Under the pieces are notes generated by a model. The model made no database searches. It was not told the DNA's origin and was given only the letters and a program-made list of their open reading frames with translations. From Leeia aquatica (GTDB lineage: Bacteria > Pseudomonadota > Gammaproteobacteria > Burkholderiales > Leeiaceae): 64,000 nt of DNA. Position numbers and translations under genes: made by a program. Below are positions 1 through 64,000 of the stretch, piece after piece (the first letter of the stretch is position 1; every line of letters begins with the position of its first letter). Where the stretch lies: NCBI RefSeq assembly GCF_012641365.1, contig NZ_JABAIM010000001.1, positions 1,612,001 through 1,676,000 on the forward strand, read 5' to 3'.

Positions 1-249
1 AGCTTGCTGATGTCACCGGTGCTTTGGCAACTGCACTCACCACTGCCCGTCATCACACTCGGCACCAGCAAGGCCATGCTGCTGATCGCCGGGCTCTTGG
101 TGGGGGTGGGCACCCGCATGGGCTCTGGCTGCACCAGTGGCCATGCCGTATGTGGCTTGTCACGCCTCTCTCCCCGCTCGCTGGCAGCCACCCTCACCTT
201 CATGGCTGCCGGTTTCCTGACAGCCTTTCTTCTGCGCCATCTGCTCTAG
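1..249 (+). CDS. YeeE/YedE-family membrane protein, N-terminal half of a split pair (partial)
   Basis: The reading frame is open from the first base of the window and ends at a TAG at 247-249, so the true start lies upstream; about 82 residues are visible. They form two hydrophobic helices around a Gly/Cys-rich loop reading [18 protein letters not shown], which is the conserved thiosulfate-channel signature of YeeE/YedE (sulfur transport) proteins. The next gene, 9 bp downstream, carries the second half of this fold, so the two probably make one inner-membrane transporter for a sulfur compound such as thiosulfate. Family assignment is from the motif; the substrate is inferred. Confidence 0.8.
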
Positions 250-258
250 GAACATCAC

Positions 259-675
259 ATGTTGCGACTGTTACTTGCAGCCCTGAGCGGCCTGATATTT
301 GGCCTGGGTCTGATTCTGGCCGGCCTGGCCAATCCGGCCAAGGTGCTGGCCTTCCTGGATCTGGCCGGGCTTTGGGACCCTTCACTGATCCTGGTGATGA
401 TCAGCGCCATCGGTGTCTCCGCCGTGGGCTATCTGTGGGTGCGCCGTCGCGGACGTACGCTGCTGGGCGACCCCGCCCAGCTCCCCACGGCACGGCAGAT
501 TGATCGCCCTTTGCTGCTCGGTGCCGTACTGTTCGGCATAGGCTGGGGGCTGACCGGTATTTGTCCTGGCCCGGCTGTGGTATTGCTCGGCAGCGGTGCA
601 AGCGACGCGCTGTGGTTTGTCGCCGCCATGCTGGCAGGCATGCTGCTGCATGATCTGTGGCGGCGTCGCGCATGA
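259..675 (+). CDS. YeeE/YedE-family membrane protein, C-terminal half (DUF6691-like)
   Basis: A 138-residue membrane protein with about four hydrophobic segments. It has the two short motifs of this half-family, GLILAGLANPAKVLAFLD near the N-terminus and GIGWGLTGICPGPAVV around residues 93-108, the latter with a conserved Cys. In many proteobacteria the sulfur-transport fold is encoded as two adjacent short genes like this one and its upstream partner. Its TGA overlaps the ATG of the following TauE/SafE gene, so all three are probably translated from one mRNA. A role in importing or exporting a reduced sulfur compound is inferred from the family and neighbours. Confidence 0.85.
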   Translation: MLRLLLAALSGLIFGLGLILAGLANPAKVLAFLDLAGLWDPSLILVMISAIGVSAVGYLWVRRRGRTLLGDPAQLPTARQIDRPLLLGAVLFGIGWGLTGICPGPAVVLLGSGASDALWFVAAMLAGMLLHDLWRRRA

Positions 676-1469
676 GTACTGCGCTGCTGCTGGGCCTGAT
701 GATCGGGGCCATCCTCGGCCTGACCGGGGCTGGCGGCGGCATCCTGGCGGTACCCGCCCTGATGGCCAGCATGGGCTGGAGCCTGCCACAGGCCGCCCCG
801 ATTGCTCTGATTGCGGTTGCCAGCGGTGCCAGTGTTGGCACCCTGGAGGGGTTGCGACAAGGTTTGGTGCGCTACCGCGCCGCCTTGCTGATGGCCGTGT
901 GCGGTGCACCGTTCACCCCCGTAGGACAGCACTGGGCCAGCCTGCTGCCTGCCCGACTGCTAACCGGGCTGTTTGCAGCCATCATGCTGCTGGTGGCCCT
1001 GCGCATGATGCTGCGCCGCCAGCAAGATCACGCTGACGACCTGTGGCTGCCCGGTGTGGGCTGCATTCGTCAGGGTACGGGTCGCTTTGTCTGGACTGGG
1101 CCTACCGCCCTCATGCTGGGCTCCGTAGGTGCGCTGACTGGCTTTCTGTCTGGCTTGCTGGGGGTGGGCGGCGGCTTCATCATGGTGCCCCTGCTGCAAC
1201 GCCTCACCGAGCTCTCGCTGCGCGGTGTCATTGCCACCTCCTTGATGGTGGTTGCCCTGATCAGCAGTAGCGGCGCGCTGGTGGCCTGGTGGCATGGCCG
1301 GGTTGAATGGACGCCGTTTGTGGCTGCATTTGCCGGAAGTGTCGTCATCGGCATGGTCGTTGGCCGCGTGTTGTCACGCTATCTGCCGATTCGCACCGTG
1401 CAGCTGTCCTTTGCCGGCGTACTGTTGCTGGTCGCCAGCCGCATGCTCTACCTCAGCCTGCACGGCTGA
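672..1469 (+). CDS. TauE/SafE family sulfite/sulfur-compound exporter
   Basis: A 265-residue polytopic inner-membrane protein with about eight hydrophobic helices. It carries the two internally repeated TauE/SafE loops, LTGAGGGILAVPAL near residue 16 and LLGVGGGFIMVPLL near residue 165, which are typical of the PF01925 fold. The ATG at 672 was preferred to a GTG at 657 because it overlaps the upstream stop codon. TauE/SafE proteins export sulfite, sulfoacetate or related anions. Together with the YeeE/YedE pair this suggests a small sulfur transport operon. The exact substrate cannot be read from the sequence. Confidence 0.85.
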   Translation: MSTALLLGLMIGAILGLTGAGGGILAVPALMASMGWSLPQAAPIALIAVASGASVGTLEGLRQGLVRYRAALLMAVCGAPFTPVGQHWASLLPARLLTGLFAAIMLLVALRMMLRRQQDHADDLWLPGVGCIRQGTGRFVWTGPTALMLGSVGALTGFLSGLLGVGGGFIMVPLLQRLTELSLRGVIATSLMVVALISSSGALVAWWHGRVEWTPFVAAFAGSVVIGMVVGRVLSRYLPIRTVQLSFAGVLLLVASRMLYLSLHG

Positions 1470-1509
1470 CCCTTCCCCCTGTCACAAAAAAGCCCTTTTC
1501 AAGCTGCAC

Positions 1510-1542
1510 AATTTGTTGCAATATCGTGCAACGCAACAAATT
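1510..1542. promoter_or_regulatory. Nested inverted repeat upstream of pntAA
   Basis: Perfect 10-bp arms (AATTTGTTGC at 1510-1519 and GCAACAAATT at 1533-1542) flank a 13-bp spacer that itself contains TTGCA...TGCAA. The element lies in the 378-bp gap between the TauE gene and pntAA. It has no T-tract, so an operator is more likely than a terminator. The binding protein is unknown. Confidence 0.5.
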
Positions 1543-1557
1543 CAAGCAAACGCTTGA
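1542..1557. promoter_or_regulatory. Second palindrome in the pntAA upstream region
   Basis: TCAAGC at 1542-1547 and GCTTGA at 1552-1557 are perfect inverted repeats separated by AAAC. The left arm shares its first base with the preceding element, so the two form a compact possible operator cluster about 290 bp before pntAA. The rest of the gap (1558-1847) shows no gene; it holds AT-rich stretches near 1660-1690 that could be promoter DNA. Confidence 0.4.
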
Positions 1558-1847
1558 GCAAATCACTGCCCGTCATCCCTTGGGCAGTTACGCAAGCAAC
1601 ATGGCAAGACCGCAGCGCGTGTCACCCATGCGCCGCCGCCCGCCATGCGGAATTTCCTTTCATTTTCATCAAGTTGTATTAAACCCACGTTCACCACAAC
1701 AGGTCGGTCGGACGGGTAACAGCAGCAGACGACTGTGTCATAGTGTGGTCTGTTCAAGGGGCAAGATGCAGTTGCGGTTCACTGCATCAGGCAGTGCCGG
1801 AGACAAAGGTAGCCGGCATCGGGTCAACACGCATGCAGAGGGGAATC

Positions 1848-2972
1848 ATGCGCATCGGCATCATCAAGGAGACCGCGCTGTCCGAACCGCGGGTCGCCGC
1901 CACACCGGAAACGGTAAAGAAACTGGTGGCCGCCGGACAGCAACTGATCATCGAACGGGGCGCAGGCCGCGCTTCCAGCATTCTGGACGACGACTATGCC
2001 CAGGCGGGTGCCGAGCTGCTGGACGACAGCAGCAGCGTGCTGCGTCAGGCGCAGATCCTGCTCAAGGTGCAAGCACCGAGCGCGGATGAGCTAGCTCAGC
2101 TCAATCCGGGCTGCGCCGTTCTCAGCATCGTGCATCCGCACAAGAACCCCTTGTTGCCGGACTACGCCCGGGCTGGGCTCTCGGTGCTGGCCATGGAGCT
2201 GATGCCACGCATTACCCGCGCACAAAGCATGGACGTGCTGTCCAGCCAGGCCAATATTGCCGGTTATCGCGCAGTGCTGCTGGCCAGCCAGTATTACGGT
2301 CGCTTCATCCCGATGTTGATGACCGCTGCCGGTACGGTCAAGGCCGCCCGTGTGCTGGTACTTGGTGCCGGGGTGGCTGGCCTGCAGGCCATCGCCACCG
2401 CCAAGCGGCTGGGCGCTGTGGTGGAAGCGTTTGACGTGCGCCGCGCCGCCAAGGAGCAGGTGGAATCCCTTGGCGCACGCTTTGTGGAAGTACCGGTGGA
2501 AGAATCCGGCGATGCCGCCGGTGGCTATGCCCGCGAGATGTCCGACGAATACAAGGCGCGGCAGGCCGAACTGATCCACGAGCGCGCCTGCCAGGCAGAT
2601 ATGGTAATCAGCACGGCATTGATTCCGGGGCGCCCGGCGCCGGTGCTGATCAAAGCCGCGACCGTCGCCGCCATGAAGTCCGGCGCGGTGCTGGTCGATC
2701 TGGCGGCTGAGAGCGGCGGCAATATCGAGGGCACAGTCGACGGCGAGGTGGTGACCACCGAGCGCGGCGTCACCCTGATCGGCACCCGCAACATTGCCGG
2801 TCTGGTGGCGGCGGACGCTTCGGCGCTGTACGCCCGCAACCTGCTCAATTTCCTGCTGCCGATGCTGGACAAGGAGCACGGTCTGCAACTCAACCCTGAT
2901 GATGAACTGGTCAAGGCCACTCTGGTGGTCGCCGACGGGCAGGTGCGGTTTGGCCAGCCTGCTGCCCAATAA
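1848..2972 (+). CDS. pntAA: NAD(P) transhydrogenase subunit alpha part 1 (domain I, NAD(H)-binding)
   Basis: A 374-residue soluble NAD(H)-binding subunit of the proton-pumping transhydrogenase, which uses the proton gradient to move hydride from NADH to NADP+. The N-terminus [20 protein letters not shown] is typical of the AlaDH/PNT family, and the Rossmann motif [20 protein letters not shown] lies near residue 170. The ATG at 1848 is chosen because GAGGGG precedes it at proper spacing and the protein then begins exactly where the family does. It is followed after 10 bp by the short membrane subunit and then by pntB, the usual three-gene arrangement in many bacteria in place of the fused E. 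coli PntA. Confidence 0.95.
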
Positions 2973-2982
2973 AGGAGCTGAC

Positions 2983-3294
2983 ATGGATCCGCTGATTGTC
3001 AATCTGACCATCTTCGTGCTGGCTGTGTTTGTCGGCTACCACGTGGTCTGGAATGTGACCCCCGCCCTGCATACGCCGCTGATGGCGGTGACCAATGCCA
3101 TTTCCGGCATCATCGTGGTCGGGGCCTTGCTGCAGGTGGTGGACATCAATGGTGAGCAACTCACCGTGACCTCGGTGCTGGGGGCGCTGGCAGTGCTGCT
3201 GGCCTCCATCAATATCTTCGGGGGCTTCATGGTCACCCAGCGCATGCTGGACATGTTCAAGAAGAAAGACCGCAAAAAGCAGGGGGGGGCATGA
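2983..3294 (+). CDS. pntAB: NAD(P) transhydrogenase subunit alpha part 2 (membrane)
   Basis: A 103-residue membrane subunit with three or four hydrophobic helices and a basic C-terminus ([10 protein letters not shown]). It corresponds to the C-terminal membrane part of E. coli PntA and contributes to the proton channel with PntB. An AAAGGAG ribosome-binding site at 2971-2977 sits six bases before the ATG. The stop codon overlaps the start of pntB, which implies translational coupling and equal production of the subunits. Confidence 0.95.
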
Positions 3295-4661
3295 TGCAGA
3301 ACCTGATTGCACTGGCCTATCTGGCCGCGTCCATCCTGTTCATTCTGGCCCTGAAGGGTCTGGCTTCACCGGACTCGGCCCGGCGTGGCAATGTCTATGG
3401 CGTGCTGGGCATGCTGATTGCGGTGGTTGCCACCCTGCTGCTGATGCACAAGCCGGTGTGGGCCTTGCTGGCGGGTGCCATGCTGGTGGGCGCGACCGTT
3501 GGCGGCACGCTGGCCAAGCGGGTGCAGATGACGCAAATGCCCGAGCTGGTGGCTGCCATGCACTCACTGGTGGGTCTGGCCGCCGTGCTGATTGCGGTGG
3601 CTGCCATTTACCATACCGGCGAGCACCATACCCCGGCACAGCGGGTGGAGCTGTTCATCGGCGCCTTCATCGGGGCGATTACCTTTACCGCTTCGGTGGT
3701 GGCCTATGGCAAGCTGTCCGGCCGCTTCGGTGCCAAACCGCTGGCATTTGGTGGCCAGCATCTGCTCAACCTGTTGTTGGCGCTGGGCATGGTGGGCTTT
3801 GGCGTGGTGTATTTTACCAGCGAAAGCCAGGCCGCCTTCCTGATGATGCTGGCGATTGCGCTGGTGCTGGGCGTGCTGCTGATCGTGCCGATCGGCGGTG
3901 CCGACATGCCGGTGGTGGTGTCAATGCTGAACAGCTACTCCGGCTGGGCTGCAGCCGGTATCGGCTTCACGCTGGGTAACCCGGTGCTGATCATTGCCGG
4001 TGCCTGCGTCGGCTCCAGCGGGGCGATCCTGTCCTACATCATGTGCAGGGCGATGAACCGCTCCATCCTCTCGGTGCTGCTTGGCGGCTTTGGCGCCGAA
4101 GCTGCGGCAGGACCTGCAGGTAACAGCGGGCCGAAGAACTACAAGTCCGGCAGCGCCGACGACGCCCTGTTCCTGATGAAGAATGCCGACAGCGTGGTGA
4201 TCGTGCCGGGCTATGGTCTGGCAGTGGCACGCGCCCAGCACGCACTGCAGGAGCTGGCGGAGAAGCTGATGCATGATGGGGTCAATGTCCGCTACGCCAT
4301 CCACCCGGTAGCGGGCCGCATGCCCGGCCACATGAACGTGCTGCTGGCCGAAGCCGAAGTACCCTACGAGCAGGTGCTGGAAATGGAGGAGATCAACAAC
4401 GACTTCTCCAGTACCGATGTGGTGCTGGTGATCGGCGCCAACGACGTGGTCAACCCGGCGGCCAAGACCGATCCGGCCAGTCCGATCTACGGCATGCCGA
4501 TTCTGGAAGCGCACAAAGCCCGTACCATTCTGGTGGTGAAGCGTTCCATGGCAGCAGGCTACGCCGGGCTCGACAATGACCTGTTCTACCTCGACAAGAG
4601 CATGATGGTGTTTGGCGACGCCAAGAAGGTGGTCGAAGACATGGTCAAGGCCTACGGCTGA
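3291..4661 (+). CDS. pntB: NAD(P) transhydrogenase subunit beta
   Basis: A 456-residue subunit with an N-terminal half of eight or nine membrane helices and a soluble C-terminal NADP(H)-binding domain III. The NADP site motif [17 protein letters not shown] lies near residue 303 and [14 protein letters not shown] near residue 378. It completes the Pnt complex with the two preceding genes and supplies NADPH using the proton motive force. Two in-frame ATGs, at 3291 and 3294, are possible; the first overlaps the upstream stop. Length and motif order are normal for PntB. Confidence 0.96.
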
Positions 4662-4734
4662 TACTCGCCTGGCCACCCTCGCCAGCGTGTCAGGCTCACG
4701 GTAGACTGGCTGTACCCCGTCTCCGGAGCCTGCC

Positions 4735-5730
4735 GTGAATCGTCCGCAATACCTGGCCAGCCTGCTGCTGGCCGCCGCGCTGCTGATCCTGATTCCCAAA
4801 ACCCACTTGCTGCCCGCCATGCTGGCCGGATTGCTGGTACACGAGCTGGTGGCCGTGCTGGCCCCGCGTGTGCTGCGCGGCGCGCAGCAGGCGGAGCGGG
4901 CACGCTTGCTGGTGGTGGCCGGCATTGCGGCAACCGTATTACTGATTCTAGTCTTGCTGGTCATCGGCGGCCTGTTCCTGCTGCGCAGTGGCAACCCCAC
5001 GGCGCTGCTGCAGAAAATGGCCGATATCCTGGCCGATACCCGCAGCATGCTGCCAGAAGCGTTTCGCAGCTACCTGCCGGTGGGCACCGACAGTCTGAAG
5101 CAGGCTGCGATAGACTGGCTGCGCGAGCACGCCAGCGAGCTGCAGAGCGTCGGCAAGGAAACCGGGCTGATGGTCGCCCACCTGCTGATCGGCATGGTGG
5201 TCGGGGCCCTGGTCTCGTTGCGGCAGGTGCGCAGCCACCGCCATGTCGGGCCACTGGCGCAGGCGCTGCAGGAGCGGGCGTTCCGCTTTGCCAATGCCTT
5301 CCGCGACGTGGTCTTTGCCCAAGTGACGATTGCGGCCATCAATGCCGTGTTCACCGCCCTCTATCTGGCGGCGGTGCTACCCCTGTTTGGCATTCACCTG
5401 CCGCTGACTAAAACCATGATCCTGCTCACTTTCCTGTTTGGTTTGATCCCGGTACTGGGTAATCTGGCCTCCAATACGGTGATCTTTGTGGTCAGCCTCA
5501 GCCATTCCCCACAGGTGGCTGTCGCCTCCTTGCTGTACCTGGTGGTGATCCACAAGCTGGAGTATTTTCTCAACGCCCGCATTGTCGGTGCCCGCATCCA
5601 GGCAGCTGCCTGGGAACTACTGCTGGCCATGCTGTTGATGGACGCCCTGTTTGGCATCCCTGGTGTGATCCTCGCCCCGATCTACTACGCATACCTGAAA
5701 CGGGAGCTGTCCGCCGCCGGGCAAATCTGA
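4735..5730 (+). CDS. AI-2E family transporter (putative permease)
   Basis: A 331-residue integral membrane protein of the AI-2E/PerM (UPF0118) family. It has clusters of hydrophobic helices at residues 7-40 and 60-85, an amphipathic central region, and a C-terminal block with the family signature LFGLIPVLGNLASNT near residue 238. The GTG start at 4735 has CCGGAG just upstream. Members include autoinducer-2 exporters and Na+/H+ antiporters, so the substrate is not predictable. It stands alone, 73 bp after pntB, with no clear terminator between them. Confidence 0.82.
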   Translation: MNRPQYLASLLLAAALLILIPKTHLLPAMLAGLLVHELVAVLAPRVLRGAQQAERARLLVVAGIAATVLLILVLLVIGGLFLLRSGNPTALLQKMADILADTRSMLPEAFRSYLPVGTDSLKQAAIDWLREHASELQSVGKETGLMVAHLLIGMVVGALVSLRQVRSHRHVGPLAQALQERAFRFANAFRDVVFAQVTIAAINAVFTALYLAAVLPLFGIHLPLTKTMILLTFLFGLIPVLGNLASNTVIFVVSLSHSPQVAVASLLYLVVIHKLEYFLNARIVGARIQAAAWELLLAMLLMDALFGIPGVILAPIYYAYLKRELSAAGQI

Positions 5731-5791
5731 CGCTGGCGAGCCAGGGTTTTCCACTGGCATAATGGATACCATCCTGTCAGGAGCAATCCGA

Positions 5792-6412
5792 ATGAGCATG
5801 CAGCAGTGGTGGCTCTATCTGGTTACGGTGTTCGCCATTTCGGCTACACCGGGGCCAAACATGCTGTTGGTGATGCACAGCGGCATGCGCCATGGCCTGC
5901 GCGGTGCGCTGGACACCATGGCAGGCTGCATGACCGCCCTGATGGTACTGATGGGCCTGTCAGCCACCGGGCTGGGCCTGCTGCTGTCCACCTCGGCCCA
6001 TCTGTTTACTGCGTTGCGCTGGCTGGGTGCCGCCTATCTGATCTGGCTGGGCATCCAGTGCTGGCGCCACGCCACCCCCAGGGACAGTGCGCAGCCCAGT
6101 ACGCCACAACGCCCGGCACAGCGGTTCCGGCAAGGTTTTCTGGTGGCCATCAGCAACCCCAAGGCCATCCTGTTCTTCGGGGCACTGTTTCCGCAGTTCA
6201 TTCAGCATGATGCGCCGCAAACACCGCAGCTGCTGGTGATGTGCCTGACCTTCCTGATCGTGGAATTTGGCTGGCAGCTCGCCTATGCTTCGGGTGGAGT
6301 ACGCATTGCGCCGTGGCTGGAAACCCCACGTATCCAGCGTCGTTTCAATCAAACCACCGGTGGGGTGTTCATCGGTTTCGGTGCCTTGATGGCACTGGTA
6401 CAACAAAAATAG
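5792..6412 (+). CDS. LysE/RhtB family amino-acid exporter
   Basis: A 206-residue inner-membrane protein with about six helices. The N-terminal signature ATPGPNMLLVMHSGMRHG and the internal FLVAISNPKAILFFGALFPQFI are characteristic of LysE/RhtB exporters of amino acids or homoserine lactones. The ATG at 5792 is preferred over an in-frame upstream ATG because CAGGAG precedes it. It is followed by a second LysE paralogue 12 bp downstream, so the two are probably co-transcribed. Confidence 0.9.
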   Translation: MSMQQWWLYLVTVFAISATPGPNMLLVMHSGMRHGLRGALDTMAGCMTALMVLMGLSATGLGLLLSTSAHLFTALRWLGAAYLIWLGIQCWRHATPRDSAQPSTPQRPAQRFRQGFLVAISNPKAILFFGALFPQFIQHDAPQTPQLLVMCLTFLIVEFGWQLAYASGGVRIAPWLETPRIQRRFNQTTGGVFIGFGALMALVQQK

Positions 6413-6424
6413 GAAACCACCATC

Positions 6425-7045
6425 GTGCCCCTGCATACCTGGTTACTGTATATCGTCACCGTCAGCGTCGTCATCATGACGCCGGGCCCTGGCATGCTGC
6501 TGGTCATGAACCATGCCTTGCGTTATGGTACCCGCCCTGCGCTGGCGACCATCTCCGGCAATGCCTGCGGCGTACTGTGCCTGATGCTGGTCACCGCTGC
6601 CGGGCTGGGCGCCTTGCTGGCCGCTTCCGCTACCGCGTTTGTGGTGCTCAAGCTGGCGGGCGCCGCTTATCTGGTTTACCTGGGCATCCGGGTCTGGCGG
6701 GCACCCGCCACGCCGTTTCAGGTGGAGGCCGGCGTGACGATGAGACCGTTGACCACCCTGTTTCGTGATGGCTTGCTGATGGCGCTGAGCAACCCGAAGA
6801 TCCTGCTGTTCTTCGCGGCTTTGTTCCCGCAGTTCATTGACCCGCATGCCTCCCAAGCCTTGCAACTGGGCATTCTGGCCAGCACCCATCTCAGCATTGA
6901 GCTGATCTGCTCCTCGCTGTATCTGCTGGGCAGTCGCAAGCTGGCCCCACTGCTGGCCGAAGCCCGGCGAGTGCGACTGTTCAACCGGACGACCGGGGGC
7001 ATGTTTGTCGGCTTTGGTTGCCTGCTGGGGCTGTCACAACGATGA
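6425..7045 (+). CDS. LysE/RhtB family exporter, second copy
   Basis: A 206-residue paralogue of the preceding gene with the same signatures, MTPGPGMLLVMNHALRYG and LMALSNPKILLFFAALFPQFID. Equal length and tandem position suggest an old duplication followed by divergence. It starts at a GTG, with AGGAAA upstream as a weak ribosome-binding site. The TGA overlaps the ATG of the carbonic-anhydrase gene. Substrate unknown. Confidence 0.9.
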   Translation: MPLHTWLLYIVTVSVVIMTPGPGMLLVMNHALRYGTRPALATISGNACGVLCLMLVTAAGLGALLAASATAFVVLKLAGAAYLVYLGIRVWRAPATPFQVEAGVTMRPLTTLFRDGLLMALSNPKILLFFAALFPQFIDPHASQALQLGILASTHLSIELICSSLYLLGSRKLAPLLAEARRVRLFNRTTGGMFVGFGCLLGLSQR

Positions 7046-8304
7046 CACGCTTCGTCGCCCTGCTCGCCCTGTTGTGTTGCCTGCCCGCCAGCGCCGCCTG
7101 GCGCACGGTGTACAGCAATAACTCGGTTGCGGTGTCCATGGACGAGAGTACTTGGCAGGTCAAGGGCATGCAGGCCACCCTGTGGACACGGGACCGCTAT
7201 GTGCAGGCCGCACAAGCCGATCCCGGCGACTTCTACTTCAAAAGCATGAACCAGCAGGCGCAATATGCCTGTGACCGCCACACCATCACCCCGCTGCTGA
7301 CGGTGTACTACGATTTGGCCGATCAGGAAATCAAGCGCCTGAACGGGGATGGCAAAGCGATCCCGGTGGTGCCCGGCTCGCTGGAGGAGCGCAAGTTCAA
7401 TCTGGCCTGCAAGGTGACCCCGGTCGGGCTGGTCAAGGAGAACACGCCGCCGCCACCCGGCAAACCGGCAGCGGCCCCGGCAGGCAAACCGGCTACCGGC
7501 AAGCCCGCGGACAAGGGCAAACCCGGCGACAAGGCCAACGGCAAAAAGCCGGAAGCCAAGCCCGGCAGCAAACCCGAGGCCAAGCCGGAAACCGCCCTGA
7601 CCGCCGCCAGTGGCCCGGTCGCCATTGAGCCGCCACAGGGCGAAAGCACGCTGTCTGAAGCTGCGCAAATTCGCAATTTGCTGCAAAACCTGCGCGAGGA
7701 CAACGATCGCTATCGCAAAGCACGCAATGAAGCTTACTTCAAACCGATCCGTGATGGGCAGTTCCCGCGTGCCACTGTGGTGACCTGTGCGGACTCCCGG
7801 GTACAAACCCCGGTGTTCGACCAGAACCCGGAAGGGGACCTGTTCATGGTGCGCAACATCGGCAACCAGCTGGTGAACAGTGAGGGCTCGGTCGAGTATG
7901 GGGTGCGTCACCTGAAGACCCCGGTGCTGATTTTTGTCGGCCACGTCGCATGCGGCGCGGTGAAGGCCGCAATGGGCGATTACAGCGAAGAATCCCGCCC
8001 GATCCGCAAGGAGCTGGACAACCTGCGGCTGGACAAGAAGCTGAACCTGACCGATAACGTGATTCGCAACGTTCACCTGCAGGTCCGGGCCGGCATGATC
8101 AAGTTCGAGCCGGAGGTGAAGGCCGGCAAGCTGGCGGTCATCGGTGCCGTGTATGACTTCCGTAATGACCTCAAGCAGGGCTATGGCAAGCTGGTGTTTG
8201 TCGATTACAACGGCGAAACCAGTGCCGCCAAGATCGCCAAACTGATCGGCAGTAGCGACAGCAAGCCCGCAGCCCCCGCCAAACCCGTCAAGAAGAAGCC
8301 CTGA
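7042..8304 (+). CDS. Secreted beta-carbonic anhydrase fused to an adhesin-E-like N-terminal domain
   Basis: A 420-residue protein built from three parts. Residues 1-19 are a signal peptide ending LPASAAW. Residues 20-125 resemble the surface-adhesin protein E fold (WRTVYSNNSVAVSMD...) with two Cys. Residues 136-185 are a low-complexity Pro/Gly/Lys/Ala linker of GKP-type repeats. Residues 205-400 are a beta-class carbonic anhydrase with the zinc/catalytic set C249-A-D251-S-R253 and H301-x2-C304. The enzyme would interconvert CO2 and bicarbonate in the periplasm or at the cell surface. The linker could be a wall-spanning tether. The adhesin-E similarity is by eye and is the least certain part. 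Confidence 0.8.
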   Translation: MTRFVALLALLCCLPASAAWRTVYSNNSVAVSMDESTWQVKGMQATLWTRDRYVQAAQADPGDFYFKSMNQQAQYACDRHTITPLLTVYYDLADQEIKRLNGDGKAIPVVPGSLEERKFNLACKVTPVGLVKENTPPPPGKPAAAPAGKPATGKPADKGKPGDKANGKKPEAKPGSKPEAKPETALTAASGPVAIEPPQGESTLSEAAQIRNLLQNLREDNDRYRKARNEAYFKPIRDGQFPRATVVTCADSRVQTPVFDQNPEGDLFMVRNIGNQLVNSEGSVEYGVRHLKTPVLIFVGHVACGAVKAAMGDYSEESRPIRKELDNLRLDKKLNLTDNVIRNVHLQVRAGMIKFEPEVKAGKLAVIGAVYDFRNDLKQGYGKLVFVDYNGETSAAKIAKLIGSSDSKPAAPAKPVKKKP

Positions 8305-8422
8305 GCAGTCTGTCCCGGCTGTCGCCCTGATCCGTCGGGGCGGATCACGCCCTGCAATTTCGTTCAATCCATCCGCATCCGGCTACGGCACACTGAGCAC
8401 CTTTCACGGATGGAGCAGCACC

Positions 8423-9322
8423 ATGGCTTACCCACACCCCGGCTGGCGGGGTCACCTGCAAGTTGCGCTGGCCATGGCAATGGTCGGCAGTTTTGTGGTG
8501 GTCGGCAAGCTGCTGGATGCCGCACTGCCGATCGGCGTACTGTCCTGGCTGCGTTTCAGTGTCGCCTTGCTGGTACTCTGGCCCTGGGTGTACTGGAAAA
8601 AACTGCCGCAACCGCAAGGTCGAGAATGGGGGCAACTGGCGCTCGCTGCTTTCTGCGGGGTGTTCGGCTTTTCGCTGTGCACCTTGTATGGGGTGCGCGA
8701 TCTGCCCGGCATTGAGGCGGGCATTCTGCTTGGCACCCTGCCCGCTTGCGTGGCCCTGGTCGCGTGGGGCTTGCTCAAGCAACGTCCCGATCGCCGTGCC
8801 ACCATCGCCATTGTGCTGGCCTGCCTCGCCACCGTGCTGCTGCAAACTCCGGCACAGAGCGTGGTCGGCGGGCACGCCCTGCGCGGCAGCGTACTGATCA
8901 TTCTGGCCTTGCTGGGCGAGGGGGTGTTCGCCGCCATGGGCCAGACACTGGGCCAACGCCTGTCGCCCCTGGTGGTCACCACCTGGGTCAGCACCTTTGC
9001 CTGGCTGATGTTCCTGCCGCTGGCGGTCTGGGAAGCCCCTCGGGTCGTCTGGTCACAGCTGGGCTTGCCACACCTGGCCACCATGCTCTATCTGGGGCTG
9101 GGCATCACCGTGCTGTGCTTTGTCTTGTTCTTCCATGGCGTACGCCAGATCAGCAGTGCCGCAACTGGCGTACTGACCACGGTACTGCCCCTGTCGGCCA
9201 CCTTGCTTAGCGCCCTCATCTTGCACGAGCCATTGCAGCTGCAGCATGCGGCCGCCCTGGGTCTGGTGGTCGCCGCGGTACTGGTGGTGGTACGCCCTGC
9301 GGTCACGGTTCAGCCTGCTTGA
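8423..9322 (+). CDS. EamA/DMT family transporter
   Basis: A 299-residue protein with ten predicted hydrophobic helices in two EamA repeats, the usual drug/metabolite-transporter topology (GSFVVVGKLLDAALPIGVLSWLRF in repeat 1, GLGITVLCFVLFFHGVRQISS in repeat 2). GGAGCAGC precedes the ATG. It is monocistronic and ends at a bidirectional terminator shared with the convergent pit gene. Substrate unknown. Confidence 0.88.
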   Translation: MAYPHPGWRGHLQVALAMAMVGSFVVVGKLLDAALPIGVLSWLRFSVALLVLWPWVYWKKLPQPQGREWGQLALAAFCGVFGFSLCTLYGVRDLPGIEAGILLGTLPACVALVAWGLLKQRPDRRATIAIVLACLATVLLQTPAQSVVGGHALRGSVLIILALLGEGVFAAMGQTLGQRLSPLVVTTWVSTFAWLMFLPLAVWEAPRVVWSQLGLPHLATMLYLGLGITVLCFVLFFHGVRQISSAATGVLTTVLPLSATLLSALILHEPLQLQHAAALGLVVAAVLVVVRPAVTVQPA

Positions 9323-9333
9323 ACGCCCATAAA

Positions 9334-9359
9334 AAAACGGCAGCCGCAGCTGCCGTTTT
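9334..9359. terminator. Bidirectional intrinsic terminator
   Basis: Stem ACGGCAGC/GCTGCCGT with a CGCA loop, extended by flanking A and T tracts on both sides, so it works in either direction. It separates the EamA gene from the convergent pit gene. Confidence 0.9.
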
Positions 9360-9379
9360 ATCCGCCCGATGTCTGCGGC

Positions 9380-10381
9380 TTACATGAACTGGGTACCCAG
9401 CTTCCAGCACAAAGCAGACACCAGCGCCGCCGCCGGAATGGTCAACACCCAGGCCCAGACGATGCGGCCTGCCAAGCCCCAGCGCACGGCCGAGAAGCGA
9501 CGTGAAGCGCCCACCCCGACAATGGCGCCGGTGATGGTGTGGGTGGTCGATACCGGCACTCCCAGCGAGGTGGCGAGGAACAGGGTGATCGCCCCGGAGG
9601 TTTCGGCGCAGAAGCCGCCCATCGGCTTGAGCTTGGTAATGCCCATGCCCATGGTCTTGACGATACGCCAGCCACCGAACAAGGTGCCCAGCCCCATCGC
9701 CACCTGACACGACAGCACCACCCACATCGGCAAACCGGCATGGCTATCCAGCAGGCCATTGGAGATCAGCAACAGCATGATGATGCCCATGGTCTTCTGC
9801 GCATCATTGCCACCGTGGCCCAAGCTGTACAGCGCAGCCGACACAAACTGCAGCTTGCGGAAACGCATGTCGACCCCCACCGGCGTGGAGCGGACACACA
9901 GCCAGGTCACGATCACCGACAAGGTAATGGCCAGCAGCATGCCCAGCAACGGTGACAGCACAATCGCCACTGCGGTCTTGATGAAGCCACCGCCGATCAG
10001 CGCCGTTGGGCCTGCCTTGGCCACCGCGGCCCCGGCCAGACCACCAACCAGTGCGTGCGAGGAGCTGGACGGGATGCCAAAGAACCAGGTAATGATGTTC
10101 CAGGTCAGCGCGCCTACCAGTGCGCCGAAGATCACCGCGTTATCCACGATCTCCGGGTGCACGGTCCCCTTGCCGATGGTGGCCGCCACCGTGTGGTCAA
10201 ATACCAAGAAGGCGATAAAGTTGAAAAAGGCCGCCCACGCCACCGCCAGCTGTGGTGAGAGCACCTGGGTCGACACGATGGTGGCAATTGAGTTGGCCGC
10301 ATCGTGAAACCCGTTCATGAAGTCGAATGCCAGCGCGAGCAGCACCAGCAAGCCGACCATCAGCATCAGATGAGTCGTCAT
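9380..10381 (-). CDS. pit: Low-affinity inorganic phosphate transporter, PiT family
   Basis: A 333-residue polytopic protein with the two PiT signature loops, FMNGFHDAANSIATIVS at residue 21 onward and the related GGNDAQKTMGIIMLLL in the second half, plus IPSSSSHALVGGLAGAA near residue 103. PiT proteins symport metal-phosphate with H+ or Na+ across the inner membrane. The gene follows a DUF47/PhoU-like gene by 10 bp in one operon, the common arrangement in which DUF47 modulates Pit. It ends at the shared bidirectional terminator. Confidence 0.93.
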   Translation of the reverse strand: MTTHLMLMVGLLVLLALAFDFMNGFHDAANSIATIVSTQVLSPQLAVAWAAFFNFIAFLVFDHTVAATIGKGTVHPEIVDNAVIFGALVGALTWNIITWFFGIPSSSSHALVGGLAGAAVAKAGPTALIGGGFIKTAVAIVLSPLLGMLLAITLSVIVTWLCVRSTPVGVDMRFRKLQFVSAALYSLGHGGNDAQKTMGIIMLLLISNGLLDSHAGLPMWVVLSCQVAMGLGTLFGGWRIVKTMGMGITKLKPMGGFCAETSGAITLFLATSLGVPVSTTHTITGAIVGVGASRRFSAVRWGLAGRIVWAWVLTIPAAALVSALCWKLGTQFM

Positions 10382-10391
10382 GGCGCGGGCC

Positions 10392-11042
10392 TCAGATCCG
10401 TTCCAGCACCACGCTGTGGATCACGTCCGCGGCATCTTCGCAACGGTCCACCGCGGCTTCGTACAGCTCGTACAGCTCCTTGGTGGCCAGCAGGACCCGG
10501 GCTTCAGTCTCTTCGGCAAACAGGCGGGAGATGCCGTTGCGCATCACGCGGTCGGCATCGTCTTCGATCACCGTGACGTCATGGCAGGCCTTGATGATGC
10601 GATCGGCATGGTTCATGTCGTTCAGCATCGCCACCGCTTCTTTCAGCTTCTCGGTTGCACGCAGCACGATCTGGCCCAGTGCAGCCATTTCCGGCGTGAA
10701 GCGGGTCAGACCGTACATGGAAGCACGCACCGGAATCTGTTCGATGATGTCGATCACGTCGTCCAGCGCAGTCGCCAGATCCTTGATCTCGCCACGGTCA
10801 AACGGCGTCACAAAAGTGCGGTGCAGTGCCAGCAGGATTTCCCGCGACACATCATCCGCCTGACGCTCCAGACCTTCGATGGCTTCAAAATGCCCTTTGA
10901 AGGAATGGTCCTGCTCGGCGCTCATGGCCGCCAGATGCTTGGCAGCATTGACGACCAAGTCGGCATGCTGGTTGAACCAGTCAAAAAACTTCTCTTCGCG
11001 CGGAGAGACCTTGGCGATCAATGTGGTCAGAAAATTGGACAT
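10392..11042 (-). CDS. DUF47 family PhoU-like protein, Pit partner
   Basis: A 216-residue, mostly helical cytosolic protein of the DUF47 (PF01865) family. It has two PhoU-like three-helix repeats with acidic metal-binding residues, as in LERQADDVSREI and VIEDDADRVMRNGI. It lies directly upstream of pit in the same operon; such proteins are thought to regulate PiT transport. The start at 11042 is supported by GGGAGG about seven bases upstream; an in-frame ATG farther upstream lacks a site. Confidence 0.9.
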   Translation of the reverse strand: MSNFLTTLIAKVSPREEKFFDWFNQHADLVVNAAKHLAAMSAEQDHSFKGHFEAIEGLERQADDVSREILLALHRTFVTPFDRGEIKDLATALDDVIDIIEQIPVRASMYGLTRFTPEMAALGQIVLRATEKLKEAVAMLNDMNHADRIIKACHDVTVIEDDADRVMRNGISRLFAEETEARVLLATKELYELYEAAVDRCEDAADVIHSVVLERI

Positions 11043-11272
11043 GACGTGCCCTCCCTTTACAGGCATGCAATGCAACAACTTGATTTTTGGAAACAAAATG
11101 GATTCATGCAAGCGGGTCTCTCATCCTTGCGGATGCTGCCCCGCTCAATTCGGCGCGAATTGTGACAGAAAGATGAAAAAGAAGCACGGCCATCTATCCT
11201 GAGTGGTGCGCCAATGCGACACCATAGCCGACTTCCGGCGGCATAAAAGCGACACCGGGTGCTGTCTTGGCC

Positions 11273-11313
11273 ACAAAACAAAAACCCCGCTGACCTGAGG
11301 TCTGGCGGGGTTT
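11273..11313 (-). terminator. Intrinsic terminator of the tRNA-Leu gene
   Basis: On the minus strand a perfect stem (AAACCCCGC/GCGGGGTTT, 11282-11290 with 11305-11313) is followed by a T-rich tail (complement of 11273-11281). It begins about 22 bases after the tRNA CCA end. The rest of 11043-11272 holds the DUF47 promoter region and nothing else recognisable. Confidence 0.85.
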
Positions 11314-11335
11314 GGCGGCACAAAGCCGGAATTCG

Positions 11336-11420
11336 TGGTGCCCGGGGTCGGAATCGAACCGACACTCCTTGCGGAACCGGATTTTGAGTCCGGCGCGTCT
11401 ACCAATTTCACCACCCGGGC
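11336..11420 (-). tRNA. tRNA-Leu (anticodon CAA)
   Basis: 85 nt including encoded CCA. The acceptor arms GCCCGGG/CCCGGGC pair perfectly. The D-arm, the anticodon stem CCGGA/TCCGG with loop CTCAAAA, a long variable arm typical of class II tRNAs, and the TTCGATTCC T-loop are all visible. The anticodon CAA reads UUG. Confidence 0.97.
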
Positions 11421-11535
11421 GAGCGGAAGGCGAATTATCCATAACTTTCCCCTTCACTGCAAGCCTGCCCCGCTGACAGTCCCCGGCGGGCTGTGTAGAA
11501 TCAGTTGATTCCCTGAACATGCCGGACCTTTTCAC

Positions 11536-12798
11536 ATGTCAACCGACCTCCACGCCTATATGCAAGGGCTGGGCCAACAAGCCCGAGCCGCCTCGCGTTT
11601 GATGGCCCGTGCTGAAACCGCGCAAAAGAATGCCGCGCTACTGGCCATCGCCGAGGCGATCGAATCCCGTCGCAGCGAGCTGGTGGCGGCCAACCAGGCC
11701 GATCTGGACGCCGCGCGCGCCGCCGGACTGGACAGCGCGCTGCTTGATCGGCTGGCCCTGTCGGACAAGGCGATTGCCACCATGATCGAGGGGCTGCAGC
11801 AGATTGCCGCGCTGGCCGACCCGATTGGCGAAATCACCGAGCTCAAATATCGCCCGACCGGCATTCAGGTGGGCAAGATGCGGGTGCCGCTAGGGGTGAT
11901 CGGCATCATCTATGAGGCTCGGCCCAATGTGACCATTGACGCCGCCGCCTTGTGCCTAAAATCCGGCAATGCCACCATTCTGCGCGGCGGCTCGGAAGCC
12001 ATCCGCGCCAACCAGGTCCTGGCCCGCTGCATTCGGGATGGCCTGGAGCAAGCCGGTTTACCCGCTGAAGCGGTACAGGTGGTCGACACCACCGACCGCG
12101 CCGCTGTAGGCCTCTTGATTACCATGCCGGAATACGTGGACGTGATCGTGCCACGCGGTGGCAAGGGGCTGATCGAGCGCATCAGCCGTGATGCACGGGT
12201 ACCGGTGATCAAGCACCTGGACGGCATCTGCCATGTCTACATCGACAACGATGCCGATGTAGACATGGCCATCCGGGTGGCCGACAACGCCAAGACCCAG
12301 CGCTACGCACCGTGCAACACCATGGAAACCCTGCTGGTACATCAGGACATCGCCGCCACGGTACTACCACAGCTAGCGGACATTTACCGGCGCAAGGAGG
12401 TCGAACTGCGTGGCTGCCCGGCCACCCAGGCCCTGCTGCCCGGCATCAAGGCCGCCACTGAGGAAGACTGGGTGACGGAATACCTGGCACCGATCCTGTC
12501 GATCCGCATCGTGGCGGATCTGGATGCGGCTATCGAACACATCAACCACTATGGCTCGCACCACACCGACAGCATCATCACCGAGCATTACAGCAAGGCG
12601 CGACGTTTCCTGCGCGAGGTGGACTCCAGCTCGGTGATGATCAATGCCTCCACCCGTTTTGCCGATGGCTTCGAGTACGGGCTGGGCGCCGAGATCGGCA
12701 TCTCTACCGACAAGCTGCATGCACGCGGCCCGGTGGGGCTGGATGGGCTGACCAGCCAGAAGTATGTGGTATTCGGCAATGGGGAAATCCGCCAGTAA
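11536..12798 (+). CDS. proA: Glutamate-5-semialdehyde dehydrogenase (gamma-glutamyl phosphate reductase)
   Basis: A 420-residue cytosolic enzyme that reduces gamma-glutamyl phosphate to glutamate semialdehyde with NADPH, the second step of proline synthesis. Family motifs are clear: [29 protein letters not shown]-type region near residue 118, [16 protein letters not shown] near 200, and the catalytic Cys in [11 protein letters not shown] near 260. Length is typical. proB is not in this window. nadD follows after 8 bp, starting a run of conserved housekeeping genes. Confidence 0.97.
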
Positions 12799-12806
12799 GG
12801 CCAGGC

Positions 12807-13478
12807 ATGGGCGAGCATCCCGTACACGCCCTGTTTGGCGGCACCTTTGACCCGATCCATAACGGCCATCTGCACATTGCCCGCGCCCTGCGTGATGAGC
12901 TGCAGCTGACCTGGCCCGGCGACCAGGTTCGCCTGCTGCCCACTGGCCAGCCGCCGCACCGCGACACCGCCCAGGCCAGCCCGGCTGAGCGGCTCGCCAT
13001 GTGCCAGCTGGCGGTAGCGGGTGAAACTGGACTGGCGGTAGACGCGCGCGAGGTGTTTCGCACCACACCGTGCTATACCGTAGACACGCTGACGGAAATT
13101 CGACAAGAGATTGGCAACGAGGCCCCTTTGTTGTTTCTGATAGGCGGCGACTCGCTGCAGCAGCTGCACCGCTGGCGTGACTGGCAGGGCATTGTGCGGC
13201 TGGCCCATCTGGTGGTGGCGCAGCGTCCCGGCAGTGATTTACAGGCGGGTCTGTACCCCGATGTGGCGGACTGGGTCAGCAAAAATCAGCTACCCCCTAG
13301 CCGACCAAGGCTAAGTCACGGTAAAATATACGTTTTATCTGCGCCGCCCGTCACCGTCTCGGCAACCGATCTGCGTCAGCGCCTCGCCTTGGGCGAGCCG
13401 ACGGCAGGTTTGCTGCCCGACGCTGTGCGGCGCTTTATCTTTGATAACGGGCTCTATCATGGAGCCGGCAGGAACTGA
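12807..13478 (+). CDS. nadD: Nicotinate-nucleotide adenylyltransferase
   Basis: A 223-residue nucleotidyltransferase that makes deamido-NAD from nicotinate mononucleotide and ATP. The signature GGTFDPIHNGHLHIA starts at residue 11, with the HxGH motif of the superfamily, and the C-terminal VSATDLRQRL equals the ISSTxIR element. The start codon at 12807 lies 8 bp after proA. rsfS follows directly; the nadD-rsfS pair is one of the most conserved bacterial neighbourhoods. Confidence 0.95.
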   Translation: MGEHPVHALFGGTFDPIHNGHLHIARALRDELQLTWPGDQVRLLPTGQPPHRDTAQASPAERLAMCQLAVAGETGLAVDAREVFRTTPCYTVDTLTEIRQEIGNEAPLLFLIGGDSLQQLHRWRDWQGIVRLAHLVVAQRPGSDLQAGLYPDVADWVSKNQLPPSRPRLSHGKIYVLSAPPVTVSATDLRQRLALGEPTAGLLPDAVRRFIFDNGLYHGAGRN

Positions 13479-13479
13479 T

Positions 13480-13833
13480 ATGGAACTCGCTGCAATCAAG
13501 GCCGCAGTGGTGGATGCACTGGAAGACGTCAAGGCCAAGGACATCGTGGTGCTGGACGTCGGCCACCTCACCCCGTTGTGGGACGCCTTGATCGTCGCCA
13601 GCGGTGACAGTAATCGTCAGGTCAAGGCCCTGGCCAATAATGTAGCCGTCAAGATGAAAGAGCAAGGCGTGCCGGTGCTCTCCGTTGAAGGCGAGCAGTA
13701 CGGCGAATGGGTGCTGGTAGACCTCGGCAATGTGGTGGTCCACGTCATGCAACCCGCCGTGCGTCAGTATTACAGTCTGGAGCAGTTGTGGGGCGGCCAG
13801 AAGCCGACCCCGATGCCCCGGCAGGGCGAATGA
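13480..13833 (+). CDS. rsfS: Ribosomal silencing factor RsfS
   Basis: A 117-residue protein of the Iojap/YbeB family that binds L14 on the 50S subunit and blocks subunit joining under starvation. Typical elements are DALEDVKAKDIVVLDV, ALIVASGDSNRQVKALA and GEWVLVDLGNVVVHVM. The ATG at 13480 has AGGAA upstream and begins right after the nadD stop, so the two are coupled. Confidence 0.95.
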   Translation: MELAAIKAAVVDALEDVKAKDIVVLDVGHLTPLWDALIVASGDSNRQVKALANNVAVKMKEQGVPVLSVEGEQYGEWVLVDLGNVVVHVMQPAVRQYYSLEQLWGGQKPTPMPRQGE

Positions 13834-13864
13834 GCAGCCCCTCCCAGAACAAGGAAAACAGAGC

Positions 13865-14374
13865 ATGGCGGATCTTCACGTCAATTGGGACGACTATCAC
13901 AGCCTGATCGAAGACCTGGGTCACCGCATCCAGGTATCGGGCTGGCAGTTCAATCAGGTGGTGTGCATTGCCCGTGGCGGCTTGCGGGTGGGGGATGTAC
14001 TGGCCCGCATTTTTGATGTGCCACTGGCCATCATGTTCACCTCTTCCTATCGCGAAGAAGGGGGCCGTGTACAAAACCGGCTGGTGATTTCCGAGCACCT
14101 GACCATGGCGACGGAAACGCTGGGCGACCGCGTGCTGCTGGTGGACGATCTGGTGGATTCCGGCGTCACCCTGCGTCGGGTGGTGGAAGAGCTGAAGCAG
14201 CGCTATCCGCAGATCCAGGACATTCGTACCGGCGTGCTGTGGCAGAAGGAATGCTCGGTGTTCGTGCCGGACTACACCGCCCGCTACCTGGCCGACAATC
14301 CGTGGATCCATCAGCCGATGGAGAAATACGACGACATGAAGCCGGCCGATCTGGCCCGCCCGGTGCGGCTGTAA
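13865..14374 (+). CDS. Phosphoribosyltransferase (hypoxanthine/xanthine-guanine type)
   Basis: A 169-residue protein of the type I phosphoribosyltransferase fold. The PRPP-binding loop VLLVDDLVDSGVTLRRV lies near residues 93-109, and VVCIARGGLRVGDVLAR near residue 30 is typical of Gpt-like enzymes. It would salvage purine bases using PRPP. The start has AAGGAAAA upstream. Its place between rsfS and rlmH is not universal, so the specific substrate is inferred only to family level. Confidence 0.88.
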   Translation: MADLHVNWDDYHSLIEDLGHRIQVSGWQFNQVVCIARGGLRVGDVLARIFDVPLAIMFTSSYREEGGRVQNRLVISEHLTMATETLGDRVLLVDDLVDSGVTLRRVVEELKQRYPQIQDIRTGVLWQKECSVFVPDYTARYLADNPWIHQPMEKYDDMKPADLARPVRL

Positions 14375-14386
14375 GCCTGCTCTGCC

Positions 14387-14857
14387 ATGAAGCTGTGGCT
14401 GATCATTGTCGGGCAGAAACAGCCCGACTGGATCGAGGCGGGCTACGCCGAGTACGCCCGCCGCATGCCGCGCGAGCTGACCATTCAGCTGGTCGAGCTC
14501 AAACCGGAAAAACGCGGCGGTGGTAAAACTGCCGAGCAGATCATGGCCGCCGAGAAGGGGCGCATTCTGGACGCCTTGCCGCGTGACTGCCACCTGATCG
14601 CGCTGGACGAACGGGGTGCGCGCTGGAGCACCATGGAGCTCAGCCAGCAACTCAGGCAGTGGCAGCAGGATGGCCGCGATGTGGCGCTGGTGATCGGTGG
14701 CGCGGACGGGCTGGACCCGGAAATCAAGCAGCGTGCACGTCAGCTGCTGTCACTGTCACCAATGACCTTGCCGCATGGTCTGGCCCGCGTGCTGCTGGCC
14801 GAACAGCTCTACCGCGCCCACACCATCCTGCAAAACCACCCTTATCACCGCGAATAG
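14387..14857 (+). CDS. rlmH: 23S rRNA pseudouridine-1915 N3-methyltransferase
   Basis: A 156-residue SPOUT methyltransferase that methylates pseudouridine 1915 in helix 69 of 23S rRNA, using SAM, on the 70S ribosome. Signatures are the N-terminal [16 protein letters not shown], the SAM-binding [14 protein letters not shown] in the knot, and the C-terminal [21 protein letters not shown]. Length is exactly typical. It follows the phosphoribosyltransferase by 12 bp and belongs to the nadD-rsfS-rlmH group. Confidence 0.97.
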
Positions 14858-14906
14858 GCATTCTACCGGTACAATGCGGATTGCATCCCAACCACAGCGC
14901 AACCGC

Positions 14907-15512
14907 ATGCAGACCCTGCCCATCTTTCTGGCTTCAAACAGTCCGCGTCGCCGCGAACTGCTGACACAAATTGGTGTCAGCTTTGATGTGGTGATCCCCG
15001 ATATCGACGAAACCCCGTTCCCGTCCGAACACGCTGCCGACTATGTCTGCCGCATGGCCAAGGAAAAGGCCAGTGCGGCCTGGCAACGGTTGCCGGACAT
15101 TGAAAAGCAAGGCCGTCTGCTGCTCGCTGCCGACACCTGTGTGGTACTCGATGATCAGGTACTGGGCAAACCGCAGGATGGGGCCGATGCCGCCCAGATG
15201 TTGTCCCGCTATTCAGGCCGCTGCCACGAGGTGATGACCGCCGTCGCCGTGACTGATGGCCGCACGCTGCGGGTGGACAATGTGGTCACCACCGTGCAGT
15301 TCCGTCCGCTCAGTCACGCCGAGATCGCCGCCTATGTCGAAACCGGGGAGCCGATGGACAAGGCTGGGGCCTATGGCATCCAGGGACTGGCGGCCTTGTT
15401 TGTAACCCATCTGGAAGGCAGCTATACCGGCGTAATGGGCCTGCCCCTGTATGAAACCGGGCAGCTGTTAAGCCAGTTTGGCTATGATGTACTGCCGCGA
15501 ACCTTGGACTGA
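14907..15512 (+). CDS. maf: Maf/YhdE family nucleotide pyrophosphatase (dTTP/UTP type)
   Basis: A 201-residue nucleoside triphosphate pyrophosphatase of the Maf family, which hydrolyses non-canonical or excess nucleotides to monophosphates. The phosphate-binding motif LASNSPRRREL begins at residue 8, and the later catalytic region includes DTCVVLDDQVLGKP and YGIQGLAALFVTHLEGSYTGVMGLP. An upstream in-frame ATG at 14874 would add 11 residues before the conserved N-terminus, so 14907 is preferred. It sits between rlmH and rng as in many betaproteobacteria. Confidence 0.93.
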   Translation: MQTLPIFLASNSPRRRELLTQIGVSFDVVIPDIDETPFPSEHAADYVCRMAKEKASAAWQRLPDIEKQGRLLLAADTCVVLDDQVLGKPQDGADAAQMLSRYSGRCHEVMTAVAVTDGRTLRVDNVVTTVQFRPLSHAEIAAYVETGEPMDKAGAYGIQGLAALFVTHLEGSYTGVMGLPLYETGQLLSQFGYDVLPRTLD

Positions 15513-15524
15513 GCCGGATACCCC

Positions 15525-16979
15525 ATGAATCAGGACATCCTCATCAATGTCACCCCGCAGGAAACCCGTGTGGCGGTGATGGAAGACGGTGTGGTGCAGG
15601 AGCTGCACATCGAACGTGAAGCGCAGCGCGGGCTGGTCGGCAACATTTACCTCGGCCAGGTGCGGCGGGTACTGCCTGGCATGCAGTCTGCCTTCATTGA
15701 GATCGGGCTGGAACGCGCCGCCTTCCTGCACATTGCCGATCTGTTCGAGCAGCGCCACCACCCGAACCCGGACCTGCGCATCGAGAAGCTGCTGCACGAG
15801 GGGCAGACCGTGGTGGTGCAGGTGATCAAGGACCCGATCGGCACCAAAGGTGCGCGCCTCTCCACCCAGATTTCGCTGGCGGGCCGTTTTCTGGTGCTGC
15901 TGCCACAGGAACACCATATAGGCATCTCGCAGCGCATTGGTAACGACAGCGAGCGCGAGGCACTGAAAGAGCGCCTCACCCGCCTGCTGCCAGCGGATAA
16001 CCAGCACGGTTACATCCTGCGCACCAGTGCGGAAACCGCTCAAGACGACGAACTGCGTGCCGATATCGACTATCTGCAAAAAATCTGGCGCAGCATTCAA
16101 GATGCCGCCAAGCGGGAACCGGCACAGAGTCTGCTGTTTCAGGACCTGTCCATGCCCTTGCGCGTGCTGCGCGATTTCGTCAACCCGGAAACCAAGCGCA
16201 TTCTGGTCGACTCGCGCGAGACCTTCCAGAAGATGCAGCATTTTGCTGAGCAGTATGTCGCCGGGGTGCTGGAGCGAGTGGTGTACTACACCGGTGAGCG
16301 GCCGCTGTTTGAAACCCATGCGGTGGAAGGCGAGATCGAAAAGGCGCTGTCGCGACGGGTTAACCTCAAATTTGGTGGTTACCTGATCATCGACCAGACC
16401 GAGGCGATGACCACCATCGACGTCAATACCGGCGGCTTTGTTGGTACCCGCAACTTTGACGACACCATCTTCAAGACCAATCTGGAAGCCACCCAAGCCA
16501 TTGCCCGCCAGCTGCGCCTGCGCAACCTCGGCGGCATGATCCTGATCGACTTCATCGACATGGACAACCCGGAGCACCGGCAGACGGTACTGCAGGAGCT
16601 CAGCAAGGCGATGGCACGCGACCGCACCCGGGTGACGGTGAACGGCTTCACCAATCTCGGGCTGGTGGAGCTGACCCGCAAGCGCACCCGCGAGAGCCTG
16701 GCGCACATCCTGTGTGAACCCTGCCCGACCTGTCAGGGGCGGGGCGAGATCAAGACGGCACAGACCATGTGCTACGAGATCCTGCGCGAGATCCTGCGCG
16801 AGGCACGCCAGTTCAATGCGCGAGAATACCGCATCCTTGCCTCGCAAGGCGTGATCGACCTGTTTCTGGATGAGGAATCACAAAGCCTTGCCCAGCTGGC
16901 CGATTTCATCGGCAAGCCGATCCGCCTGCAGGTCGAGAGTCAATACAATCAGGAACAATACGACGTGGTGCTGGCATGA
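15525..16979 (+). CDS. rng: Ribonuclease G
   Basis: A 484-residue endoribonuclease of the RNase E/G family, involved in 16S rRNA 5'-end maturation and mRNA decay. An S1 RNA-binding domain spans residues 36-125 (GNIYLGQVRRVLPGMQSAFIEIG). The catalytic region carries MTTIDVNTGGFVG and GGMILIDFIDMD with the Mg-binding aspartates, and the zinc-link CPTCQGRGEIK lies near residue 402. It lacks the long C-terminal scaffold of RNase E. The stop overlaps the start of dgkA. Confidence 0.96.
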   Translation: MNQDILINVTPQETRVAVMEDGVVQELHIEREAQRGLVGNIYLGQVRRVLPGMQSAFIEIGLERAAFLHIADLFEQRHHPNPDLRIEKLLHEGQTVVVQVIKDPIGTKGARLSTQISLAGRFLVLLPQEHHIGISQRIGNDSEREALKERLTRLLPADNQHGYILRTSAETAQDDELRADIDYLQKIWRSIQDAAKREPAQSLLFQDLSMPLRVLRDFVNPETKRILVDSRETFQKMQHFAEQYVAGVLERVVYYTGERPLFETHAVEGEIEKALSRRVNLKFGGYLIIDQTEAMTTIDVNTGGFVGTRNFDDTIFKTNLEATQAIARQLRLRNLGGMILIDFIDMDNPEHRQTVLQELSKAMARDRTRVTVNGFTNLGLVELTRKRTRESLAHILCEPCPTCQGRGEIKTAQTMCYEILREILREARQFNAREYRILASQGVIDLFLDEESQSLAQLADFIGKPIRLQVESQYNQEQYDVVLA

Positions 16980-17350
16980 AACCCGGAAAAACCGGACTGA
17001 CCCGACTGATACATGCTTTTGGTTACTCTATCGACGGCTTCAAGGCGGGTTGGCGGCGCGAGTCGGCCATCCGTCAGGAGATGGTGGCGATTGTGCTGCT
17101 GCTGCCCCTCGGCCTGTGGCTGCCAGTCAGCATCCCGCTGAAGCTGGGCCTGCTGGCCACCACCCTCTCGGTACTGGTCATCGAGCTGCTCAACTCCGCC
17201 ATTGAGGCGGTGGTTGACCTCGCTTCGCCCGAGCGGCACGACCTTGCCAAGCTGGCCAAAGACCTTGGCAGTGCCGCCGTACTGGTGGCGCTGGTGATCT
17301 GCCTTGCCTGCTGGAGCTACGCGCTGTGGCTTGTGTTTGGCCATCGCTAA
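16976..17350 (+). CDS. dgkA: Diacylglycerol kinase
   Basis: A 124-residue membrane enzyme with three helices that phosphorylates diacylglycerol to phosphatidic acid for phospholipid recycling. The N-terminal amphipathic GYSIDGFKAGWRRESAIRQE and the active-site element LLNSAIEAVVDLASPE are diagnostic. The ATG overlaps the rng stop, suggesting coupled translation. Confidence 0.95.
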   Translation: MKPGKTGLTRLIHAFGYSIDGFKAGWRRESAIRQEMVAIVLLLPLGLWLPVSIPLKLGLLATTLSVLVIELLNSAIEAVVDLASPERHDLAKLAKDLGSAAVLVALVICLACWSYALWLVFGHR

Positions 17351-17451
17351 GCCTATAGTGGGACCATGATCGTGGTCACAATGCCACGGCCTGCCGGGCA
17401 CTTTCTGCCCGCTGAGCGGTCCCAGCCTTTGACCCTCATCCGGAGTTCGCC

Positions 17452-17916
17452 ATGAACCTTCCCGCCCCCCGTTTGCTCCTGGCACTGCTGCTCAGCAGTG
17501 GCCTGCTGTTTGGCTGTGCCTCCAGCAAGTCCGGCAATGTCTACAGTGCAGGCAGTGCGCGTACCGCACAGACTGTGGAATTCGGCGTGGTGCAGAATGT
17601 GCGCCAGGTGATCATTGAGGGCAGCAATAGCGGCGTGGGTGCCGCTGGGGGCGCCGTGATTGGCGGCATCGCCGGTAGCCATGTTGGCAAGGGCAGCGGC
17701 CAGACCGTGGGTGCCGTGGTCGGTGGCATTCTGGGTGGCCTGGCCGGTAGCGCAGCGGAGCGGGCTGCGACCAAGCGGGATGGCCTCGAGATCACGGTAA
17801 AACTCGACAGCGGCCGCATGATTGCCATTGTGCAGGAAGCCGATCAGGCCTTCCGGATTGGCGACAAGGTGCAAGTCCTCAGCGGAGGCGGCGAAGCCCG
17901 CGTGACACCGCGCTGA
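17452..17916 (+). CDS. slyB: SlyB-like glycine-zipper outer-membrane lipoprotein
   Basis: A 154-residue lipoprotein. The signal peptide ends in a lipobox with the modified Cys at residue 22 (LLFGCASS). Residues 60-105 form a glycine-zipper hairpin (GAAGGAVIGGIAGSHVG and GAVVGGILGGLAGSAAE) as in SlyB/Pcp-type lipoproteins, followed by a small beta domain. SlyB proteins stabilise the outer membrane under stress. An upstream CCGGAG may be the ribosome-binding site. The symbol is a family assignment. Confidence 0.88.
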   Translation: MNLPAPRLLLALLLSSGLLFGCASSKSGNVYSAGSARTAQTVEFGVVQNVRQVIIEGSNSGVGAAGGAVIGGIAGSHVGKGSGQTVGAVVGGILGGLAGSAAERAATKRDGLEITVKLDSGRMIAIVQEADQAFRIGDKVQVLSGGGEARVTPR

Positions 17917-18021
17917 GCGGCAACGACAGGCTGCTTTTCTGGTAGCACACACCCGGCATTCTGTCCGTCACAATGCCTTTTTCTTTCCATGCCACCATTA
18001 ATATTGCTTGCTATATTATAT

Positions 18022-18042
18022 AACGCTATATTAGCGTTTTTA
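18022..18042 (+). terminator. AT-rich perfect hairpin followed by T-tract
   Basis: AACGCTA/TAGCGTT with a TAT loop, followed by TTTTA. It may terminate slyB transcription, or may be an operator, as it lies 17 bp before the YciI-like gene in an unusually AT-rich island (17998-18050). Confidence 0.5.
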
Positions 18043-18058
18043 TTGTAATGAGCTTCCC

Positions 18059-18349
18059 ATGTACTTCATCTCTCTGCATTACATTGCGACGCTGGAACAG
18101 GTGGATGCCTTGATTCCTGCGCATGTGGAATGGCTGAACGCGGCTTATGCCGAGGGCTGCTTTCTGGCGTCCGGGCGCAAAGTGCCACGCACGGGTGGGG
18201 CGATTCTGGCGGTGAACATGCCCCGTGAGCGGCTGGATGCCCTACTGGCCACCGACCCGTTTTACACCGGTGGGGTCGCTGAGTATCAGGTAACCGAATT
18301 CAGTCCCGGCATGGCCCACCCGGACTTGCAACACTGGATCGGTCAGTAA
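18059..18349 (+). CDS. YciI-like protein
   Basis: A 96-residue protein of the YciI/YCII (dimeric ferredoxin-like) family, with a conserved His in PAHVEWLNAAYAEGCFLASG and the typical DPFYTGGVAEYQVTEF near the C-terminus. Biochemical roles in this family are mostly unknown; some act as small hydrolases or dehydrochlorinase-like enzymes. It stands alone and lacks an obvious ribosome-binding site. Confidence 0.8.
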   Translation: MYFISLHYIATLEQVDALIPAHVEWLNAAYAEGCFLASGRKVPRTGGAILAVNMPRERLDALLATDPFYTGGVAEYQVTEFSPGMAHPDLQHWIGQ

Positions 18350-18373
18350 GGCGCATGGTACATATCAATGACA

Positions 18374-18393
18374 ACGGGCCCCGCAGGGCCCGT
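18374..18393. terminator. GC-rich hairpin between convergent genes
   Basis: Perfect stem ACGGGCCC/GGGCCCGT with a CGCA loop, between the YciI gene and the convergent small gene. There is no T-tract on either side, so its strength as a terminator is uncertain. Confidence 0.5.
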
Positions 18394-18416
18394 GTTCGTC
18401 AGCCAGGTCATGCCGC

Positions 18417-18644
18417 TCAGGCGGCGACCTGATAGGCCGATTTGATACTGGCCAGCCGTCGCTGGGCGGCCAGCAGGTGATGGGTGGTCATAGTGGCTTC
18501 GTGCCCGCAGTCGCAGCGTAGCACGGTATCCGGCGCCGTACTTTTCAGATGTCTTCGCATTTCATGCCCGCAGGCCGTGCATGCCACCACCAGCGTGGCA
18601 TTCAGGTGTTTGTCGAGGTCAAGATCAAAGGACAACGGCTTCAT
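18417..18644 (-). CDS. Small CxxC/CxC protein, putative zinc ribbon, unknown function
   Basis: A 75-residue protein. The start at 18644 has GAGGTAG upstream; an upstream in-frame ATG adds 14 residues but lacks a site. C22-x2-C25 and C44-x-C46 form a likely metal-binding knuckle around a short basic stretch with H27 and H32, followed by an amphipathic helix of 25 residues. No family is recognised. The layout suggests a zinc-ribbon domain with a C-terminal helix, perhaps nucleic-acid or protein binding. Confidence 0.65.
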   Translation of the reverse strand: MKPLSFDLDLDKHLNATLVVACTACGHEMRRHLKSTAPDTVLRCDCGHEATMTTHHLLAAQRRLASIKSAYQVAA

Positions 18645-18746
18645 TGTGGCTACCTCACGGTTACGAAGACAACCCGTCTTTGCCAACGGGAATTTTCATT
18701 TTAGACAGCGTAGCTGCCCGTGAGGGGTGCCGTTCGTCGGCGTGTT

Positions 18747-19451
18747 TCAGGGTGTTTGTGTGGCCATCAAGACTTCTTCTGCGCTGAGATAGCGCCAGGC
18801 CCCCAAGGGTAGCTCACCCAGAGCCAGACACCCAATCTGCGCCCGGTGCAGTCCTTCCACCCGATTGCCCGCCGCAGCCACCATGCGTTTCACTTGATGG
18901 TATTTGCCCTGCTCGATGGTCAGCGACAGGCTCCGCTCCGACACCCGCTGCGTATCATGCGCGGCCAATGGTACGGTCTCGCCATGCAGCAGCACACCAC
19001 TCTGCAAGCTATGCAGCTGTTCATCATTGAGCAGGTGTTTGAGCTGGGCCAGATAGCGTTTGGGGACATGGCGCCGCGGATGCATCAGCGCATGCAGCCA
19101 CGGTCCATCGTCGGACAGCAATAACAAGCCTGTGGTGTCCTGATCCAGCCGCCCGGCAGGCTGCACCCCGCGCAGGCGCAGGGGCTCCGGCAACAGGGCG
19201 AACACGCTGGCGTGATGCTGTGGCTGCTGCGAACACTCGTAACCTGCCGGCTTGTGCAACATCAGGTACACCTGCGCCCGGTACCGCCATTCAGTCTCAT
19301 CAACATGGAAGCAAGTGTCTTGCCAGTCCTGCTCGTAACGCCAGTCCAGACAGGGTTCACCACCCAGTGCCACCCGCCCCGCTTCGATCAGCGCCCGGCA
19401 CTGCTTGCGGCTGCCAAAACCCTGGCTATGCAGCATGCGCTCCAGATTCAC
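18747..19451 (-). CDS. rsuA: 16S rRNA pseudouridine synthase, RsuA/RluE family
   Basis: A 234-residue enzyme that isomerises uridine to pseudouridine, most likely U516 of 16S rRNA. An S4 RNA-binding domain occupies residues 1-55 (NLERMLHSQGFGSRKQCRALI). The catalytic motif GRLDQDTTGLLLLSDDG has Asp103, and the C-terminal IEQGKYHQVKRMVAAAGNRV is typical of the RsuA branch. The GTG start at 19451 overlaps the stop of the upstream ArsC-like gene. Large-subunit enzymes such as RluE or RluF are the alternative. Confidence 0.88.
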   Translation of the reverse strand: MNLERMLHSQGFGSRKQCRALIEAGRVALGGEPCLDWRYEQDWQDTCFHVDETEWRYRAQVYLMLHKPAGYECSQQPQHHASVFALLPEPLRLRGVQPAGRLDQDTTGLLLLSDDGPWLHALMHPRRHVPKRYLAQLKHLLNDEQLHSLQSGVLLHGETVPLAAHDTQRVSERSLSLTIEQGKYHQVKRMVAAAGNRVEGLHRAQIGCLALGELPLGAWRYLSAEEVLMATQTP

Positions 19452-19825
19452 GCGGCAGACGCTCCGAACAGCGCATCCAGCCACGGCGCCAGCCGCTCGC
19501 TGGGTCGCGCCACCAGCGCCTGCTCACCGCACACCACAATGGGACGTTCAATCAGCCGAGGATGGGCCACCATGGCCGCCAGCAAATGCGCCCGACTCAG
19601 CGAAGCCTCCGCCAGACCCAGTTCCTTGAACTCGGCTTCCTGCTGCCGCATCAACTGGCGCGGATCATCCATGCCCAGCCGCTGCAACAGGCGATCCAGT
19701 TCCTCGACTGACGGCGGCTGTTGCAAGTAGGAGACCAGCTCCACCTCAATACCGCGAGCCTGCAGGGTGGCGAGCCCTTGTCGTGATTTGGAGCAAGCCG
19801 GATTATGATAATACTGCACCCGCAC
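19448..19825 (-). CDS. ArsC/Spx-family thioredoxin-fold reductase
   Basis: A 125-residue protein of the ArsC/YfgD family. Cys11 in YYHNPACSKSRQ is the redox/arsenate-attacking residue, and RPIVVCGEQALVARPSE near the C-terminus is typical of the glutaredoxin-coupled type. GGGAGG precedes the GTG start at 19825. With no arsR or arsB nearby, a general glutathione-linked role is as likely as arsenate reduction, so no gene symbol is given. Confidence 0.85.
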   Translation of the reverse strand: MRVQYYHNPACSKSRQGLATLQARGIEVELVSYLQQPPSVEELDRLLQRLGMDDPRQLMRQQEAEFKELGLAEASLSRAHLLAAMVAHPRLIERPIVVCGEQALVARPSERLAPWLDALFGASAA

Positions 19826-19899
19826 GGTGCCCTCCCGGTGACAATCGTCATGCAAAGGCGCTATTGTAGCGCCCCGGCACCCACTTCAGGAAAGCACAC

Positions 19900-20100
19900 A
19901 TGGAAGAGCGCATTACCAATCTGGAAATCAAATTCAGCCTGCAGGATGACCTGCTGGACAGCCTGAACCAGCTGGTAGCCAAGCAGCAACAGCAGATCGA
20001 CCGCCTGCAGTATGAACTGGTACAAATGGCACAGCAGCTGCGGGCGCTGGAGCACAGTCGCCCGCTGAATGCGGCGGATGACATCCCGCCGCATTACTGA
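19900..20100 (+). CDS. slyX: SlyX family protein
   Basis: A 66-residue, almost fully coiled-coil protein (MEERITNLEIKFSLQDDLLD at the start, then many Gln/Leu heptads) with the conserved C-terminal DDIPPHY. SlyX is widely conserved but of unknown function. It stands alone and ends 6 bp from the convergent ABC solute-binding gene, with no terminator visible between them. Confidence 0.92.
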   Translation: MEERITNLEIKFSLQDDLLDSLNQLVAKQQQQIDRLQYELVQMAQQLRALEHSRPLNAADDIPPHY

Positions 20101-20106
20101 GCAGCC

Positions 20107-21402
20107 TCAGGAGCCGATCTTCAGCCCGGTAGACTGGGCAATCTGCTTGGCGGCTTCATCCAGCGCCTGCTGGGCATCCGGGTATTTGCCTTGCAGGAAA
20201 TCGTTCTGCACCTTGACCACCACTTGTGAAGCGGCCGACATGAACGGTGTGCTGCGCACACTGACAATGTGTTGCTGGGTTGCCAGTATGGTCGGCCAGA
20301 TCTTTTGCCCGCCCCAGTAGGGCTGCGCGGCTTCCACATCCGGACTGTGCAGCGCAGGCAGGTAAGACGGCACCAGTCCATTCTTCAGGAAGATGCCCTG
20401 GCTGTCCTTGGTGGCCAGTGCAAACTTGACGAAGGCCCAGGCTGCGTCCTGCGATTTGCTGGTACCCGAAATCGCCAGCGCCGAGCCGCCATTATTGGCG
20501 GCACGCAGCCCGCCCTTGTTGAACGCCGGCATCAGATAGACGCCCCATTTGCCGCTCTGCTCCGGCATGGTGTCGCGGATGGAGCCTTCATACCAGGCAC
20601 CGTCCACCGCCGAGGCAGCCTTGTTGGCCTTGAGCGCCTGCAGGCGTCCATCCCAGTCGCCGGTGCCAATGATGCCGGACGAGACCAGATCCTTCAGCTT
20701 GGACATCGCCTTCACGCAGGTAGGCTGGTTGATGGTAATGCGGATGTCGTTGCCACTCTGGGTAAAGTAGGAGCAGCGGTTCTGATTGGCCAGCATTGAG
20801 AACCAGCTGTCACCGGTCAGGTGGTTGGACATCGCCATCTTCACCTGCCCGTTGGTGGCTTTGGACAGCTTGAGGCCTGCTGCCTTGAAATCATCCCAGG
20901 TTTCAATCTTGCTGGCGTCTATACCCGCCTGCTGGTAAAGGTCGCGCCGGTAGAACACCGCCACCGGGCCGGAATCCCATGGCAGCGCATAGGTGTGCCC
21001 TCCCGCCTGCAGCTCAGCCCATTTGAAGGCCGGGAAATCCTTGTTCAGCTGCTGCACACCGAAACGCTCCAGCGTGGCAAAGCACTGCGGGAACTGTTTC
21101 CAGTATTTCTCGGCGGCGCTGTTCTCCAGCATCACCACATCGGCCAGCCCCTGCCCTTTGGCTGCACAGGCGGCCAGCGCCTGTTCATAAACCTGATCGG
21201 TCGACAGCTCCTTGACCACCACCTTGACGCCGGGATACTGCTTGTTGAACGCTGGCGTCACCTTGCGCAGGGCATCGGCGGCAATATCCCAAGCCCAGAC
21301 GGTAATCTCGCCACTGGGGGCAGCGTGCAGCGTTGGCGCCGCAATCAAAAGCGTATAGAGAACAGCTTTGGCAATACGGGACGGCTGACGGACAAACGGC
21401 AT
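20107..21402 (-). CDS. Carbohydrate ABC transporter, periplasmic solute-binding protein
   Basis: A 431-residue family 1 extracellular solute-binding protein with a signal peptide cleaved near residue 27 (LHAAPSGEI). The fold is shown by EITVWAWDIAADALRKVTPAFNKQYPGVKV at the mature N-terminus and by a central GGHTYALPWDSGPVAVFYRRDLY (aromatic sugar-binding surface), as in UgpB, MalE and CUT1 binding proteins. It is the last gene of a minus-strand operon with two permeases. The sugar is not predictable from sequence. Confidence 0.88.
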   Translation of the reverse strand: MPFVRQPSRIAKAVLYTLLIAAPTLHAAPSGEITVWAWDIAADALRKVTPAFNKQYPGVKVVVKELSTDQVYEQALAACAAKGQGLADVVMLENSAAEKYWKQFPQCFATLERFGVQQLNKDFPAFKWAELQAGGHTYALPWDSGPVAVFYRRDLYQQAGIDASKIETWDDFKAAGLKLSKATNGQVKMAMSNHLTGDSWFSMLANQNRCSYFTQSGNDIRITINQPTCVKAMSKLKDLVSSGIIGTGDWDGRLQALKANKAASAVDGAWYEGSIRDTMPEQSGKWGVYLMPAFNKGGLRAANNGGSALAISGTSKSQDAAWAFVKFALATKDSQGIFLKNGLVPSYLPALHSPDVEAAQPYWGGQKIWPTILATQQHIVSVRSTPFMSAASQVVVKVQNDFLQGKYPDAQQALDEAAKQIAQSTGLKIGS

Positions 21403-21453
21403 TTCATGTCTCCCACTCTGTTGGTCTGGTGTCTCGGGGGCAGTTGCACCCTG

Positions 21454-22281
21454 TTATTTGACGGCGCCCGCCGTCATGCCTGCCACAATCTGCCGCTGCA
21501 AGAACAGGAACAGCAGCACAAATGGCAGCGTCATTACCAGCACACCGGCCATCACGCCCCCCCAGTGCACCCGGAATCCATTCACCAGTCGCCCGATAGC
21601 GACCGGTGCAGTCATCATGTTGTCGTCACTCAATACCAGCATCGGCCACAGGTAGTCGGTCCAGGCCGACAGAAACAGCAAAATGCCCAAGGCCGCCAGC
21701 CCCGGTTTGACCATCGGCAGCGCCACCCGCCAGAACGCCTGCCACTCACCCGCGCCATCCATCCGGGCAGCATCCAACACCTCCTGCGGCAGGCTGAGGA
21801 AAATCTGCCGCATGAAGAACACCCCGAGCGCATTGGCCATATAGGGCAGCAGCACGCCGAAGCGGTTGTTGGCCAGCCCCAGGTCGCGGGCAATCAGCAG
21901 ATACTGCGGAATCAGCACCGCACTGAGCGGGATGGTGAGGGTGAACATCACCAGCGAAAAGGTCAGCTTCTGTCCGGTAAAGCGGAAGCGGGCAAAGGCA
22001 TAGCCCGCCATGGCAGATACCAGCAGTCCGACCACGGTGTAAGTACTGGACAGCAGCGCACTGTTCGCCAGCGCGGTGAAGAACGGCGCACGCTCCTGCA
22101 GTACCGCCAGATTGGCCAACAGTTCCTTGCCCGGCAGCCACGGCAAGGGGGTTTGATACAGGGCGGCATCATCATGGCTGGCAAACACCAGCATCAGCCA
22201 CAGTGGCAATAACCACAGCAGAGACAGCAGCAACATGCCGCCGTTGAACAGCAGTGCGGTGAAGGGGCGCAGTTTCTGCAT
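21454..22281 (-). CDS. Carbohydrate ABC transporter permease, MalG type
   Basis: A 275-residue inner-membrane permease with six helices. The EAA loop is ARMDGAGEWQAFWRVALPMVKPGLAALGIL near residues 170-200, which contacts the ATPase. The short N-terminus identifies the MalG-like subunit. It starts 3 bp after the upstream permease gene. With its partner it forms the transmembrane channel of a CUT1 sugar importer. Confidence 0.9.
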   Translation of the reverse strand: MQKLRPFTALLFNGGMLLLSLLWLLPLWLMLVFASHDDAALYQTPLPWLPGKELLANLAVLQERAPFFTALANSALLSSTYTVVGLLVSAMAGYAFARFRFTGQKLTFSLVMFTLTIPLSAVLIPQYLLIARDLGLANNRFGVLLPYMANALGVFFMRQIFLSLPQEVLDAARMDGAGEWQAFWRVALPMVKPGLAALGILLFLSAWTDYLWPMLVLSDDNMMTAPVAIGRLVNGFRVHWGGVMAGVLVMTLPFVLLFLFLQRQIVAGMTAGAVK

Positions 22282-22284
22282 GGC

Positions 22285-23202
22285 TTAGTCCTCCCGCCCG
22301 ACCAGCTTGAACTGGATCAGCGCACCCAGCACCGCCAGCAGTACGATCAGCCAGGCCACCATGGCGGAATAGCCAAAATCGAACATGCGGAAGCCTTGCC
22401 GGTACATGTAGAGCGACAAGGTCAAGGTAGCATCTCCGGGGCCACCGGAGGTGATCAGCGCAGGCTCGGCATACAACTGCAGCGTGCCAATCAGCGACAG
22501 CACCATGCAGAACAACAGCACATTCTTCAACCGTGGCAGGGTGATGAACCAGAACTGCTGCCAGCGCGATGCCCCATCCAGTCGCGCGGCCTCGTACAGG
22601 TCCGCCGGAATCTGCTGCACCCCGGCCAGCAACAGGATGGCGTTGTAGCCGGTCCAGCGCCAGGTTAGCGCGATGGCGATCACTGCCGTAGCGCCGTGGG
22701 GTGAGTTCAGCCATTCCACTGGCCCGACGCCCAGGCTGGTCAACCACTGGTTGACCGCACCGAACTGGTCATTGAACAGCAAACGAAACAGCGCCGCGTA
22801 AGCCACTTCACCCACCACCACCGGCACAAACAGGGCAAAGCGATGCAGGGCGCGCCAGCGCAGGTTGGGTGAAGCCAGCGCCACCGCCAGTGCGGTGGCC
22901 AGCAGCAGCATGAATGGCACTTGCAGCAGGATGATCAGCAGGGTGTTGCGCAATGCGGTCCACAGCATCGGGTCGGACCACAGGCGGCTCAGGTTGCTGA
23001 GCGGTGCCCACAGCGCGGGTTGCTGCCGGGTGTCGTGCAGCATCAGCCAGAGGGCATCAGTAATCGGGTACAGCCAGAACAGCCCAAACAGCAGCAGGTA
23101 GGGGGCCAGAAAGCCCCAGGCCACACCATTCTGCGCCCAACGGATGCGGGCCCGTACCGGGTGGCCGACGCCCGGCGCGGTCAAGCTCATACTGTCAGTC
23201 AT
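22285..23202 (-). CDS. Carbohydrate ABC transporter permease, MalF type
   Basis: A 305-residue permease with six helices after a cytosolic N-terminal tail, and the EAA loop EAARLDGASRWQQFWFITLPRLKNVL near residue 210. The ATG at 23202 is preferred because GGGGGAT precedes it and longer forms would lack a site. It is the first gene of the operon. No ATP-binding subunit is encoded in the operon or window, so a shared ATPase such as an MsmX/UgpC-type protein must be supplied from elsewhere. Confidence 0.88.
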   Translation of the reverse strand: MTDSMSLTAPGVGHPVRARIRWAQNGVAWGFLAPYLLLFGLFWLYPITDALWLMLHDTRQQPALWAPLSNLSRLWSDPMLWTALRNTLLIILLQVPFMLLLATALAVALASPNLRWRALHRFALFVPVVVGEVAYAALFRLLFNDQFGAVNQWLTSLGVGPVEWLNSPHGATAVIAIALTWRWTGYNAILLLAGVQQIPADLYEAARLDGASRWQQFWFITLPRLKNVLLFCMVLSLIGTLQLYAEPALITSGGPGDATLTLSLYMYRQGFRMFDFGYSAMVAWLIVLLAVLGALIQFKLVGRED

Positions 23203-23345
23203 GTCATCCCCCGAGACAGGACCTGACCCTGAACAGGGCCTGAGGTCGCGGCTGGCTTGGTACCAGCTCTGTGTGTCGAGGGTCATTCTGTTGCACCGGT
23301 CAAGCCCGGCACAACCGATCAATTCTCATGGAATGAATAAAGAGA

Positions 23346-23367
23346 GCTAATGCATTAGCCGTGTAAA
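23346..23367 (-). promoter_or_regulatory. Promoter/operator candidate for the sugar ABC operon
   Basis: A perfect 14-bp palindrome, GCTAATGCATTAGC (23346-23359), lies directly downstream of a TTTACA -35-like hexamer (minus strand, 23362-23367), where a repressor would block RNA polymerase. The sequence is compatible with a LacI-family site. The operon start codon is about 145 bp away. Confidence 0.5.
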
Positions 23368-23385
23368 CGTCCTGCAGATGCGACA

Positions 23386-25188
23386 TCAGCCCCGCTCGCT
23401 GGGCACCACTTTCATGACTTCTTCTACGGTGGTGAGCCCGGCGGCCACTTTCTGCGCCCCGGCCAGACGCAGGGTGCGCATGCCCTCCTGCACCGCCTCG
23501 GCGCGCAAGGCATCCAGCTCCACCCCGGTGGCAATCTTGTGGCGCAAGCCGGTGCTGATGCTCATCATCTCATACAGACCGATGCGGCCCCGAAAGCCGG
23601 TCATCCGGCATTCCAGACAACCCTTGGCCCGGTAGGCCCCAGTGGGCAGGGGGCCACGGCGCGGGGCCAGCAGCTCGTTCCACAACGCCTCATCCGGTGC
23701 GCCCGGCTCCTTGCAGTGCGGGCACAGGGTACGCACCAGCCGCTGCGCCATCACCCCGACCACGGTCGAGCTGATCAGATACGGCGGTACCCCCAGCTCA
23801 CGCAGGCGGATGATGGCCGAAGGGGCATCATTGGTATGCAGGGTGGATAGCACCAGATGCCCGGTCAGCGCCGCTTGTACCGCCATGTCCGCCGTGTCGC
23901 GGTCGCGGATTTCGCCCACCATGATGATGTCCGGGTCCTGCCGCAGCAGCGCCCGCACACTGGCGGCAAAGTCGAGGTCGATCTGCGGCTGCACCTGCAT
24001 CTGGTTGAATGCGGGCTCGACCATTTCAATCGGGTCTTCCACCGTGCAGACATTCACCTCATCGTTCGCCAGTTGCTTGAGGGTGGTGTACAAGGTGGTG
24101 GTCTTGCCGGAGCCGGTCGGCCCGGTAACCAGCACGATGCCGTGCGGCTGGTTCACATAGCCCTGCCAGCGCTGGCTGTCGTCCCGACTGAAACCCAGCT
24201 CGGCGAAGTTGCGAATCAGCACCTGCGGGTCGAAGATGCGCATCACCAGCTTCTCACCAAAGGCGGTAGGCAAGGTGGACAGGCGCAGCTCGATTTCACG
24301 GCCATCCGGCGACTTGGTCTTGATGCGGCCATCCTGTGGTCGCCGCTTCTCGGCCAGATCCATCCGCCCCAGCACCTTGATGCGGGCGACAATGGCATTC
24401 ATCACCGTGGCGGGCACCTGATACACCGGGTGCAGCACGCCGTCGATCCGAAAGCGCACGTTGCCACTCTCGCGGCGCGGCTCGACATGAATGTCCGACG
24501 CACGCTGCTCATAGGCATACTGGAACAGCCAGTCGACCAGTGCCACCACATGGTGGTCGTTGGCATCGACATCACCGCGTCGCCCCAGTTGCACCAGCTG
24601 CTCAAAATTGGCCAGCTGCGGCTGCTGCCCACCCTGTGCCACGGTCTGCTTGACGAAGCGGGACAGATTATTGAATTCCGGCAAGTAACGGGCAATGTCT
24701 TGCGGATTGGCCAGCACCCGCTTGATCTTCAAGCCGAGAATCTGCGTCAGCTCCTCCTCCCAGGCACGGGCAAAGGGCTCGGCAGTCGCCACCGTCACGC
24801 TGTTACGATCCACCGCCACCGGCAAGATGCCATGGCGGCTGGCATAGGCCTGGGTCAACACCCCACCCACACTGGCCACGTCGATTTTCAGCGGATCAAT
24901 CACCAGATAGGGCAAACCCACCCGCCCGGCCAGCCAGTGTCCCAGCCAGTCCATGTCCACCAGCGCGTGCGGTGGCTTGGCGCTGTGCCAGTTCTGCGCT
25001 GCAATCAGGGTAAACGGGTGTACATCACCATGCACCGAGGTTCGCGCCGGAATCAGGAAGTCCGCAATCTCCGCCTCCCTCAGCACGCCTTCCAGCAACA
25101 GGCAATTCAACACCTCCCGTGTCGACAGGCGCGGGTCTGCCTTGCTGCGGATCGGGGAGAAGGTAGAAGCAGGCGCTGCAACCGTCAT
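23386..25188 (-). CDS. GspE/PilB-family secretion/pilus ATPase, orphan
   Basis: A 600-residue hexameric motor ATPase. Residues about 15-170 form the T2SSE/MshEN N-terminal region. The central domain has EQRASDIHVEPRR, the Walker A GPTGSGKTTT at about residue 355, an Asp box GEIRDRDTADMAVQAALTGH, and a His box STLHTNDAPSAIIRL. A C-terminal tetra-Cys zinc module (CPHC and CLEC) is near 487-527. Such proteins power type IV pili or type II secretion from the cytosolic face. No pilin, PilC or secretin gene is nearby, so its machine is elsewhere or it serves a pilus-like system. Confidence 0.9.
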   Translation of the reverse strand: MTVAAPASTFSPIRSKADPRLSTREVLNCLLLEGVLREAEIADFLIPARTSVHGDVHPFTLIAAQNWHSAKPPHALVDMDWLGHWLAGRVGLPYLVIDPLKIDVASVGGVLTQAYASRHGILPVAVDRNSVTVATAEPFARAWEEELTQILGLKIKRVLANPQDIARYLPEFNNLSRFVKQTVAQGGQQPQLANFEQLVQLGRRGDVDANDHHVVALVDWLFQYAYEQRASDIHVEPRRESGNVRFRIDGVLHPVYQVPATVMNAIVARIKVLGRMDLAEKRRPQDGRIKTKSPDGREIELRLSTLPTAFGEKLVMRIFDPQVLIRNFAELGFSRDDSQRWQGYVNQPHGIVLVTGPTGSGKTTTLYTTLKQLANDEVNVCTVEDPIEMVEPAFNQMQVQPQIDLDFAASVRALLRQDPDIIMVGEIRDRDTADMAVQAALTGHLVLSTLHTNDAPSAIIRLRELGVPPYLISSTVVGVMAQRLVRTLCPHCKEPGAPDEALWNELLAPRRGPLPTGAYRAKGCLECRMTGFRGRIGLYEMMSISTGLRHKIATGVELDALRAEAVQEGMRTLRLAGAQKVAAGLTTVEEVMKVVPSERG

Positions 25189-25331
25189 GATGGCCTTTGA
25201 TGGAGGATATCCGGAGACGGGCCCATTATAGCCCGGTCAACTCTGGCCGTATCTGCCTTTCAGGTCAGATGGGTCAAGCCGCCTGCACCAGCGGCCCCCA
25301 CGCGCAGCAAGCATGCAGGATCAAACATTTC

Positions 25332-25345
25332 TTGATGCGCATCAT
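25332..25345 (+). promoter_or_regulatory. FNR/DNR-type box upstream of the hemerythrin gene
   Basis: TTGAT-GCGC-ATCAT matches the DNR/FNR consensus TTGAT-N4-ATCAA with one change. Its centre is about 60 bp before the hemerythrin start, compatible with a class II activator position (-41.5) and a start point near 25380. The likely regulator is the DNR-type protein encoded at 40968-41648. Confidence 0.7.
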
Positions 25346-25398
25346 TCAGAACCGTCCGGACAAGGGGGACACTGGACCCCTGTTCCGGAAGGATGCGC

Positions 25399-25836
25399 AT
25401 GATGTCGCTCACCACTACCCTCACCCTTGAACACCGCCAGTGTGACGAGTTGTACACCACCCTGGAAAACACCTTGCGCAACAGTGACTGGCTGCAGGCC
25501 GAGCGCCTGTTTGCCCGCTTCAGCGGCAGCCTGCTGCAGCATTTTGTCGATGAAGAGCAACTACTGTTCCCTGCCTTTGAGGCGGTCACCGGCAATCGCA
25601 GCGGGCCGACCCAGGTCATGCGCTTTGAGCACCAGCAGATACGGGATGAACTGGATGCGCTGCAGCATGGCATACAGCAGCGCGACCGCTCGGCGGCCAT
25701 TGGTCATGCCGACACCCTGCTGATCCTGATCCAGCAACATAATGTGAAAGAAGAAAACATTCTCTACCCGATGTGCGAGCAGCGCATTCCGGATATCGCG
25801 CAACGCTGGCAGGAGCGGCATCATGTCGCCGCGTGA
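25399..25836 (+). CDS. Hemerythrin HHE-domain protein
   Basis: A 145-residue four-helix-bundle protein with the di-iron ligand pattern of hemerythrins: His in TLEHRQCDEL, H-F-x3-E in LLQHFVDEEQLLFPAFE, His in MRFEHQQIRDEL, and H-x4-E in LIQQHNVKEENILYP. Such proteins bind O2 or NO, or repair iron centres in nitrosative stress. GGAAGG at 25387-25392 favours the ATG at 25399 (or 25402) over one at 25393. It is the first gene of a three-gene operon with a DNR-type box, leading into norCB, so a role in NO handling is inferred. Confidence 0.88.
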   Translation: MMSLTTTLTLEHRQCDELYTTLENTLRNSDWLQAERLFARFSGSLLQHFVDEEQLLFPAFEAVTGNRSGPTQVMRFEHQQIRDELDALQHGIQQRDRSAAIGHADTLLILIQQHNVKEENILYPMCEQRIPDIAQRWQERHHVAA

Positions 25837-26038
25837 CCTGCGCGGCATGGTGCCACCCGAACCGATGGAAATCATCCTGGATGCGGTAGACACGGCAGCG
25901 GCGGGCAGCCAGCTGCAATACCTGTTACCGCATTTTCCGCAACCGCTGCTGCCCTACCTGCAGCAGCGCGGGGTGTTTTACGACAGCGAGATGTTGCCGG
26001 ACTATAGCGGCGTGGTGCTGACCCTGACCTTGCCGTGA
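25823..26038 (+). CDS. DUF2249 family protein
   Basis: A 71-residue protein with the DUF2249 core DLRGMVPPEPMEIILDAVDTAAAGSQLQYLLPHFPQPLLPYLQQRG, a TusA/SirA-like alpha-beta sandwich. It overlaps the hemerythrin gene by 14 bp in another frame, so translation is coupled. DUF2249 often occurs next to or fused with HHE hemerythrin domains in denitrifiers. The molecular function is unknown; the partnership with hemerythrin is inferred from context. Confidence 0.85.
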   Translation: MSPRDLRGMVPPEPMEIILDAVDTAAAGSQLQYLLPHFPQPLLPYLQQRGVFYDSEMLPDYSGVVLTLTLP

Positions 26039-27303
26039 CCGCAGTGCTGCCCCAGCTGGATCAGGCTCCGCCACTGACGCTACCGCTACGCTTCTTCGTC
26101 GCCGGGCTGCTCTGGCTGCTGCCCGCCTTGCTGGCGCTGGGCTGGAGCGAGGGGGCCTACCCCTCACTCTCACTGCTGATTCCGCTGCACCTGTTTACGC
26201 TGGGCGTGCTCGGTAACATCATGCTCGGTGCGCTGCTGCAGTTGCTGGCGGTGCTCTCCGGCTGGCGCTGCAGTCAGCCCGGCTGGTGGACGATCGGCCT
26301 GTGGGGCGGCTGGCAACTGGGCACCCTCAGCCTGATCACGGCATTTCTGCAGGAATTTTCCCCATTCTGGTTACAGCTGACCAGTGTGCTGTTCACTGTG
26401 GTAGCCCTGCATTTGGCCACCTTGCTGTGGCAGGTGTGGCGTTTGCCGACACGGGATGGCAGCAGCCGCAGTCTGCGCATGGCGCTGCTGTGCCTGCTGC
26501 TGACCCTGTTGCTGGGCGGCGCCATGCTGCAGGTGCTGACCGGTCAGCTGCCGCTGCCACTGGCCCGCCTGCTGGTGTGGCACCGCCTGTTGGCGCAAGG
26601 CTGGGTGCTGCTGCTGATCATGGCCGTGGCACAAAGCGTGGCGCCCTTGTTTCTGATGACGCCCCCTTACCCGCCCGTCTGGCAGCGGCATGCCTGGTGG
26701 GGCTGGCCCACTTGCCTGTTACTGGCCGCGCTGTGCATGGCCCGCTGGCCCGATCAGGGCGGCAGCTTGTGGGCCTGGCTCCCGGCGCTGTGCTTTTGCG
26801 GGCTGACCTGGCGTCGGCTGCAACAGACCCGACGCCATAGCGAATGGCTGCTGCCCTACTGGCGGCTGGCGCTGGCATGGCTATCCGTACTGTTGTTGCT
26901 GTGGCCGCTGTTCAGCTGGCAAACGCTGCCCGGTTGGCTGGGGCGCTTGCTGGGCTGGGGCTGGCTGTGCGGGCTGGCACTCACATTGGTCCTGGGCATG
27001 CTGCACCGTATCGTACCTTTCCTGTTGTGGCTGGACCTGAAGAACCTGGCCCCGCCGCGTTACAAACTGCCCAGCCTGCAGGATTTCATCAGTGAGCAGC
27101 ATGCCCGGCGCAACTTGCAATTATGGCTGGGTGTCCAGGCCTGCGCCTTGTGCTGGATTGCCTACCCGCTGTGGGGGCGTTGGCTGCTGGCGACCAGCCT
27201 GTTGCTGCTGTGGGGTACCCTGCTGCAGCTGGGGTGCCAGGCCTGGCAACGCCACCACCGGCTGCGTCGCCAGTTACCCGCACACGGCGATGCACACGCT
27301 TGA
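26035..27303 (+). CDS. Polytopic membrane protein linked to nitric oxide reductase genes, unknown function
   Basis: A 422-residue protein with about twelve hydrophobic helices, starting at a GTG that overlaps the DUF2249 stop. Histidines lie inside or beside helices in IPLHLFTLGVLGNIMLGALLQ, LLVWHRLLAQGWV and LGMLHRIVPFLLW, a layout recalling haem-binding membrane proteins of the NnrS or haem-copper oxidase subunit I type. That likeness is by eye only. It ends 38 bp before the DNR box of norCB and is in the hemerythrin operon. A role in NO response or NorCB assembly is inferred. Confidence 0.75.
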   Translation: MTAVLPQLDQAPPLTLPLRFFVAGLLWLLPALLALGWSEGAYPSLSLLIPLHLFTLGVLGNIMLGALLQLLAVLSGWRCSQPGWWTIGLWGGWQLGTLSLITAFLQEFSPFWLQLTSVLFTVVALHLATLLWQVWRLPTRDGSSRSLRMALLCLLLTLLLGGAMLQVLTGQLPLPLARLLVWHRLLAQGWVLLLIMAVAQSVAPLFLMTPPYPPVWQRHAWWGWPTCLLLAALCMARWPDQGGSLWAWLPALCFCGLTWRRLQQTRRHSEWLLPYWRLALAWLSVLLLLWPLFSWQTLPGWLGRLLGWGWLCGLALTLVLGMLHRIVPFLLWLDLKNLAPPRYKLPSLQDFISEQHARRNLQLWLGVQACALCWIAYPLWGRWLLATSLLLLWGTLLQLGCQAWQRHHRLRRQLPAHGDAHA

Positions 27304-27340
27304 CCACGCTCCGACCCAAGGCGGATGCGCCCGGGATTGA

Positions 27341-27354
27341 TTGATACGCATCAA
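27341..27354 (+). promoter_or_regulatory. DNR/FNR box of norCB
   Basis: A perfect TTGAT-ACGC-ATCAA site. A TACAGT hexamer at 27378-27383 lies where a -10 element is expected if the box is centred near -41.5, giving a start point near 27389 and a 44-nt leader before norC. Confidence 0.85.
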
Positions 27355-27432
27355 TGCCTCGGCTAGCCCGCAAAACGTACAGTCCTCCCTGACCAGCCGG
27401 CATTCCGGCCAAATCTAGAAAGGGAGGTCGCA

Positions 27433-27858
27433 ATGAGCGCCAGCTTTACCAAATCGGCCGCGCGCAACATGTTCTATGGTGGGGGGGTGTTTTTCTTCCT
27501 GTTGTTTGTCGGTCTGACCGTGGATACCGTCCGGACATCCCCCAAACGGGACAACAGTGCCAACCTGACCGAGCAAGTGGTGCGCGGCAAGCGACTGTGG
27601 GAAGTCAATAACTGCATTGGCTGTCACACCCTGCTGGGTGAAGGCGCTTACTTTGCACCGGAGCTGGGTAATGTCTATACCCGTCGTGGCCCCGAGTTCA
27701 TCAAGGCCTGGATCAAGGCACAACCCACCGGCGCACCGGGTCGTCGTCAGATGCCGAACTTCCATCTGACCGACAGCGAGCTGGACGATCTGGTGGCCTT
27801 CCTCAAATACACGGGTGAGATTGATACCAGCAAGTGGCCCCCCAACAAGGAAGGCTGA
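27433..27858 (+). CDS. norC: Nitric oxide reductase subunit C (cytochrome c)
   Basis: A 141-residue membrane-anchored cytochrome c. One N-terminal helix (residues 14-32) is followed by a periplasmic domain with the haem motif C61-IG-C64-H65 and a C-terminal Met ligand in GRRQMPNFHLTD. NorC passes electrons to NorB for 2 NO to N2O. AAAGGGAGG lies just before the ATG. norB follows 46 bp downstream, and the promoter has a perfect DNR box. Confidence 0.97.
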   Translation: MSASFTKSAARNMFYGGGVFFFLLFVGLTVDTVRTSPKRDNSANLTEQVVRGKRLWEVNNCIGCHTLLGEGAYFAPELGNVYTRRGPEFIKAWIKAQPTGAPGRRQMPNFHLTDSELDDLVAFLKYTGEIDTSKWPPNKEG

Positions 27859-27877
27859 TCCGAATGCCCTCCTCTGA

Positions 27878-29344
<1,467 letters not shown>

Positions 29345-29360
29345 GCCTCACCCGGACTGA

Positions 29361-29385
29361 AGGCGCCCTGCGGGGCGCCTTTTTT
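29361..29385 (+). terminator. Intrinsic terminator of norCB
   Basis: Perfect stem AGGCGCCC/GGGCGCCT with a TGCG loop, followed by five further T residues. Confidence 0.92.
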
Positions 29386-29489
29386 ATGACCCGCCACAGC
29401 TTCAACCCGGTCTGCCTTCCCTTGTTATCCATCAAGGCAGCCTGATCATCCTCGGCGCATGCTGGCAGCAACCTGCTTTGGAGCCCGAG

Positions 29490-30293
29490 ATGAACGCCCC
29501 TGCCCTGCCCAGCACCCACATCCCTTTCTATCAACCGGTGGCCGACGAATGTGCCGTATTCGAGCAGGCCTGGCGCCAGCAGCTGCCCATCCTGATCAAG
29601 GGACCGACCGGTTGTGGCAAGACCCGCTTTGTCAGCCATATGGCTGCCGTGCTGGGGCTGCCGCTGTTTACCGTATCCTGCCATGATGATCTGAGCGCGG
29701 CGGATCTGGTGGGCCGCCATCTGATTGCCGATGGTGACACCCGCTGGTGCGACGGCCCCTTGACCCGTGCGGTACGCAGTGGGGGCATCTGCTATCTGGA
29801 CGAGGTGGTGGAAGCGCGCAAGGACACCACGGTGGTACTGCACCCCTTGACCGATGACCGCCGCATCCTGCCGATTGAGCGCACCGGTGAAGAATTACAG
29901 GCGCCACCGGGCTTCATGCTGGTGGTGTCGTACAACCCCGGCTACCAGCATGTGCTGAAGACCCTGAAACCGTCGACCCGGCAACGCTTTGTCGCGCTCA
30001 GCTTTGATTTTCCGGCACCGGCCGTCGAGCTGGCCGTCATCCAGCAGGAAAGCGGGCTGGATGCCCCCCGTGCCCAGCAGCTGGTCACGCTGGCCGGTCA
30101 ATTGCGTCGACTGGGAGGCTACGACCTCGACGAAGCAGTCAGCACCCGCTTGCTGGTCTACTGCGGCAAGTTGATGATGAGCGGCATGTCCCCGCTGACC
30201 GCCTGCCGGGTGGCCCTGGTCGAGCCGCTGAGTGACGACCCGGACACCCTGGCCGCCTTGCAGCAGGTGGTGCTCACCCAGTTCGGAGCCTGA
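29490..30293 (+). CDS. norQ: MoxR-type AAA+ ATPase of nitric oxide reductase maturation
   Basis: A 267-residue AAA+ protein of the CbbQ/NirQ/NorQ family. Walker A is GPTGCGKT (residues 38-45), Walker B is GGICYLDEVVEA, and the sensor region is MLVVSYNPGYQHVLKTLKPSTRQRF. NorQ with NorD inserts the non-haem iron into NorB. The ATG at 29490 is preferred; a TTG four codons upstream is also possible. The stop lies 1 bp before norD. No DNR box was found in the 145-bp upstream gap. Confidence 0.93.
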   Translation: MNAPALPSTHIPFYQPVADECAVFEQAWRQQLPILIKGPTGCGKTRFVSHMAAVLGLPLFTVSCHDDLSAADLVGRHLIADGDTRWCDGPLTRAVRSGGICYLDEVVEARKDTTVVLHPLTDDRRILPIERTGEELQAPPGFMLVVSYNPGYQHVLKTLKPSTRQRFVALSFDFPAPAVELAVIQQESGLDAPRAQQLVTLAGQLRRLGGYDLDEAVSTRLLVYCGKLMMSGMSPLTACRVALVEPLSDDPDTLAALQQVVLTQFGA

Positions 30294-30294
30294 A

Positions 30295-32124
30295 ATGGAA
30301 GACTGGGTAGGTGGCTTATGGGACAAGCTGATCCGGCGCAGTGCCTACCGGGGCTACCCGCAGGCCGCCGTCAGCCTGTCCAGTCTGGAACGAACCGCGC
30401 CGCTGTTCTTTCATGCCATGGGCGGCGACCCCGGCTTGACGCTGCGTACAGCCGTGGGTACCGCGCATGGCGCACGACGCCGCTGGCTGGAACGGGTAGC
30501 GGGCATTGGCCAGCAGGTGGAGCTGGCCTGGCGCGATGGCCAGTCGCTCTACTTGCCGGAGCAGATCGACCTGTACCCTGACCCGCAACTCAACCGCGAC
30601 CTGTATTTCTGGCTGATGGCGCTGGCCGCACAGGCCGACACCGCATCCGGCCTGGGCTGGCTGGAGCGCAATCGGCAGGCCACGCTGCATTGCCTGCAGC
30701 AGATGCCAGGGCTGGCAGCCCTCTACCGGCGGCTGGTCGAAGCCCTGCTGCCGCTGCGGGACACCCCGGCGGACGCCACGGCCCGCGCACAGGAAATGGT
30801 GATCCAGGCCACCTTGCTCAACCCGGAACAGGCCTTGCCGCTACCCGCCAGCACTCGCCCACCGCAACCCGTGCTGTTGTGGCTACACCCCTCGCCCCCC
30901 GTTCAACACGCAGCGGCCAAACGGCCGGGTGATGCCCCCGCCGAGGGGGAGGGCGAATCCCGTGACAGCAAGAAACGGCGGCGCTACCGGGCGCGCCGCG
31001 ACACCCCGGATGAGCGCAAGAACGGCATGCTGCTGGTGTTTCGTGCCGAGAGCCTGTTCACCTGGGACGAGTACGTGCGGGTGAACCGCAATACCGATGA
31101 TGATGACGAGGATAATGCCGCTGCAGCGGAGGACATGGACACCCTCACCGTCAGCCACGATACCCAGCGCCGCGCCAGCCGCCTGAAATTTGACCTTGAC
31201 CTGCCCGCGGCCGCTTACGATGACACCCCGCTGGGCGAGGGTATCCTGCAACCAGAATGGGACTATCGCCGCCAACAGTTGATCCCGGCGCATTGCCGGG
31301 TGCAGCCGATGCTGCCGCGCGACGCGCTACCCGCCACGCTGCCGGAGCGCCTGCATGCTGAGGCCCGCCGCCTGCGGCGGCAATTCCAGGCGCTGGCACC
31401 CGAGCGCAGTCGCCGCTATGGGGAAAACAGCGGCCCGGACATTGACATCGACCGCCTGATCCGCTTTCTGGCCGAGAAGCGCAGCGGCCACGCCATCAGC
31501 GAGCCACCGCTCTATCAAGCCTGGCCACCGGGCGAGCGCAGCATGGCCTGCCTGCTGCTGGCCGACCTGTCCCTCTCGACCGAGAGCTGGCTGGGTGAAG
31601 CCGGGCAAGTGATTCAGGTGATCCGCGACAGCCTGCTGCTGTTTGCCGAAGCCCTGGCAGCGACAGGTGATCCTTTCGGGCTGTACGGTTTTTCCTCCTT
31701 GCGGCGCGAGGAAGTGCGCTTCCTGATGCTGAAGGACTTTGGTGAACGACATAGTGACCTGATTCGGGGCCGCATCCAGGCCATCCGCCCCGGTTACTAC
31801 ACCCGTATTGGCGCGGCCTTGCGCCAGTCCACCCAGATCCTGCTGCAGCAACCGGTGCGACAACGGCTGCTGCTGCTGCTATCTGACGGCAAACCAAATG
31901 ACCTCGATCACTACGAAGGTCGCTACGGGGTGGAGGACACCCGCCAGGCGGTGCTGGAAGCACGTCGGGCCGGGCTGATTCCCTTCTGCGTCACTGTCGA
32001 CCATGAAGCCGGGGAATATCTGCCCCATCTGTTTGGACGCCACGGCTACGTGGTGGTGCAGGATGCCCGCCGCCTGCCGCAGGTGCTGACCCGCTTGTAC
32101 GCTACCCTCTCTCGCCCAGGTTAA
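30295..32124 (+). CDS. norD: NorD, VWA-domain partner of NorQ
   Basis: A 609-residue cytosolic protein. The N-terminal two thirds hold a helical region and an acidic/Lys-rich linker (residues about 215-285, including DDDEDNAAAAEDMD). The C-terminal third is a von Willebrand A domain with the metal-binding motif LLADLSLSTESW and a later LLLLSDGKPNDLDHYEGRYG. NorD works with the NorQ ATPase to mature nitric oxide reductase. It begins 1 bp after norQ, so the two are co-translated. Confidence 0.93.
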   Translation: MEDWVGGLWDKLIRRSAYRGYPQAAVSLSSLERTAPLFFHAMGGDPGLTLRTAVGTAHGARRRWLERVAGIGQQVELAWRDGQSLYLPEQIDLYPDPQLNRDLYFWLMALAAQADTASGLGWLERNRQATLHCLQQMPGLAALYRRLVEALLPLRDTPADATARAQEMVIQATLLNPEQALPLPASTRPPQPVLLWLHPSPPVQHAAAKRPGDAPAEGEGESRDSKKRRRYRARRDTPDERKNGMLLVFRAESLFTWDEYVRVNRNTDDDDEDNAAAAEDMDTLTVSHDTQRRASRLKFDLDLPAAAYDDTPLGEGILQPEWDYRRQQLIPAHCRVQPMLPRDALPATLPERLHAEARRLRRQFQALAPERSRRYGENSGPDIDIDRLIRFLAEKRSGHAISEPPLYQAWPPGERSMACLLLADLSLSTESWLGEAGQVIQVIRDSLLLFAEALAATGDPFGLYGFSSLRREEVRFLMLKDFGERHSDLIRGRIQAIRPGYYTRIGAALRQSTQILLQQPVRQRLLLLLSDGKPNDLDHYEGRYGVEDTRQAVLEARRAGLIPFCVTVDHEAGEYLPHLFGRHGYVVVQDARRLPQVLTRLYATLSRPG

Positions 32125-32139
32125 GCCCGGAATCACCCA

Positions 32140-32161
32140 CCCTTTGCGCAAACGCAAAGGG
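32140..32161. terminator. Hairpin between norD and nirS
   Basis: Perfect stem CCCTTTGCG/CGCAAAGGG with a CAAA loop, 15 bp after norD. It lacks a T-tract, so it may be a weak or Rho-dependent terminator or an mRNA-stabilising stem. Confidence 0.55.
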
Positions 32162-32185
32162 CGCAAGGCCGCAGCCCCGATCGGG

Positions 32186-32199
32186 TTGATTCGCATCAA
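32186..32199 (+). promoter_or_regulatory. DNR/FNR box of nirS
   Basis: A perfect TTGAT-TCGC-ATCAA site. A GATCAT -10-like hexamer at 32223-32228 fits a class II position, giving a start point near 32234 and a short leader of about 33 nt before nirS. Confidence 0.85.
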
Positions 32200-32230
32200 G
32201 GAGCCCAAGCCAAGCCGAGGAGGATCATGA

Positions 32231-33997
<1,767 letters not shown>

Positions 33998-34013
33998 TTT
34001 TTTGACAACCGAC

Positions 34014-34031
34014 GCGGGCCTCGCGGCCCGC
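34014..34031 (+). other. Intergenic hairpin between nirS and nirM
   Basis: Perfect stem GCGGGCC/GGCCCGC with a TCGC loop, just upstream of the nirM ribosome-binding site AAGGAG. It has no T-tract after the stem. It may protect the nirS 3' end after processing, giving different nirS and nirM mRNA levels. Confidence 0.6.
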
Positions 34032-34045
34032 ACAAGGAGAACATC

Positions 34046-34348
34046 ATGAAACCTTTGCTGACTTCCCTGTTACTGGCTGCGGCCATGCTGGCAGGCCAGG
34101 CCCACGCTTCGGCTGAACTGGCGCAGAAAAACAACTGCCTCGCCTGTCACAGCGTGGACAAAAAAGTCGTCGGCCCGGCTTTCAAGGACATTGCCGCCAA
34201 GTACAAAGGCCAGAACGTGCAGGCCAAGCTGGAAGAGAAAGTAAAAAAGGGCGGCTCCGGCAGCTTTGGCCCGGTACCGATGCCACCGAACCCGCAAGTA
34301 TCGGATGCCGATCTGAAAACGCTGGTAAAGTGGATCCTGAGCCAATGA
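34046..34348 (+). CDS. nirM: Cytochrome c551-type electron donor to NirS
   Basis: A 100-residue periplasmic class I cytochrome c. The signal peptide is cleaved near residue 22. Haem is attached by C31-LA-C34-H35 with the axial Met79 in FGPVPMPPNPQVSDADLKTLV, the usual c551/c8 pattern. AAGGAG lies at ideal spacing. Immediately after nirS, it is the likely electron carrier from the bc1 complex to NirS and perhaps to NorC. Confidence 0.93.
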   Translation: MKPLLTSLLLAAAMLAGQAHASAELAQKNNCLACHSVDKKVVGPAFKDIAAKYKGQNVQAKLEEKVKKGGSGSFGPVPMPPNPQVSDADLKTLVKWILSQ

Positions 34349-34356
34349 TGCCGCTC

Positions 34357-34501
34357 TGAGAACCTGTTCAACGTCATGCGCGCGAGGGCGCGGCATGGTG
34401 AGAACAGTTGAGGAGCGGCGTTGACTCGGTGTCAATGCGCATCCAAAGCTGTTTTCAACGCTGCACCGATGCCGCGCAGCAGACTATTGAACAGGTTCTG
34501 A
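34357..34501. repeat. 145-bp hairpin-forming element, MITE-like
   Basis: The ends are near-perfect 15-bp inverted repeats (TGAGAACCTGTTCAA at 34357-34371; TTGAACAGGTTCTGA at 34487-34501, one mismatch). Further in, GCGCGGCAT (34388-34396) pairs with ATGCCGCGC (34469-34477), and the centre is a TTGAC/GTCAA stem (34421-34435). Three nested arms share one axis near 34429, so the whole unit can fold on itself. There is no open frame of note. It separates nirM from nirC. A non-autonomous mobile repeat or a structured RNA are the options; no target-site duplication is evident. Confidence 0.6.
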
Positions 34502-34504
34502 CCT

Positions 34505-34548
34505 GGCAGCCGGTCAGGCGAATACCTGCTGACCGGCTGCCATTTTTT
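34505..34548 (+). terminator. Strong intrinsic terminator directly before nirC
   Basis: A perfect 13-bp stem (GGCAGCCGGTCAG at 34505-34517 and its complement at 34529-34541), an 11-nt loop, then A and six T. It ends only 13 bp before the nirC ATG, so it separates nirSM from the d1 genes or attenuates their expression. Confidence 0.88.
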
Positions 34549-34561
34549 GCGGATACCGTCC

Positions 34562-34873
34562 ATGCGAAACCTGATCCTCTTGCTTGCCAGCCTGCCCCTG
34601 ATCGCCACCGCTGCAACACCGACGCCGGAGCGGCAAGCCGCCTTGCTGCACCTGCTGAAGCAAGACTGTGGCTCCTGTCACGGCATGACCCTGCAAGGCG
34701 GGCTGGGCAGCCCCTTGACCTCGCAGGCGCTGGAGGACCGCCCACCGGAGTCGCTGGTGCAAACCATCCTGCAAGGACGCCCCGGTACCGCCATGCCACC
34801 GTGGAACACCTTCATCAGTGAAGATGAAGCACGCTGGCTGGTAGAAATGCTGCAACAAGGAAAAATCCCATGA
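34562..34873 (+). CDS. nirC: Cytochrome c55x (NirC)
   Basis: A 103-residue periplasmic cytochrome c with a signal peptide (residues 1-17), the haem motif C36-GS-C39-H40 and Met78 in GRPGTAMPPWNTF. NirC takes part in haem d1 maturation or can give electrons to NirS. A start at 34562 gives a clean signal peptide; the upstream ATG at 34547 lies against the terminator T-tract. The ribosome-binding site is weak. The gene overlaps nirF. Confidence 0.9.
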   Translation: MRNLILLLASLPLIATAATPTPERQAALLHLLKQDCGSCHGMTLQGGLGSPLTSQALEDRPPESLVQTILQGRPGTAMPPWNTFISEDEARWLVEMLQQGKIP

Positions 34874-36054
34874 TGACACGCTGGACCCGCCCGCTGACGA
34901 CTCTGCTGCTCACCCTGACGCTCGCCGCATGCGGCAGCGTTCCTGCCCTGCGCGGCAGTGGCGATCTGGGCGTGGTGATCGAGCGTGCCAGTGGCAGCGT
35001 ACAGGTGGTGGACAACAGCCACCGGCAGGCGCTGTACCGTATCCGGGGGCTGGGCGACCTGTCACATGCCTCACTGGTCTACAGCCGGGATGCCCGTTAC
35101 GTCTATGTGTTTGGCCGGGACGGCGGCCTCAGCAAGGTGGATATCCTGCAAGGCCAGCTGGTCGCTCGGGTGATGCAGGCCGGTAACAGCATCGGTGGCG
35201 CCATTTCCAGTGACGGCCGCATCATCGCGGCGCAGAATTACACCCCTGGCGGCGTCAAACTGTTTGACGCCGAAACCCTCGACCTGCTGGCCGACATTCC
35301 CGCCGTGGATGCCCACGGTCAAGTCTCGAAAGTGGTCGGGCTGGCCGATCTGCCGGGCAACCGCTTTGCGTTCAGCCTGTTTGAGGCCGGTGAAATCTGG
35401 GTGGTGGACGCCAGCCAGCCGCGCCAGCCAACGATTCGCAAGTACCCGGCCATCGGCAAGAATCCCTACGATGGCCTGGCCAGCAGCGATGGCCGCTATT
35501 ACATCGCCGGTCTGTTCGGGGAGGACGGGCTGGCCTTGCTGGACACCTGGCAACCCGACGCCGGTGTGCGCCGCATCCTGCCCGGCTACCGCAAGGATGA
35601 CCCGGCGCTGCCGGTCTACAAGATGCCGCACCTGCGCGGCTGGTCACTGGCCGGGGATTACGCCTTCCTGCCCGCCATAGGCCAGCACAGTGTACTGATG
35701 GCCGACAGCCGCAGCTGGCAAGAAGTGGCACAGATCCCGGTTTACGGCCAGCCGGTCTTCGTGATGGCCGACCCCAGCGGCCGCCGGGTGTGGGTCAATT
35801 TTGCCTTCCCGCACAATGACACCGTGCAGGTGATCGACGTGCCCAGTCGCAAGGTGATCCAGACCCTCAAGCCCGGCAAGGCCATCCTGCATATGGAATT
35901 TACTGGCCGGGGCGATCAGGTCTGGCTATCCAGCCGCGACGACAACAAGCTGGTGGTGATCGACCCGCACACCTTTGCCACGCTGACGGAGCTACCCGCA
36001 GACAGCCCCTCCGGCATTTTCTTCAGCTGGCGCGCGCACCGCTCGGGGATGTGA
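34870..36054 (+). CDS. nirF: Haem d1 biosynthesis protein NirF
   Basis: A 394-residue protein related to the d1 propeller domain of NirS but without the cytochrome c domain. A lipobox (TLTLAACGS, Cys21) marks it as a periplasmic lipoprotein, as reported for other NirF proteins. The body has propeller repeats such as YVYVFGRDGGLSKVDI and IWVVDASQPRQPTI. NirF acts late in haem d1 synthesis, in the periplasm. The start overlaps nirC and the stop overlaps nirDL, so all three are coupled. Confidence 0.95.
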   Translation: MMTRWTRPLTTLLLTLTLAACGSVPALRGSGDLGVVIERASGSVQVVDNSHRQALYRIRGLGDLSHASLVYSRDARYVYVFGRDGGLSKVDILQGQLVARVMQAGNSIGGAISSDGRIIAAQNYTPGGVKLFDAETLDLLADIPAVDAHGQVSKVVGLADLPGNRFAFSLFEAGEIWVVDASQPRQPTIRKYPAIGKNPYDGLASSDGRYYIAGLFGEDGLALLDTWQPDAGVRRILPGYRKDDPALPVYKMPHLRGWSLAGDYAFLPAIGQHSVLMADSRSWQEVAQIPVYGQPVFVMADPSGRRVWVNFAFPHNDTVQVIDVPSRKVIQTLKPGKAILHMEFTGRGDQVWLSSRDDNKLVVIDPHTFATLTELPADSPSGIFFSWRAHRSGM

Positions 36055-37025
36055 TGAACGCCCCGGCACTGCTCCCGCTGCTGGACCGCTATCAACGCGG
36101 CTTTCCACTGCAGCCCCGTCCTTTCGCAGCGCTGGCGCAAGACGCAGGGCTGGATGAGGCCGCCTTGCTGCAGCAGCTGGCCCAGCACCAGCAGGCCGGG
36201 CTGCTCAGCCGGGTGGGGGCGGTGTTTGCGCCCAATACGGTCGGATGCAGCACGCTGGCGGCGCTGGCGCTTCCCCCAGCGCAACGTGATACTGTCGCGC
36301 AGTGGATCAGCCAGCTGCCCGAGGTCAACCACAACTATGCCCGCGAGCACCGCTACAATCTGTGGTTCGTACTGACCGCCCGCGACCGGGCGGCGCTGGA
36401 CCGCACCCTGCGGGCCATCACGCAGCATTGCGGACAAGCCCCGCTGGACCTGCCGCTGGAGCGTGAATACCACATTGACCTTGGCTTTGCGCTGGGAGCA
36501 CATGGTCCGGCCCGCCGCCGCACCGTCACGCCAGCCTCACCGCAGCTCGACGCGGCAGACCACCGCCTGCTGACGGCCTTGCAAGACGGCCTGCCACTGG
36601 AAACCCAACCCTTTCTGAGCCTGGCCCAGCGCTGTGGCTGGGAGGAATCCGCCCTGCTGCAGCGCCTGCAAGCATGGCAGGACAGCGGCGTGATCCGGCG
36701 CTTCGGCTTTATCCTGCGCCACCATGAGCTGGGCTACCGCGCCAATGCCATGTGTGTGTGGCAGGTGCCGGATGCACAGCGGGATAGCATCGGGCAGCAG
36801 CTGGCCGACGATGCTGCTGTCAACCTGTGTTATGGCCGCCCCGCCCGTTTGCCGCACTGGCCCTACAACCTGTTTTGCATGCTGCACGCGGCAGACCCAG
36901 CAGCCGCCCATGCGACGGCCCTCGCGCTGTCACAACGGCACGGCCTGGAAGCTGTGCCGCAAGCGGTGCTGGTTTCCACCCGCCGCTATACTCAGCGCGG
37001 CGCCCGTTACGGACACACCTCATGA
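36054..37025 (+). CDS. nirDL: Fused siroheme decarboxylase NirD-NirL
   Basis: A 323-residue fusion of two Lrp-like halves. Residues 1-155 have a helix-turn-helix region and VNHNYAREHRYNLWFVL, which carries the catalytic His/Tyr context of NirD/G. Residues 165-323 repeat the pattern with RRFGFILRHHELGYRANAM and CYGRPARLPHWPYNLFCML of NirL/H. These proteins decarboxylate siroheme to didecarboxysiroheme, the second step to haem d1. A GTG at 36051 is also possible. The next gene is a second fusion of the same design. Confidence 0.92.
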   Translation: MNAPALLPLLDRYQRGFPLQPRPFAALAQDAGLDEAALLQQLAQHQQAGLLSRVGAVFAPNTVGCSTLAALALPPAQRDTVAQWISQLPEVNHNYAREHRYNLWFVLTARDRAALDRTLRAITQHCGQAPLDLPLEREYHIDLGFALGAHGPARRRTVTPASPQLDAADHRLLTALQDGLPLETQPFLSLAQRCGWEESALLQRLQAWQDSGVIRRFGFILRHHELGYRANAMCVWQVPDAQRDSIGQQLADDAAVNLCYGRPARLPHWPYNLFCMLHAADPAAAHATALALSQRHGLEAVPQAVLVSTRRYTQRGARYGHTS

Positions 37026-38017
37026 ATGCCCCGCTGCAGCACGCTGTATCCCTGACCGACTTGCAGCAACGCATCATCAACCAGCTGCAAGGCGAGTTTC
37101 CGCTGCATCCGCGCCCCTATGCCGAGGCTGCGCAGCGGGTAGGCTGTGATGAGGCCACCTTGCTGCAACAGCTGCGGCAATTGCTGCGCGACGGCGTGCT
37201 GACCCGCTTTGGCCCCCTGTTTCAGGTGGAGCGCATGGGGGGCGCTTTCGTCCTGGCGGCGTTGAAAGTGCCGGAAGCGGATTACGCCCGCGTCAGCGCC
37301 CTGGTGAATGCCCTGCCTGCGGTGGCTCACAATTACCGGCGCGAGCATGCCCTCAATATGTGGTTTGTACTCGCTACCGCCCAGCCACAGGGAATTGCCA
37401 CCGCCATTGCGCAGATCGAGCAGGATACCGGCCTGGCCGTGCATGCCTTTCCCAAGCTACGCGAATACTATGTCGGCATGCAGTTTGCCGTAGGCGGTCA
37501 GGCACCGGTTGGCCAGCGACCCGGCAACACCCCGCTGCGCGATGTGATACTGGACGCGCAGGACCATCAACTGGTCAAACGCAGCCAGGGCGGGCTGGCG
37601 CTGCAACCCCACCCCTATGCCGAGCTGGCGGCCGCACTGGGCTGCAGCGAAGATGCCGTGCTGCAACGCTTGCAGCGCATGCTGGAGAGTGGCGTGGTAC
37701 GTCGTATCGGTGCCGTACCCAACCACTACGCCATCGGCTACCGCGCCAATGGCATGGTGGTGTTCGATGTGGCGGACGTGCAGGTGGACACGCTGGGCGA
37801 GCAGGTGGGGCAACAGGCCTTTGTCAGCCACTGCTACCGCCGCCCGCGTCACCTACCAGACTGGCCTTACAACCTGTTCGCCATGTGCCACGGTGCCGAT
37901 CACGCTGCGGTCGAGCAGCAGGCCAGGCAGCTGCGCAGCCTGCTGGGCGCGGCCTGCACGCAACACGCGGTACTGTTTTCCAGCCGTATCCTGAAGAAGA
38001 GCGGCTTGCGCCTGTAG
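37022..38017 (+). CDS. nirGH: Fused siroheme decarboxylase NirG-NirH
   Basis: A 331-residue protein with the same two-half layout: VAHNYRREHALNMWFVLAT in the first half and RRIGAVPNHYAIGYRANGMVVFDV plus CYRRPRHLPDWPYNLFAMCHG in the second. It overlaps nirDL by 4 bp. In Pseudomonas nirD, L, G and H are four genes; here both pairs are joined. The D/L versus G/H labels follow gene order and are not proven by sequence. Confidence 0.9.
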   Translation: MNAPLQHAVSLTDLQQRIINQLQGEFPLHPRPYAEAAQRVGCDEATLLQQLRQLLRDGVLTRFGPLFQVERMGGAFVLAALKVPEADYARVSALVNALPAVAHNYRREHALNMWFVLATAQPQGIATAIAQIEQDTGLAVHAFPKLREYYVGMQFAVGGQAPVGQRPGNTPLRDVILDAQDHQLVKRSQGGLALQPHPYAELAAALGCSEDAVLQRLQRMLESGVVRRIGAVPNHYAIGYRANGMVVFDVADVQVDTLGEQVGQQAFVSHCYRRPRHLPDWPYNLFAMCHGADHAAVEQQARQLRSLLGAACTQHAVLFSSRILKKSGLRL

Positions 38018-38055
38018 GACCACACGGACTGTTTTGCCCGGCAGACGCACTCGGC

Positions 38056-38069
38056 TTGATACCTGTCAA
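38056..38069 (+). promoter_or_regulatory. DNR/FNR-like box before nirJ
   Basis: TTGAT-ACCT-GTCAA, one mismatch to the consensus, in the 112-bp gap between nirGH and nirJ. It would give nirJN its own activated promoter inside the cluster. The matching -10 region is poor. Confidence 0.6.
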
Positions 38070-38129
38070 TGAGCGGAACGCCACTTCGCAGGACCATGTC
38101 GGCATGGACATTCTTGCTGGGCGATTCCC

Positions 38130-39344
38130 ATGCTGCGCCTGACCCCGTATCTGCAATCCCTGCTACACCCGTCACCGCTGCCCCCTGCGCGCAAACCGGC
38201 CGGGCCGGTGGTGATCTGGAACCTGATCCGCCGCTGCAACCTGACCTGTCAGCACTGCTACTCCATCTCGGCCGACAAGGACTTTGCCGGTGAGTTGAGT
38301 ACCGATGAGGTGTTTGCCGTGATGGACGACCTGCGCGCCTTTGGCGTGCCGGTGCTGATCCTGTCCGGCGGCGAGCCACTGCTGCGGCCCGATATATTAC
38401 AGATTGGCAAGCGTGCCAAGGACCTGGGCTTTTATGTCGGGCTGTCCAGCAATGGCACCCTGATCACGCCGGACCGGGTGGCCGGCATTGCCGATGTCGG
38501 CTTTGATTATGTCGGCATCAGTCTGGACGGTATCGGTGCCACCCACGACCGCTTCCGGCGTCTGCAAGGCGGTTTTGACCTCGCCTTGCAGGGTATCCGC
38601 CTGTGTCGCGATGCGGGCATGAAGGTGGGCGTGCGTTACACCATGACCGAGGACAACGCCGACGACCTGCCCGCCCTGCTGCAGCTGGTCGACGATGAAG
38701 GCATCGACAAGTTTTATTTCTCGCACCTCAACTATGCCGGGCGCGGCAACAAGCACCGTGATACCGACGCGCGTCACCAGCGCACCCGCTGGGCGATGGA
38801 CCTGCTGATTGCCGAATGCCTGCGCTATCTGCAGGCGGGCCGCCCCAAGGATTTCGTCACCGGCAACAACGATGCCGATGGCGTCTACCTGCTGCACTGG
38901 GCCGAACAGCATTATCCACAACACGCCACGCAGCTCCGTCAGCGCTTGCAGCAATGGGGGGGCAATGCCAGCGGGGTGAATGTGGCCAATATCGACAATC
39001 TGGGCAACGTACACCCGGACACCATGTGGTGGAAGGTGACACTGGGCAATGTGCGCGAGCGACCGTTCTCGGCCATCTGGCCGGACACCGGCCACCCGCT
39101 GATGGCCGGGCTCAAGCAGCAGCCCCGCCCGGTACAGGGACGCTGCGGTGCCTGTCAGCATCTGGCGATTTGCAACGGCAACACCCGCGTGCGCGCCTGG
39201 GAGCTGACCGGTGACTACTGGGCGGCCGACCCGGCCTGTTATCTGAGTGATCAGGAAGTCGGCGTGGCGGATGGGGCGTTCCCGCTGGCCCCGCTGACCC
39301 GCTGGCAGCGTATCCCGCTGGTCAGCATGGAGACCCAGCCATGA
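38130..39344 (+). CDS. nirJ: Haem d1 biosynthesis radical SAM protein NirJ
   Basis: A 404-residue radical SAM enzyme that replaces two propionates of didecarboxysiroheme with oxo groups. The cluster motif is C36-x3-C40-x2-C43 (RRCNLTCQHCYSI), followed by LSGGEPLLRPDI. A C-terminal SPASM-like domain has GRCGACQHLAICNGNTRVRA and a final Cys for a second cluster. The ribosome-binding site is weak. The stop overlaps nirN. The protein is cytosolic. Confidence 0.96.
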   Translation: MLRLTPYLQSLLHPSPLPPARKPAGPVVIWNLIRRCNLTCQHCYSISADKDFAGELSTDEVFAVMDDLRAFGVPVLILSGGEPLLRPDILQIGKRAKDLGFYVGLSSNGTLITPDRVAGIADVGFDYVGISLDGIGATHDRFRRLQGGFDLALQGIRLCRDAGMKVGVRYTMTEDNADDLPALLQLVDDEGIDKFYFSHLNYAGRGNKHRDTDARHQRTRWAMDLLIAECLRYLQAGRPKDFVTGNNDADGVYLLHWAEQHYPQHATQLRQRLQQWGGNASGVNVANIDNLGNVHPDTMWWKVTLGNVRERPFSAIWPDTGHPLMAGLKQQPRPVQGRCGACQHLAICNGNTRVRAWELTGDYWAADPACYLSDQEVGVADGAFPLAPLTRWQRIPLVSMETQP

Positions 39345-40882
39345 TGCTGCCCAAACTGTCTGCCGCTATCCTGTTGTTGCTCAGCCTGCAGAGCTTGGCC
39401 GCCGACCCCGCCACCCTGTATCAGCAGCATTGCCTGACTTGTCATGGTAACCAGCGCATGGGCAGCATGGCCCCCGCCCTGTTGCCACAGAGCCTGGAAC
39501 GCCTGAAACCGGGCGAGATTCTCAGTGTGATCCGCCAAGGTCGCCCCGCCACCCAGATGCAGGGCTTTGCCGACCGGCTGAGTGCGGAAGACATCCAGTT
39601 GCTGGCCAACTGGCTGCGTCAGGCCCCCAGTGAAGTACCACAGTGGCGCGAGCAGGACATGAACGCCTCGCGCGTGCAGTACCTCGACCCGGCCACGCTG
39701 CCCACCCGCCCGGGCTACCGCGCCGACCCGCACAACCTGTTTGTGGTGGTGGAAGCGGGGGATCACCATGTGAGCGTACTCGATGGTGATCGTTTTGAGC
39801 CGATCGCCCGCTTCCAGAGCCGCTTTGCGCTGCATGGCGGCCCCAAGTTCTCGCCGGATGGCCGTTTTGTCTACTTTGCCAGCCGTGATGGCTGGGTCAG
39901 CCAGTACGATCTCTACACCCTGCAGATGGTGGCCGAGATTCGTGTTGGCCTGAATACCCGCAATCTGGCGGTGTCATCGGATGGTCGCTGGGTGCTGGCG
40001 GGCAATACCTTGCCGGAAACCCTGGTGCTGCTCGACACCAATGGCCTCAAGCCGGTCAAGACCATCCCGGTCAAGGACCGTAGTGGCAAATTGTCCCGCG
40101 TGTCGGCCGTCTACGATGCCGCACCGCGTCGCAGCTTTGTGGTGGCGCTCAAGGACGCCAGCGAGCTGTGGGAGATTTCCTACCGCGAAGATGCCGAGCC
40201 GATCTACCCCGGCTATGTGCACGACTACAAGATGGGTGAAGGTCTGGCCATTCCCGGCTACCTCAACCCGCGCGTCACGCCACTGGACATGGTGCTGGAT
40301 GACTTTTTCTTTGACACCCGCTACCAGCACGTGATGGCGGCCTCGCGCGATGGCAGTGCGCAGGTGATCAATCTGGACAGCCGCAGCAAGGTGGCCACCC
40401 TGCCGCTGGATGGCATGCCGCACCTGGGCTCCGGCATCACCTTCGAGCAGGATGGCCACCACCTGATGGCGAGTCCTAACCTGAACAGCGGTCGCGTCAC
40501 GGTCATCGACATGGACCGCTGGCAAGTGGTCAAGCAGATCACGACCCCCGGCCCCGGTTTTTTCCTGCGCAGCCATGAGCAAACACCCTACGCCTGGGTG
40601 GATGCCATGATGTCGCCGCGCAAGGACACCCTGTTCATCATCGACAAGCGCACCCTGCAAGTGGTGCGTGAGCTGACGTTGCGCCCCGGCAAGACCAATG
40701 CCCACGTTGAATTCACCCGGGATGGCCGTTATGCACTGGTCAGCATCATGGAAAGCCCGGGTGAGCTGATCGTAGTCGATGCGCGCACCTTGCAAGAGGT
40801 CAAGTCGCTGCCAATGATGAAGCCGATCGGAAAATACAACGTCTACAACAAGGTGAACCGCTCGGAGGGCACCAGCCATTGA
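39341..40882 (+). CDS. nirN: Dihydro-haem d1 dehydrogenase NirN
   Basis: A 513-residue periplasmic paralogue of NirS. It has a signal peptide (1-20), a cytochrome c domain with C31-LT-C34-H35, and a C-terminal d1-type propeller. NirN oxidises dihydro-haem d1 to haem d1, the last step before insertion into NirS. Two ATGs in tandem (39341, 39344) are both possible. It is the last d1 gene; nirE is missing from the cluster. Confidence 0.94.
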   Translation: MMLPKLSAAILLLLSLQSLAADPATLYQQHCLTCHGNQRMGSMAPALLPQSLERLKPGEILSVIRQGRPATQMQGFADRLSAEDIQLLANWLRQAPSEVPQWREQDMNASRVQYLDPATLPTRPGYRADPHNLFVVVEAGDHHVSVLDGDRFEPIARFQSRFALHGGPKFSPDGRFVYFASRDGWVSQYDLYTLQMVAEIRVGLNTRNLAVSSDGRWVLAGNTLPETLVLLDTNGLKPVKTIPVKDRSGKLSRVSAVYDAAPRRSFVVALKDASELWEISYREDAEPIYPGYVHDYKMGEGLAIPGYLNPRVTPLDMVLDDFFFDTRYQHVMAASRDGSAQVINLDSRSKVATLPLDGMPHLGSGITFEQDGHHLMASPNLNSGRVTVIDMDRWQVVKQITTPGPGFFLRSHEQTPYAWVDAMMSPRKDTLFIIDKRTLQVVRELTLRPGKTNAHVEFTRDGRYALVSIMESPGELIVVDARTLQEVKSLPMMKPIGKYNVYNKVNRSEGTSH

Positions 40883-40934
40883 CGAGGAGAACTAGTTCTT
40901 GTGATGGATGGTTTCTACTGGTCAAACCCCTTAT

Positions 40935-40956
40935 CCTTCGTCAACCTGACCGAAGG
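40935..40956 (+). other. Hairpin next to the ribosome-binding site of the DNR gene
   Basis: CCTTCG (40935-40940) pairs with CGAAGG (40951-40956). The right arm runs straight into the GGAAGG that serves the ATG at 40968, so folding may reduce translation. Confidence 0.45.
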
Positions 40957-40967
40957 AAGGCCTACCC

Positions 40968-41648
40968 ATGCTGTCGATCAATATCCGCGAATTTCTGAAG
41001 CATCAGCCGCTGTTCCAGCAGTTATCGGATGAACAGCGCGAGCTGCTGGTGCCGGGCACCCGCGAGGTGCGTGGTGAAAAAGGCCAGGTCATCTTTCAGA
41101 AAGGCGATCCCTGCGATGGCATGTATCTGGTGGTGTACGGCAAGGTCAAACTGTCCTTGATTGCGCCCAGCGGTAGCGAAAAGGTGATGGAAATCTTCCA
41201 TCCCGGCCAGAGCTTTGCCGAAGCGGTGATGTTCCTGCAGCGCCCCTACCCCTTGCTCGGCCAGTTTGTGGAGGATGGCATGCTGCTGCATGTGAGTTCT
41301 GAAGTCATCCACCAGGCCGTTCGCAATGACCCCGGCTTTGCCTTGCACATGCTGGCCGGGCTCTCCCTGCGTTTGCACGCACTGGTACGCGATGTCGAGC
41401 GTTACTCGGTGGAAAATGCCACGCAGCGGGTGGTGAACTACCTGCTGCAGGTGTGCAAGCCGCATCAGCAGGGGGCCAATGTTCACCTGCCGGTCAATAA
41501 AAACCTGATTGCCTCGCGGCTCAACCTGACGCCAGAGACTTTTTCCCGCGTGCTGCACCAGCTGAGCGAGGAAGGGCTGATCGAGGTCAATGGCCGCGAC
41601 ATCCTCATCCGGCAATTGCCGGAACTGGAGCAATATCAGCCCGGTTGA
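40968..41648 (+). CDS. dnr: Crp/Fnr family regulator, DNR type
   Basis: A 226-residue regulator with an N-terminal cyclic-nucleotide-like sensor fold ([27 protein letters not shown]), a dimer helix, and a C-terminal winged helix whose recognition element is [24 protein letters not shown]. It lacks the N-terminal Cys cluster of FNR, so it is not a 4Fe-4S O2 sensor. This fits haem/NO-sensing DNR or NnrR proteins. The conserved Glu/Ser/Arg of the recognition helix (E-x-F-S-R) matches binding to TTGAT-N4-ATCAA sites found in this window. Confidence 0.9.
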
Positions 41649-42043
41649 TCTTTGCCTGCAAAGGTCAAGGCCACCGAGTTGATGCAGTAGCGCTCGCCAG
41701 TGGGCTCCGGCCCATCGGGGAAGACATGGCCCAGGTGGGCATCACAACGGCTACAACGCACCTCCACCCGGATCATGCCGTGGCTGGCATCGCGCAGACG
41801 GGTGATGCTGCCGGGCACCGCCTCCTCCCAGAAGCTGGGCCAGCCACAGCCGGCATCAAACTTGGTATCGGCGTGAAACAGTAGCGCACCACAGCAGACA
41901 CAGTGGTAATCTCCCGCGGCATCGTGCCGGTAAAACACGCCGCTATACGGGCGCTCGGTACCGGCTTGCCGGGTGACCCGGTATTGCTCGGCGGTCAGTT
42001 GTTCGCGCCATTCGGCGTCAGACTTGATCAGCTTGTCCGTCAT
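41636..42043 (-). CDS. msrB: Peptide-methionine (R)-S-oxide reductase
   Basis: A 135-residue enzyme that reduces methionine-R-sulfoxide in proteins. Two zinc CxxC pairs (CVCC, CSRC), [17 protein letters not shown] and the C-terminal [11 protein letters not shown] with the catalytic Cys are typical. The start at 42043 has CCGGAG upstream. The 3' end overlaps the end of the convergent dnr gene by 13 bp. Confidence 0.95.
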
Positions 42044-42187
42044 GTCAGCACTCCGGTTCAGGTCAGGGCATGTTGTTTGGTCGGCGCCCAGCCACGATTC
42101 TGTCAGTTGTACTTCAGTACACTGGCGCCTCACGTCCGGCTGGCGCAAGATGAATCATACTGCAGTGTATCGCCCAGGGAGGGAACG

Positions 42188-42517
42188 ATGCCGTATATCA
42201 AACGTGACAACCATGGCCAGATCGTCGCCCTGCTGAAAGAGGCCTCCGACGCAGCCGACAGCTTTCTGCCTGCCGATCATCCGGAAGTGATCGCCTTTCT
42301 GGGCGAAGGTGAAGGTACCGGTGGCAGCTTCGATGTGCTGGACCGTGAACTGGTGCGGGTACTGGAAGATCTGGTGGATACCCTGATCCAGAAAAACATC
42401 CTGCGCATTACCGACTTGCCACCGGAAGCCCAGCACAAACTGCTCAGCCGCAAGCGGCTGCGCTCCCAGCTCAATCCCTCGCTGGGCTTTCTGGGCCGGG
42501 CCGACGATCTGATCTGA
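42188..42517 (+). CDS. Small conserved protein, often named tryptophan synthase subunit beta-like
   Basis: A 109-residue acidic protein beginning MPYIKRDNHGQIVALL, with FLPADHPEVIAFLG and a helical block ELVRVLEDLVDTLIQKNILRITDLPPEAQHKLLSRKRLRSQ. Relatives in betaproteobacteria and pseudomonads carry a misleading tryptophan-synthase name, although the protein has no PLP fold. Function is unknown. AGGGAGGG lies just before the ATG. It is monocistronic and convergent with dgt. Confidence 0.82.
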   Translation: MPYIKRDNHGQIVALLKEASDAADSFLPADHPEVIAFLGEGEGTGGSFDVLDRELVRVLEDLVDTLIQKNILRITDLPPEAQHKLLSRKRLRSQLNPSLGFLGRADDLI

Positions 42518-42527
42518 GGGTACGCCG

Positions 42528-43874
42528 CTACAGAATGCCCACCCCGGAAATCTCGCGCGCCAGATTGGCCGCCGCGTTATCCGTCATATTGCCCACAAAG
42601 TCGAGCACGCTCATATAGCAGGCGTACAGTCCATCCCGCACCGGCAGCGGGCGCTCCAGCAGGGAGAGCTGGATGCGCTCACGGGTGGAGAGTGCTGCTT
42701 CGCCCTGGGTCACCAGCGTATGCACCCCCGGGATCAACACCGCCAGGATGGTGGCCATGCAGGGGTAGGCCGCCACCTCGGTCACCACTTTGCTGCGGTG
42801 ACGGTAGACTTTGCGGCTGGCCAGCTCCTTGGCGCCTTGCAAGGCATCGCCGATATCTTGCGGGCAGACGGCCAGCAAGTCCTTGCCAGTGAACTGGCCC
42901 GCCATCAGGTCGTGATAATGTGCCATGAAGCGATCCGCCAGTGCCGCCACACATTTGCCCACCACCGTACCGCGCACCAGCGCACATTTCTGCCGTGGGT
43001 CCTGGCTGGTCAGCGCACGCTCATCCAGCCCCGCCAGCGGCAGCAGCAAATGCTCAAACTCCTGCACATCCAGAATACCGATCTCGACCGCATCTTCCAG
43101 GTCAAGAATGGCATAGCACACGTCGTCCGCCGCCTCCATCAGGTAGGACAACGGATGGCGCGCCCAGCGATTGGCGCTGACTTCCGGCAAGCCCAAAGCC
43201 GCCGCCACGGCACGAAAATACGGCAGCTCGGACTGGTACAGGTTGAACTTGCCCGGTTTGGGCGACACATCCACCGCCCACGGGTATTTCATCAGGCTGC
43301 CCAGCGCCGCTGCCGTCAGCCGCATGCCGCCTTCGCCCGCATACATCTCCAGATTGGAGACCATGCGAAAACCATGGGCATTGCCTTCGTAGGTTTGGAC
43401 ATCCTGCGCTTCTGCCGTGCTCAGCCCGGTCAGCAGATGCTGCCGCGCCGGGTCACGAAACCAGACACGCAAGGCATCCTCGCCAGTGTGGCCAAATGGC
43501 GGGTTGCCGATGTCGTGGGCGAGGCAGGCCACCTGTACGATGGCACCGATGTCAAACGGGGTATAGCCCGCCGGCAGCTCGCCATGCTCGGCCAGGGCAG
43601 CGCCAACCCGGTTGCCCAGCGAACGGCCCACCGAGGACACCTCCACACTGTGTGTCAGCCGGTTGTGGGTGTGGTCATGGCTGGCCAGCGGGTGCACCTG
43701 GGTCTTGCGGCCCAGACGGCGAAAGGCGCTGGAGAACACCACCCGGTCATGGTCGATGTGAAAGTCGGTACGCAACCCGATGGCGCTGTCGGCAGCGGCC
43801 CCGGCCACGGTAGTCTGCACCTGCCCATCCACCACCTTGAAGCGGGTGGTCGACAACAACTGGTTCCAGTTCAT
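42528..43874 (-). CDS. dgt: Deoxyguanosinetriphosphate triphosphohydrolase-like protein
   Basis: A 448-residue HD-domain dNTP triphosphohydrolase that splits dGTP (or other dNTPs) into the nucleoside and tripolyphosphate. Metal ligands are seen in NRLTHSVEVSSVGRSLG and CLAHDIGNPPFGHTGEDAL. The ATG at 43874 gives the family-like N-terminus MNWNQLLS; a GTG at 43892 has a better ribosome-binding site (GAAGG) and adds six residues. Length is normal for the Dgt type 1 group. Confidence 0.9.
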   Translation of the reverse strand: MNWNQLLSTTRFKVVDGQVQTTVAGAAADSAIGLRTDFHIDHDRVVFSSAFRRLGRKTQVHPLASHDHTHNRLTHSVEVSSVGRSLGNRVGAALAEHGELPAGYTPFDIGAIVQVACLAHDIGNPPFGHTGEDALRVWFRDPARQHLLTGLSTAEAQDVQTYEGNAHGFRMVSNLEMYAGEGGMRLTAAALGSLMKYPWAVDVSPKPGKFNLYQSELPYFRAVAAALGLPEVSANRWARHPLSYLMEAADDVCYAILDLEDAVEIGILDVQEFEHLLLPLAGLDERALTSQDPRQKCALVRGTVVGKCVAALADRFMAHYHDLMAGQFTGKDLLAVCPQDIGDALQGAKELASRKVYRHRSKVVTEVAAYPCMATILAVLIPGVHTLVTQGEAALSTRERIQLSLLERPLPVRDGLYACYMSVLDFVGNMTDNAAANLAREISGVGIL

Positions 43875-43955
43875 GCGGGAAGAAGAGCGCACGGCAGGGC
43901 CTTCGGGGTGGAAAGCCGCATGATAAAGCAGGCAGCGAGGCTTGTCGCCCCGCGT

Positions 43956-44609
43956 TCAGGTCAGCTCGTCGAGGGCCGCTGCCAGATGATCCTGCACCGC
44001 CCAATGCTCTACCTGCCAGCGCCCCTGATGCCAGCTCACCCAGTTGAACGCAGCATTGGGGATCTCCACCTGCCGCAGCGCTGAGAGCGGGTATGCGTGG
44101 GCATGTCGCCACAGCATGTCCAGCACACCGCCGTGGGTCACCACCACCAGAGTTTGCCCACGGTGCTGCATGGCCATGGCGTCGAACGCCTGTGTCACCC
44201 GGTCGTAAAAACGCTGGATGGACTCCCCTTGCGGAATCTCCCATTGCGGGTCTCGCGCCCGGTAGCGGGCATATAGCTCCGGCTGCTGCTCTGCCATCTC
44301 GGCGTAGGTATGCCCCTGGAAGATCCCAAAGTGCTGCTCGCGCAGTGCTGGGCTGAGCCTCTGCGCGCACGCCAGCCGGGCCAGCAAGGGCGCCGCCGTT
44401 TGCCGGGCACGCTGCAGGTCGCTGCAATACAGTGCATCCACCGCAACCGCCGGAAAGCCACGCGCCAGCGCCTCAGCCTGTTCCAAACCGGTGGCATTCA
44501 GCGGGATGTCGGTCTGTCCTTGCAGGCGGCGCGCCAGGTTCCAGTCGGTTTCACCATGGCGAATCAGGCACAGACGGGTGGCGTCCGCGGGAAGTGTCGA
44601 TAAGTTCAT
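43956..44609 (-). CDS. Histidine phosphatase (phosphoglycerate mutase-like)
   Basis: A 217-residue protein of the histidine phosphatase superfamily. The catalytic LCLIRHGETDWNLARRLQGQ lies near residue 14, and the second His is in VVVTHGGVLDMLWRH near residue 150. Such proteins include GpmB-like and alpha-ribazole phosphatases; substrate unknown. It lies upstream of dgt on the same strand, with 81 bp between them. Confidence 0.88.
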   Translation of the reverse strand: MNLSTLPADATRLCLIRHGETDWNLARRLQGQTDIPLNATGLEQAEALARGFPAVAVDALYCSDLQRARQTAAPLLARLACAQRLSPALREQHFGIFQGHTYAEMAEQQPELYARYRARDPQWEIPQGESIQRFYDRVTQAFDAMAMQHRGQTLVVVTHGGVLDMLWRHAHAYPLSALRQVEIPNAAFNWVSWHQGRWQVEHWAVQDHLAAALDELT

Positions 44610-44657
44610 GCTTACGATCATAGCGGCAAGCCCAGTCGCTGGGGAAGCCTCACGTCA

Positions 44658-44681
44658 TTTGTAAACAAATAAGTTTACAAA
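44658..44681. promoter_or_regulatory. Operator candidate upstream of the MFS-regulator operon
   Basis: A 9-bp perfect inverted repeat, TTTGTAAAC and GTTTACAAA, separated by AAATAA, in an AT-rich patch 49 bp before the MFS start. It is the natural candidate site for the regulator encoded as the second gene of the operon. It may also touch the divergent phosphatase promoter. Confidence 0.6.
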
Positions 44682-44729
44682 TAAAGACTGGGGGCGCTAA
44701 ACTGTTCTGTCTTCGCCGGAGCCTTAACC

Positions 44730-45941
44730 ATGTCCAATCGCCACCCCATGCTTGCCTTATTGATCCTGTGCGCCATTGCACTGATCAGTACGGTCGGCGC
44801 TTCCTTGCCCTACCCGATCCTGGCGCCGCTGTTTGTGGATACCGCACCAGACCGTTTCAATCATTTCCTCGGTCTGCCGCCCAAGTTGTTGCTGGGCATC
44901 ACTCTGGCGCTGAACCCGCTCGGCTGCCTGCTCGGCAGTATGGTACTGGGGCCGCTGGCCGACCGTTTTGGTCAGCGAAAGGTGCTGGCCTGGAGCCTGG
45001 GTCTGGCCGTGCTGCTGCACGCACTCACCGCGCTGGCCCTGCAGGCCCGCTTGTTGCCGCTGTTCATGCTGGGGCGCTTTGCAGTGGGTCTGGTGGAAGG
45101 CAATACGGCAATTGCCCGCGCCATCTCGGTGAGCATTCCCGGGCTGGACCGTAATCGTGGTTTGTCTCTGATCAACTCGGCGCTGTACGCGGGCTGGCTG
45201 GTAGGCCCCATGCTGGGCGGGGCCACCGTGGGCTGGGGCTACAGTGTGCCGTTCTGGATCGCCAGCGCCGCCGTGCTATGCTGCCTGATCGGCTGTTGGC
45301 TGGCACTGCCCGGCGACACCCCCTCCCATGCCAACGACCACACGCTGTGGCAGACCATTCGCCACCGCAATGTGCTGTCCTTGCTGCGGGACCCGGCCAT
45401 CCGCCAGCTGGCGTTGCTGCAGATGGGTGTCGCCATCGGCATCTCGGGTTTCTATGAGTTTTACCCACTGTGGCTGGTGGAGTATCACCGTTTTGACAGC
45501 CAGCAGATCTCCTGGGTTACTGCCGTGCTGTGCATTGTGATGACCGGCATCAGCAGCATTCCCCTGTACAAAGGCACAGAAGGTGCCTTGCCACAAGCCG
45601 GGCGCTATGCCCTGCTGCTGGCCGCAGCGATCGCCCTGCAGGCACTGTGGACATCGTGGGCAGGGATTGTCGTGATCGTATTGGTAGGCCTGCCCATCTC
45701 GCTCTACAACACCCGGATGCCCATTTACTGGTCAGAGCGTTTTGCCAGTCAGGGGCAAGGCAGCGTGATGGGCTTGCTGGCCAGCATTTTCTTCCTGTCG
45801 AACATGCTGATCGCCGTGATCGGCGGGGGGCTGACGCTGCTGGACACCCGCCTGGTGCTGCTGCTGGGTGCAGGATGCTGCGCATGGGGTGCCTGGGGCA
45901 TCTTGCGTCTTGCCCGGCGAACCCATTTGCAGGAGGCCTGA
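44730..45941 (+). CDS. MFS transporter
   Basis: A 403-residue major-facilitator protein with about twelve helices. The cytosolic loop between helices 2 and 3 has the MFS signature GPLADRFGQRKVLAWSLG near residue 74. Gene order with a cysteine-rich regulator 3 bp downstream suggests an inducible exporter of a toxic or redox-active compound, but the substrate is unknown. Confidence 0.88.
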   Translation: MSNRHPMLALLILCAIALISTVGASLPYPILAPLFVDTAPDRFNHFLGLPPKLLLGITLALNPLGCLLGSMVLGPLADRFGQRKVLAWSLGLAVLLHALTALALQARLLPLFMLGRFAVGLVEGNTAIARAISVSIPGLDRNRGLSLINSALYAGWLVGPMLGGATVGWGYSVPFWIASAAVLCCLIGCWLALPGDTPSHANDHTLWQTIRHRNVLSLLRDPAIRQLALLQMGVAIGISGFYEFYPLWLVEYHRFDSQQISWVTAVLCIVMTGISSIPLYKGTEGALPQAGRYALLLAAAIALQALWTSWAGIVVIVLVGLPISLYNTRMPIYWSERFASQGQGSVMGLLASIFFLSNMLIAVIGGGLTLLDTRLVLLLGAGCCAWGAWGILRLARRTHLQEA

Positions 45942-45944
45942 GCC

Positions 45945-46574
45945 ATGAGCAGTGCGGAACAGATACTCTATCTGCTGAAAACCCGAGGCGCACAAACGGC
46001 ACAGACACTGGCCGATGCGCTGGACCTGACCCCCATGGGCGCGCGCAAGCACCTGCTGGCGCTGGAAGCCAAAGGATTGCTGCAGTCCGAAGAGCGCGCT
46101 GAAGGCGTAGGTCGCCCAGGCCGCTACTGGATGCTGACCGACGCCGGGCACGCCCGCTTCCCCGACCGGCACAGCGACCTTACCCTGCAGCTGATTGATC
46201 AGGTGCGCAGCCTGTTCGGCGAGGCCGGGCTGGACCAGCTGATTGCCGCCCGCGAGCAGCAAGCCCGGCAGCACTATCAAGCGGCACTGGCCAGCCAGGC
46301 CGACCTGGCCAGCAAGGTCACCACGCTGGCGCGCCTGCGCAGTGAAGAGGGCTATATGGCGGAAGCACAGCGCGACGAGGACGGCCACTGGCTGCTGCTG
46401 GAAAACCATTGCCCGATCTGTGCTGCAGCACGTCAGTGCCAAGGTTTTTGCCGCGCGGAGCTGACCCTGTTCCAGCACAGCCTGGGACCGGCTTTCAAGG
46501 TCGAACGCAGCGAACACCTGCTGGCGGGCGCCCGCCGTTGCACTTATCGCATTCAGTGGCTGAAACCCACCTGA
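45945..46574 (+). CDS. COG2345/SufR-like HTH regulator with a putative Fe-S binding Cys cluster
   Basis: A 209-residue regulator. Residues 1-70 form a winged helix (ILYLLKTRGAQTAQTLADAL, then LTPMGARKHLLALEAKGLL). The C-terminal half has C156-x2-C159-x5-C165-x3-C169 in ENHCPICAAARQCQGFC, plus C199. Related COG2345/SufR proteins bind an iron-sulfur cluster and act as repressors. The gene follows the MFS gene by 3 bp, and an inverted repeat precedes the operon, so autorepression is inferred. Confidence 0.82.
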   Translation: MSSAEQILYLLKTRGAQTAQTLADALDLTPMGARKHLLALEAKGLLQSEERAEGVGRPGRYWMLTDAGHARFPDRHSDLTLQLIDQVRSLFGEAGLDQLIAAREQQARQHYQAALASQADLASKVTTLARLRSEEGYMAEAQRDEDGHWLLLENHCPICAAARQCQGFCRAELTLFQHSLGPAFKVERSEHLLAGARRCTYRIQWLKPT

Positions 46575-46589
46575 GCCCAGACGCGCCCA

Positions 46590-47708
46590 TCAGCCGATCA
46601 GGCGTACCGGCAGCAGCGGAAAACCATTGAAACGGCTGGCGCAGGCATTGCTGTAGGCGCCCGCGGTATGTACCCACAGACGGTCCCCTTCCTGCAGCGT
46701 CACAGGCAATGGCTGAGCCTCAGCGCAGATGTCCATCGAGTCACAGGTGGGGCCCGCCATGGTCCATGCTGCGCGCGGCCCTTCCCGTGAGGCGTCGATG
46801 GCGTAGCTAAAGCCGGTGATCGACTCCAGCAGGCCATTGAACACCCCGACATCCAGATACACCCAACGCTGCCCGCCGCGCCGGGTGGTGCCGATCACCT
46901 GACACAGCAATCCCCCGGCTTCCGCCACCAGATAGCGTCCAGGTTCAGCCATGATGCGTACCGAGGCAGGCATGCCCTGCAAGGCGTCATGAATCGCCTG
47001 CCCCAAGGTCTCGATGCTGGGGACCACACTGTCGTATTCTGCCGGGAAACCGCCACCGAGGTTAAGCAGCCGCGGCGTCAGGCCTCGCTCCAGCATACGC
47101 TGGAACCACTGCTTGGCGGCAGCAATACCGGACAGCCAGTTCTCCACTCGGCAACATTGTGACCCGGCATGAAAAGTAATGCCCGCCAGATCGGCGCCAC
47201 AGGCCAGCGCCGCCTGCAACACCGCCTCGGCCTCCACCTCACCTGCGCCAAACTTGCCGGACAGCGCCACTTGCGAGCCCTGATTGTCGGTATGCAACCG
47301 CAAATAGAACGAGGCTTGCGGGTAGAGGGCATGCACCTTGTGCAATTCCTCGACACAGTCCACCACATACCATTGCACCCCGGCGACCACCGCCTGGGCG
47401 ATGGCCTCGCGGGACTTGACCGGGTTGCTGTAATACAGCTCGGCGGCAGGCACCCCCAGCTCCAGCATCAATTTCAATTCATCCGGCGAAGCAATCTCAA
47501 AACCGGCTCCCGCCTCATGCAGGCACTGCAGCACCTGCGGGTCTGGATTGCATTTCACCGCAAAGTGCGGGTACACCGCAGGCAGGGCGCGACGAAAGCG
47601 CAGCACCCGGTCGCGCAATACCGCGCGATCCATCCACAGTTGTGGACCGGTATAGGGTGCGGCCAGCAACTGGGCGCGCAAGTCCGCGTTGAATAAGGGG
47701 CGGCTCAT
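46590..47708 (-). CDS. PLP-dependent ornithine/lysine-type decarboxylase (fold III)
   Basis: A 372-residue alanine-racemase-fold decarboxylase. The PLP lysine is K52 in HFAVKCNPD, H180 in ITFHAGSQ stacks on PLP, GGGFPAEYD is near residue 218, and the catalytic C322-D323 lie in AGPTCDSMDI. It is close in size to bacterial and eukaryotic ornithine decarboxylases. Ornithine to putrescine is most likely; lysine to cadaverine cannot be excluded. GAGGAA precedes the ATG. It is second in an operon, 10 bp after an amine oxidoreductase. Confidence 0.9.
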   Translation of the reverse strand: MSRPLFNADLRAQLLAAPYTGPQLWMDRAVLRDRVLRFRRALPAVYPHFAVKCNPDPQVLQCLHEAGAGFEIASPDELKLMLELGVPAAELYYSNPVKSREAIAQAVVAGVQWYVVDCVEELHKVHALYPQASFYLRLHTDNQGSQVALSGKFGAGEVEAEAVLQAALACGADLAGITFHAGSQCCRVENWLSGIAAAKQWFQRMLERGLTPRLLNLGGGFPAEYDSVVPSIETLGQAIHDALQGMPASVRIMAEPGRYLVAEAGGLLCQVIGTTRRGGQRWVYLDVGVFNGLLESITGFSYAIDASREGPRAAWTMAGPTCDSMDICAEAQPLPVTLQEGDRLWVHTAGAYSNACASRFNGFPLLPVRLIG

Positions 47709-47718
47709 GCTGTATTCC

Positions 47719-49008
47719 TCACAGATAATCACGAAGGCGATACCAGGCCATGCCCGCAGCCTGCAGCGGCACCCGCAGCCAGTCGCCGCCGGGGAAAGCC
47801 GGGTTGGGCAGCGCGCGGAACAGGTTCAGTAGTTGCTCATCACCCAGGATGGCCGATGCCAGCACCCTGCCTGCCACGCGGGTCGGAATCAAGCCGTGAC
47901 CGGAGAAGCCTTGTGCCCAGTACAGATCCTGCTCCCCCCCAAAATCCGGGGTGCGGTGCACGGTAATGTCGATATGCCCGCCCCAGCAGTGGCTGATCGC
48001 CACATCACGCAGTTGCGGGAATACCCGCAGCATGTCCGCCCGCATCCGCTCTGCCAGATTGGCCGGGGTGCGCCCGGAATAGGTACACTTGCCGCCAAAC
48101 AACAGGCGTCGATCCGCGGACAGCCGGAAGTAATCGAGTACAAACTGGTTATCGGACACCGCATGGTTTTGCGGCAGGATCTCGCGCGCCAGTACTTCCG
48201 GCAACGGCTCGGTGGCGATCATATAGGTGCCGACCGGTAATACCCGCGCTGACAGGTGCGGGGCCAGCCGGTCCAGATAGGCATTGCAGGCCAGCACCAG
48301 CTTGCGACAGCGCAGTGTGGCCTGCTCAGTACGTACCCGGTAGCCATCACCTTCGCGTTGGTAGTCCAGCACCCGGCTTTGCTCATGCAGGGTCACCCCA
48401 GCCGCCTCACAGACGTCAGCCAGCCCCAGCGCATACTTCAAGGGATGCAGATGACCGCCTTCGCTGTCGAGCAGCCCGGCCACATAGCGCGGCGAGCCCA
48501 CATACTCCGGTAGCTCGGCTTGCGGGATGAACTGCAGGTGCGGGTAATCCCAGTGGCGGGCGGCCTCTTCCTGCCAGTCGGTCAGGATCTTGATCCGGCG
48601 GGGCATGACTGCGGTCCAGACATGGCCGCTGGCCAGCTCACAGTCGATCTGGTGACGCTGGATACGCTGGCGGATATCTGCTGCGGCCGCTCTCACCAGT
48701 TGCCAGATGGTTTTGGCCCGCTGCGTACCGAGCGCGGCCTCAAACGGCGGCATGTCACAGGAAAAACCAAGGATGAGCTGGCCCCCATTGCGCCCGGAGG
48801 CCGCCCATGCCACCCGGCTGGCCTCCAGCACCCGTACGGACAATCCGGCCTCGGCCAGCTCGAGGGCGGTATACAAACCGGTGAAACCCGCGCCGACCAC
48901 ACAGACATCCACATCCGCGTCGTCCTGCAAGGGCGGCCGCGATCGCTGCCGATCCAGGCTAGACGCGGCGTACCAGCTGTCCGGATACTGCGCTGAGGAC
49001 TCAAACAT
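47719..49008 (-). CDS. FAD-dependent amine oxidoreductase, PuuB/OrdL-like
   Basis: A 429-residue DAO-fold flavoenzyme. The dinucleotide motif VCVVGAGFTGLYTALELAEAG begins near residue 35, and AWAASGRNGGQLILG follows, as in gamma-glutamylputrescine oxidases. The N-terminal SSAQYPDSWYAAS is typical of PuuB/OrdL. GGAGG lies at good spacing before the ATG at 49008. Paired with a decarboxylase, it suggests polyamine turnover, but no puuA glutamylation gene is visible, so the true substrate is open. Confidence 0.85.
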   Translation of the reverse strand: MFESSAQYPDSWYAASSLDRQRSRPPLQDDADVDVCVVGAGFTGLYTALELAEAGLSVRVLEASRVAWAASGRNGGQLILGFSCDMPPFEAALGTQRAKTIWQLVRAAAADIRQRIQRHQIDCELASGHVWTAVMPRRIKILTDWQEEAARHWDYPHLQFIPQAELPEYVGSPRYVAGLLDSEGGHLHPLKYALGLADVCEAAGVTLHEQSRVLDYQREGDGYRVRTEQATLRCRKLVLACNAYLDRLAPHLSARVLPVGTYMIATEPLPEVLAREILPQNHAVSDNQFVLDYFRLSADRRLLFGGKCTYSGRTPANLAERMRADMLRVFPQLRDVAISHCWGGHIDITVHRTPDFGGEQDLYWAQGFSGHGLIPTRVAGRVLASAILGDEQLLNLFRALPNPAFPGGDWLRVPLQAAGMAWYRLRDYL

Positions 49009-49064
49009 CAGGCCGACCTCCACTGAAGCGGCAGATGCCGCACGTGCAGGGTAACGCAGACAAC

Positions 49065-49098
49065 AAAAAAGCCGCAACGGCATCCCGTGCGGCTTTTT
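49065..49098 (-). terminator. Intrinsic terminator between leader frame and polyamine operon
   Basis: On the minus strand GCCGC-ACGG pairs with CCGT-T-GCGGC around a GATG loop, flanked by an A-tract and followed by six T. It lies 16 bp after the leader stop codon and 56 bp before the oxidoreductase start. That leaves little room for another promoter, so readthrough or relief of termination is expected. Confidence 0.88.
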
Positions 49099-49114
49099 AC
49101 CGGCATGCGCCGAT

Positions 49115-49147
49115 TTATCGCTTGAAGATAAACAGAGCCCAGCCCAT
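49115..49147 (-). CDS. Putative 10-residue leader peptide upstream of the polyamine operon
   Basis: Ten codons, MGWALFIFKR, then TAA. A very strong AAAGGAG sits six bases before the ATG. A small stem (CGGC-GCAT-GCCG, 49101-49112) follows the stop and runs into the intrinsic terminator. The hydrophobic aromatic core ending in Lys-Arg recalls ribosome-arrest leaders such as those of polyamine and tryptophanase genes. It is too short to judge by codon use; the evidence is the ribosome-binding site and the arrangement. A stand-alone small protein is the alternative. Confidence 0.55.
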   Translation of the reverse strand: MGWALFIFKR

Positions 49148-49306
49148 GATTTGCTCCTTTGTTTCTGGCATCACGTCCTTGTGGGACGATTAGCTGTACG
49201 CGGGCGGTTGCAACCCTTGCCTTGCTTGACGACAACCACCGGCCACGGACGATACAGCCCAACTTGCCCGTTCCGGCCCATCCCCTCCCTTGAGGGCATG
49301 CTTTGA

Positions 49307-49329
49307 TTACCGAGTAAGGTAACGCCTTA
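49307..49329. promoter_or_regulatory. Overlapping palindromes in the divergent region 49148-49460
   Basis: TTACC-GAGTAA-GGTAA (49307-49322) overlaps TAAGG-TAACG-CCTTA (49315-49329), in AT-rich DNA beside TAATATT. This is the most promoter-like part of the 313-bp gap between the leader frame and the AtaL-like gene. A further CCCTC/GAGGG stem is at 49283-49296. No gene is seen in the rest of the gap. Confidence 0.4.
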
Positions 49330-49460
49330 ATATTACACGATTATTGCATCGCAGCAAAGCACTTTATAGACTAACCACTTTTGTCTGCCGACCGTCAGCA
49401 TGGCCAAACCCGCACCGGATCAGGCAAACTGACAAGAGACTCGCCCACAGGACACCCTGC

Positions 49461-49952
49461 ATGCATTTTGAGCATCTGATCGAAATCAATGACCGCGACA
49501 ACTCCCTCTCGGTCCAGCTGACACACGCCCAGTTATGGGCCGGTCTGGTCCGCCGCGCAACCGACCCGCAGCATTTCATGCCACAGCTGGATGCGGCCCA
49601 CATCCTGTCACGCAGCGAGCAGGGCCTGCGCCGCGAACTGCACTTTGGCAGCCTGGTGGTGCGTGATGAAGTCCGCTTTGAGTCCCGGCAAGCCGTGCAT
49701 TACCTGACCGAGGCCAGCGAACAGCACGGCGGAGGCAGCCTCACCATGCGCATCGAGAGCCCGGATGGGGAGAGCCTGTTCGTCCGCTTCACCTACGACA
49801 CCCCGCTACCGGACGACAGCGGCGATTCTGGCGAGGCGGTCAAAGTGGCCAGCTATGTCAAAGCCGCCTACCGTGAGGCGGATATCGACACCATCCGGCT
49901 GATCCGCGAGCTGGTGGAGGACCAGAAGCTGGAATCCGGTGATCTGCACTGA
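49461..49952 (+). CDS. AtaL-like SRPBCC protein (DUF1857)
   Basis: A 163-residue protein with the START/Bet v1-like fold. It begins MHFEHLIEINDRDNSLSVQLT with QLWAGLVRRATDPQHFMPQLD, typical of the DUF1857/AtaL-like family, which bind small hydrophobic ligands or act as polyketide/lipid enzymes. The C-terminal helix AVKVASYVKAAYREADIDTIRLIREL closes the cavity. AGGAC lies upstream. Ligand unknown. Confidence 0.8.
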   Translation: MHFEHLIEINDRDNSLSVQLTHAQLWAGLVRRATDPQHFMPQLDAAHILSRSEQGLRRELHFGSLVVRDEVRFESRQAVHYLTEASEQHGGGSLTMRIESPDGESLFVRFTYDTPLPDDSGDSGEAVKVASYVKAAYREADIDTIRLIRELVEDQKLESGDLH

Positions 49953-49967
49953 ACATGCGCCACATGA

Positions 49968-49989
49968 ATATAGAACAATTGTTCTATAT
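49968..49989. promoter_or_regulatory. Perfect 22-bp palindrome before the YcaQ-type gene
   Basis: ATATAGAAC and GTTCTATAT are exact inverted repeats around AATT, giving a core GAAC-N4-GTTC. It lies 38 bp before the start codon, overlapping the likely promoter, so it is a strong operator candidate. MarR- or TetR-type regulators and non-classical LexA proteins bind such sites. Confidence 0.65.
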
Positions 49990-50027
49990 GTGCTAGATTA
50001 AAGGCCCCCCATTCCTTGGCCCCTCCC

Positions 50028-51254
50028 ATGACCGCCCTTAGCCTGCCTGCCGCCCGTGCCCTGCACCTCGCCGCCCAGGGCCTGCTGGCTGCGCCACGCC
50101 GCAAGGCACGCCCGGCCGATGTGCTGGCCACCATACGTCGCATGGCCTTGCTGCAGATCGACACCATCAGTGTGGTGGCACGCAGCCCCTATCTGGTGCT
50201 GTGGAGCCGCCTGGGCGACTATCAACAGCAATGGCTGGATGACGCCCTGGCTGAGGGGCAGCTGTTTGAATACTGGGCACATGAAGCCTGCTTCCTGCCA
50301 ATCGAAGACTATGGCCTGCTGCGGCACCGCATGGTCGACCCTGAGCAACTGGGCTGGAAGTCAGCCACCCAATGGCGACGTGAGCACCCGGGGGTAGTTG
50401 AGCGGGTGCTGCAGCATATCCAGCATCAGGGGGCCATGCGCTCCGCCGACTTCGAGCAGCCAGAGGGGCATCAGGCTGGCTGGTGGAACTGGAAGCCGGA
50501 AAAGCGGGCGCTGGAAGTGCTGTTCGCCAGCGGTGAGCTGATGGTAGCGCGTCGGCAAGGTTTCCAGCGGGTGTATGACCTGCGCGAGCGGGTGCTGCCC
50601 GGCTGGCAGGATGCACAGCATCTGCAACCGGTACAGGACTGCAAGCGGCAACTGGTGTTGCAGGCGGTGAAGGCACTGGGCGTAGCCCACCCCGGCTGGG
50701 TAGCCGACTATTACCGTATGGGGCGGCTGGAAGCAGAACTGCAACCCTCCACGCTGGCCCGGCAAGGATTATTACTGCAGGCCACCCTCGCAGAGAGTGG
50801 TGACACCGTCTACATCCACCCGGACCATGCCGAGCTGCTGGATGCTGCGCTGGCAGGAACATTGCAGGCCCGGGGCACCCGCATCCTCTCACCGTTTGAC
50901 CCGGTGGTATGGGACCGCAAACGTGCCAATGCCTTGTTCCAGTTCGATTATCGTCTGGAGTGCTACACCCCGGCGCCCAAGCGGCAATACGGCTACTTTG
51001 TGCTGCCCATCCTGCGCAACGGCGCGCTGATTGGCCGCATGGATGCCAAGGCACACCGTCAACAGGGGCGGATGGAGGTCAAAGCGCTGCATCTGGAGGC
51101 AGGTGTACGTGCCAGTCAGGGGCTGGCACGTGATCTGGTGCGTACCCTGCTCGAGTTTGCCCGCTGGCACGCCACACCGGAAGTGCAGCTGAGCGGCGCC
51201 CTGCCCGACCGGCTGGCCCCCTTGCTGCATGCCGAGCTGGCGAGCCAAGCCTAG
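50028..51254 (+). CDS. YcaQ/AlkX-type winged-helix DNA glycosylase family protein
   Basis: A 408-residue protein of the HTH_42/YcaQ family, whose studied members unhook interstrand DNA crosslinks. Features are LLQIDTISVVARSPYLVLWSRLG near residue 42, the family QxQ/D-type active region LFEYWAHEACFLP near 85, and a C-terminal ILSPFDPVVWDRKRANALFQFDYRLECY. Its stop overlaps the stop of the convergent FKBP gene in CTAG. The perfect palindrome upstream suggests regulated expression. Confidence 0.85.
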   Translation: MTALSLPAARALHLAAQGLLAAPRRKARPADVLATIRRMALLQIDTISVVARSPYLVLWSRLGDYQQQWLDDALAEGQLFEYWAHEACFLPIEDYGLLRHRMVDPEQLGWKSATQWRREHPGVVERVLQHIQHQGAMRSADFEQPEGHQAGWWNWKPEKRALEVLFASGELMVARRQGFQRVYDLRERVLPGWQDAQHLQPVQDCKRQLVLQAVKALGVAHPGWVADYYRMGRLEAELQPSTLARQGLLLQATLAESGDTVYIHPDHAELLDAALAGTLQARGTRILSPFDPVVWDRKRANALFQFDYRLECYTPAPKRQYGYFVLPILRNGALIGRMDAKAHRQQGRMEVKALHLEAGVRASQGLARDLVRTLLEFARWHATPEVQLSGALPDRLAPLLHAELASQA

Positions 51255-51592
51255 TCGTCGCGGGTCAGCACTTCCAGCAGCTCGATTTCGAACAGCAGAT
51301 TGGAATGCGGCTTGATCAAGGCGCCCACCTGCCGTTCGCCGTAGGCCAGGTGCGCCGGAACCGCCAGGCGGCGGGTGCCACCCACCCGCATGCCCATCAG
51401 GCCTTGGTCCCACCCTTTGATGACCCGCCCGGTGCCAATCACACACTGAAAGGGTTTGCCTCGCTGGAGGGAGGAATCAAACTCAGTGCCCTCTTCCAGC
51501 CAGCCCCGATAGTGGGTAGTGATCAGTGCGCCCTTGACCACCGCCTTGCCTTCGCCCAGCACCAGATCGGTGATCTCCAGTTCCTTACTCAT
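51251..51592 (-). CDS. FKBP-type peptidyl-prolyl isomerase
   Basis: A 113-residue single-domain FKBP without signal peptide. Active-site residues are in THYRGWLEEGTEFDSSLQRGKPF, GTGRVIKGWDQGLMGMRVGGTRRLAVPAHLAYGERQVG and SNLLFEIELLEV. It accelerates proline isomerisation in the cytosol. AGGAG is a better fit to a GTG at 51598 (two codons longer) than to the ATG. It overlaps the upstream GFA gene by 8 bp. Confidence 0.93.
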   Translation of the reverse strand: MSKELEITDLVLGEGKAVVKGALITTHYRGWLEEGTEFDSSLQRGKPFQCVIGTGRVIKGWDQGLMGMRVGGTRRLAVPAHLAYGERQVGALIKPHSNLLFEIELLEVLTRDD

Positions 51593-51998
51593 GGGCACCG
51601 GTACTCCTGGCGTATTGTGGCCAGTGGTCGGTAATCTCAAACCACGGCGCTTTGGAATCGACAAAGATGTGCATATGCTGTGCCGGTTGCCACGCCGTCT
51701 CCAGCGCCCCCAGCGGGAAGGCCAGCCAGCCGCTGCTCGGCTCATGCCATAGCAACGGCGAGCCACAACGGGTACAAAAGCAGCGCTCTACAGTGGGAGA
51801 GGAGGTGTAGCGCCCGATGTGCGCATCACCACGGGTGAAGCGATGCTGGGCAGCGCGCACGGTGCCATATGTCGCGAACGCAGCACCATGCCCTTTACGG
51901 CACATGCTGCAATGGCAGTGGGACACCCGCTCGACCGGCCCTTGCACCTCAAACGCAACCGCGCCGCACAGGCAACGCCCTTCCAGTATCTCGCTCAT
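51585..51998 (-). CDS. GFA family zinc protein (CENP-V/formaldehyde-activating fold)
   Basis: A 137-residue protein with the GFA zinc motifs: GRCLCGAVAFEV, CHCSMCRKGHGAAFATY and RCFCTRCGSPLLWHE. These Cys bind structural and possibly catalytic zinc. Family members include glutathione-dependent formaldehyde-activating enzymes, but most are of unknown function. It is the first gene of a pair with the FKBP gene. Confidence 0.9.
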   Translation of the reverse strand: MSEILEGRCLCGAVAFEVQGPVERVSHCHCSMCRKGHGAAFATYGTVRAAQHRFTRGDAHIGRYTSSPTVERCFCTRCGSPLLWHEPSSGWLAFPLGALETAWQPAQHMHIFVDSKAPWFEITDHWPQYARSTGAHE

Positions 51999-52050
51999 GC
52001 TGGCTACCCCCGTGGACTCAAGCAGCGCCATTATAGGGGCAGACCGGCAC

Positions 52051-52821
52051 TTAACTGAACCGGGAAAAATCCGGTGCACGCTTCTGCATGAAGGCCATCA
52101 TCGCTTCCATCGCTTCCTCGCCGCGCAGCATATGGCTGAACTGCTCTGCCTCAGCACGCATGGTGTCCTCTACCAGCGCACGATGAGCGCGGCGCATCAG
52201 GCTTTTCGACGTATACAACGCCTGCGGCGGCAGCGCGGCCAGCTTGCGAGCTTGCGCCAAGGCAAGCGCCTCCACTTCATCATCCGCCACCACCTGATTG
52301 GCGATACCGTATTGCAAGGCTGTGGTGGACGACAAGGGCTCACCCAGCAACAGCATTTCACTGGCCTTGGCGTACCCCACGCGTTGCGTTAGCAAGAAGC
52401 TGGAGCCTGCCTCCGGGCACAAGCCCAGTTTGGTAAACGGGAATTGCAGGGTAGCACCCTGTGCCATGTAGACCAGCTCGCAGTGCAGCAACAGGGTACT
52501 GCCCACCCCCACCGCCAAGCCGGTGACGGCGGCAATCAGCGGCTTTTTGCTGTGGCTGATGGTGTGCAGGAAGCGCAGTACCGGGCTGTTTTCATCCTGC
52601 GGTGGATTTTGCAGGAAATCATTGATGTCGTTGCCACTGGTAAAGCAGCCCGGCGTGGCGGTAATCAGCACTGCACGCACCGCCGGGTTGGCATCGGCCG
52701 CGTCAATGCCATCGCACAGCGCCGTATACATGGCCTGCGTCAGTGCATTTTTCTTCTCTGGTCGGTTGATCCGCAGGATGGCCACACCATCCTGAATGTC
52801 ACTGCTGATCGCATCGCTCAT
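52051..52821 (-). CDS. Enoyl-CoA hydratase/isomerase family protein
   Basis: A 256-residue crotonase-fold enzyme. The oxyanion hole is in ATPGCFTSGNDINDFL and IAAVTGLAVGVGSTLLLHCELVYMAQGATLQFPFTKLGLCPEAGSS. The acid pair of true hydratases is partly replaced, so isomerase activity is possible. It stands alone and is divergent from an isochorismatase gene. Substrate unknown. Confidence 0.9.
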   Translation of the reverse strand: MSDAISSDIQDGVAILRINRPEKKNALTQAMYTALCDGIDAADANPAVRAVLITATPGCFTSGNDINDFLQNPPQDENSPVLRFLHTISHSKKPLIAAVTGLAVGVGSTLLLHCELVYMAQGATLQFPFTKLGLCPEAGSSFLLTQRVGYAKASEMLLLGEPLSSTTALQYGIANQVVADDEVEALALAQARKLAALPPQALYTSKSLMRRAHRALVEDTMRAEAEQFSHMLRGEEAMEAMMAFMQKRAPDFSRFS

Positions 52822-52880
52822 GCCCCTGCGCTCCCTGATCTGATTGGTGTGCCTAGCCTATACCGTGTTTTTTGTAAAAT

Positions 52881-52894
52881 CAAGCAACTGCTTG
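52881..52894. promoter_or_regulatory. Palindrome between divergent enoyl-CoA hydratase and isochorismatase genes
   Basis: CAAGCA-AC-TGCTTG, an exact 6-2-6 inverted repeat about 60 bp from the hydratase start, next to a TTGACA hexamer (52896-52901) on the plus strand. It may be a TetR-type operator controlling one or both genes. Confidence 0.45.
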
Positions 52895-52978
52895 CTTGAC
52901 ATAAGCGCAATTTTTGCAATGGCCTTTGCAGCACGCCCCAAGCCGCCTACAATCGACCCATCACTCCGGAGCCCCGCC

Positions 52979-53521
52979 ATGCTGCTGCATCGTGACCAAT
53001 CCCTGCTGTTGGTAGTCGATGTCCAGGAAAAGTTGCTGCCCGCCATAGATCAGGCCGATGCACTGCTGCAGCATTGTCACTGGCTGATGGGCGTCGCCCG
53101 CCATCTGGGGGTGCCCATCCTCTTTTCCGAGCAATACCCGAAGGGGCTGGGCCCAACCCACCCGCAATTGCGCGCACTGGCACCTGATGCCCCCGTGGTC
53201 GACAAGACCCATTTCTCCTGTGTGGCGGCCGCTTGCCTGCCTGCCGAGCTGCTGCAGCAACGGCGTCAGGTGGTGATCTGTGGCATGGAAAGCCATGTCT
53301 GCGTGCTGCAAACCGCCTGGGACCTGCACGCCAGCGGGCTGGATGTGTTTGTGGTGGCCGATGCCATCGGTAGCCGCAAGCCCCTGGATCATCAACTGGC
53401 CTTGCAGCGCCTGCAAGCCCTGGGGCTTTCCATCGTCAGCCGCGAGATGTGCCTGTTTGAATGGGCACATCAAGCCGCCACCCCCGAGTTCAAACAGCTC
53501 AGCCAACAGTTTCTCCGCTAA
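52979..53521 (+). CDS. Isochorismatase-family hydrolase (YcaC-like)
   Basis: A 180-residue cysteine hydrolase. The catalytic triad of the family is visible as D14 (LLVVDVQEKLL), K76 (VVDKTHFSC) and C108 (GMESHVCVLQTA). Relatives act on amides, carbamates or isochorismate; the physiological substrate is unknown. CCGGAG precedes the ATG. It is monocistronic. Confidence 0.88.
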   Translation: MLLHRDQSLLLVVDVQEKLLPAIDQADALLQHCHWLMGVARHLGVPILFSEQYPKGLGPTHPQLRALAPDAPVVDKTHFSCVAAACLPAELLQQRRQVVICGMESHVCVLQTAWDLHASGLDVFVVADAIGSRKPLDHQLALQRLQALGLSIVSREMCLFEWAHQAATPEFKQLSQQFLR

Positions 53522-53611
53522 GCCAACACCTATCGATCCGCTGCAGGGTGGGTCACACCTTGATCACTGCAGCTGTGGTGCCAGCACGCACCGCCTCATG
53601 CCCATTTTTTG

Positions 53612-53631
53612 ACTAAATAACTGTTCAGTAA
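53612..53631 (+). promoter_or_regulatory. TetR operator copy 1 of the RND operon
   Basis: ACTAAATAACTGTTCAGTAA, containing the near-palindrome TAACTG-TT-CAGTAA, lies directly upstream of a TTGACA -35 hexamer. An identical copy is found 57 bp downstream. Confidence 0.7.
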
Positions 53632-53635
53632 CTTA

Positions 53636-53664
53636 TTGACAGAAGCCATGGACCGCCTTACCAT
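53636..53664 (+). promoter_or_regulatory. Sigma-70 type promoter of the tetR-RND operon
   Basis: TTGACA (53636-53641), a 17-bp spacer, and TACCAT (53659-53664). Both operator copies flank it, so repression by the adjacent TetR protein is expected. Confidence 0.75.
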
Positions 53665-53668
53665 GCAC

Positions 53669-53688
53669 ACTAAATAACTGTTCAGTAA
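53669..53688 (+). promoter_or_regulatory. TetR operator copy 2 of the RND operon
   Basis: The same 20 bases as at 53612-53631, placed at the expected transcription start and ending 7 bp before the tetR ATG. Binding here would also mask the start region. Confidence 0.7.
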
Positions 53689-53695
53689 TTTACTC

Positions 53696-54367
53696 ATGCA
53701 ATCGACGCCCGAGAACCATCAACCCGGATGCCGCTGGCTGCGCCGTAAGGAAGCACGCCCAGGCGAGATCATGGATGCCGCGCTGGCGGTGTTTATCGAG
53801 AAGGGTTACGCCGGTACCAAAATGGAAGACATCGCCCGACAGGCTGGTGTCACCAAGGGCACGCCCTACTTGTACTTCCAGAACAAGGAAGAGCTGTTTC
53901 GCGAGATCATCAAGTCCGCCATCCAGCCACGGCTGGATGAAGTGCAATCCTATATCGACGCTTCTGCAGACCATTCACTGCAGCAGCAGCTGCAGAACAT
54001 TGCCGACCACTGGCGGCAAACCGTGCTGGAAACCCCGCGCTCCGGCATCCTGAAGCTGATGATGGCCGAAGCGGGCAATTTCCCGGATGTGGCCGCCTAC
54101 TACGACACTCATGTCATTCAGCGCTTCCACCAGCAGCTGATCCACCTGCTGGAAACCGGCATGGCACGCGGCGAGATCCGTCGGCTGGACCCGGTTTACG
54201 CTGCCCATATCATCATTGCGCCCATGCTCTACAGCGTGATGCACAAGCACTGCTTCGCCCAGCAAAACCAGCAGACCCGGCTGGACAGCCAGTTGCTGTT
54301 CCAGCAGGCGCTTGACATCCTCTTCAACGGCCTGCGCACCACCGACATTCAGACTCACCATGGATAA
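53696..54367 (+). CDS. TetR family repressor of the RND pump
   Basis: A 223-residue regulator. The helix-turn-helix spans residues 25-70 (IMDAALAVFIEKGYAGTKMEDIARQAGVTKGTPYLYFQNKEELFREII). The C-terminal ligand domain is helical. It opens the operon and overlaps the membrane-fusion-protein gene. Two identical sites surround its promoter, so it probably represses itself and the pump until a pump substrate binds. Confidence 0.92.
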   Translation: MQSTPENHQPGCRWLRRKEARPGEIMDAALAVFIEKGYAGTKMEDIARQAGVTKGTPYLYFQNKEELFREIIKSAIQPRLDEVQSYIDASADHSLQQQLQNIADHWRQTVLETPRSGILKLMMAEAGNFPDVAAYYDTHVIQRFHQQLIHLLETGMARGEIRRLDPVYAAHIIIAPMLYSVMHKHCFAQQNQQTRLDSQLLFQQALDILFNGLRTTDIQTHHG

Positions 54368-55454
54368 CACCCACATGCCATCCCGCCTGCCCCACTACTT
54401 GCCCATACTGGCCCTGCCCTTGCTGCTGGCAGCTTGCAACAAGCCTGCGGAAGCGCCGTACGAAGACATCCGCCAGGTCAAGCTGATGACCGTGAGCACC
54501 ACGGCCGCTGCCGACCCGCAACAACTGGCCGGCGAAGTACGCCCGCGCCATGAGGTGCGGCTCTCCTTCCGGGTGGCTGGCAAGGTCACGGCACGGCTGG
54601 TCAATGTCGGGGATACCGTCAGGAATGGTCAGGTACTGGCCCGTCTGGACGCGACCGACTACCAGCTGGGTAGCGCCGCGGCCCGTGCCCAGCAGGATGC
54701 CGCCAGTGTCGAACGTCAACAGAACGACCGTGACCTCGCCCGCTTCCGCCAGCTGCGTGATCAGGGTTTTATCAGCCAGGCTGAATTTGAGCGTCGCAAA
54801 GCCACACTCGACAGCAGCAATGCCCGCCTGAAACAGACGGAAGCCCAGGCACAAAGCTCTGGCAATCAGGCCCGTTACACCGAGCTGCGTGCCGAACAGG
54901 ATGGCGTGATCAGCCAGCTGGACCTGGAAGCCGGCCAGGTGGTCGCGGCCGGTCAGGTGATCGGCAAACTGTCTGCCGGGCAAGAGCTGGAGCTGGTGGT
55001 GGCGGTGCCCGAATCCCAGCGGCAACAGCTGGCCAGCAGCAATGGGCTGACGGTCAGCCTGTGGGCTAACCCGGGCAAACCCTACCAGGCTCGCCTGCGC
55101 GAACTGTCGCCGGAAGCAGATGCCGTCACCCGAACCTTCAGCGCCCGTGTCACCATCGTCGATGCTGACAGTCAGGTCCACGCCGGCATGAGCGGCCAGC
55201 TGCGACTGCCGCAAGCTACCGCCACCGGTGTAGCCCTGCCGATCAGTGCCCTCTACAGCCAGGGGAACCGCAGCGGGGTGTGGGTGTACGACAGCAAGTC
55301 CGGCAAGGTCCATTTGCAAGCGGTGCGACATGGCGCCTTGCAGGGTAATCTGGTCCGTATCGAGCAAGGCATTCAACCCGGCCAGCAAGTGGTGGCCGCC
55401 GGTGCCAACCTGCTGCGGGAAGGACAGAAAGTCCGCCCGGTCGAGGGGCTGTAA
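54360..55454 (+). CDS. RND efflux membrane fusion protein (lipoprotein)
   Basis: A 364-residue periplasmic adaptor. It has a lipobox at Cys26 (LPLLLAACNKP), a lipoyl half-motif EVRLSFRVAGKVTARLVNVGDTVRNGQVLARLD, a coiled-coil hairpin (residues about 100-165), and the second lipoyl part LRAEQDGVISQLDLEAGQVVAAGQVIGKL. It links the RND pump to the outer-membrane channel. The start overlaps tetR; an ATG at 54375 is an alternative. Confidence 0.92.
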   Translation: MDNTHMPSRLPHYLPILALPLLLAACNKPAEAPYEDIRQVKLMTVSTTAAADPQQLAGEVRPRHEVRLSFRVAGKVTARLVNVGDTVRNGQVLARLDATDYQLGSAAARAQQDAASVERQQNDRDLARFRQLRDQGFISQAEFERRKATLDSSNARLKQTEAQAQSSGNQARYTELRAEQDGVISQLDLEAGQVVAAGQVIGKLSAGQELELVVAVPESQRQQLASSNGLTVSLWANPGKPYQARLRELSPEADAVTRTFSARVTIVDADSQVHAGMSGQLRLPQATATGVALPISALYSQGNRSGVWVYDSKSGKVHLQAVRHGALQGNLVRIEQGIQPGQQVVAAGANLLREGQKVRPVEGL

Positions 55455-55457
55455 ACC

Positions 55458-58400
55458 ATGAAATCCCTCAACCTCTCGGCGCTCGCGCTCAAGCACCGTA
55501 CCCTGGTGCTGTACTTCATGCTGGTGTTCATGCTGGCCGGCTTCATCACCTATGGCAAGCTGGGCCAGAAGGAAGACCCGGAGTTCACCTTCCGGCTGAT
55601 GCTGGTCAAGACCCTGTGGCCGGGTGCCACCGCACAGGAAATGCAGGACCAGGTCCTCGACAAGGTCGAGAAAAAACTGCAGGAAACGCCGTACCTGAAG
55701 TACATCCGTTCCTACGCCAAGCCGGGCGAGGCGGTCACCTTCATTGAAGTGCGTGGTGACACCCCGCCCAAGGAAATCCCGGATATCTGGTACAAGGTGC
55801 GCCGCAATATCGGTGACATCCGCCAGAACCTTCCCCAAGGCGTGCTCGGTCCCTTCTTCAACGACGAATTCGGCGACACCTATGGCTCCATCTACGCACT
55901 GACCGGCAACGGCTACAGCATGGCAGAGCTGCGCAAGTTGTCCGACCGTGCCCGTCAGTCGCTATTGCGGGTGGAGAACGTCAAGAAGGTCGAACTGCTG
56001 GGGGTTCAGGCAGAAAAGGTATACGTCAACTTCTCGACCACCAAGCTGGCTGCAATGGGGGTCGATCCCCTCACCATCATTGGCACCCTCAGCCAGCAAA
56101 ACGGGCTGGAGCCCTCCGGCTTTGTGGAGGCAGGCGGCAACCGGCTCTACATTCGCACGTCGGGCGAGTTCAATTCGGTACAGAGCATTGCCAATACCCC
56201 GGTACGGGCAGCAGGCCGTACGTTCAAGCTGTCTGATGTGGCCGCCGTTTACGCCGGTTATCAGAACCCGCAGAGTTTTGCCTTCCACCACCAAGGCAAG
56301 CCCGGTATTGCGCTGGCCATCTCCATGGCCAAGGGCGGTGACGTCATCAAGCTGGGCCAGGACCTGACCGCCACCATTGAGCAGCTGAAGCATGAACTGC
56401 CGCTGGGCGTGAATATCGAGCCGGTGTCTGACCAGCCCAAAGTGGTGAAGAACGCCGTCAACGAGTTCATGCATTCATTGCTGGAAGCGGTGGCCATTGT
56501 GCTGGCGGTCAGCTTTGTCTCGCTGGGCCTGCGCGTGGGGGTGGTGGTGGCGCTGTCCATCCCGCTGGTACTGGCGATGACCTTCATTGCCATGTACCTG
56601 TTCAATATCGACCTGCAGCGCATTTCGCTCGGTGCACTGATCATCGCGCTCGGCCTGCTGGTGGACGATGCCATTATCGCCGTGGAAATGATGGCGCTAA
56701 AACTGGAGCAAGGCTGGGACCGTGTACGTGCGGCCACCTTCGCCTATACCGCCACCGCCTTCCCGATGCTGACCGGCACCTTGATCACCGTCGCCGGTTT
56801 CCTGCCGGTGGGGCTGGCCAAGTCAGCAGCGGGGGAGTACACCTTCAGCATCTTTGCGGTGGTGGCCATTGCCCTGGTGCTGTCGTGGATCGTGGCGGTG
56901 ACGTTTACCCCTTACCTTGGCTATAAACTGCTGCCCGAGCTGGCGCATCATGGCGAAGAAATCGACGTTTACCAGAAGCCGTTCTACCGTCGTTTCCGTG
57001 CGCTGGTAGACTGGTGCCTGCGCCATCGCAAGCTGGTGATTGCGTTGACCCTGCTGGCCTTCCTCGCTTCGGTTTTCAGCTTCAAGTTTGTGCAGAAGCA
57101 GTTCTTCCCCACTTCCAACCGGGTGGAAGTGCTGGTGGACCTGTGGTTGCCGCAGGGCAGCAGCTGGTCGAACACCCGTGCTGAAGCCGAGAAGCTGGAG
57201 CGCAAGCTGCAAGGCAACCCGCATCTGGACAGCGTGACCACCTATATCGGTCAGGGCAGCCCGCGCTTCTACCTGCCCCTGAACCAGGAGCAGGAAAACG
57301 CCAACTACGCCCAGCTGATGATCATGACCAAGAGTCTGGACGACCGGGAAGCGCTGCTCAAGCAGCTCAATACCTGGTTCAGTACCGACTTCCCGAATGT
57401 GCGCGGTCGTGCCGTACGGCTGGAAAACGGTCCGCCCGTCGGCTACCCGGTGCAGTTCCGGGTGATGGGCCCCGACCAGAAGCGGGTTCGTGAGCTGGCA
57501 GATCGGGTAACGACCATCATGCGGGCCAACCCGAACACCCGTAACGTCAACCAGGACACGCTGGAACAGGCACGCATCCTCAAGCTGGATGTGGATCAGG
57601 ACAAGGCACGCGCACTGGGCGTCTCCACCCAGAGCCTGTCGCGCACCCTCAACCTGATGCTGGTGGGCGCACCGATGACCCAGTACCGCGATGGCGATCA
57701 GACCATCGACGTGGTGGCGCGGCTGGACCCGCAAAACACGCCCTCGCTGCAAACGCTGGGTGATCTGCCGGTCAGCACGGCCAGTGGCAAAACGGTACCG
57801 CTGTCGCAAATCGCCACCGTCCGGATGGCATTTGAAGACAATCTGTTGTGGCACCGCAACCGTACCCCGGTAATTACCGTGCGGGCGGATATTGCCGAAG
57901 GCTGGCAGGCACCGGACGTGTCCGATCAGATCGAGCCTGAGTTGCGCAAGCTGGAGAAAGCGCAACCACCGGGCTACCACATCGAACTGGGTGGCAGCAA
58001 GGAGGGCTCTAGCGAATCACAGGCATCTATTGCCGCGGTGATGCCACTGATGTTGTTTGTGGTCATGACCTTGCTGATGCTGCAGCTGCACAGCTTTGCG
58101 CGCACCTTCATGGTCCTGCTGACCGCCCCGCTGGGCCTGATTGGTGTGGCCATCGCCTTGCTGCTGTTCAACCAGCCCATGGGCTTTGTCGCCAACCTCG
58201 GCATCATTGCACTGGCCGGCATGATCATGCGCAACTCGGTGATCCTGATTGACCAGATCGAGCACGATATCCGCGAAGGGGCTCACGCCTGGCAAGCCAT
58301 TGTCGAAGCCACCGTGCGGCGCTTCCGCCCGATCATGCTCACCGCCCTGGCCGCCATTCTCGCCATGATCCCGCTGTCCCGCAGTATCTTCTGGGGACCG

Positions 58401-58517
58401 ATGGCCTTCGCCATCATGGGCGGGCTGCTGGTGGCCACGGTTCTGACCCTGCTGTTCCTGCCGGCACTGTACGCGGCCTGGTTCCGGGTCAAACCCCAAC
58501 CCCAGCCGGAAGCCTGA
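55458..58517 (+). CDS. RND family efflux permease
   Basis: A 1019-residue inner-membrane pump of the AcrB/HAE-like superfamily, with twelve helices and two large periplasmic loops. RND landmarks include the N-terminal LALKHRTLVLYFMLVFMLAGF, the helix-4 proton-relay region ALIIALGLLVDDAIIAVEMMALKLE and the late LGIIALAGMIMRNSVILIDQIE. It uses proton influx to expel substrates through the adaptor and TolC-like channel encoded on either side. It is slightly short for AcrB, as in many HAE-like pumps of unknown range. Confidence 0.94.
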   Translation: MKSLNLSALALKHRTLVLYFMLVFMLAGFITYGKLGQKEDPEFTFRLMLVKTLWPGATAQEMQDQVLDKVEKKLQETPYLKYIRSYAKPGEAVTFIEVRGDTPPKEIPDIWYKVRRNIGDIRQNLPQGVLGPFFNDEFGDTYGSIYALTGNGYSMAELRKLSDRARQSLLRVENVKKVELLGVQAEKVYVNFSTTKLAAMGVDPLTIIGTLSQQNGLEPSGFVEAGGNRLYIRTSGEFNSVQSIANTPVRAAGRTFKLSDVAAVYAGYQNPQSFAFHHQGKPGIALAISMAKGGDVIKLGQDLTATIEQLKHELPLGVNIEPVSDQPKVVKNAVNEFMHSLLEAVAIVLAVSFVSLGLRVGVVVALSIPLVLAMTFIAMYLFNIDLQRISLGALIIALGLLVDDAIIAVEMMALKLEQGWDRVRAATFAYTATAFPMLTGTLITVAGFLPVGLAKSAAGEYTFSIFAVVAIALVLSWIVAVTFTPYLGYKLLPELAHHGEEIDVYQKPFYRRFRALVDWCLRHRKLVIALTLLAFLASVFSFKFVQKQFFPTSNRVEVLVDLWLPQGSSWSNTRAEAEKLERKLQGNPHLDSVTTYIGQGSPRFYLPLNQEQENANYAQLMIMTKSLDDREALLKQLNTWFSTDFPNVRGRAVRLENGPPVGYPVQFRVMGPDQKRVRELADRVTTIMRANPNTRNVNQDTLEQARILKLDVDQDKARALGVSTQSLSRTLNLMLVGAPMTQYRDGDQTIDVVARLDPQNTPSLQTLGDLPVSTASGKTVPLSQIATVRMAFEDNLLWHRNRTPVITVRADIAEGWQAPDVSDQIEPELRKLEKAQPPGYHIELGGSKEGSSESQASIAAVMPLMLFVVMTLLMLQLHSFARTFMVLLTAPLGLIGVAIALLLFNQPMGFVANLGIIALAGMIMRNSVILIDQIEHDIREGAHAWQAIVEATVRRFRPIMLTALAAILAMIPLSRSIFWGPMAFAIMGGLLVATVLTLLFLPALYAAWFRVKPQPQPEA

Positions 58518-58562
58518 AAATACATGCATACTTCTGATCACGCACCCAAACAAGGATGGACC

Positions 58563-59870
58563 ATGAAACTGCGTCGCCACCTGCTGCTGCTGACCCTGCT
58601 GGGAGGGAGCGCCCACGCCACCGACCTGATGGAGCTGTATCGTCAGGCACTGCAGAGTGACCCCAGCTATGCCGCCGCCCTGGCCAGCCATGATGCCACC
58701 ATTGAGCGCTACCCGCAGGCAAGGGCGCTGCTGCTGCCGCAAATCAACCTCAGCGCCAATACCACCTGGAATGAGGTCGATACCGAGCTGCGCAGCAATG
58801 GCCGGGACGTTCATAGCCATTACAACAGCAACGGCATTGTGATCCAGGCCAAGCAGGCCATCTACAACGGTCAATCGCTGGCACAGGTCGAGCAAGGCAA
58901 ACTGCAGGTCGAGCTGGCGGAAGTGCAGCGCCGGGCAGCAGAACAGGACCTGATCCTGCGGGTGGCCCAGGCCTATTTTGATGTTCTGTCTGCCGAAGAC
59001 CGGGTGCAGCTGACCGTGGCGCAGAAAGAAGCGACGACTCAGCAACTGGCGCTGGCCAAAAAGAGCTTTGAAGTGGGTACCGCCACCATCACCGATACCC
59101 ATGAAGCCCAGGCCCGCTTTGACCAGATCGTAGCGGCGGAAATCGCCGCTCGTAACGACCTGAATGTCAAACAAGCGGCCTTGACGCAGCTGACCGGTAA
59201 ACCTGTCAGCCATCTGGCCCGGCTCGACGGCAAACTGCCGGTATCCGCCCCGGCGCAAAGCAGCGAAGCATGGCAATCCAGAGCCGAGCAAGGCAGCCTG
59301 GATGTGGCAGCCAAGCAGCTGCTGAAAGAGGTGGCCAGCCGGGAAATCGACAGGGCCCGTGCGGCCCACTACCCTACGCTGGACCTGGTGGCCACCGCTG
59401 CGCACAACCGTACCGGCGGCGGCAGCTCTCCGACCAACACCACCAGCGGCAGCATCGCCTTGCAGCTGAACATCCCGCTGTACGCTGGCGGTGCGCTGAG
59501 CTCCAAATCGCGTGAGGCGGTGGCCAAAGAGGAACAGGCCCGGGATGAGCTGGAGGTGGCGCGTCGTAAAGCCGTGCAGGATGCCAACAGCGCCTATCTG
59601 GGCATCTCCAGCGGTGCGGCGCAGATTCGTGCACTGGAGCAGGCCCTGGTGTCTTCGGAAAGCGCACTGAAATCGACCCGTCTGGGGCAGGAAGTCGGCG
59701 TGCGAACCAACCTGGATGTGCTCAATGCCCAGCAGAACTGGTATTCCACCCAGCGTGACCTGTCTGCAGCCCGCTACAGCTACCTGCTGACAGCACTGCG
59801 CCTGAAAGCCACCAGCGGCCAACTGACCGAAAGCGACCTGCAAGAAGTCAACAGCCGACTCAAGCCCTGA
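58563..59870 (+). CDS. TolC-family outer-membrane efflux protein
   Basis: A 435-residue outer-membrane channel. A signal peptide (1-20, ending SAHAT) is followed by two OEP repeats (LMELYRQALQSDPSYAAALASHDATIERYPQARALLLPQINL and, in the second half, EVASREIDRARAAHYPTLDLVATAAHN) and helices ending DVLNAQQNWYSTQRDLSAARYSYLLTALRLKATSG, as in TolC/AprF. AAGGATGG precedes the ATG at 58563. It completes the tripartite pump operon. Confidence 0.92.
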   Translation: MKLRRHLLLLTLLGGSAHATDLMELYRQALQSDPSYAAALASHDATIERYPQARALLLPQINLSANTTWNEVDTELRSNGRDVHSHYNSNGIVIQAKQAIYNGQSLAQVEQGKLQVELAEVQRRAAEQDLILRVAQAYFDVLSAEDRVQLTVAQKEATTQQLALAKKSFEVGTATITDTHEAQARFDQIVAAEIAARNDLNVKQAALTQLTGKPVSHLARLDGKLPVSAPAQSSEAWQSRAEQGSLDVAAKQLLKEVASREIDRARAAHYPTLDLVATAAHNRTGGGSSPTNTTSGSIALQLNIPLYAGGALSSKSREAVAKEEQARDELEVARRKAVQDANSAYLGISSGAAQIRALEQALVSSESALKSTRLGQEVGVRTNLDVLNAQQNWYSTQRDLSAARYSYLLTALRLKATSGQLTESDLQEVNSRLKP

Positions 59871-60004
59871 CCCTCCACCGCCGGGTGGCCCTGCAGCTGA
59901 CCGGCGGCACCACTCTTCGGCGTTCGTCTGCCGTCCGGCATGACAAGACAATGCAAACGCCACCTTTGACCGCAAAATGACATAGAATGAAGCCAGACGG
60001 TTCA

Positions 60005-60024
60005 ACGGCCCCCGGCGGGGCCGT
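60005..60024 (+). other. GC-rich hairpin in the kinase gene leader
   Basis: Perfect stem ACGGCCCC/GGGGCCGT with a CGGC loop, 42 bp before the kinase start and 135 bp after the TolC-type gene. The trailing GTTCCCCCTT is a poor T-tract. It may end the pump operon or structure the kinase mRNA leader. Confidence 0.45.
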
Positions 60025-60065
60025 GTTCCCCCTTGCATGTTAAAGGCTCAGGGAGATGGCGGTAC

Positions 60066-62645
60066 ATGTCCAAACGCACATTCTGGCAGCGGGATTGGGT
60101 GTTTGCCTTGCTGGTGGTCCTCTTGTTACTGCCACTACTGTTCTACACCTCCATGGTGGATGTCCTGGATGGCAAAGCTTACGACTACGGCATGGCACGG
60201 GTAGAGCGTACCCCCAGCAGCCAGATCGCCATCATTGCCATTGACGACAAAAGTATCCAGACCGTTGGCCGCTGGCCCTGGCCACGCGATATCGGCGCCA
60301 AGGTCATCGACAAACTGGGTGAGGCGCAAGCGCGTACCGTGGTCAACAGCGTCTACTATCTGGAGCCGCAGATCGACCCGGGTATGGCCTACTTTGACAA
60401 ACTGAGTGCGCTGACCACCAAGGCCCTGCAGAACCAGAACCGGGCGGCAGCCAGCATGCCAGAGCAAGCTGCCAGTGACGCGCCCCCTGCGCCGCCCGCG
60501 CCTGCCGTGGCCGACCTCAAAGCCATTCAACAGGTACTGCGTGACGCCGAGAAAGCGCTGAATGTCGACAAGACCATGTCGGACTCACTGGCCAAAGCCA
60601 AAAATACGGTGCTGATTGCAGGCACCGAGCTGGCCTTGCCCGGAGAGTCACTGGGTAACCCGCCGCCGCAACCGGAATGGGCGCAGCGGCAAAGCATCGG
60701 CCAAGTGATTGATCGCGGCAAGGGTGCCGGGGTACTGCAACTGCGCAGCATGGTATGGCCTATCGACAGCTATGGCCGTTTTGCCAGCGGCATCGGCCAC
60801 AGTACCTACCTGCCGGACCCGGATGGCCTGGTGCGTCGGGAGGCGTTGTATTTGAAGTATGGCGAAGCCATCTACCCCTCGCTATCGTTGATTGCAGCCA
60901 CCCGCCAGCTCAACCTGTCCGCCGGACAAATCCAGGTAGAGCTGGGCAATAGCCTGCAATTGGGTAACCAGACCCTGCAGAGCGATACCGAAGGGGGATT
61001 CCGCCCGCTGTTCTACGCCAATACCAGCTTCCCGGTCGATTCCTTCATTGATGTCTACAACGGCATCATTCCGGCGGAAAAGTATCGTGGCAAAATCGTC
61101 CTGATCGGCCCGACCGCAGCGGGGCTGGGCGACTCCCTGTCCACCCCTTCCGGCACCATGCCGCCCGTCCTGGCACTGGCCCACTCGGTGTCCAGCCTGC
61201 TGCAAGGGGATGTGGTACGTGAACCGGAGTGGGCGCAATGGGCGCCCTTGGCCGGACTGCTGGTGATTGCCGTATTCCTGGTGGCCGTGCTGCCGCATCT
61301 GGGTGCAGCGGTGGGGGCGATCCTGACCCTGCTGCTGCTGGCGGGTCTGGTCGGTGGCGAACTCTATTTGATGCAGAGCCAGCTGCAGTGGGTCAAGCTG
61401 ATGGCTCCAGCCTGCCTGCTGGTACCCGGTTACCTGCTGATCAGCACCCGCCGTTTCCTGTTCTCCGAGCGCGGCAAGGCACAGGCCGACGCCGAATCGG
61501 CAGAAAGCAACCGCATGCTGGGCCTCGCCTTCCAGGGGCAGGGCCAGCTGGATCTGGCCTTCGACAAATTCCGCAAGTGCCCGATCGACGACACCATGAT
61601 GGACACCTTGTACACCCTGGCACTGGATTTTGAACGCAAGCGGCAATTCAACAAGTCGCTCGCCGTATTCCAGTACATGTCCGGCTACAACGCCAAGTAC
61701 AAGGATTTGCCACAGCGGTTGGCCCGCGCACAGCAAATGTCGGAGACGGTGATCCTTGGCGGCTCCGGCAGCCATGGTGCCGCCGGGACACTGATCACCG
61801 CTGGTGCGGAAAAACCGATGCTGGGCCGCTACCAGGTGGAGAAGGAGCTGGGCAAGGGCGCCATGGGGGTGGTGTATTTCGGCCGGGACCCGAAGATTGG
61901 CCGCACAGTGGCGATCAAGACCATGGCCCTGTCGCAGGAGTTTGAAGCCGAGGAGCTGGATGAAGCCCGCGCCCGCTTCTTCCGCGAAGCCGAGACGGCC
62001 GGGCGACTGAACCACCCGAACATCGTCACCATTTATGACGCCGGTGAAGAGCACGACCTGGCCTATATCGCCATGGAGTTCCTCAAGGGCAAGGACCTGG
62101 CCGACCAGATCAAGCCGGATCACCTGCTGCCGATGCCCACCGTGATGCAGATCATCGCCAAGGTCGCGGACGCGCTGAACTATGCCCACAGCCAGAGTGT
62201 GGTACACCGCGACATCAAGCCCGCCAACATCATGTACGAGCCGGACCAGCACACGGTCAAGGTGACCGACTTTGGCATCGCCCGCATCACCGACTCCAGC
62301 CGTACCAAAACCGGCATGGTGCTGGGCACGCCCAGCTACATGTCACCGGAACAGCTCTCCGGCAAGAAGATCGACGGTCGGTCGGACCTGTTCTCGCTGG
62401 GGGTCACCCTGTACCAGATGCTGTGCGGGCACTTGCCCTTCCATGGCGACTCCATGGCCGAGCTGATGTTCCGCATTGCCAATGATCCGCCGCGCGACAT
62501 TACCCAGTTCAACAATGCCTTGCCCCTGTGCGTGCTTACCATCCTGAACAAGGCCTTGCAGAAGGATGTCGAGCGTCGCTACCAGAGCGGCGCCGAACTC
62601 GCGGCCGCCCTGCAGCAATGCCTGGCGGAGTGCGGCCATGCGTAA
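60066..62645 (+). CDS. CHASE2-domain membrane serine/threonine protein kinase
   Basis: An 859-residue receptor kinase. One helix (residues 10-30) is followed by a periplasmic CHASE2 sensor (about 35-390, with an Ala/Pro-rich insert near 140-160), a cluster of three helices (about 393-460), and a helical linker with a TPR-like stretch. The Hanks-type kinase domain starts at about 585: GKGAMG loop near 595, VAIKTM Lys, HRDIKPAN near 713, DFG at 734 and GTPSYMSPEQL. All catalytic residues are present. AGGGAGA precedes the ATG. Its PP2C partner overlaps the 3' end. The signal sensed is unknown. Confidence 0.92.
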   Translation: MSKRTFWQRDWVFALLVVLLLLPLLFYTSMVDVLDGKAYDYGMARVERTPSSQIAIIAIDDKSIQTVGRWPWPRDIGAKVIDKLGEAQARTVVNSVYYLEPQIDPGMAYFDKLSALTTKALQNQNRAAASMPEQAASDAPPAPPAPAVADLKAIQQVLRDAEKALNVDKTMSDSLAKAKNTVLIAGTELALPGESLGNPPPQPEWAQRQSIGQVIDRGKGAGVLQLRSMVWPIDSYGRFASGIGHSTYLPDPDGLVRREALYLKYGEAIYPSLSLIAATRQLNLSAGQIQVELGNSLQLGNQTLQSDTEGGFRPLFYANTSFPVDSFIDVYNGIIPAEKYRGKIVLIGPTAAGLGDSLSTPSGTMPPVLALAHSVSSLLQGDVVREPEWAQWAPLAGLLVIAVFLVAVLPHLGAAVGAILTLLLLAGLVGGELYLMQSQLQWVKLMAPACLLVPGYLLISTRRFLFSERGKAQADAESAESNRMLGLAFQGQGQLDLAFDKFRKCPIDDTMMDTLYTLALDFERKRQFNKSLAVFQYMSGYNAKYKDLPQRLARAQQMSETVILGGSGSHGAAGTLITAGAEKPMLGRYQVEKELGKGAMGVVYFGRDPKIGRTVAIKTMALSQEFEAEELDEARARFFREAETAGRLNHPNIVTIYDAGEEHDLAYIAMEFLKGKDLADQIKPDHLLPMPTVMQIIAKVADALNYAHSQSVVHRDIKPANIMYEPDQHTVKVTDFGIARITDSSRTKTGMVLGTPSYMSPEQLSGKKIDGRSDLFSLGVTLYQMLCGHLPFHGDSMAELMFRIANDPPRDITQFNNALPLCVLTILNKALQKDVERRYQSGAELAAALQQCLAECGHA

Positions 62646-63468
62646 TACCGATCTGCGTGCTGCACTCGAGATGGTTGCCCTGTCAGACCCGGGCATGGTG
62701 CGTGAACACAATGAGGATGCTGTCGCCATCGACAACAGCATGGGCATGGCCATCCTCGCCGACGGCATGGGCGGCTACAACGCGGGAGAAGTGGCCAGCG
62801 GCATGGCCATTGCCTGCATCAGCACCGAGCTGAAACTGCGCATGCCCGGCGTCGAGCTACACAAGCGCGATCCGGAAAGTGGCCGCCCGCAGGCACACCG
62901 CCTGCTGCTGGATGCCATTGCCAATGCCAACCGGGAAATTTTCCAGACCGCACGGAATCAGCCGCAATGTGCCGGCATGGGCACCACCCTGGTGGTCACC
63001 CTGTTTTACGACAACCGTTTGAGCGTGGCGCATATTGGTGACTCCCGGCTCTACCGCCTGCGTGACGAGCGGCTGGAGGTTCTGACCCGCGACCACTCGC
63101 TGCTGCAGGAGCAGATTGACAGTGGCTTGCTGACCGAAGAGCAGGCGCGTCACGCGCACTACCGCAATCTGGTGACCCGTGCGCTGGGCATTGATGATGC
63201 CGTTGAGGCGGACATCAACGATTATGAGGTGGAGGAAGGCGATCTGTATCTGCTGTGCTCGGACGGGCTCAATGACATGCTGACCGACGACGAGATTTCC
63301 GAAGCCATGCAGATGCTGGGCAGCAACCTGCCGCTGGCCTCGCAACAGCTGGTACAAATGGCCAATGATGCCGGCGGCAAGGATAACGTCTCGGTCATTC
63401 TGGCCCAGGTCAAAGGCTCCTTCAAGACACGCCGCAGCCGCTTCAGCTGGCTGCTGCCCTGGCTGTGA
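62638..63468 (+). CDS. PP2C/Stp1-type serine/threonine phosphatase
   Basis: A 276-residue metal-dependent phosphatase with the PP2C motifs VREHNEDAVA, LADGMGGYNAGEVAS, CAGMGTTLVV, AHIGDSRLYRLRD, LCSDGLNDML and GGKDNVSVIL, including the Asp ligands of the di-Mn centre. It overlaps the kinase gene by 8 bp, so kinase and phosphatase levels are tied. It would reverse phosphorylation by the CHASE2 kinase, for instance on the FHA protein that follows. Confidence 0.94.
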   Translation: MRNTDLRAALEMVALSDPGMVREHNEDAVAIDNSMGMAILADGMGGYNAGEVASGMAIACISTELKLRMPGVELHKRDPESGRPQAHRLLLDAIANANREIFQTARNQPQCAGMGTTLVVTLFYDNRLSVAHIGDSRLYRLRDERLEVLTRDHSLLQEQIDSGLLTEEQARHAHYRNLVTRALGIDDAVEADINDYEVEEGDLYLLCSDGLNDMLTDDEISEAMQMLGSNLPLASQQLVQMANDAGGKDNVSVILAQVKGSFKTRRSRFSWLLPWL

Positions 63469-63519
63469 ACGCGCTGAGGGGCGCACTGGACATACGATAA
63501 AAGATAGAAGGACTTCACC

Positions 63520-64000
63520 ATGCCCAAACTGATCATGAGCCTGGACGGTGCCGAGCTACGGGAATTCACGCTGAGCGGCAGCCGGATGACCATAGGCCGC
63601 AAGCCGCATAACGACATCCAGATCGAGAATCTGGCGGTCAGTGGTGAGCACGCGGCCTTGCACAGCATCCAGGGTGAGTACTATGTGGAAGACCTGAAAA
63701 GTACCAACGGTACCTTGGTCAACGGCAGCCCGATCGAGAAGCACTTTCTCAAGCACAACGATGAGATCGAGATCGGCAAATTCCGTCTGCGCTATGTCGC
63801 CGAAGGCGCGGCTGCGCCTGTCGACAGCGGCAGCTTTGATCGCACCATGGTGTTGCGGCCGGGCATCAAGCCTGCCGATCTGCCCCCGCCGCCGCCACCA
63901 CAAGCGGCCCCGGCACCCGCACCGGCTTTGCCGAGCGGCCGGATCAGCGTCCTCAATGGCAGCAACGCCGGACGCGAGCTGGAGCTGAACAAGAACCTGG
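63520..64000 (+). CDS. FHA-domain protein (3' end beyond window)
   Basis: The frame is open to the window edge (160 full codons). Residues 1-100 form an FHA phosphothreonine-binding domain (MTIGRKPHNDIQIENLAVSG, EHAAL, LKSTNGTLVNG). A Pro/Ala-rich linker (about 122-138) follows, then the start of what looks like a second FHA domain (GRISVLNGSNAGRELELN). AGAAGGA precedes the ATG. Placed 51 bp after the phosphatase, it is a likely reader or substrate of the kinase. Confidence 0.9.
   Translation, partial: MPKLIMSLDGAELREFTLSGSRMTIGRKPHNDIQIENLAVSGEHAALHSIQGEYYVEDLKSTNGTLVNGSPIEKHFLKHNDEIEIGKFRLRYVAEGAAAPVDSGSFDRTMVLRPGIKPADLPPPPPPQAAPAPAPALPSGRISVLNGSNAGRELELNKNL

Follow-up and report, generated by a model that had tools for sequence, protein, structure and literature searches.

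A structured RNA joined to a ten-codon reading frame in Leeia and other Burkholderiales

Introduction

Ibs and TisB are chromosomal type I toxins, tiny hydrophobic products with a structured leader. SpeFL and TnaC are encoded by short frames that have a strong Shine-Dalgarno (SD) sequence and a possible terminator behind them, and they control the gene immediately downstream. Dual-function small RNAs, which also encode a small protein, include SgrS/SgrT, RNAIII/delta-haemolysin, SR1/SR1P and PhrS (PMC5521070). In cyanobacteria, the Downstream-peptide motif, or yfr6 (RF01704), is a structured 5′ UTR RNA that precedes a conserved short frame; the yfr6 transcript is about 250 nt long, and its frame, the function of which is unknown, carries synonymous changes (PMC2864571).

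The unit described here resembles Downstream-peptide/yfr6 in its structured 5′ RNA and its conserved short frame with synonymous changes, but it belongs to a different phylum and its peptide always has 10 residues, as against 17-100 aa. With the dual-function small RNAs it shares the arrangement of a small RNA, free-standing and terminated, that doubles as the message for a small protein, and it differs from them in the 10-aa peptide, the large covarying fold and the lack of an Rfam match. The short frame, strong SD and possible terminator recall SpeFL and TnaC; in this unit, by contrast, conservation does not extend to any downstream gene, and a large folded domain lies upstream of the frame. 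Compared with Ibs and TisB, its product is shorter, there is a single copy per genome and the leader covaries. We judge the unit to be a family of RNA and peptide that is new in itself but arranged along known lines, novelty being measured against the curated Rfam families.

Results

Anatomy of the unit

The unit lies on the minus strand of the window, the whole 64,000-nt stretch of Leeia aquatica DNA that was analysed. A first-pass annotation had described an SD, a MGWALFIFKR frame, a small stem, a terminator and a 56-bp spacing to the next gene, all of which are present on the minus strand. It missed the larger part of the unit, a folded RNA at 49323-49174 upstream of the SD. We assigned the following features.

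49330..49357, minus strand: putative promoter, TTGCTG (49357-49352), 16 bp, TAATAT (49335-49330)
49306..49323, minus strand: hairpin P0, GUUACC/GGUAAU, where the transcript is presumed to begin
49279..49300, minus strand: helix P1, 9 columns, preceded by an invariant AAG (49303-49301)
49241..49278, minus strand: helix P2, GGCC (49278-49275) paired with GGCC (49244-49241)
49274-49272, minus strand: GGA bulge of P2, invariant, as is GGCC
49271-49266/49250-49245, minus strand: variable helix of P2, with two-sided changes
49193..49240, minus strand: helix P3 including its tail, predicted pairing of GGUGGUUG (49240-49233) with CAACCGCC (49210-49203)
49221-49211, minus strand: loop of P3, GGCAAGGGUUG, invariant
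49202-49193, minus strand: tail after P3, CGCGUACAGC, near-invariant
49174..49188, minus strand: hairpin P4, CGUCC CACAA GGACG
49154..49160, minus strand: Shine-Dalgarno AAAGGAG, AAAGGAGC invariant
49115..49147, minus strand: 10-codon frame MGWALFIFKR, ATG...TAA
49101..49112, minus strand: small stem CGGCGCATGCCG, folded, between the stop codon and the terminator
49065..49098, minus strand: intrinsic terminator AAAAAGCCGCACGGGATGCCGTTGCGGCTTTTTT, AAAAAGCCGCA...TGCGGCTTTTTT, with six T

The members found in other genomes have the same layout: a −10 box, P0, a folded core of ~110 nt, P4, the SD, the 10-codon frame and a terminator. The promoter region TGTAATAT is unchanged across the 3 Leeia genomes, and most non-Leeia members have an A/T-rich, −10-like box at the equivalent position. 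A P0 hairpin is predicted at the equivalent place in 14/14 members with differing sequences, a count that is partly circular as the stems were chosen by folding, and all members likewise have a predicted P4 hairpin there, again with differing sequences. Most have an extra stem between stop codon and terminator, different in sequence. A terminator follows the frame in 14/14 members and its sequence also differs; that of the window is nearly symmetrical and could work on both strands. In most members the SD AAAGGAGC (49154-49160) can pair with the terminator end GCUUUUUU (49065-49075), G001 being without this pairing, which would couple exposure of the SD to formation of the terminator.

Distribution of the unit among genomes

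We found the unit in 14/399 genomes sampled from the order, in 3 families and 5 genera and always as a single copy per genome. The genus of the window, which falls in Leeiaceae and not in Chromobacteriaceae, is represented by 3 genomes in the set, including Leeia oryzae DSM 17879, and both Leeia relatives keep the SD and frame (MAWALFIFRK, MGWALFIFKR) together with a long upstream block. A covariance model built from this upstream RNA block (R1) finds the core in two further families at E-values of 1e-12 to 1e-14. A second covariance model (R2) yielded the 14/399 genomes of the order, with matches in 8/10 and 4/5 genomes of the two other families (1 of the 4 spurious), and across 369 genomes of the class it returned no member besides the window's own. 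One R2 match, in G158 (E 9.5e-4), was dropped; it has no such peptide frame and resembles coding sequence.

The covariance model and an SD-peptide pattern, run separately, place the RNA core and the peptide together in 14/14 cases. The SD-peptide pattern, which holds no RNA-core content, matches exactly the same 14/399 genomes, and its reversed control gives 0 matches; as the pattern was written after the members had been seen, what counts is that it gave no extra matches. RNA and peptide form one unit. Among the one-mismatch peptide-like matches in the order, the one that was inspected (L011) sits within a longer coding frame and was rejected. A scan of genome contigs for an SD followed by M[GA]Wx[LF]FxF, which required Phe at codon 6 and so missed Tyr forms, gave 17 matches, of which L. 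oryzae alone was recognised as a member; the three others inspected, in Rossellomorea, Bacillus and Pseudomonas, map within ordinary coding genes or next to them. Many of the 17 matches are short frames. We rejected a mobile or viral origin on the grounds that the exact core matched no viral contig and no plasmid and that there is one copy per genome.

Against the curated families of Rfam 15, the best match in the window was RcsR1 at 23.8 bits versus a cut-off of 60, driven by the terminator, and matches of five other members were all below cut-off; a cmscan with RF01704 at permissive E-values had no match in the window region or in those five. With six members lacking an above-cut-off match, a known RNA family was rejected, and the first-pass description of the unit as undescribed holds to that extent.

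Fold of the RNA

P1 carries two-sided changes in 6/9 pairs, with 97.4% of cells paired. For P1 and P2 together, 98% of cells are paired and 10 pairs show two-sided changes; their covariation score was matched by 0/500 shuffles, and controls with a slid partner reached ≤56% paired. These numbers overstate independence, as relatedness persists through the shuffling and a single genus contributes half of the members; the agreement between three families is a stronger point than the covariation statistics. P3, its loop and its tail are identical in the 14 members save for 1 tail base in 1 member; such invariance leaves no covariation to read, and the P3 pairing is a prediction. In G278 (L063) the P2 loop is roughly 30 nt longer while core and peptide are retained, so the loop tolerates a change of length.

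Ensemble predictions for the 14 members show an SD that is largely unpaired, and no anti-SD conserved among them. Sequestration of the SD was rejected for want of a conserved partner, and a simple translational on/off switch is thus not visible. If the RNA is a switch, these folding predictions suggest that its probable means would be stability, the binding of a factor or tertiary structure and not a simple SD hairpin.

The ten-residue peptide

The frame has exactly 10 codons in 14/14 members, with the consensus M[GA]W-[ALI]-[LIV]-[YF]-[LI]-F-[KR]-[KR]. Peptides of the other families are MGWLIYLFRR, MGWLLYLFRR, MGWLVYLFRR, MAWLIYLFRR, MGWILYLFKR and MGWILYLFRR; the peptide is hydrophobic with a basic C-terminal end. 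Pairwise comparison of the members showed codon changes that are mainly synonymous or conservative. Between the congeners G000 and G002 there are 4 nt differences and 0 residue changes (P=0.001), between G077 and G111 there are 10 nt differences and 2 residue changes (P=0.001), several further pairs have P<0.06 and a few are uninformative. Conservation of the peptide with synonymous changes, which the first-pass annotation had named as a check on its proposal, is observed, SD and frame recurring in 14/399 genomes, and by these codon comparisons the frame is under selection as a peptide. No Pfam model covers the peptide, and four of the peptide strings had no match in open-access papers.

Relation to the neighbouring genes

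Two genes follow the unit on the same strand in the window.

47719..49008, minus strand: FAD-dependent (DAO-type) oxidoreductase, PF01266, a neighbour in this genome only and outside the unit
46590..47714, minus strand: lysine/ornithine-decarboxylase-like gene, closest solved structures being lysine/ornithine decarboxylases; outside the unit

The terminator is separated from the oxidoreductase ATG (49008) by 56 bp (49064-49009). A consensus promoter scan found none in these 56 bp and none anywhere in 48000-50000, and so carries little weight. The first-pass annotation had read this arrangement as a possible arrest-peptide attenuator of a polyamine operon. Its name for the neighbours is fair, given that the decarboxylase resembles lysine/ornithine decarboxylases, but a conserved role as a leader of these genes is contradicted: orthologues are unlinked, other downstream genes differ or converge, and L. 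oryzae has a phosphatase instead. What survives of that interpretation is the selected peptide, the terminator in 14/14 members and the absence of an Rfam match.

The first sign of independence from the oxidoreductase came from the two Leeia relatives: downstream of the unit, one has a histidine phosphatase gene, and the other has a different gene in convergent orientation. The next downstream gene lies on the opposite strand in 10/13 classifiable members, and the convergent genes include those for RND pump, AtaL-like, thioredoxin-like, CorA-like and SerA-like proteins (sequence readings, not all profile-tested). The 3 same-strand cases have 3 different genes, an oxidoreductase, a phosphatase and a ring-hydroxylating dioxygenase-like gene. 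Oxidoreductase orthologues, in 7 genomes and 61-67% identical, are on other contigs or far from the element; that of G218 is 13 kb away and upstream of it. The decarboxylase was not found in several element-bearing genomes and is unlinked where present.

In L. oryzae the AtaL-like gene is followed by the element, then by the phosphatase and the dNTPase-like gene. The same flanking genes enclose a 4.4-kb block in the window (44000-49000, compared with L054 5300-7600), so that the phosphatase directly 3′ of the element in L. oryzae is found 4.4 kb further on. This block consists of the oxidoreductase, the decarboxylase and two genes on the other strand, for a SufR-like regulator and an MFS transporter. 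The oxidoreductase-decarboxylase block is probably a later arrival in the window species. Whether it was inserted in the window or, less simply, lost in the relatives, the element is independent of it. In this one species transcription could still run on into the oxidoreductase; judged by the compared loci, such read-through cannot account for the conservation of the peptide.

Discussion

Comparison of the members' sequences carries four points: the P1/P2 fold, selection on the peptide, the linkage of RNA and peptide, and independence from the neighbours. Our confidence in the anatomy and in the independence from neighbouring genes is high. As to function, the unit is probably a free-standing tiny gene in which a folded leader regulates, or acts together with, a peptide of ten residues. 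Transcription would start from its own putative promoter (−10 box 49335-49330) and give a transcript of about 265-340 nt with a 5′ folded domain of P0, P1, P2, P3 and P4. The ten codons in the 3′ part would be translated, and the transcript would terminate at 49065. The RNA domain would be a cis-acting receptor or structural control for making or stabilising the small mRNA, and the effector a short hydrophobic, C-terminally basic peptide. Our guess is that the peptide probably acts at the membrane, or on a protein or ribosome partner; few precedents are known to us for trans action by a peptide of this size.

Cis control of the peptide is our preferred role for the RNA, by a tentative choice that falls somewhat short of even confidence. 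The conserved multi-helix fold, its covariation and the invariant junction and loop bases are those of a riboswitch-like RNA. It is conceivable, if on balance doubtful, that the unit represents an undescribed class of receptor RNA that regulates nothing but a 10-residue peptide, so that sensor and micropeptide would make up one self-contained gene. Less probable than cis control is a dual-function small RNA, in which the folded RNA would act in trans by base pairing or protein titration and the peptide would be a second product. The apparent free-standing small terminated transcript, with a selected frame in every member, has the form of such RNAs, and the strongly invariant GGCAAGGGUUG and CGCGUACAGC and the invariant core would suit an RNA acting in trans too, but the fold is more elaborate than is typical of pairing small RNAs and, as in receptor RNAs, its invariant bases fall both within helices and in the stretches between them. 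The hydrophobic peptide with its basic end, the structured leader and the unit's own terminator also bring to mind a type I toxin-like gene, with translation restrained by the 5′ leader and an antisense RNA. We think this improbable, as there is one copy per genome and antisense control does not require covarying helices; to our knowledge, type I toxins are all longer than ten residues.

Two further readings place the function in translation of the frame itself. In one, a small molecule would cause ribosomes to stall on the ten codons, which would alter the fate of the RNA without controlling a downstream gene; the fixed 10-codon length and the conservation of W, F and the basic end ahead of the stop are consistent with this, but there is no conserved downstream gene to regulate, and the stalling peptides known to us control genes in cis. 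We give it little credence. The other is the attenuator of the first-pass annotation, an arrest peptide deciding read-through into the oxidoreductase and decarboxylase. It draws on the oxidoreductase start 56 bp past the terminator without an obvious promoter and on the likeness of the decarboxylase to lysine/ornithine decarboxylases, both in this one genome. Elsewhere the oxidoreductase lies apart from the element, and what stands downstream is a different or a convergent gene, the phosphatase in the case of L. oryzae. As a conserved role, it is very improbable. SpeFL- and TnaC-type leaders are defined by a frame upstream of the gene that it regulates and by linkage to genes of the pathway that they sense. 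The unit lacks a conserved downstream gene (10/13 classifiable ones are convergent) and the oxidoreductase and decarboxylase are unlinked elsewhere, so we do not place the unit among them.

A product of exactly 10 residues, always tied to one elaborate RNA fold in three families, is near the lower size limit for a conserved genetic product. The unit would escape ordinary gene finding and is not represented by an Rfam model; with the covariance model and the peptide motif it can be detected elsewhere. Its small size puts every base and residue within reach of testing, which offers a direct route to the function of an RNA and its 10-residue peptide. The case is also a caution against calling an attenuator from a short frame, a terminator and an operon close by; in this instance the operon is adjacent in a single species.

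Neighbours shared by some members

The AtaL-like gene (PF08982; 49464-49952 in the window) is near the element and divergent from it in Leeia, and it is convergent or nearby in several genomes of the second family, f21 (L054, L055, L058, L060, L062 and L063, including Leeia), which suggests an ancestral neighbourhood. In most f21 genomes an RhlE-like DEAD-box RNA helicase gene adjoins the element divergently (L056, L057, L059, L060), and a cold-shock-domain protein is encoded near it in G022 and G248. These helicase and cold-shock neighbours, not common to the other families, make a link to cold or RNA structure possible. The cyanobacterial Downstream-peptide RNA is linked to nitrogen. In genus g32 (L064, L065) the element lies ~150-175 bp after a glnB/PII gene on the same strand, a placement not common to the other members.
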